Of a DNA stretch of 23,710 bases, positions 1-23,710 are shown in pieces (positions within the stretch are counted from its first letter, which is position 1; every line of letters starts with the position of its first letter). The stretch covers positions 1 through 23,710 of the IMG/VR virus record IMGVR_UViG_3300003885_000728. One strand, written 5' to 3'. Source of the DNA: a virus. The position numbers and the translations under genes were made by a program. The notes under the pieces were generated by a model. It searched no databases. It saw only the letters and a program-made list of their open reading frames with translations, and was not told the DNA's origin.

Positions 1-1
1 G

Positions 2-760
2 ACGCTGTCGAAAAACGGTGCGGCGTTCACAGCCGCAACCGGCGCGGTGGCGGAATTGGCGAACGGGTGGTACACCCTGGCCGGCAACGCGACCGACCGT
101 GCTACGATTGGCGAGTTGGCTATCCACGCGACCGCCGCCGGAGCTGACCCGGCCGATATCAAGGCCGTGGTGGTGCCGTGGGATCCGTTCGACGCCGCAC
201 GGTTGGGCCTGACATCATTGCCGAATGCCCTACCGGCCGCCAATGGGGGGATCCCGACCGTCGATGCCAATAACCGCCTGGCCGGTATTGTGGGTTCGGT
301 CGTCAACACGCTGGACGCCATCGCTGGCGCGGCCTACGTGCAAGGGACGCACGCACTAGACCAGACCGCCAGCACGGCCGACGTGGTGGACAATTTCTGG
401 GACGAGGACATCGTGGCAGCCCACCAAACTGCCGACACGGGCGGCAAGGTGCTGTCTACGGATCGCTACTGGTCTAAGCTCGCCTTCATTCCCGGCACCA
501 CGACGGACAAATACCGATGCGTGCAGTGGTTCAAAAATGATGACGAGGTCACGAGCGGCGTCACGCTTCCAAAGATCCAAGTCGTAGACGGCGACACCGA
601 GGCGGACCTAGTGGCCGAGACTGCCATGCTGGGCACCAACTACTTTCGCCACGACGCCACCGGGGCAGCACTAACGATTGTTGGCAAAGCCTACACGGTG
701 CACCTTAGTGCGACGATCGATGGTGCGGTGCGGAAGTTTTCTGAAAACATTGTGAGATAG
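2..760 (+). CDS. Phage fibre/virion protein, C-terminal part (5' end outside window)
   Basis: The frame is open from base 2 and ends at the TAG at 758-760, so the true start lies left of the window; a GTG at 47 is only an internal codon. The visible product is about 252 residues. It begins TLSKNGAAFTAATGAVAEL, followed by a GWYTLAGNATD stretch and HATAAGADPADIKAVVVPWD. This 'SKNG..F..A......NGWY.L......ATGADP' pattern is one I associate with beta-rich phage virion proteins of fibre or baseplate type. A linker containing ALPAANGGIPTVDANNRLAG follows, then a second beta-rich domain. It lies 1 bp before the next gene and heads a run of small fibre-adaptor-like genes. The structural-protein role is inferred from pattern and context; the exact place in the virion is unknown. 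Confidence 0.7.
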   Translation, partial: TLSKNGAAFTAATGAVAELANGWYTLAGNATDRATIGELAIHATAAGADPADIKAVVVPWDPFDAARLGLTSLPNALPAANGGIPTVDANNRLAGIVGSVVNTLDAIAGAAYVQGTHALDQTASTADVVDNFWDEDIVAAHQTADTGGKVLSTDRYWSKLAFIPGTTTDKYRCVQWFKNDDEVTSGVTLPKIQVVDGDTEADLVAETAMLGTNYFRHDATGAALTIVGKAYTVHLSATIDGAVRKFSENIVR

Positions 761-761
761 A

Positions 762-1160
762 ATGGCCCTAGTGAACCAGCTTCTGCCTTCCTGGATGGGA
801 TCCACCGGTGGTGCTGTCGTGGGCTCGTCGATCGCGATACCAACAGTCTACTGGCAACTCGCGGACGACATTTGGCACGAGGCTCGTCCACTAATCACTA
901 GTCCATCAGAGGTCTTGACCGCTGGTATTGATCTGTCGTCGTTTCTTGGCATTGCAACAATCGTTAGTTCGTCCATGTCGTATAAAGTCGGGCATGGCTT
1001 ATCGTATACTCAGCCCGCACGACTGCTGCCGACACTACAGGTTCTCAGCATCACGCTGTCGGGAGGTCGTCGCAACACCAGGCATGTACTGGCGGTAGGG
1101 GTGGTGACGAGCGATGGACAGTCACTCGTGATCGATTGCCCCGTACATGTCGGGAGGTGA
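762..1160 (+). CDS. Small phage protein, possible fibre-tail adaptor (Ig-like)
   Basis: The product has 132 residues and starts at an ATG one base after the previous stop, which suggests coupled translation; its own ribosome binding site is weak. The body reads as one beta-rich domain: SEVLTAGIDLSSFLG, then IATIVSSSMSY, then a run ending SITLSGG, and finally a VVTSDGQSLVIDCPVHV strand pair. The order 'D-s.fL..-.I..S-..-lsGG-....v...TsdG.-..v' is the layout I associate with small Ig-like fibre-adaptor proteins found between head and tail genes of many phages. There is no signal peptide or transmembrane segment. The family match comes from pattern memory, so the adaptor role is tentative. Confidence 0.55.
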   Translation: MALVNQLLPSWMGSTGGAVVGSSIAIPTVYWQLADDIWHEARPLITSPSEVLTAGIDLSSFLGIATIVSSSMSYKVGHGLSYTQPARLLPTLQVLSITLSGGRRNTRHVLAVGVVTSDGQSLVIDCPVHVGR

Positions 1161-1166
1161 TGACGC

Positions 1167-1496
1167 ATGGTAACGTTGATGATTCGCGACCGCAACGTTC
1201 GCGGTAATGAGTCGCCGATACATACCAGCCGCATCGACATCATGCGTGGTGAGTCGCTATCGTTCCTGTTGGACGTGACGGCCATACTGCCGGTCGCATT
1301 TACCGTGTTGGCGGTAACGAGTGATGTGATTCACGGCCGTGGCATTACGCTCTCGGGACTGTCGGACGATAACGGTGTTGTGACGGGCTTGTGTGTCGCC
1401 TCAGCGGATGCGGCTGTTAAGCATTTGTTAGGTCTGCAATTGGCTTTATCGGGAGGCGACACGTGGGAATTCGCCATACCGGTTGTGACGATCTAG
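1167..1496 (+). CDS. Small phage protein, beta-rich, unknown function
   Basis: The product has 109 residues. A clear ribosome binding site GGGAGG at 1152-1157 lies 9 bases before the ATG, overlapping the end of the upstream gene. Residues 26-50 (MRGESLSFLLDVTAILPVAFTV in part) resemble the 'GEs..f.l.v' opening strand of phage fibre and baseplate beta-sandwich domains. The C-terminus (LALSGGDTWEFAIPVVTI) looks like closing strands and shares the LSGG feature with the upstream product, so the two may be distant relatives. It is likely an accessory virion protein made with its neighbours. No specific family is recognised. Confidence 0.5.
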   Translation: MVTLMIRDRNVRGNESPIHTSRIDIMRGESLSFLLDVTAILPVAFTVLAVTSDVIHGRGITLSGLSDDNGVVTGLCVASADAAVKHLLGLQLALSGGDTWEFAIPVVTI

Positions 1497-1520
1497 CTAC
1501 CTGCAGGGTGGGGTTTCGCC

Positions 1521-1778
1521 GTGAAGGCCGAAGACGTAACGGAGATGCGGCGTGGGTTGTGGCTCGCAGTATTTCGGAAACTGGAGCTGGAAGGCAACGG
1601 GACCGACATGCCCGGCATGGACTTCCTACAGCGCGCCAAAATCGTCGACGATAGATTGGCATTACTTTACGGTACGAAGATACAAGAAACGGTGCTGCAC
1701 ACCACCGACGACAAAGAAGCGAATGTAAAGGTGCAGCGTGGGGCCGAGACGTTACGTCGTTACAAGTTTGTCGGATGA
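1521..1778 (+). CDS. Hypothetical protein upstream of terminase
   Basis: The product has 85 residues and starts at GTG 1521, about 10 bases after a GGGTGGGG stretch that can serve as ribosome binding site. It is charged and probably helical: an N-terminal segment (EDVTEMRRGLWLAVFRKLELEG) followed by a second helix (DFLQRAKIVDDRLALLYG). It has no cysteine pairs, signal peptide or membrane span. Its stop overlaps the start of the small terminase gene in an ATGA junction at 1775-1778, so the two are likely translated together. It may belong to the DNA packaging module, but no family is recognised. Confidence 0.55.
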   Translation: MKAEDVTEMRRGLWLAVFRKLELEGNGTDMPGMDFLQRAKIVDDRLALLYGTKIQETVLHTTDDKEANVKVQRGAETLRRYKFVG

Positions 1779-2467
1779 CACATGGTACTATCACGACCAA
1801 TGAGCTCGCCGACGCGATCGGGGTTAGTTGGCAGCGAGTCGCGTCATGGATTCGACGCGGATTGCCGGTTGCGTCCCACAACGGCCGGTACCGATTCGAC
1901 CCCGCCGCGGTTGAAAATTGGCTGCTGGCCGAGGGGCTGATCGCCACAGCTGCATCGGGCGCAACAGAGCCCGGCGTGCTGCGAAACCGCACCGAGGTGG
2001 CGCGGCACTACGGGGTGAACGAGGATACGGTGTCGGCATGGCATCGGCGCGATGGTTTCCCCGGGCGTCGCGCGACGCCAGAAGGTCATACGGATGGATA
2101 TTACCGAACGGACGAAATAGACGCATGGCTTGCCACGAGGGCACCACACGCTCATGGTGGGGGATCGGTCGAGAGTGAGCGTGCGAAGCTGATATCGATC
2201 CAGTGCCGCGAGAGGGAACTGAGGCTTCAGAAGGCACAGGGTGAGCTGATAGAGGTCGAGACCGTCAAGGCATTTATGGCCCGTATGATCAATCAGGCGG
2301 GGGCCTTGATAGACGAGCTGCCCGACAGGGTGATGTCACATCTGCAGGCCGACCTGTCGACTGAGTTGCGCGAATGTGTCCGGGGGGACATGACAGGTGT
2401 GGCGGCTGATCTGCGGACACTGCTGGGCGAGTTAGCGGCTGGTGATGCGGATGAAGAGACTAGCTGA
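1775..2467 (+). CDS. Terminase small subunit (Nu1-like, two helix-turn-helix domains)
   Basis: The product has 230 residues. It is the likely DNA-recognition subunit of the packaging motor, binding the phage packaging site and handing DNA to the large subunit encoded just downstream. Two helix-turn-helix units of the excisionase/Nu1 type are visible: residues 6-51 (TTNELADAIGVSWQRVASWI, wing, DPAAVENWL) and residues 71-119 (RTEVARHYGVNEDTVSAWH, wing, RTDEIDAWL). A helical region from about 135 to 225 (ERAKLISIQCRERELRLQKAQGELIEVETVKAFMARM in part) is the usual small-subunit oligomerisation and large-subunit contact region. The start is the ATG of an ATGA overlap with the preceding gene. The tandem HTH is unusual next to lambda gpNu1, which has a single winged HTH. 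Confidence 0.8.
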   Translation: MTHGTITTNELADAIGVSWQRVASWIRRGLPVASHNGRYRFDPAAVENWLLAEGLIATAASGATEPGVLRNRTEVARHYGVNEDTVSAWHRRDGFPGRRATPEGHTDGYYRTDEIDAWLATRAPHAHGGGSVESERAKLISIQCRERELRLQKAQGELIEVETVKAFMARMINQAGALIDELPDRVMSHLQADLSTELRECVRGDMTGVAADLRTLLGELAAGDADEETS

Positions 2468-4397
2468 CGCTTGGTTGGCCGAATGGAGGCCTAGGCAGCG
2501 AGTTGGGATCGTCGAGTGGGCACCTGATCACTATCGGCTGTCAAGGCAATATGAGGCCAATGCAGGGCCATATAATCTCCGCGATTATCCTTACATGGTT
2601 GAAATACTGAAGGCGTTTCAAGACCCGGAATCTGAAAAGTTGACCATCATGGCCTCTACCCAAGTTGGCAAAACACTGTTTATTTTAGTCGCGCTCGCGT
2701 ACGTCACCTCCGAGGACCCTGCACCGTCTCTGATTTGCCTGCCCAGCCAGTCGGCCGCCACGGAGTTGCGAGACCGGTTCTACGCGAACGCTATCGAGTC
2801 GCCGATGTTACGCGACCGGGTGCCGTCCGAGCGGAAGTGGAACACTCGTCATATCGACATGAAGACATGCCGGATCTATCTCGCGTGGGCTGGATCGCGG
2901 CAGCGGTTGCGTGGTCGTGCATGCCGGTACGTGTTCCTTTCTGAGATTGATGTGTACCAGATCACCATTGCGGGCAACCCGATTCGGGTCGCGGAGGAGC
3001 GGACAAAAAAGTTTTACCGGCGTAAGATCGTGCAAGAATCAAGCCCGGTCGGGGAGGACTCGCTGATCGCCGCGGAGTACGACGCAGGCGACCGGCGCAA
3101 GTGGCACGCGAAATGTCCACAGTGTGGAGTATATCAGGAGCTGAGATTTTTCACCTACCATAAGGGAAAACTGGCCGGTTTGGGTGGCATGGCGGGATAC
3201 CGGGATCAGCAGGGTGAGGTACTGTCGGTCGATCAGGCCAGGCGGGACGCACATTACCGCTGCGTGAGCGGTTGCGAGATCCGGGATGACCAAAAACGGG
3301 CCATGGTGGATTCTGGCCGGTGGTTGCGAGAGGGTGAGCGGATCGACAAGCGAGGCTGTGTCGGCGGCACGCCATCGCGATCATCGCGCCATGCATCGTT
3401 CCACTTGTGGTCCGTGCATTCAAACACGATTAGCTTCGCCGACATCGCGGAGGCGTACATCCGCCACTGGGAGCAGGGCCAGGTCGGGGACTTCTGGCAA
3501 AATTGGATCGGGCTGAAGTATTCAACGAGCAAGCGGGTACCGCGGTGGCAGAGGGCCGGCAACATGCTGGCCGGCACCCACGAGCGCTGTACGGTCCACC
3601 ACGGGGCGTGGTTCCTGACGGCTGGGTGTGACGTTCAGGAAAATGGGGTCTACTATGTGGTTCGGGGCTGGGGCCATAATGCAAACAGTTGGCTTGTCGA
3701 CTGGGGATTTATCGCGCGACGTCCGGACGAGGAACGAGAGGACGATCTGCCGAGCGACATAAGGAGGGTTAACGAGTCGCTACTGACCAGGCGGTGGGGA
3801 GTCGTTGGGGCGGAAGTGAACCCACTCGGCAAGACCGAGGTGGGTGTCCGGCTGGCCGGTATGGATTCGGGGTACCGGACGGCGGACGTCCACCGTTTGG
3901 CGAGCGAGCTCGACACGGAACGTTTTCGCGTGATCGTGGGCGACACCGCGAGTGTCAAGTCAGCCGACCGGTTCCGCAGGACTCGGGTCGAGCGGGCGAA
4001 ACATAAAAGCTACGAGAGAAAAGAACTGTGGCGCATCAACGTGGACGTGTACAAAGAGGATCTGATGCAAAGGATCCTGTCCGGCTGCGACGGCCACGCC
4101 AAGACGTTCACACTCACAAGTGATGTTCAGCGGTTTGGGGTCGAGTACCTCAAGCAGCTGGTGAATGAGCGCAAGCGAGTCGAGGAGACCAAGTACGGAC
4201 GCAGCAAGACCGTGTGGGCCGTGCGGGCCCATACGATCGGCAACCACTATTGGGATTGTGAAGTCTACTGTCGAGCAGTGGCCGACATGGTGTTACACGA
4301 CCTCGGGCTAGACTGGGACAGTGACGAATGGCCAAGACCAAATCAAGACCGATCGGACGAACCGATTGAACTGATGGCAAGATCGAGAGAAACATGA
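2445..4397 (+). CDS. Terminase large subunit, lambda gpA family
   Basis: The product has 650 residues and is the ATP-driven packaging motor and DNA-cutting nuclease. GTG 2442, ATG 2445 and ATG 2451 are all possible starts inside the end of the small-subunit gene; I chose ATG 2445. The ATPase domain shows a P-loop (ASTQVGKT, about residue 70), a motif-like LPSQS, and a Walker B region YVFLSEID near 165 in which the usual DE pair reads SE. A zinc-knuckle pair follows (CPQC near 225, CVSGC near 275). The nuclease domain begins at FLTAGCDVQ (Asp about 396), continues with GMDSGYRT (Asp about 474) and ends with HYWDCEVY (Asp about 604), the pattern typical of gpA. Length and layout fit gpA (641 residues in lambda). 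It overlaps both neighbouring genes. Confidence 0.93.
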   Translation: MRMKRLADAWLAEWRPRQRVGIVEWAPDHYRLSRQYEANAGPYNLRDYPYMVEILKAFQDPESEKLTIMASTQVGKTLFILVALAYVTSEDPAPSLICLPSQSAATELRDRFYANAIESPMLRDRVPSERKWNTRHIDMKTCRIYLAWAGSRQRLRGRACRYVFLSEIDVYQITIAGNPIRVAEERTKKFYRRKIVQESSPVGEDSLIAAEYDAGDRRKWHAKCPQCGVYQELRFFTYHKGKLAGLGGMAGYRDQQGEVLSVDQARRDAHYRCVSGCEIRDDQKRAMVDSGRWLREGERIDKRGCVGGTPSRSSRHASFHLWSVHSNTISFADIAEAYIRHWEQGQVGDFWQNWIGLKYSTSKRVPRWQRAGNMLAGTHERCTVHHGAWFLTAGCDVQENGVYYVVRGWGHNANSWLVDWGFIARRPDEEREDDLPSDIRRVNESLLTRRWGVVGAEVNPLGKTEVGVRLAGMDSGYRTADVHRLASELDTERFRVIVGDTASVKSADRFRRTRVERAKHKSYERKELWRINVDVYKEDLMQRILSGCDGHAKTFTLTSDVQRFGVEYLKQLVNERKRVEETKYGRSKTVWAVRAHTIGNHYWDCEVYCRAVADMVLHDLGLDWDSDEWPRPNQDRSDEPIELMARSRET

Positions 4398-4669
4398 TGG
4401 CAAAACAGCAAACAAAGGAATCGACTGCGCCGCTCGTCACGGGAGCGAACGGCCGGACACGCAAGCCACGTCAGGGTGATGCCGGCCGAGTGCAGTGTGG
4501 GCGTTGCAGCACCGACGACCACCAAGTCTACATGGGGTCCGTCAGTACGCGGCAATATTTCACGTATTACCGATGTGCCGTTTGTGGCGCCACCAACAAG
4601 GTGGCGCATTATCGGTCGCTGCGCAAGCTGCAGCGAGAAGGACCACGGCCTGACTTTTCGGCGAGGTAA
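4394..4669 (+). CDS. Small zinc-ribbon protein
   Basis: The product has 91 residues and starts at the ATG of an ATGA overlap with the terminase stop. After a basic, probably disordered N-terminus (about residues 1-32), it carries one Cys4 zinc ribbon: C35-x2-C38 and C61-x2-C64 in VQCGRCST...YYRCAVCGATNK. The tail is basic (YRSLRKLQREG). Such ribbons usually bind nucleic acid or a protein partner. The position directly behind the terminase suggests a packaging or expression accessory role. No enzyme motif is present, and I cannot name a family. It is the last gene before a 139-bp gap that holds likely regulatory sites. Confidence 0.65.
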   Translation: MMAKQQTKESTAPLVTGANGRTRKPRQGDAGRVQCGRCSTDDHQVYMGSVSTRQYFTYYRCAVCGATNKVAHYRSLRKLQREGPRPDFSAR

Positions 4670-4672
4670 CGA

Positions 4673-4690
4673 GTTACAACCAATGTAAAC
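4673..4690. promoter_or_regulatory. Operator-like dyad 1 (GTTACA-N5-TGTAAA)
   Basis: GTTACA at 4673-4678 and TGTAAA at 4684-4689 are inverted half-sites separated by 5 bases, starting 4 bases after the zinc-ribbon gene stop. The half-sites and spacing match dyad 2 at 4747-4767. The region is AT-richer than the genes on either side, which fits a promoter/operator stretch. No experimental support. Confidence 0.35.
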
Positions 4691-4746
4691 ATATTCCGCC
4701 GACAGTTTCTGTGTTTTTCTTTACTGCGTATGCCCACCACGACACC

Positions 4747-4767
4747 GCGTTACATCTCTTGTAACGC
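4747..4767. promoter_or_regulatory. Operator-like dyad 2 / small hairpin (GCGTTACA-N5-TGTAACGC)
   Basis: This is a perfect 8-bp inverted repeat (4747-4754 and 4760-4767) around a TCTCT loop. It shares the TTACA-N5-TGTAA core with dyad 1, with centres 76 bp apart. It could be a protein-binding operator pair or an RNA hairpin; no T-run follows, so it does not look like a classical intrinsic terminator. Confidence 0.4.
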
Positions 4768-4780
4768 CTCTTCATCGCAA

Positions 4781-4807
4781 CCCTCACGAAAGTCTCTATC
4801 GTGAGGG
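4781..4807 (+). promoter_or_regulatory. Hairpin ending next to the start codon of the gpW-like gene
   Basis: CCCTCACGA (4781-4789) pairs perfectly with TCGTGAGGG (4799-4807) around a 9-base loop. The right arm ends one base before the ATG at 4809 and contains the only purine-rich (GAGGGG) stretch near that start. It could limit ribosome access to the first head gene or act as an operator. Confidence 0.4.
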
Positions 4808-4808
4808 G

Positions 4809-5006
4809 ATGCCAAGTGACGCGGAAATCCTCGAAGCGGCCCGGACCCGACTGCTGGAATTGCTCCAATCTGGTGTCCAGGAATTCTCCGAGGGGGCCGA
4901 GCGGGCCCGCATGCTTGAATTGGCATCGCTGCAAAAAATCATCGACAAGTATGAGGGCAGGGTCTCTGCACCTGGCTTCATGCCGATCAAACCGGTGGAT
5001 GTGTAA
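4809..5006 (+). CDS. Head-tail joining / head completion protein, gpW-like
   Basis: The product has 65 residues, close to lambda gpW (68). It lies between the large terminase and the portal, the place gpW has in lambda-type phages. Helix 1 (ILEAARTRLLELLQSG) is followed by VQEFSEGAERARMLE and a second helix (LASLQKIIDKYEG), then a short tail. This matches the gpW plan 'A...AR..LhdLm.G....v...gr.v.f....l..L..yI..lE'. gpW-type proteins sit under the portal, stop DNA leaking out and create the docking point for later neck proteins. The stop overlaps the portal start (TAATG at 5004-5008). The assignment rests on size, position and pattern. Confidence 0.7.
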   Translation: MPSDAEILEAARTRLLELLQSGVQEFSEGAERARMLELASLQKIIDKYEGRVSAPGFMPIKPVDV

Positions 5007-6607
5007 TGGGACGCTGGTGGCAAAAGGCGCTGGTGTTCGCGGCCGAATCGGCTTACAAGGCCGCTCGCGTCACTCGCACTAATAGCACGTGGCAACCGAC
5101 TCTCGGGAGTGGTGAGGAGCAGCTACGCGCCGCGGCTGACCTCATGATGGCCCGCGCGCGGGACCTATCGATCAACTCACCAGCCGCCAAACGGATCGCC
5201 GACACGTTGGCGGATCTGATGATCGGAAGAGGTCTTCAGAGCTATGCCGTACCGTTCACCGATGATCTGATTCAGCTGATGTACAGCGAGGCACCGTTGC
5301 GTGACCGCATCATGCTGGACCTCGAATATAGTCTCGAATCAGATGCATTTTTCGAACAGTGGTGCGAGCACGCCGATGCGGACGGCGACAACACATGGCA
5401 TGAGCTAGAACGGATGGCATGCTATGAACTCGTCAATGCAGGTAACGCCATCTTGTTGCGGTGTGACATTGCAGACCCTGAACGGCCGATCTCACTCTGT
5501 TATCAGCTCATTGAGCGGGACCAACTGGATACCATGCAGGATCGGCCAGCGTCGACTGGCGAAAACAAGATTCTAAACGGGATCGAATACGATGGGCGAA
5601 ATCGCAAGGTTGCATATTGGATCCACGATTCCCACCCATCGAGCACGTATGACTATCGCGTGTCGGGCGGCAGTTCTCGCATCCCCGCCAACCGGATTAT
5701 CCACGCCTACCTGCGTTTCAGGCCGAGTCAACGGAGTGGATACCCGTGGGCACAAGAGGCTTATCAGGCGATCCGTGATTGCGATTGGTACCTCGGGTCC
5801 GAGCTGACGTCCGCCGCCATCCAGTCGATCTTGACGTTCATCCATAAGTCACCTAACCACCGAAATCTAACAGGCCTGGAGGATGGGCTCGACAGTGAGG
5901 ACGAGTACGGTAATTCACTGCTCAAACTTGGGGCCGGGGTGGTGTTTCGTGGCGGGCTGGATGACGAGCTCGAAATAGCAGAAAGCAAGCGACCCAGCCG
6001 GGACGCGGCGCCGTTCATCCAGCAGATCCGCGTCGAGGAGGGCATGGGGGCCGGCATTTCGCCCGTCCGGCTGACTCGCGACTACCGCACACACAGCTAC
6101 ACGTCCGCCAGAGCCGCCCACCTGGACGACGACGCCCACATCAAGCCACTTCAGGAGTTTTTCTCGCAGCGTATTTCGCTTCCGATTCGGCGCGCGGTCA
6201 ATCGTGAAGCCGCCGCGCAGGGAAAACTAGCCAGCGTGACGCCTCGGCAGTTCCGGGCCGACCTGGCGCGGTACCAGAAATTCGAGATCCTCGGTCCGGG
6301 GCGAGAGCAACTCGATCCGGAGAAGGAGACCGAGGCATCGATTAGCAAACTGCGGGCCGGTATATCGAACCTGCAGATGGAAAACGGCCGTCGCCAACAG
6401 CATTGGGTGCGGGTCCTGCTGCAGCGCGCAATCGAAGACCAGGTCGCGGGCGCGCTAGGCGTGACGCTCGATTTCTCGAAGGGCGGCGGAAACGTCCACC
6501 ACGGGGCTGGCATCGAGAGCGCCCCATCGAAGAGCGAAATTGGCGCGGATGATGGAACCGACGACGGCCAGGACGCAACGGAGCAACAGGATGCCGACGA
6601 AGCATGA
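5006..6607 (+). CDS. Portal protein, lambda gpB family
   Basis: The product has 533 residues, the same size as lambda gpB. It forms the ring at one head vertex through which the terminase pumps DNA and to which the neck attaches. Visible family features are the ARARDLSINSPAAKRI helix with GRG after it (residues 49-76), the NGIEYDGRNRKVAYWI strand pair (191-206), and RIPANRIIHAYLRFRPSQRSGYPW (225-248 in part), the 'iiH.y...R..Q.rG.pw' signature of this portal family. A middle stretch DAAPFIQQIRVEEGMGAGISP precedes the C-terminal crown. The last 25 residues are acidic and low in complexity. The ATG overlaps the upstream stop (TAATG), and the gene end overlaps the capsid polyprotein start by 17 bases. 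Confidence 0.93.
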   Translation: MGRWWQKALVFAAESAYKAARVTRTNSTWQPTLGSGEEQLRAAADLMMARARDLSINSPAAKRIADTLADLMIGRGLQSYAVPFTDDLIQLMYSEAPLRDRIMLDLEYSLESDAFFEQWCEHADADGDNTWHELERMACYELVNAGNAILLRCDIADPERPISLCYQLIERDQLDTMQDRPASTGENKILNGIEYDGRNRKVAYWIHDSHPSSTYDYRVSGGSSRIPANRIIHAYLRFRPSQRSGYPWAQEAYQAIRDCDWYLGSELTSAAIQSILTFIHKSPNHRNLTGLEDGLDSEDEYGNSLLKLGAGVVFRGGLDDELEIAESKRPSRDAAPFIQQIRVEEGMGAGISPVRLTRDYRTHSYTSARAAHLDDDAHIKPLQEFFSQRISLPIRRAVNREAAAQGKLASVTPRQFRADLARYQKFEILGPGREQLDPEKETEASISKLRAGISNLQMENGRRQQHWVRVLLQRAIEDQVAGALGVTLDFSKGGGNVHHGAGIESAPSKSEIGADDGTDDGQDATEQQDADEA

Positions 6608-9194
6608 TCACCGCAGCCGGCGCGTCGTTGCAACATGCCTCGACGAGGTATGGGCGATCGATCCGTTTAAGCTCGAACAAATCTGCGGATTCCTCGACCT
6701 CCGGGCCAGCGGCTACACCCCGACGGCCGACGAGGTGCAGGTGGTGTTGGCAAGAGATGGACGAGTCGACGATCAGGACGATGAGCCAGAGATCGTGGAT
6801 GGGGTCGTGCAGTTAGGCTTGTTTGGCGTTATGGCGCCACGAATGAACATGCTGACTCAGATAAGTGGTGGGACGTCGACACAGCAATTTGCCGCTCAAC
6901 TGCGGCAGGCCGGCGAAAATGAAGCGATAAGGACCGTGGTGGTGGAGGTGGATTCGCCCGGTGGTGTCGTGACCGGGACGGAAGAGCTGCGGCGTGCGAT
7001 GGTATCGCTGGCGGCGAGGAAGCGAGTCGTAGCGATCGCGCGTGGCATGATGACCTCAGCGGCCTATTATGCGTCGGCCGGCGCGACCGAGTTGGTCGCG
7101 ACACCATCAAGCCAAGTAGGGAGCATCGGGGTATATGCAATTCATCGCGAGATCACCAAGGCGGCCGAGGACGCGGGGGTAAAGTTTCGCGTCTTTCGTG
7201 CAGGTGAATACAAAGCAGCCGGAATCGAAGTCGAGAAACTAACAGAGACGTTTGCCTCAGTTTTACAGGAGCGGATCGAGGAGCCATATCGGCAATTCGT
7301 CGCGGCAGTTGCGGTCGACCGATCCGTCACGACGGAGGCGGTCGAGAATCGTTTCGGTCAGGGCCGGACCTTCCTGGCCGCGCCCGCGAGAGAGCGTGGC
7401 ATGATCGATGAAGTGCTGGGCTTCGACGAACTGATTTCTCGCGAACGACAATCCGCGAGAGGTCCGATCACAAAAGTTGGACTGTCGGTGGTTGGGGATG
7501 CCAAGCCACCGGAACAGGTCTTGGGACACGATAGTTCTGGGCGGTGGATATTTTACGACCCAAACGATAAGCCGCGACATGCGGCCGAAACGAAGGAGGA
7601 AAAGGTAATGCACGAAAAAGTAAAAGCCGCATTGGTGGCAAAAGGGCTGGTAAGGGGCGATGCATCTAATGACCAAAGTGAGGCAGTCCTGTCGGCAGCG
7701 TTTCGCGCACGAGGTGAAAATGTACCGAATGAGCCTGACGACATCGTGAAGGCGATGTTTGGATGGGACGCGATCAAGGCGCCGGAGCCAGCCAAGATTC
7801 CAGAGAAGGCGCCAGTGCCGGCACAAAGTGGACCAGACGAGGCGGCCGTTCGGCTCCAGGAGCGAAACCGAATCGCGGACCTGCGGGCTCGTGGCAGCTT
7901 GCTGGAGGCGTCCGACGAGGACATCGCGACCGCGATCGATGGGGGACTGTCGTCCGAACAGGCGTGCAGCCAGTGGATCGCCGCCAAGCTGAAGGCCAAC
8001 AAGCCCGTGGCGAGCCGGATCGAGACGGGCGAGTCGGAGTACGACCAATCCTTCACTGCTGCGGCGGCAGTGTTGGCACAGCGATGCCAGATCGAGACCG
8101 AGATGCCGCCGCATGCTCGCGACATGGCCAACATGTCGTTGCTTGATATCGGTCGACGGTTTGTCAAGCTCAGTGGTGGCCGGCCGAATGGTGACCAGGA
8201 GGCGGATGCGCTCGAGTTCCTCAAGCTCGGCGGAACAGATCGCAAAATGTTCGCTTCCGAGGCGTACGCGGCCGGGCCGGCGTTCAACCGTCCAGGTGAT
8301 TTTCCGAATCTCCTGAGCGCCCTGGCGGGCAAGATCCTCGATACGTCGTTCGACCTCGCGGAGGTGACGTACCCGGACTGGTGTGCCCGGATGGGCGATG
8401 CGGCGGACTTTAAGCCCAGGACCATTATCGCGGCCGGCGTGTTCGACGATTTGGATCTCATCATGGATGACGAGGATCCCAAATCGCTTGCCCTGACGGA
8501 AGAGTTGATGCAGTGGATCTCGGTCGATCGTTATGCCAACAAGGTCGGGCTCACGCCCGTCATGGTGGCGAATGATGACCTGGATGCCTTCAGCACTCAA
8601 CTGCAGTCGCTGGCGTTCGCGCACGAGAGTAAGATCAACACGCTGGCGGTCCAGACGGTGGCCAACAATCCAACCATGCCGGACACAAAGGCGTTATTCC
8701 TCGGCGAAACGGCCGATCATTACAACCTCGTGGCTTCGGGAGCTGCGGTGTCGAGCAGTGCGTTGTCGACCATGCGGCTGCGCCACAGGTTGCAGCCTGG
8801 AGTCGGGACGACTAAGAAAAAGATCAAGAGCCCGCCGAAGATCTGTCTTGTGCCGCCCGGAAGCGAAGAGGCCGCCATCCAGGCCCTTGCGCCGCTAATC
8901 CAGTTGGAGCAAAAGGCTCCCGCGACCGACGCGACGATCAACACCGTGCGGGGCCAGATGCGGCCCATCGTGGAAAATGAGTTCGCCGATTATGACACGG
9001 CTGCGTGGTATACGCTTGCGGATCCGAACGTGCGACGCACGATCGTGTACTCATTCATGCGAGGCTACGGACGTGGTGGACAGCGTGAGACGTGGTTTGA
9101 GAACGGGCGCAAGACTCGGTACGTCGCGCTCGAGGGTAGGTTTGCGGTCGTGGCTGCAAGTTGGCGCGGGATTGTAAAGAATCCCGGTGCCTAA
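6591..9194 (+). CDS. S49-type prohead protease / scaffold / major capsid protein fusion
   Basis: This 867-residue protein combines three head functions. I chose ATG 6591 because a GGAGCAACAGG sequence precedes it; the frame is open further upstream only as overlap with the portal gene. Residues about 70-290 form an S49 (SppA/gpC-like) protease: VEVDSPGGVVTGT, the nucleophile Ser156 in ARGMMTSAAYYAS, SSQVGSIGVY, and the base Lys208 in FRAGEYKAAG. The Ser-Lys spacing of 52 is the same as lambda gpC (Ser166, Lys218). Residues about 340-480 look like a scaffold: charged and helical, with ERNRIADLRARG and a 'AIDGGLSSEQAC' turn. Residues about 560-867 form the capsid subunit, with VMVANDDLDAF, KINTLAVQTVANNP and KICLVPPGSEEAAIQAL typical of HK97-fold gpT-like shells. 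A strong internal start at 7608 probably makes scaffold-capsid separately. Related fusions are known in other phages. Confidence 0.9.
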   Translation: MPTKHDHRSRRVVATCLDEVWAIDPFKLEQICGFLDLRASGYTPTADEVQVVLARDGRVDDQDDEPEIVDGVVQLGLFGVMAPRMNMLTQISGGTSTQQFAAQLRQAGENEAIRTVVVEVDSPGGVVTGTEELRRAMVSLAARKRVVAIARGMMTSAAYYASAGATELVATPSSQVGSIGVYAIHREITKAAEDAGVKFRVFRAGEYKAAGIEVEKLTETFASVLQERIEEPYRQFVAAVAVDRSVTTEAVENRFGQGRTFLAAPARERGMIDEVLGFDELISRERQSARGPITKVGLSVVGDAKPPEQVLGHDSSGRWIFYDPNDKPRHAAETKEEKVMHEKVKAALVAKGLVRGDASNDQSEAVLSAAFRARGENVPNEPDDIVKAMFGWDAIKAPEPAKIPEKAPVPAQSGPDEAAVRLQERNRIADLRARGSLLEASDEDIATAIDGGLSSEQACSQWIAAKLKANKPVASRIETGESEYDQSFTAAAAVLAQRCQIETEMPPHARDMANMSLLDIGRRFVKLSGGRPNGDQEADALEFLKLGGTDRKMFASEAYAAGPAFNRPGDFPNLLSALAGKILDTSFDLAEVTYPDWCARMGDAADFKPRTIIAAGVFDDLDLIMDDEDPKSLALTEELMQWISVDRYANKVGLTPVMVANDDLDAFSTQLQSLAFAHESKINTLAVQTVANNPTMPDTKALFLGETADHYNLVASGAAVSSSALSTMRLRHRLQPGVGTTKKKIKSPPKICLVPPGSEEAAIQALAPLIQLEQKAPATDATINTVRGQMRPIVENEFADYDTAAWYTLADPNVRRTIVYSFMRGYGRGGQRETWFENGRKTRYVALEGRFAVVAASWRGIVKNPGA
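7593..7610 (+). promoter_or_regulatory. Strong internal ribosome binding site and in-frame ATG (nested scaffold-capsid start)
   Basis: AAGGAGG at 7593-7599 stands 8 bases before an ATG at 7608 that is in frame with the capsid polyprotein (Met340). This is one of the best Shine-Dalgarno sequences in the window and lies exactly at the protease/scaffold boundary. Initiation here would give a 528-residue scaffold-capsid product (7608-9194) without protease, allowing many shell subunits per protease copy. The arrangement parallels the nested C/Nu3 genes of lambda. Confidence 0.65.
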
Positions 9195-9250
9195 TCGGCA
9201 GTGATGAAGGCTTGTGAGAGGGTCGACACACTTTTGCTAGGAGAATCGAA

Positions 9251-9955
9251 ATGGGAAAGATTGCAACCATGGATCACTTTCGGATGGCCGATTGGCTCGT
9301 CCTTCCGACCACCGTTGGAGCTGCCCCCCTTATCGTCACGGAAGCGGGCACGACTGGCGCAACCCATGCGGCTGCCGCGAACGGAAATTACGATCTCGCC
9401 TTGGACAACACGGCTGAGGTCCAGAACCTGTCGCTCACGATGGGAGACATTTTGCGTTACGACATCGACAACCTGATCCGTGTCGAATTCCTGGCCGGCA
9501 TCACATCGGCCGACATGGCGAACGTCACCGCGGTGTTGGGTGTCGGGTCAGCGAGGAATGATGACCCTGATGCCTTGGCGGCAAATGCGTATTTCAAACT
9601 TGCGGCATCACTCGCAGTCGTGGTCGAGTCGGACGACGGCACGAACGACAACGACGACAAGGCGACGGGTGAGACCCTCGTTACGGCGGTAATGCGCCGT
9701 TTCGCCATCGACTTCTCGCGGGATGTTCAGACCGTTTCACCACCCGGTACCCCAAAGAAGGGAAAGGGCAATGTCCATTTCTACATGGACGATGCCAATG
9801 GGTTTTTGAAACGAGTCGGCAGCTCAGTGCTGTTTGACATGTCGAACTACTCGGCCGGCCTCCAGATCGTCGCCCAGTTGCAAAAGACGTCCGCGACCAA
9901 CCTCGCGACGCTGCACGTGCGCGACATCAAGGTCGAGCATAAATTGATTGCGTGA
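9251..9955 (+). CDS. Probable head decoration / accessory capsid protein
   Basis: The product has 234 residues. TAGGAG at 9238-9243 sits 7 bases before the ATG. The position directly behind the capsid gene is where decoration or head-stabilising proteins are usually encoded. The sequence is beta-rich and acidic: DNTAEVQNLSLTMGDILRYD, then IRVEFLAGITSADMANVTAVLGVGS, an acidic loop ESDDGTNDNDDKATGE, and a C-terminal strand series ending LHVRDIKVEHKLIA. This single beta-sandwich style fits a virion surface protein. There are no catalytic motifs or membrane segments. It is followed by a terminator-like hairpin, consistent with an expression boundary after the abundant head proteins. The name is inferred from context only. 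Confidence 0.6.
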   Translation: MGKIATMDHFRMADWLVLPTTVGAAPLIVTEAGTTGATHAAAANGNYDLALDNTAEVQNLSLTMGDILRYDIDNLIRVEFLAGITSADMANVTAVLGVGSARNDDPDALAANAYFKLAASLAVVVESDDGTNDNDDKATGETLVTAVMRRFAIDFSRDVQTVSPPGTPKKGKGNVHFYMDDANGFLKRVGSSVLFDMSNYSAGLQIVAQLQKTSATNLATLHVRDIKVEHKLIA

Positions 9956-9967
9956 TCAACGCTCCCG

Positions 9968-10005
9968 GGCCGCACGTTGCCACATCCCACCGGTAACGTG
10001 CGGCC
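9968..10005 (+). terminator. Terminator-like GC-rich hairpin between head and neck genes
   Basis: GGCCGCACGTT (9968-9978) and AACGTGCGGCC (9995-10005) are perfectly complementary. The stem extends inward by three more pairs, one of them G-U, giving 14 pairs around a 10-base loop. It fills the gap between the stop at 9955 and the start at 10024. Only a short ATCTT follows, so it may be a weak terminator, an attenuator or an mRNA stability element. Confidence 0.5.
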
Positions 10006-10023
10006 ATCTTGCAAGGTACCGGC

Positions 10024-10422
10024 ATGGTGTTCGCATTCAAGGCGATGCGGGATCGGGTCCAGAACGATATCTGGTTGTCGACCGACTTCTTTGCCGAGGT
10101 GGTGACGTACCGGCCGGCGTCTGGTCAGGATCGTACCGTGACGGTCCATATCGACGGTGGGCGAAATATGGAGACCGAAGAGGATGTCATCGACAATGAG
10201 CGGGAGACCATCCGAGTCCTGATCAGCCGAGTCGAGGACGACACCAATGAGCGAGGCTACGTGAAGCAACCATCGGTTGGTGATCAGATACTGCGTTCGC
10301 GGGCGAACGATCCGACTCAGGAACCCTACGTCTTTATCGGCGAGCTCGACGACCAACGGCCAGGAAAGTGGAGACTGGTATTTGAGCGTTTCCGGTCAAT
10401 CTCACAAGGGATCGCGAGATGA
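10024..10422 (+). CDS. Probable head-tail connector (gpFII-like position)
   Basis: The product has 132 residues from ATG 10024, chosen because AAGG at 10013-10016 lies 7 bases before it; an upstream TTG at 10009 lacks a site. Helix MRDRVQNDIWLSTDFFAEVVTYRP is followed by strands TVTVHIDGG, ETIRVLISRVEDD, VGDQILR and a C-terminal WRLVFERFR. A short N-terminal helix followed by an 'F.E.v.Y......v.v.id' beta barrel, with 'v.v.......G..P..GD.i' later, is the layout I associate with gpFII/connector-type neck proteins. The order after the capsid gene fits. It ends in an ATGA overlap with the next gene. Confidence 0.55.
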   Translation: MVFAFKAMRDRVQNDIWLSTDFFAEVVTYRPASGQDRTVTVHIDGGRNMETEEDVIDNERETIRVLISRVEDDTNERGYVKQPSVGDQILRSRANDPTQEPYVFIGELDDQRPGKWRLVFERFRSISQGIAR

Positions 10423-10949
10423 TCACACCGGTTAGCAACCAGGCGATCTACCTCGATAAGCTGGAGCAGCTGTTCGCCAGTTCGCCCACACTCTCCAAAG
10501 AGGTCGACAAGGTCTACGAGGATGTCAGGTCCGATCATATCTTCAACGACTACGGCTGGTATCTCGACCAGGACGGAAATGTGCTGTCCGGCCTGCGCCC
10601 CATGGTGATCATATCGGAGGATGACTTTTCATCCACGATCGACACCATGACGGCCGACGGTGGTGCCGGGTACGTCCACTCCGGCTCAGTTGGTGTGTTG
10701 ATTACGGCCAATGCGGCAAAACCAGGCGGTAAAGCACCATCTGAGCATAAGGCATCAAAAAATGTATTTCTGAACCTCGTGGGCGGCATCATAGATGATG
10801 TCGAGATGGCATCCGGTCTTGACGACAACTTGATGTTTGCAGCTTATGAGATGGTTATGGCTTACGCCCGCACGCCCGTGAAGGAAAGGACGCGGTTCAA
10901 TGACTATTGGGAATGTGGGTTTATGTTTCACTTCGGGACGGAACAATGA
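10419..10949 (+). CDS. Probable neck / tail terminator protein
   Basis: The product has 176 residues and starts at the ATG of an ATGA overlap. The N-terminus is helical (YLDKLEQLFASSPTLSKEVDKVYEDV); the middle has strands RPMVIISEDD and GYVHSGSVGVLITAN; the C-terminus ends CGFMFHFGTEQ. Helix-strand order and position between a connector-like and a basic tail-completion-like gene suggest a gpU-like terminator or similar joining protein, which caps the tail tube where it meets the head. The assignment is by context, as I recognise no clear motif. Translation is probably coupled to both neighbours, with ATGA junctions at each end. Confidence 0.5.
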   Translation: MITPVSNQAIYLDKLEQLFASSPTLSKEVDKVYEDVRSDHIFNDYGWYLDQDGNVLSGLRPMVIISEDDFSSTIDTMTADGGAGYVHSGSVGVLITANAAKPGGKAPSEHKASKNVFLNLVGGIIDDVEMASGLDDNLMFAAYEMVMAYARTPVKERTRFNDYWECGFMFHFGTEQ

Positions 10950-11461
10950 TTCCATTCGTGGTGCGGATTGATGAAAAGAACAGCCTCCGGCTGAGTCGCC
11001 GAGTGCGGCGTGAAATCTACACCGCAACCTGGCGAGCGGTGGCGGACCGGTGGCAAAAAAAGTGGTTGCCGCGACACTTCGCCAGGCGGGCCAGGACCAG
11101 GTATAACTACGCGCCACGTACCGAGAAGTGGAAGAAGTATAAGAAATGGGCGGCGGCTAATTCGAAAACGGTGAACGTCAAAAAGGGAGGTCGTGTTGAT
11201 ATCGTCTTTACCGGACTCACGGAGCGACAGTTTCGCCGTCGCCATGCGGTGCGGGCATTTCCTACTCGCGCCACCATCTCGATGCACGGGTCAAAATACA
11301 TCACCATGCGGCTCAATCGTAAGAACAAAAAGGCCATGGGGCAGGAAATTGTCCGCCATATCCCTGAGGAAATCCGTGACCTAGCGGACGTAGCGGAGAA
11401 AACCTTGGCGCTGCTGATCTCCAAGGCGCCATCCAGGACACGGAGACTGAAGGCAAAATGA
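10946..11461 (+). CDS. Basic tail completion protein (gpZ / HK97 gp10-like position)
   Basis: The product has 171 residues from ATG 10946, selected because it forms an ATGA overlap with the previous stop; an in-frame GTG/ATG region further upstream lies inside the preceding gene. It is strongly basic: LRLSRRVRREIYTATWR, WQKKWLPRHFARRARTRY, WKKYKKWAAANSK, RFRRRHAV-type runs and a RKNKKAMG stretch. The N-terminal helices with many Arg/Lys and Trp, then strands GRVDIVFTGLTERQ and TISMHGSKYITMRL, resemble neck/tail completion proteins that contact DNA or the tube end. Function is inferred from position and charge. The GAGG serving the next gene overlaps this gene's stop. Confidence 0.5.
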   Translation: MIPFVVRIDEKNSLRLSRRVRREIYTATWRAVADRWQKKWLPRHFARRARTRYNYAPRTEKWKKYKKWAAANSKTVNVKKGGRVDIVFTGLTERQFRRRHAVRAFPTRATISMHGSKYITMRLNRKNKKAMGQEIVRHIPEEIRDLADVAEKTLALLISKAPSRTRRLKAK

Positions 11462-11470
11462 GGTATTAAG

Positions 11471-12403
11471 ATGACTACATTTTTCTTTCCTCACGCGATC
11501 GATTTTGCGGATGGGGACCTGTTGACACAACTCACTAACGTCTCGCCTGCATATAACTTCCAGGACCTTGCTGAGTTTTCATCTGGTGACACGTCTCCCA
11601 TGTGGTCCGGTTCGCTCAGCAGCGCGCCGAACGTCGCATTTTCGACTCGTCAGGTAAAGAGCATACTGGACCTTTGCGATCCGCTGGCCGCACATGGCAA
11701 CGGAAAGGTGATCGCCTACGATGCGGCGACGGGCGGCAAGATAACGGTCTGGCTCCGGAAGGGTGAGGCATATGGGCTGCGAGAAAGTAACGCATCGGTG
11801 GTGCACGAACAGGTAGTTATCCAGAAGGGGTTTTTGCAATGGTCTGACATTTCCGCTCAGCAGAATCAGGTAGCGGAATTATCATGCCAGTTGGTTGCGT
11901 CCTACGATGGCGTGAATGATCCGCTGGTGTTCTCACAATCCGCTTTAGCCGGTTCTCAAGCAGTGAATCACCTTTTTACACTGGGGCCGATCCATCTTAA
12001 CGGCGCGGCGCTGGCAGGACTGCAGGGCTACACTTTGTCCAACAATGCCGGCCTCAATGTAGTGTTTGACTCGGGCGTCCCGTTTCCACAATATATTGGT
12101 ATCGTGTCATTCTCACCCACACTGGTTGCTAGGGTTCGGTATGCGGACTACATGCGCACAATCGGGACACGCGGCACCGCCATCACGGCGCTCAATGTAT
12201 ACCTCCGCCGACTGGCCGCCTCCGCCTTGGCGGTCGCGGACGGGACGGCACAACATATCAAGTTTGCCTCAACCGCTGGTACCGTGAAGGCCAGGCAGGT
12301 GGACAACACGGGTCTAGTGGACCTGTTCTTCCAACTCCTGAAACCAAACACCACCACACAGCCTTATGTCTGGACTGTCGACACCACCATTCCGGCAATT
12401 TGA
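11471..12403 (+). CDS. Probable major tail (tube) protein
   Basis: The product has 310 residues. GAGG at 11460-11463 lies 7 bases before the ATG. It sits where lambda V is found: after the neck genes and before the chaperone and tape measure. The sequence is beta-rich with few charges: DLAEFSSGDTSPMWSGSLSS, then GKITVWLRKGEAYGLRES, a VVIQKGFLQWSDIS strand pair, QVAELSCQLVASYDG, and a second half rich in small residues (VRYADYMRTIGTRGTAITALNVYLRR). The pattern of paired strands with internal glycine turns fits a tube subunit, perhaps with two related domains. No sequence signature was recognised, so the function is inferred from gene order. Confidence 0.5.
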   Translation: MTTFFFPHAIDFADGDLLTQLTNVSPAYNFQDLAEFSSGDTSPMWSGSLSSAPNVAFSTRQVKSILDLCDPLAAHGNGKVIAYDAATGGKITVWLRKGEAYGLRESNASVVHEQVVIQKGFLQWSDISAQQNQVAELSCQLVASYDGVNDPLVFSQSALAGSQAVNHLFTLGPIHLNGAALAGLQGYTLSNNAGLNVVFDSGVPFPQYIGIVSFSPTLVARVRYADYMRTIGTRGTAITALNVYLRRLAASALAVADGTAQHIKFASTAGTVKARQVDNTGLVDLFFQLLKPNTTTQPYVWTVDTTIPAI

Positions 12404-12415
12404 TTGGATCATAGC

Positions 12416-13240
12416 ATGGCGGTTATCAAGTATTTCGTCCCTGGCTTATCCAAAGACAGGCTCGTCGATGATGACGGCAAGGTATCTGCGGCCTTGCTGC
12501 GAGAACTTGGTTTGGCGGAATCGCTACGAGATATCACCAATATACCCCGTGACGCCACCCTAACGGGCGTCCAGCATGGCCCCGGTGGTGCGGACGGCAT
12601 CCTCATGACTCCTACTCAGATTGCCCCCAAGTCGGAGCCGAATTACTGTTACGAGGCGGCATCGCAATTGTGGATCGAGAGCCTTGATGGTAACTATTGG
12701 CTCGGCACGGAGTCGAATGAGCCCATCATGCCGGCCGATCTACAGCGCCGAAAAATGTACCTCGGGTATAACGTCGAGGCCGATGATGGAATGTCGTGGA
12801 TGATTCCAATTGCCCGATCGGAAGACACCAGCCGTGTGACGCTGCCGCAGGACATCTATTTCGTGGAGGGCCTGGCGACTAAGAGCCTCCGAAAACAGTA
12901 CCGGCATTTGCTTGATATTGCGGATAAGGTCCTGGATTGGACGTCGGGTGAAGAGTCCGATGCAAGCGACGAGACGTGGCGAATTGATCACGCCCTCGTT
13001 GCGATGAACGTTAACTATCGTCTCTGGCGCGATGAAATCAATTTATCGCGAGAGGCGGGGCGCTCTATATTATCATCGCCATTGGTTGAGCCGATTTGTC
13101 TTTCGCTGGCGGACATCCAGTTCGCGGTCGAATTCAAAAAAAAAGACTCATCGGAGAATGGCCTAAGAGTGCGAGATTTAGACGATTCCTCCAATGGTAC
13201 CGGGGACGGATTCAGCATCACCCCAGTTGGGGTGAACTGA
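12416..13240 (+). CDS. Tail assembly chaperone, short form (lambda G-like)
   Basis: The product has 274 residues from ATG 12416; a TTG at 12404 is possible but less likely. It is immediately upstream of the tape measure gene, the fixed place of the tail assembly chaperone. The protein is acidic and mixed helical: KYFVPGLSKDRLVDDDGKV, a middle stretch EPNYCYEAASQLWIES, helices KSLRKQYRHLLDIADKVLDW and WRIDHALVAMNVNYRLWRDE, and SLADIQFAVEFKKKD near the end. Nine consecutive adenines at 13136-13144 encode the KKK, about 100 bases before the stop. A -1 slip there gives a longer form. These two forms would bind the tape measure and recruit tube subunits. It is longer than lambda G (140 residues). 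Confidence 0.6.
   Translation: MAVIKYFVPGLSKDRLVDDDGKVSAALLRELGLAESLRDITNIPRDATLTGVQHGPGGADGILMTPTQIAPKSEPNYCYEAASQLWIESLDGNYWLGTESNEPIMPADLQRRKMYLGYNVEADDGMSWMIPIARSEDTSRVTLPQDIYFVEGLATKSLRKQYRHLLDIADKVLDWTSGEESDASDETWRIDHALVAMNVNYRLWRDEINLSREAGRSILSSPLVEPICLSLADIQFAVEFKKKDSSENGLRVRDLDDSSNGTGDGFSITPVGVN
13136..13144 (+). other. Putative -1 frameshift slip site (A9)
   Basis: The zero-frame codons are TTC AAA AAA AAA GAC, so the run contains the slippery heptamer A-AAA-AAA followed by G. After a one-base backward slip the next codon is AGA at 13144, and the frame stays open to 13335. An imperfect stem (13153-13159 with 13185-13192, one bulge) begins 8 bases downstream, where stimulatory structures usually lie. 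Confidence 0.6.
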
Positions 13241-13335
13241 TCGTTTGTGAGTTGATGCACGCGGAAGAAGAATCGCGATGGCAAAAGTCACACAGACATG
13301 GACTGGAGATGCTAGCAAGCTCACTGCGGAGCTAG
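13144..13335 (+). CDS. T-like frameshift extension of the tail chaperone (GT form)
   Basis: This -1 frame has no ribosome binding site or good start of its own and is reached by slipping on the A9 run. It adds 63 residues to the first 243 of the chaperone, giving a form of about 306 residues. The extension begins RLIGEWPKSARFRRFLQWYR and continues with HHPSWGELIVCELMHAEEESRW. This is rich in aromatic and helical residues and resembles the 'W..Y...eP.Ge...d...A' pattern of minor tail T proteins, whereas the zero frame over the same bases is a low-complexity, Ser/Asp/Gly-rich tail. It ends 58 bases inside the tape measure gene. In lambda the equivalent GT form binds the tape measure and tube subunits during assembly. 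Confidence 0.55.
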   Translation, partial: RLIGEWPKSARFRRFLQWYRGRIQHHPSWGELIVCELMHAEEESRWQKSHRHGLEMLASSLRS

Positions 13336-14774
13336 ATAAGGTCAACCGCGCGCTGGCCAAGAACGAGGAAAAACTACAAAACCTAATCAACAAATCCTCA
13401 AAATCCGGGAAGGCAAGCGAGGAGCAGGCCAGGTCGATGAGTCGTCACGCCGGCGGGGCGGCGTTGAGCCTACAGAGCATGGCGACCGCCTGGTTGAGTG
13501 TCGGTACCGCGATCGGTCTCGCGAACAACTTCCTGCAGAAGCAACGTGAGATCCAGGAAAAGAGTCTCGACCTGAACCTCCAACTGGCCATTCAGCAACA
13601 GTCTCTCCTCCTAAATACGGGCACATCTTTTCAGTCCTCAATTCCGCAGATCAACGCCATCCAGAAACGGACCAATGCGGACATTAACGCCCTGACGTCG
13701 GGTGCAAGTTTTGCCGTATCGGCAAAGGGACAGCTCAGCACCGGCGAGGCCTTCGGAGCTCTTGAAGCCGCGGCCCGCATGGTGCCCAACACGCCGGAAG
13801 CCATCCCCGAATTTACGCAGGTTGCGCTGCAGATCATGAACGCCGCGGGGCCGGGCGAACTTACGGCCCAGCAGGCACTTGGTTTCGCCCAATCGGCCGC
13901 CACGGTGGCGGCCACGCCGGAAGCGCAGCAGTTTTTTACCAGCGTCGCGCCCGTGGCGTTCTCAGGCGCGATCCAGGATCCGACAAATCGGAAACGTGGC
14001 ATGCTCCAGTCCGCGGCCTTGATGACTATGCTGACTGGCCGGGGTGATCCCGGAGCCCTCTTGTCCGCAACCGCCACGGCAAACTTTGTTCCGCGGCTTG
14101 GTGCATTTTTCAAGTCACGCGGCGGGGATGTTCCGGAATCATTATTTGGCAGAATCGAGGCCATGCAGCAAGACCCGGCCCTAAGGGAAGAGTTTCTGGA
14201 GTCGGGCGGCATGAAAGGCAGACTTCCCGCTAGGTTGCGCACCCAGGTGAAAAACGTATTGACCGCCGGGACGGCGGAAGCAGAGCAAATGCTCGCGATC
14301 GCGGGCAAGATCGGGTTCGAAGCCGCTCCATACGAGGAGCGGGTTGCCCAGATCGAAAATGCGACGCCCGCACTCGCGATCGCCGCTCGCGAGCGCGCCT
14401 CACTGTCGGCGGAGCAAAGATACCAGGTCGAAACACCCTCGCTGGGAGCAGCCGGGGCGGCAAGGCGCGCGGTTGAGCGTGGACTCGGCACCGCGACAGG
14501 AATTGGCGGGTTTCTGCAATCGTGGGGTCTCCAAAAAGCCTACAACTGGTACGAGGGCCCCATGGACCCGATTGGCGGCGGCACTACCGTGCTTACCAGA
14601 CGTCGGCGCGGGCTTGAATTGGGCGGGATCCAACCGGACGAAGTGGGGCAACTTAAGGTTATTGACGAACAGCTTCAGGTGCTAAAAGACTTGCGCGATA
14701 TCGCGGCCCAGAGCCAGGGCCAGGCCGTTACGGGCGCGGCGAATGAGCAACCATTGAGGCATGCTGAAAACTAA
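13278..14774 (+). CDS. Tail tape measure protein (short)
   Basis: The product has 498 residues. GGAAGAAGAA lies just upstream of the ATG. The opening KVTQTWTGDASKLTAELDKV matches the start of many tape measure proteins ('.....GD.skl...l..v'), and is followed by a coiled coil (ALAKNEEKLQNLINKSSK), a hydrophobic stretch about residues 59-86 (GGAALSLQSMATAWLSVG onward), and a long Ala/Gln-rich helical body with no beta domain. Charged helix ends with LKVIDEQLQVLKDLRDIAAQ. The location after the G/GT-type chaperone supports the call. At about 0.15 nm per residue it would set a tail of roughly 75 nm, shorter than lambda's. No peptidase or lysozyme domain is visible. Confidence 0.75.
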   Translation: MAKVTQTWTGDASKLTAELDKVNRALAKNEEKLQNLINKSSKSGKASEEQARSMSRHAGGAALSLQSMATAWLSVGTAIGLANNFLQKQREIQEKSLDLNLQLAIQQQSLLLNTGTSFQSSIPQINAIQKRTNADINALTSGASFAVSAKGQLSTGEAFGALEAAARMVPNTPEAIPEFTQVALQIMNAAGPGELTAQQALGFAQSAATVAATPEAQQFFTSVAPVAFSGAIQDPTNRKRGMLQSAALMTMLTGRGDPGALLSATATANFVPRLGAFFKSRGGDVPESLFGRIEAMQQDPALREEFLESGGMKGRLPARLRTQVKNVLTAGTAEAEQMLAIAGKIGFEAAPYEERVAQIENATPALAIAARERASLSAEQRYQVETPSLGAAGAARRAVERGLGTATGIGGFLQSWGLQKAYNWYEGPMDPIGGGTTVLTRRRRGLELGGIQPDEVGQLKVIDEQLQVLKDLRDIAAQSQGQAVTGAANEQPLRHAEN

Positions 14775-15166
14775 TGCCCAGGAATGCAATCGGACAATTT
14801 GAATTCATCCGCCTTGATGGCGCGCTCGAGATGCCGCTTGAGGAGTATGCTGTCGAATCGCGTGCGGGTATTGATGGCTACGCCATCTACGAAACTGGAA
14901 AACGTGGCGTGCCGATGCGGGTGGTATCGCTTGTCGATTGTCCGAATTGGTCCTACGCACAAATGCTGTACGAAAGTTACACGACCCAGATCGGCAATAT
15001 CGTGATGGCGTGGCAAAACTATGTCACGCCATCAATCACGGTCTATTTTATCCAGCGAGTCAACCTCCTATCGATTCAGAATAACTTGTTCGGCATCGGG
15101 GGACTGGTGGGCGGCGCCACGGTGTTGCGTTGTGGGTGGGAACTGATTCCGCTAAGGAGAAAATAA
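14774..15166 (+). CDS. Small tail protein downstream of tape measure
   Basis: The product has 130 residues; the ATG at 14774 overlaps the tape measure stop (TAATG). It contains an N-terminal FEFIRLDGALEMPLEEYAVESR stretch that reads like a beta-rich tail tip domain, then RVVSLVDCPNWSYAQMLYESY, and a hydrophobic middle (IQNNLFGIGGLVGGATVL) that is more like a buried core with glycine turns than a membrane span. Genes in this position in other siphoviruses encode distal tail or tip-complex proteins. I see no catalytic motif and do not recognise the family. It is likely coupled in translation to the tape measure. Confidence 0.5.
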   Translation: MPRNAIGQFEFIRLDGALEMPLEEYAVESRAGIDGYAIYETGKRGVPMRVVSLVDCPNWSYAQMLYESYTTQIGNIVMAWQNYVTPSITVYFIQRVNLLSIQNNLFGIGGLVGGATVLRCGWELIPLRRK

Positions 15167-15168
15167 CG

Positions 15169-15690
15169 ATGGCGAGTACAAATCTCGTGACCGTGGGATT
15201 GAGCATGACCGGGCAGGAAACGTTGGACCCCACCGACGTGCCTGCAGCGGCGGCCAGTAGTGACCGGACTATCAGGACGGGCAATTTCAATTTGTCTGCC
15301 ACACTCGACAGCACTACCCTGCCGGCATTGGAAAAGTCACCCGTTCAGCAGGCACTTACGATCGGGGCGAGCCCGACCGTGCTGGACCTGACGGCTGTCA
15401 CGATCGCGATCGGCAGGACGGAGGATATGACGGGCAAGAAGTTGATTGCCTACCTGTTCTCGGCGTCGAGCTCGAATGCCGGTAAGGTGACGATCGAGGC
15501 CGATGCGGCGAACGGATACGATCTATTTGGCGCATCGGGAATAGTGAGACTTCAACCAGGTGAGACGCTCGCGGGCGCGATTAGCGGTGTGGGGAGCGGG
15601 AAAGACGCGGTTGCGGCCGCCGACCTGGGGGTCAAGATCAGCGGCATGCTTAATGACGTGATCGATTACGTGATGTATTTTGGGACATGA
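15169..15690 (+). CDS. Small beta-rich tail protein, unknown role
   Basis: The product has 173 residues from ATG 15169, chosen because AAGGAG at 15154-15159 lies 9 bases before it. It is Ala/Gly/Thr-rich and beta-rich: NLVTVGLSMTGQETLDPTD, then GNFNLSATLDSTTLP, AVTIAIGRTEDMTGKKLIAYL, KVTIEADAANGYDLFG, and IVRLQPGETLAGAIS. The 'v.i.......n.y.lfg....v.L.PGe' run is common in phage virion beta-sandwich proteins. The strong ribosome binding site suggests it is made in quantity, so it could be a second tube-like or tip-decorating subunit. It sits between the tape measure and the hub-type protein. No exact family was recognised. Confidence 0.5.
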   Translation: MASTNLVTVGLSMTGQETLDPTDVPAAAASSDRTIRTGNFNLSATLDSTTLPALEKSPVQQALTIGASPTVLDLTAVTIAIGRTEDMTGKKLIAYLFSASSSNAGKVTIEADAANGYDLFGASGIVRLQPGETLAGAISGVGSGKDAVAAADLGVKISGMLNDVIDYVMYFGT

Positions 15691-15693
15691 GAC

Positions 15694-17811
15694 GTGACCA
15701 CCACTCTCGATTTCGCGAACCCGTTCGGCTCACAGCCCTACCCGCTTACGATCGACGTCTATTTCAAGGATTTGTGGCAGGACGAATGGAAATTACAGTC
15801 CGATGTTGGGGTTGACCGTGTCGTATGGTCGAGTTCGCCGCGTATTGGTATCGCCCAGCTCTACTGGCGATATGGTTTTGGCAAACAGCCATCGGACTCG
15901 TGGTTACAGCAAATATCACGTAAATCGATCCAACGTTGGCACGTCAAACTAGATGTTCAAACGACATCACTTACGATTCCCGGAACCACAACGTCAAAAT
16001 TGTGGTACGGCCAGATCGAGATCCACCAAGACATTATCGACGGCGAGGTACAGGTTGAATCAGGGCGGCAGGCCTTCATTGCTTACTCGATGGAAAGCAC
16101 CCTTTTCAAATACCCGATCCTGCACTCACTCATTGCGAATAACGCAAGATGGTACGACGCAGGCCTGGAATTCAACCGTGACGGAAAGGGAAATCGGACA
16201 GATATAAACGCAAACGTCGGTTTTCCAACATTTTCGGTTGCCGCGACCGCTCCCTATTGGTCGAGCCGCGATATTGTGAGGTATATTGCGGGAACCAATT
16301 CGGTAGATCTTGACCCAACCGGCATAACCTACTTACCGACGTGGGACCGTCCTACCGTCTCGATACACGGACGGAAGCCAGGTCAGATCCTCAACGCCGT
16401 CATGGCGCGTCAACGTCTACTCGGGTGGCGTGTTGACGTCGTCGAAGGTAGTAGCATCGATAGGATCAAGATCGTACCGTTTACTTTTGCCGAATCATCG
16501 ATTGTACTGAGTGGCGGCAATGAGATGAAGAAAAATCCATCAACCTACCACTTGAACCTACACAATGCGGCCGATGCAATCGTTGATGTTCGTTTCGATA
16601 AGTCCGGCACCTACAACCAGGTCGTGGTCGAGGGAGCCAACAGGCGATCTGTTTTTACCGTATCGGACAGCGACAATACATTGGCTGGTGGCTGGACCAG
16701 TGATCAAAAAGCCAATTACGACACAGGGGCGAGCGGCGATGCCAGCTACCCTGCAGCACCGCAGGTAGATGAGCGCCGACGCCGTAACATCGATGCACGC
16801 GCTACGGATGATCTACTGGACGTCTACAGTCGGTTTCAGCTTCCATTCTTATGGGATTTCAAATCCGCCGATGGACAGGGTGGTACGAAGTATCCGGCTT
16901 TTCTTGAGCAGAAGGACCAGAATGTAGCGGACGATTTTGGCGATGGGATAGATCTGTACTGGCCTACCATCTCGATCGAGCCCACCATTCCCCTACTGGC
17001 GAATGTCGATTACGCATCAGGCTTTACTGCCCCCGCGAGCGGAGACAAAGCTACGGAGTTGGCGCCGATTTGTCTGATCGAACTGCCGGAGGATTCAGGC
17101 CGATTTGTGACGATCGAAAATGCCGGCATGGCTTCCGATCTGCCGACGACCGATACAACAACCAATAAGCGATGGTCCGCATCATTGGCAGTCAGTTCGC
17201 GAGAGCGAGAGCCTGCGTTTTACATCCGCGTCAAAGGACAGCCCCAGCATACGATCGCGAGCGCCGACTTTGTTCCGTTGCCAGAGGATCGCGACCTCGG
17301 ATCGTTCAACTGGCGCGACATGGTCACGACAATCTCGATTCGTGAGGATCGGCGCTGCATGGCAAAGTGGCCGCCGGATGCCATCGCCTTCAATCGTTTT
17401 GATCTCCGGCGGCGGCTCCTAATAGATGCTGGCAAATCCTACCGGCTCGACTACATGCCGGCCGGGACGGTGTTGGGGATCGATCCGCAGACGGGCGGCC
17501 TCGTGAAGGCGCCAAACCATACGTGGGTGAATGACGACCGCGACAAGCTGCGCGACATCGCCGAGGTGGCGTACCAGTGGTATGGGAAGGAGCGACGGTC
17601 GCTGAAGCTCAAAACGAAACGGATCATCATGGAACTCGGAGTAGGGGATCTGATCGTGTCAGTATCGCGCACATCGGCCGTTGATGTTGCCGTTGGAACA
17701 ATCGTGACCGAGGTGGCGATCGATAATCCGTTGTCGGGGTCGGAACAGCCACGCAACGCCACGATGTCGATCACAACTGCCTTTGCCCAACTGGACCCGC
17801 TGAAGCTATGA
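15694..17811 (+). CDS. Large tail hub / tip protein
   Basis: The product has 705 residues from GTG 15694, three bases after the previous stop; an earlier in-frame start is not available without overlap. It is the first large protein after the tape measure. The N-terminal third has strands and a Trp-rich region (DRVVWSSSPRIGIAQLYWRYGFG), then an interface-like YGQIEIHQDIIDGE. The middle contains KPGQILNAVMARQRLLGWRV, typical of the domain in hub proteins that resembles phage T4 gp27. The C-terminus (KLRDIAEVAYQWYGKERRS, then IIMELGVGDLIVSV and ITTAFAQLDP) again fits hub proteins. It would join tube to fibre. The hub identity is inferred from order and pattern. Confidence 0.6.
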   Translation: MTTTLDFANPFGSQPYPLTIDVYFKDLWQDEWKLQSDVGVDRVVWSSSPRIGIAQLYWRYGFGKQPSDSWLQQISRKSIQRWHVKLDVQTTSLTIPGTTTSKLWYGQIEIHQDIIDGEVQVESGRQAFIAYSMESTLFKYPILHSLIANNARWYDAGLEFNRDGKGNRTDINANVGFPTFSVAATAPYWSSRDIVRYIAGTNSVDLDPTGITYLPTWDRPTVSIHGRKPGQILNAVMARQRLLGWRVDVVEGSSIDRIKIVPFTFAESSIVLSGGNEMKKNPSTYHLNLHNAADAIVDVRFDKSGTYNQVVVEGANRRSVFTVSDSDNTLAGGWTSDQKANYDTGASGDASYPAAPQVDERRRRNIDARATDDLLDVYSRFQLPFLWDFKSADGQGGTKYPAFLEQKDQNVADDFGDGIDLYWPTISIEPTIPLLANVDYASGFTAPASGDKATELAPICLIELPEDSGRFVTIENAGMASDLPTTDTTTNKRWSASLAVSSREREPAFYIRVKGQPQHTIASADFVPLPEDRDLGSFNWRDMVTTISIREDRRCMAKWPPDAIAFNRFDLRRRLLIDAGKSYRLDYMPAGTVLGIDPQTGGLVKAPNHTWVNDDRDKLRDIAEVAYQWYGKERRSLKLKTKRIIMELGVGDLIVSVSRTSAVDVAVGTIVTEVAIDNPLSGSEQPRNATMSITTAFAQLDPLKL

Positions 17812-20800
17812 CGGGCGGAACCATCCCACTGTCGATCGAGCGGCGACTACAGGCGCTGGAGCACGAAAACGAACAGCTCCGCAAAGTCGTGGACCAGCTC
17901 GGGCGTCGCGATGCCGCGCTCGACATGCAGCGTCAGCTGTGGATCGCCAAGACGGCCGCCGTGTCGTCATATCCGTCAGATCCGGCCGATACGTTCGGCA
18001 TCATTTTTCAAGACGGTGAGTACGCCCGCACGGAAGGGAGCCCGAGCCCAACCTATGGCGATCGTTCGCTCGCGCCTCTCGAATGGGCCAAGTCGATTGC
18101 GGGGAATTATTACGCCGAGGGTACGTACGTTGTCGTGATGGAGGAGGATCGACAGTATTGGATCATCGATGCGGCGGCGGCCAGCAGTACCGATAAATAT
18201 GTCAAGATTAGCGCGGACGAACCGACCGGCACGCCGTCAATCGGTCAATATCTTGAAGACCAATTCGATAGCCACAGCGCAACGGAGGATTTCAATTCCG
18301 CGACCGATGTCCAGATGTCGACCGACACCAAGTATACCGGCACGCCCCCGACCCATACTGACGAACATATCAGAGTGTATTGGTCGACCGATGCGGTCGC
18401 ATGTTACACACCTGGCGCGACTGAGCTCTTGATCCACAACGGAGCCCAGGGTGATGAACCACAGTGGGCCACCATCTCGCCTGAGGAGACCCCCACAGAA
18501 TCGAATAGCGACCGTGATTTCTTCATCAATTTTCAGTGGGACACGGTCGCGGCAACGTGCAAACAACTGCGAGGATTCATTGACGCGACGGATTCAAACT
18601 ACTACTCCGGTAACGACATCCAGATGTGGGGACATCGAGACGCCGACGCACAATGGAGCTGGTACAAGTGGGGCTTGACCGGTACCTATAGCGGATCGGG
18701 AGACTACATCGCGCGAGTCGACCAGGTATCGGTCGCGGGTGACTTTGACATCTACCTCGCTCCCGCCGACATGGTCAATGGCCCCTATGCGGCCGGGTCG
18801 GATCAGCTGTTAGGACACGACGTCAGTGGGTTTTTCAAGTGGTTTGCGAAAACGAGCGTTACCAACACTGACTATCGTGTCGCCATCAACTCAGCCGACA
18901 TGGCGGGTGACCTAGGGGGTTACCTCGACACCAAACTGGACAACAGCGGCGGGACGTACGTCGCGACTGATGACCTTGTGATTCCATGGCACCTTACTAA
19001 CGCCGCGACCGCATCGCAAAAAGTCGAATACTTCATCGACGCATCGGCTCAGACGGGCGGCGATAGCTGGACCATCTCAGACATCCAGGTGCTAGGCCAT
19101 GGTATCACTGGTGCGTGGGGTTGGTACGATCCCGGGAAGACGAAGGTTAGCTCGACCGACGCGCTCGCCTACCTAGAGAGCCAGTTCACCGACACCGGAA
19201 CCTACGCGGCCGCGAGCGACTTCCCGCTGCGGATCGATAGCGCGGGCAACACCCTCAAGCTATTCGCCAGACCGTCGGATGAGACAACGGGATGGTCGAC
19301 CGGAACGGATCAGATCCTAGGACATGACACTCTCGATCAATTCACCTGGTTTGCCAAATCGAGCGGGGCTGACACGGATTATCGATTCACCATCAACGCC
19401 GAGTCGGACCCGGGCGGGACATGGACTACCAAGATAGTGGGGGAGGACGTCTACCTATCCACCGAGGATCTGCAAATAGATTGGGACGAAACACCCATCG
19501 GAAAGGCGACTCTATTTCTTGATGCTAGTGCCCAGACGGCAGGCGACACACATTCCACTGCAGTAATTCAAGTCCTCGGCCACGGCGTGACGGGCGCGTG
19601 GGGCTGGTACGATCCCTGCCTGGTTAAACTCGACTCGGGCGACTCGTGCGGCCTGCTGGAATCCAAGTTGGACAACCTAGGTGTTAAAAATGGGACCGAG
19701 GATCTGGTGATCAATTGGCGCAAGTCGACCGGTCCGCTGGTCGACAACTTTGTCGACGCCAGCGCGATCGCCAACTGGGCGACGGTGTCGGGTCGCAAAT
19801 ATCTCACACACTATGGCGGTCAATGGACCTGGGCCCAGGAACCGACCGGCGGTGGCGGGACCGACACGGATTATCGCTTCGAAATCAACTCGGCTGATGC
19901 TGCCCCAGGCCGTTGGGACACGAAGGTTAATGGATACAAAACACTTGCATCGGTTGATCTGAACATCAATTGGGATGAGTCACCAGCCGACAAGGCGACG
20001 CTGTTTGTGGACGCGTCCGCCATCGTTGGATTCGCCGGCGGCGGACGCCGATACCTTACCCACAGCGGCACCATTTGGCAGTGGGTCGACGAACCGGCTG
20101 GCGGGACCGACACGGATTACCGATTCGCTATTACGGCGGCGGACGGGTTCCCAGGTCGGTGGGATACCAAGGTCCAGAATGAGGCAGTCTATGTCGCGGT
20201 TGAGGATTTGGCGATTCGCTGGGACGAAACACCCTCGGGTGCCGCCACATTGTTTATTGATGCATCCCTCATCACGGGCTTTGCCGGCAGTTCGCCGCGA
20301 TATCTCGTACACCAAAATGGTCAGTTCGAATGGGTAAACGAACCGGCCATGATCAACACGGATTCCCGATTTACCATCAACGCCGAGTCAGAACCGGGCG
20401 GGACCTGGAAACAAAAGATTGTGGGGGAGGACGTCTACATCGACTCGGAGGACTTGCCGATCGACTGGGACGAGACACCAGCTGGCCAGGCCACGATGTT
20501 TATCGACGCCGACGCTATCGGTGGGTTTTTGCTGAGCGGTCGCAAGTACCTGACCCACACCGGGCTTATCTGGGAATGGGTGCAGGAACCTACCGGTGGC
20601 GGCGGGACACCCGATACCTGCTTGGTGTTAATGAATTCCTCTATGACGGACTGCCAGTATCTGGACGGATTGTTTAACTCAACCGACCGTGACAATTCCT
20701 ACGCCAGCACAGCTGATCTCAAGATTGATTGGTACATTACCGGATCCGGTAATGCGCAGCAGATCCGCCACTACATTGATGCGGACGGTGATATCGTTGG

Positions 20801-21020
20801 ATATGTATCGTCCGACCAATCGCTAGGCCACGACAGCAATGGGATCTGGACATGGAAAAACCTGGAGCGAGTCGCACCCATCACATCCATCCGGGTGAAT
20901 GAGGCCACCAATCCGCCACAGTTCGAATATAAGACGACAGGATTCAAGGTCGTGGATCTGGAAGCCGAATCGGCCTGGATTCCATGGCATGTCGGTGACA
21001 AATGCCTCACGGGGCCATGA
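17808..21020 (+). CDS. Repeat-built tail fibre protein
   Basis: The product has 1070 residues and starts in an ATGA overlap with the hub gene. Residues about 9-45 (SIERRLQALEHENEQLRKVV) form a coiled coil suited to a trimeric fibre attachment. From about residue 130 to 1018 the chain is made of roughly eleven diverged units of 60-90 residues. The best conserved parts are YRF-INxxxxxxGxW, a W-D-E-T-P turn, (F/Y)-(V/I/L)-DASA, and either LGHxxxGxWxWY or RYLTHxGxxWxWV with an EP-(T/A)-GG linker. The C-terminal 50 residues (ITSIRVNEATNPPQFEYKT onward) differ and may be the tip. It is the best candidate for host contact. No peptidase, hydrolase or chaperone motif is seen. Confidence 0.7.
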   Translation: MTGGTIPLSIERRLQALEHENEQLRKVVDQLGRRDAALDMQRQLWIAKTAAVSSYPSDPADTFGIIFQDGEYARTEGSPSPTYGDRSLAPLEWAKSIAGNYYAEGTYVVVMEEDRQYWIIDAAAASSTDKYVKISADEPTGTPSIGQYLEDQFDSHSATEDFNSATDVQMSTDTKYTGTPPTHTDEHIRVYWSTDAVACYTPGATELLIHNGAQGDEPQWATISPEETPTESNSDRDFFINFQWDTVAATCKQLRGFIDATDSNYYSGNDIQMWGHRDADAQWSWYKWGLTGTYSGSGDYIARVDQVSVAGDFDIYLAPADMVNGPYAAGSDQLLGHDVSGFFKWFAKTSVTNTDYRVAINSADMAGDLGGYLDTKLDNSGGTYVATDDLVIPWHLTNAATASQKVEYFIDASAQTGGDSWTISDIQVLGHGITGAWGWYDPGKTKVSSTDALAYLESQFTDTGTYAAASDFPLRIDSAGNTLKLFARPSDETTGWSTGTDQILGHDTLDQFTWFAKSSGADTDYRFTINAESDPGGTWTTKIVGEDVYLSTEDLQIDWDETPIGKATLFLDASAQTAGDTHSTAVIQVLGHGVTGAWGWYDPCLVKLDSGDSCGLLESKLDNLGVKNGTEDLVINWRKSTGPLVDNFVDASAIANWATVSGRKYLTHYGGQWTWAQEPTGGGGTDTDYRFEINSADAAPGRWDTKVNGYKTLASVDLNINWDESPADKATLFVDASAIVGFAGGGRRYLTHSGTIWQWVDEPAGGTDTDYRFAITAADGFPGRWDTKVQNEAVYVAVEDLAIRWDETPSGAATLFIDASLITGFAGSSPRYLVHQNGQFEWVNEPAMINTDSRFTINAESEPGGTWKQKIVGEDVYIDSEDLPIDWDETPAGQATMFIDADAIGGFLLSGRKYLTHTGLIWEWVQEPTGGGGTPDTCLVLMNSSMTDCQYLDGLFNSTDRDNSYASTADLKIDWYITGSGNAQQIRHYIDADGDIVGYVSSDQSLGHDSNGIWTWKNLERVAPITSIRVNEATNPPQFEYKTTGFKVVDLEAESAWIPWHVGDKCLTGP
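18195..20855 (+). repeat. Tandem diverged protein repeats in the fibre gene
   Basis: About eleven in-frame units occur. The closest pair at DNA level begins near 19373 and near 20357: both encode a TINAES-(D/E)-PGGTW and IVGEDVY core with a downstream WDETP, and share most bases over about 120 positions. The other units are more diverged. Units alternate between a GH-G-W-WY ending and a YLTH-W-WV ending. Confidence 0.7.
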
Positions 21021-21925
21021 CGATGCCGGTGCAGTTTTGGGGCACGAAGGTGATGTTCACGTCGGCCAACAAGGTCGCGATGGCGCCGGCCTGTTGTTGT
21101 GTGACGTGTCCGCTGCCCGACTGCACAGTGTGTGTCCCGTGGGAATTCCACCGACCGGTCGATGAGTATTTCGACATAAACCAGCACGTTATCGGCTTCA
21201 ACCCGTCGGCCTGGAGCGTGACGGGCGTCATTGCGACTTATCTGGATGCCGCAACCTGTACGTGCCTCACGGAGCATATCCAAGGCACGGTGTTCACGAT
21301 GTGGAACGGCGCCGATGTGCCAGAGATCAGCATTAAGGTGTCGACTTATCAGCGCGCGGGCCAAACGACGCAGCAGGGGCTGTGTAATCCAGGATGGAAA
21401 GTGCGTGCAGAGATTACGCTGCGTGATGGTGTTGGGACGGTTGCGCCTGGCGCATGTGGGTATATGATTTTCGAAGCGACAGTCGAGCCGGTTAGCCTAC
21501 CGACATGCATAAATTTTTCCGTGGGGTACGATCTGACGAACGAAAACGACCCGGATAATTCTGATCCCGAAATGTATTTAGCTATTGGTGATGAGTACCA
21601 GAAACAAACGATTGACGCATGTACAGGATATCACATTCGTCCACCTAATACGGACCCGTGGACTCGGATCGGTAATTCGTCGCTCGTGAGCGATCAGTTC
21701 AACGGCATGCTGATGGATCTGACCGTGTGGGATTTCAGGTATATGTCGATCGACCACCGTGACGACTGGGACGACCTCGTGGCGGGCCTCTATCCATCTG
21801 GGCGATGCTCCCATCCGGGCGGCTTCGCGAGGTACAATTGGTGCGATGCCCGTATAAACTGGAAGCAAGATCAAACCGATAACTGCACAAGTTCATTGGT
21901 ACTCCGCTACAATGGTCCTGGTTAA
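21017..21925 (+). CDS. Cysteine-rich tail-associated protein
   Basis: The product has 302 residues from ATG 21017, chosen because it overlaps the fibre stop as ATGA, the same junction used repeatedly in this operon; ATG 21002 is the longer alternative. It has about fifteen cysteines, unlike the other structural proteins. Six are in a cluster at residues 26-39 (ACCCVTCPLPDCTVC); others come in spaced pairs such as TCTC near residue 80. The rest is beta-rich and acidic (FNPSAWSVTGVIATYLDA, VSTYQRAGQTTQQGL, MYLAIGDEYQKQTID). The cysteines could bind metal or form disulfides in an extracellular tip protein. There is no signal peptide. It ends just before the palindrome. The role is unknown beyond probable tail association. 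Confidence 0.55.
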   Translation: MTMPVQFWGTKVMFTSANKVAMAPACCCVTCPLPDCTVCVPWEFHRPVDEYFDINQHVIGFNPSAWSVTGVIATYLDAATCTCLTEHIQGTVFTMWNGADVPEISIKVSTYQRAGQTTQQGLCNPGWKVRAEITLRDGVGTVAPGACGYMIFEATVEPVSLPTCINFSVGYDLTNENDPDNSDPEMYLAIGDEYQKQTIDACTGYHIRPPNTDPWTRIGNSSLVSDQFNGMLMDLTVWDFRYMSIDHRDDWDDLVAGLYPSGRCSHPGGFARYNWCDARINWKQDQTDNCTSSLVLRYNGPG

Positions 21926-21930
21926 GGCAT

Positions 21931-21982
21931 GTCGCCTTTCGCTCCGCGAAAGTAGCGCTACTTTCGCGGAGCGAAAGGCGAC
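21931..21982. repeat. Perfect 52-bp palindrome (planctomycete-type dispersed repeat)
   Basis: Bases 21931-21956 are the exact reverse complement of 21957-21982, with no loop. Each half contains CTTTCGC-TCC-GCGAAAG, itself a 7-bp stem with a 3-base loop, so the RNA can fold as one long hairpin or two small ones. The sequence resembles an intergenic repeat that I recall as frequent in Rhodopirellula-type genomes. It separates the tail operon from the glycosyltransferase gene and may also act as a terminator. Confidence 0.8.
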
Positions 21983-21988
21983 TAACAA

Positions 21989-22708
21989 ATGATGAACAAT
22001 CAAACCTCAATTGTGATCGGCCTTCCAGCGTTCGGCGGCATGACCTACAGCTGCCTAACCCGCAGCCTATGGGACTTACGCGACCCACTGTTGGCCCGAG
22101 GTATCGTTCCAATCCTGCGCGACGTGCCGAACTGCTCGATTCTATCAGCCGCTCGCGCGATCCCGATGACGCATTGGCTGACCGAGACCGACGCCGAATT
22201 CTACCTCTCACTCGACGCCGATCAAGACTTCCGCCCTGAACAGATTATACGGCTGCTCGATAGCGGAAGGGACTTCGCGTTGGCGCCCAACCCAACCAAG
22301 CGCCTACCGCCGCGATGGACTGGCAACCTACCGCCGCAGCCACGTGTGTGTGGTGGCTTTATAGAGTTGCTGGACTGTGGCCTCAATTGTTGCCTGTTGC
22401 GGCGTGAGGTAGGGGAGCGGATGCTGAAAGCATATCCGCAACAGCTCAGCTACAATGGATACCCGACCAATATGTGGTTTGACCGCCTGGCGGATGATCA
22501 AAACTATATGGAGGAGGACGCGTCGTTTTGCCGCCGGTGGCGGGATCTCGGGGGAGAAATTTGGGCCGACCTCGAATCATCGATCCGGCATGGTGGAACG
22601 CATCTGTTTGAGTGTGGACAGTACGGCGAATGGCTCCACCGAGAAAGCCTAGTCGAACAAGTCGAATCAGCTGCCGACCGGTACCAGATCGATGTGGGGA
22701 TACGTTAA
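21989..22708 (+). CDS. Glycosyltransferase-like protein (GT-A fold, family 2 type)
   Basis: The product has 239 residues. It should transfer a sugar from a nucleotide-sugar donor. The opening TSIVIGLPAFGGMTYSCLTRSL is the usual nucleotide-binding first strand and helix; NCSILSAARAIPMTHWL follows; FYLSLDADQDF carries the metal-binding DxD-type motif (Asp76-Ala-Asp78). The acceptor side shows NYMEEDASFCRRWRDLGGEIW (residues 172-192 in part) and a final SSIRHGGTHLF with His201 as likely third metal ligand. This 'EED..fC.rw...GG.iw.d.......H.G...f' ending is common in phage-encoded relatives. It has no membrane segment. Possible substrates are the adjacent Cys-rich or fibre protein, or a host surface glycan; neither is shown. 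The ribosome binding site GAAAGG is inside the palindrome. Confidence 0.75.
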   Translation: MMNNQTSIVIGLPAFGGMTYSCLTRSLWDLRDPLLARGIVPILRDVPNCSILSAARAIPMTHWLTETDAEFYLSLDADQDFRPEQIIRLLDSGRDFALAPNPTKRLPPRWTGNLPPQPRVCGGFIELLDCGLNCCLLRREVGERMLKAYPQQLSYNGYPTNMWFDRLADDQNYMEEDASFCRRWRDLGGEIWADLESSIRHGGTHLFECGQYGEWLHRESLVEQVESAADRYQIDVGIR

Positions 22709-23165
22709 TCGGGCGGGACAGTTTGGCACCGTGTTGGCAACCACGATGCTGCGCCACGGTGGCCGGCTCGCGGCCGAAGAGACAATCCATCGACGTGCGG
22801 CGATCTGCTCGGCATGTGGACAATTCGATGCGAAACATAACCGGTGCCGTGACTGCCACTGTGCCATAATGGAAGACCGCGACCGCGGGTGGCTGCTCAA
22901 TCTAGCCAACAAGGTGGCGCACCGATCGTCGGTGTGCCCGCGACGATACTGGGGCCTCGAAGGAGATATCAGTATGACTACAATCGAAGAATTGACCGTA
23001 GCGGAACAGCAGGCCAGAACCAAACACCGGTCCGCGCAGTTGCAACTTGAAATTGCCCAGCTGCCGGAGCGGAAGAGACAGCTGGAGGAGCAGATTGCCC
23101 AACTTCCCGCCCGGGAAAAGCAGCTGCGGGATGAGATCGATCGACTAGTCGAGACTAGCGGGTGA
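22692..23165 (+). CDS. Zinc-binding protein with C-terminal coiled coil
   Basis: The product has 157 residues and starts at ATG 22692, inside the last 17 bases of the glycosyltransferase gene. Residues 35-88 form a small zinc-binding domain: C39-x2-C42, C52-x2-C55-x-C57 and CPRRYW with C82. The order 'RR..iC..C........C..C.C.......CP...W' is that of short phage zinc-ribbon proteins, which normally stop soon after this CP..W. Here the frame continues into a 63-residue coiled coil (residues 95-157) containing two 14-residue repeats, IAQLPERKRQLEEQ and IAQLPAREKQLRDE. A strong internal start at 22974 may make the coil separately. The function is unknown; nucleic acid or protein binding is likely for the ribbon. 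Confidence 0.65.
   Translation: MWGYVNRAGQFGTVLATTMLRHGGRLAAEETIHRRAAICSACGQFDAKHNRCRDCHCAIMEDRDRGWLLNLANKVAHRSSVCPRRYWGLEGDISMTTIEELTVAEQQARTKHRSAQLQLEIAQLPERKRQLEEQIAQLPAREKQLRDEIDRLVETSG
22960..22976 (+). promoter_or_regulatory. Strong internal ribosome binding site for a nested coiled-coil product
   Basis: AAGGAG at 22960-22965 lies 8 bases before ATG 22974, which is in frame (Met95) with the zinc-binding gene and falls exactly between the zinc domain and the coiled coil. It would give a separate 63-residue protein (22974-23165). An alternative view is that two neighbouring genes have fused. Confidence 0.6.
23052..23135 (+). repeat. Two 42-bp tandem units encoding a 14-residue coil repeat
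   Basis: The units begin with ATTGCCCAGCTGCC at 23052 and ATTGCCCAACTTCC at 23094, exactly 42 bases apart. They encode IAQLP-x-R-xx-QL-type segments, so the coiled coil appears to have grown by duplication and then diverged at synonymous sites. Confidence 0.6.
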
Positions 23166-23250
23166 GGATTTGGACCGCGATGGCAACCCATTGGGTGATC
23201 AGGATCGCAACTAGCATTCCTGCGATAGTGTGAACATGTTCATCCTTCAT
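23155..23250 (-). CDS. 31-residue single-span membrane microprotein
   Basis: Reading the - strand from ATG at 23250 gives 31 codons before TAG at 23155-23157. A hydrophilic start (MKDEHVHT) is followed by one hydrophobic span of about 20 residues (IAGMLVAILITQWVAIAVQI) and a basic end (LTR), so it should insert in the cytoplasmic membrane; charge alone does not settle orientation. The start overlaps the stop of the helix-turn-helix gene (ATGA), and GAGG lies about 8 bases upstream, both signs of a real coupled gene. Its 3' end overlaps the end of the convergent zinc-binding gene by 11 bases. Size and form resemble small phage membrane proteins such as holin-like or regulatory peptides, but no function can be given. 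Confidence 0.5.
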   Translation of the reverse strand: MKDEHVHTIAGMLVAILITQWVAIAVQILTR

Positions 23251-23542
23251 TTTTCAGCCTCAATGCAGTCACGCCATTCCGCCACCCATTGCTGGATCGC
23301 GGACTGCATTGCTTCGGTGGGGCGGTCGATCCCACGGATCCACCGGCACACCGTGCGAGGGCTGACGTCTAAGTCGACCGCCAGTGCTCTGCCGGAGATC
23401 TGACCGCGACGCGGGTGGTCGTCCAGTAGCCGTGCCAGCTGCAGCCGGATTCGGCTCCAGTCTCCCTTGCCTTGTCGCGATTGCGCCGCTTTCCCGCTGG
23501 CCAGTGGCCTAGGCCATCCGGGCGCTGCGATTTGATGGGCAT
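23247..23542 (-). pseudogene. Small helix-turn-helix protein gene with an apparent -1 frameshift
   Basis: The C-terminal 65 residues or so are clearly protein-like: GDWSRIRLQLARLLDDHPRR, then GRALAVDLDVSPRTVCRWI (a helix-turn-helix), and AIQQWVAEWRDCIEAEK. That frame has no ATG, GTG or TTG upstream of the HTH after its stop at 23631-23633. A good start lies in another frame: ATG at 23542 behind AAGGGGAG, encoding MPIKSQRPDGLGHWPAGKRR. A one-base backward shift near 23462-23478 joins the two into a protein of about 98 residues. No standard slip heptamer is there, so a one-base deletion, a sequence error or an unusual recoding are all possible. If functional it would be a DNA-binding regulator. 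It is upstream of, and overlaps, the 31-residue gene. Confidence 0.5.
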
Positions 23543-23709
23543 TTTCTCCCCTTGTGTTGGTGTTGGTGTTGCGTATAGTCCCCGCCCTTAGGCCCCGAAG
23601 GGCCCTCGGGTGGAGGTTGTTGTCCTTGGTTTACTGAGTCTTCGTAGGCGGCTGCCCAGTTGCCTAAATCTCCGTTGCCGTCCCACGCCGGCGCCACGAA
23701 ATTCCACGC
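23509..23709 (-). CDS. C-terminal part of an unknown protein (5' end outside window)
   Basis: The - strand frame is open from the right edge to TAG at 23509-23511, giving at least 66 residues. It begins AWNFVAPAWDGNGDLGNWAA and continues AYEDSVNQGQQ, which looks like a folded, Trp/Gly-containing end of a larger protein. It then becomes a Pro/Gly/Gln/His-rich tail (PPPEGPSGPKGGD, QHQHQH) and a basic end (CPSNRSARMA). A GTG inside could be a start but the frame stays open upstream of it, so the gene probably continues outside the window. Its end overlaps the start of the HTH gene by 34 bases, so the three - strand genes appear to form one unit. The family was not recognised. Confidence 0.5.
   Translation of the reverse strand, partial: AWNFVAPAWDGNGDLGNWAAAYEDSVNQGQQPPPEGPSGPKGGDYTQHQHQHKGRKCPSNRSARMA
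23554..23571. repeat. Three GTGTTG hexanucleotide copies
   Basis: GTGTTG occurs three times in a row. On the - strand it encodes the QHQHQH stretch of the incomplete gene. It is a likely site of copy-number change by replication slippage. Confidence 0.6.
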
Positions 23710-23710
23710 C

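What the first reader, a model, noticed from the sequence alone, without database searches (positions are those of the whole stretch)
13096..13335. Hidden -1 frameshift makes a G/GT-type tail chaperone
Seen: the gene just before the tape measure contains AAA AAA AAA G in the zero frame, and the -1 frame is open from there to 13335 with no start of its own. The -1 frame encodes an aromatic, helix-like segment (GEWPKSARFRRFLQWYR, PSWGELIVCELMHAEEE) while the zero frame over the same bases is low in complexity. An imperfect stem starts 8 bases after the slip site. Known: lambda and many siphoviruses make a tail chaperone and its extended form this way at this gene position. Inference: the long form here has about 306 residues. 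A short-gene annotation would miss it.
Basis: partly seen in the sequence, partly recalled or inferred. Interest (0 to 1): 0.65.

Follow-up and report, generated by a model that had tools for sequence, protein, structure and literature searches.

The report
Frameshifted tail chaperone, conserved nine-A slip
In this phage of (probably) Planctomycetes, the gene before the tail-ruler gene makes a second, longer protein by slipping one base at a run of nine As, and about thirty relatives keep a run of exactly nine As at that spot, which suggests that run length is selected and that the RNA-copying enzyme, not only the ribosome, may do the slipping.

Summary
Gene 12416-13240 holds TTC AAA AAA AAA GAC (A9, 13136-13144), and the -1 frame runs from there to a TAG at 13333-13335, giving a 243+63 = 306 residue long form. 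The -1 frame is the selected one: against close relatives, substitutions after the run fall on the -1 wobble position (3/15/7 by zero-frame codon position, against 24/11/40 upstream), and -1 identity is 24/31 against 14/31 for the zero-frame tail. Distant relatives, including planctomycete prophages, keep a homologous -1 extension (leave-clade-out profile: 26 of 28). The fold's best viral match is a tail assembly chaperone, and a tape-measure-like gene follows. So the G/GT-type reading is supported. The claimed stem is not significant, and the -1 ORF does contain a TTG.

New here: the family is absent from Pfam, PHROGs and NCBIfam. In 30 of 36 A-run members the run is exactly nine, in all three codon registers, with at least 11 register changes on a tree. 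That favours slippage by RNA polymerase. Other members use canonical ribosomal heptamers (G GGA AAC, A AAA AAA) at the same place, so purely ribosomal frameshifting remains a close rival. No expression data exist.

The parts
12416..13240 (+). short form of the tail assembly chaperone (zero frame, 274 aa; ATG 12416, TGA 13238-13240)
   Evidence: homologues start MA..YF; AlphaFold model of residues 1-240 pLDDT 92
13136..13144 (+). slip site: run of nine A, register AAA AAA AAA G; contains the in-frame heptamer A_AAA_AAA
   Evidence: exactly nine in 30 of 36 A-run homologues
13144..13335 (+). -1 frame extension, 63 aa (RLIGEW...SSLRS) plus TAG; long form 243+63 = 306 aa
   Evidence: conserved in L013, L112 and beyond; two helices predicted
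13145..13240 (+). zero-frame tail of the short form (31 aa), overlapping the -1 extension; largely unconstrained
   Evidence: substitutions concentrate on zero-frame position 2, the -1 wobble position
13278..14774 (+). putative tape measure protein (498 aa); its start overlaps the last 58 nt of the extension
   Evidence: the same gene in the homologue L197 matches a tape-measure PHROG at E 3.6e-4; inference from position and coiled N-terminus
11471..12403 (+). putative tail tube protein upstream
   Evidence: weak Pfam Phage_tube_2 match E 0.015, below cut-off; homologues sit in the same place in L002, L004, L008, L009

Best explanation
The gene is a G/GT-type tail assembly chaperone gene. Most expression gives the 274-residue short form; a minority gives a 306-residue form in which the last 31 residues are replaced by a 63-residue -1-frame extension (helix, W-x-x-G...P-S/T motif, long helix). 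By analogy with lambda gpG/gpGT, the common part would coat the tape measure protein and the extension would recruit tail tube subunits; this functional step is inferred. Shown here by sequence: the extension is a selected coding sequence, homologous across the family, reached by a -1 shift at the A9. Inferred: the slip most likely comes from RNA polymerase adding one A at the nine-A run (about 0.55, alone or together with ribosomal slipping at A_AAA_AAA); slipping by the ribosome alone is the close rival (about 0.4). The confidence given is for the programmed long-form chaperone, whichever machine slips.
For: Codon-position test: differences by zero-frame position upstream 24/11/40 and after the run 3/15/7 for window against L013, with the same pattern for L112; -1 identity 24/31 against zero 14/31; 0 of 5000 simulations reach it. 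Leave-clade-out extension profile hits the -1 frame in 26 of 28 A-run members and the +1 frame in L221; the other frames do not score. Homologues in planctomycete genomes, including Planctomycetes bacterium Pan216. Run of exactly nine in 30 of 36 (registers 0/1/2: 10/15/5), with 4 A8, 1 A10, 1 A7. At least 11 register changes on the tree. Excess over the ribosomal minimum length differs by register (p about 1e-5). Chaperone-like fold hit. Literature: runs of 9 A or T give high-efficiency RNA polymerase slippage, and Thermus dnaX uses it (PMC5009743).
Against: No RNA or protein data. No match to any known chaperone family by sequence. The fold match is modest (E 6.5e-3) and PDB gave none. Against RNA polymerase slippage: all but one homologue shift -1, and one-directional shifting was taken to mean ribosomal in PMC3711429; sister lineages use G GGA AAC or A7 at the same place; downstream structure and SD-like motifs are enriched across the family relative to control windows (z -0.73 against 0.11, p 0.002; 11 of 29 against 11%); every -1 run, even the A7 and A8 ones, contains an in-frame A_AAA_AAA; all-member run length varies slightly with register (p 0.04).
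Confidence: 0.92

Rival explanations
1. Same two products, but the shift is made only by the ribosome: tandem tRNA-Lys slip at A_AAA_AAA inside the A9, as in lambda-type phages.
For: All experimentally studied tail chaperones discussed in the papers read use ribosomal shifting (PMC5009743, PMC3711429). Homologues L220, L246, L248, L250 have canonical G GGA AAC, L199 G GGA AAA and L245 A AAA AAA C at the same position. Direction is -1 in all A-run members but L221. Family-wide downstream structure and SD-like enrichment.
Against: A ribosomal site needs only 7, 8 or 9 As in registers 2, 1 and 0, yet lengths pile up at 9 in every register, through at least 11 register changes. The window's own downstream region has no significant structure.
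Confidence: 0.4
2. The -1 segment is a separate small protein started at the TTG at 13096 or another internal start.
For: A TTG opens the mechanical -1 ORF at 13096.
Against: Homology of the extension begins at the A-run; upstream of it in close relatives the zero frame is the constrained one; no shared internal start was seen in homologues.
Confidence: 0.03
3. Chance overlap, assembly error or decayed gene; no programmed long form.
For: Homopolymers are error-prone; L221 has A8 and the extension in +1, as a one-base loss would give.
Against: The same site and frame recur in dozens of independent assemblies, with selection on the -1 frame.
Confidence: 0.02

Closest known systems
Phage lambda gpG/gpGT and HK97-type tail assembly chaperones
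   Same: Position before a tape-measure gene, -1 extended form, extension overlapping the next gene; some homologues even use G GGA AAC, close to the lambda site (lambda site from my own knowledge)
   Different: No sequence similarity found; the short form is larger (about 240-residue alpha/beta domain); the slip site is usually exactly nine As rather than a heptamer
Thermus thermophilus dnaX and Shigella mxiE/spa genes (transcriptional slippage at A/T runs)
   Same: A run of nine or more A/T used to make an extended or truncated product (PMC5009743)
   Different: Not phage tail genes; slippage was shown there experimentally and is only inferred here
Citrobacter rodentium tssM1 (A11, polymerase slippage, both forms needed)
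   Same: Two forms in a set ratio from a poly-A run; its authors compare it with gpG/gpGT (PMC4256274)
   Different: One bacterial T6SS gene, A11; not a conserved phage family

Membership tests
G/GT-type frameshifted tail assembly chaperone (works like) | gene lies between tail tube and tape measure genes | tested here: met
   Order tube-like, chaperone, tape-measure-like in window, L009 and L004; the tube and tape-measure calls are themselves weak
G/GT-type frameshifted tail assembly chaperone (works like) | slip site near the 3' end and an open, selected -1 extension | tested here: met
G/GT-type frameshifted tail assembly chaperone (works like) | both proteins made in a fixed ratio and needed for tails | not testable with these tools
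   needs mass spectrometry and genetics
Known chaperone families in Pfam, PHROGs or NCBIfam | sequence match to a family model | tested here: not met
   no credible match for 22 members in Pfam or PHROGs, nor for 4 family proteins in NCBIfam
Known tail assembly chaperones by fold | structural similarity | tested here: inconclusive
   BFVD top hit 'Tail assembly chaperone' A0A6J5LCU1 E 6.5e-3, prob 1.00, TMt 0.50; PDB nothing significant
Canonical ribosomal -1 site | X_XXY_YYZ heptamer in the zero frame | tested here: met
   A_AAA_AAA at 13138-13144
Canonical ribosomal -1 site | downstream structure or upstream SD-like stimulator | tested here: inconclusive
   not significant in the window; enriched across the family
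Transcriptional slippage site | homopolymer long enough (about 9 A/T), length conserved independent of codon register | tested here: met
Transcriptional slippage site | heterogeneous run length in mRNA | not testable with these tools
   no transcript data
Transcriptional slippage site | orthologues shift in both directions | tested here: inconclusive
   only L221 has the extension in +1, possibly decay or a sequencing error

The most novel reading that the evidence does not exclude
In a large family of planctomycete phages the ratio of short to long tail chaperone is set by RNA polymerase stuttering at a run held at exactly nine As, with some lineages switching to ribosomal slip sites at the same position.
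Probability: 0.5. Interest if true: 0.72.

Novelty: new variant of a known kind. Interest (0 to 1): 0.52.

Why it matters
It adds an apparently undescribed chaperone family to the G/GT frameshift principle and extends it to Planctomycetes prophages. It also offers a natural comparison of ribosomal against transcriptional slippage on one homologous site: the same gene uses A9, A7-A8, G GGA AAC or a GC-rich site in different lineages. If RNA polymerase is the slipping machine, a virion assembly ratio would be set during transcription, which the papers searched do not report for tail chaperones. Short-gene annotation would miss the extension in all these genomes.

Tried and rejected
Single-protein searches for close relatives in viral contigs and phage records found none. 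Pfam, PHROGs and NCBIfam matches for the chaperone are at chance level. PDB fold search: only weak ferredoxin-like PII partial matches, Z about 2. The claimed stem: not significant in the window; the hairpin at the zero-frame stop was not tested in the relatives. The first genome-contig scan gave nothing. A literature search for transcriptional slippage together with tail chaperones gave no report of it. An independent-start reading of the -1 ORF was rejected.

Full report
What is there. The window is a 23.7 kb IMG/VR virus record with a gpA-type terminase, a lambda-family portal, a fused S49 protease-capsid gene and a tail module. Gene 12416-13240 (274 aa) carries AAA AAA AAA G at 13136-13145 in the zero frame. 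The -1 frame runs to TAG 13333-13335, overlapping the next gene (13278) by 58 nt. The -1 ORF mechanically starts at a TTG at 13096, so 'no start of its own' is not exact. The downstream stem is not better than shuffles (z +0.36; -0.70).

Is it more than chance. Relatives were found through the terminase and then through the chaperone itself. Close relatives L013 and L112 (54-62% identical) have the A9, the same zero-frame stop position and a matching extension. Upstream of the run, differences from L013 fall 24/11/40 on zero-frame codon positions 1/2/3. In the 31 codons after it they fall 3/15/7, so the free position is the wobble position of the -1 frame. The -1 proteins agree at 24/31 and the zero-frame tails at 14/31. 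Random synonymous recoding of the zero-frame proteins never reached this in 5000 draws, while the zero-frame identity is mostly what the -1 frame would give by itself. So after the run the -1 frame is the selected one.

Across the family, extension profiles built without the tested clade hit the -1 frame in 26 of 28 A-run members, down to 20-30% identical homologues, and the other two frames essentially never; the two misses (L203, L205) are among the most divergent. The shared pattern is W-x-x-G-(5-8)-P-S/T-x-x-(D/E). In L221 the extension lies in the +1 frame after an A8.

What it is. The family has no credible match in Pfam, PHROGs or NCBIfam. The AlphaFold model of the 240-residue domain is confident (pLDDT 92). 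Its best viral match is an annotated tail assembly chaperone (E 6.5e-3, prob 1.00); nothing significant in PDB. The extension is predicted as two helices (pLDDT 80). A roughly 440-500 residue tape-measure-like gene follows in A-run members, one of which matches a tape-measure PHROG. Members occur as prophages in Planctomycetes (Pan216) and in 12 of 392 and 30 of 397 sampled planctomycete genomes; the weakest hits of the latter are doubtful. A planctomycete host for the window is inferred from this.

How it slips. In 36 A-run members the run is 9 in 30, 8 in four, 10 in one and 7 in one. No other A or T run of 9 exists in 175 kb of the first 29 loci. The run lies in all three codon registers; register changes at least 11 times on the tree while length changes 6 times. 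A ribosomal heptamer A_AAA_AAA needs 9, 8 or 7 As in registers 0, 1 and 2. Length measured against that minimum differs strongly between registers (p about 1e-5), whereas length itself hardly does (p 0.04; 0.48 without L227 and L245, which belong to the clade that uses G GGA AAC). These p values ignore shared ancestry. Selection on total length is what RNA polymerase slippage predicts: runs of nine A/T slip efficiently in bacteria, mostly adding As (PMC5009743), and one added A gives the -1 frame.

Against this, a sister clade has G GGA AAC (L220, L246, L248, L250) and A_AAA_AAA_C with only seven As (L245), and L199 has G GGA AAA: sites that only a ribosome would be expected to use. A GC-rich clade (L014, L016, L022, L023, L026) has no A-run but a nearly invariant block with a perfect 7-bp stem 5 nt after CCU. 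Downstream structure, upstream structure and SD-like motifs are all modestly enriched family-wide against control windows of the same genes. The same gene may thus use either machine in different lineages, as reported for dnaX (PMC3711429). I put polymerase slippage as the main or a joint source at about 0.55 for A9 members, purely ribosomal at about 0.4.

Some deeper members have no recognisable extension (L207, L218, L224, L226, L228, L239, L240), so the long form is not universal.

Novelty. The principle (gpG/gpGT) is known. The family, its host group and the constant nine-A site are not described in the papers searched, and no report of transcriptional slippage in a tail chaperone was found; subscription papers were not searchable.

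Noticed in passing
window 6606-9194: One ORF fuses an S49-type head protease (PF01343) to a capsid protein (PF25209); homologues L002, L008 and L009 align across both parts in one piece.
   Followed up: partly
L014:5676-5830, L016, L022, L023, L026: GC-rich clade: no A-run; a nearly invariant block ACCCTCCCGAGGCGGCC(NNNGC)GGCCGCCTGA with a perfect 7-bp stem precedes the zero-frame stop, and the -1 extension is conserved. Slip site not settled.
   Followed up: partly
L221 (reverse strand), run near the end of the zero-frame ORF: Run of eight As with the homologous extension in the +1 frame: a direction switch, or a one-base loss or sequencing error.
   Followed up: no
L220, L246, L248, L250, L245, L199: Canonical heptamers G GGA AAC, A AAA AAA or G GGA AAA replace the A9 at the homologous position.
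   Followed up: partly
L207, L218, L224, L226, L228, L239, L240: Homologues with neither an A-run nor a recognisable extension; several form one clade. Loss, or a state before the extension existed?
   Followed up: no
window 17808-21020: 1070-residue protein downstream of the tail genes with diverged internal repeats (154, 87, 75 and 24 nt units), tail-fibre-like by position.
   Followed up: no
window 13218-13235: Perfect 7-bp hairpin TCACCCC-agtt-GGGGTGA just before the zero-frame stop; conservation in relatives not tested.
   Followed up: no
G009 (Planctomycetes bacterium Pan216), loci L195 and L196: Two separate family members in one genome, both with A9 and a -1 extension: two prophages or prophage remnants.
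   Followed up: no
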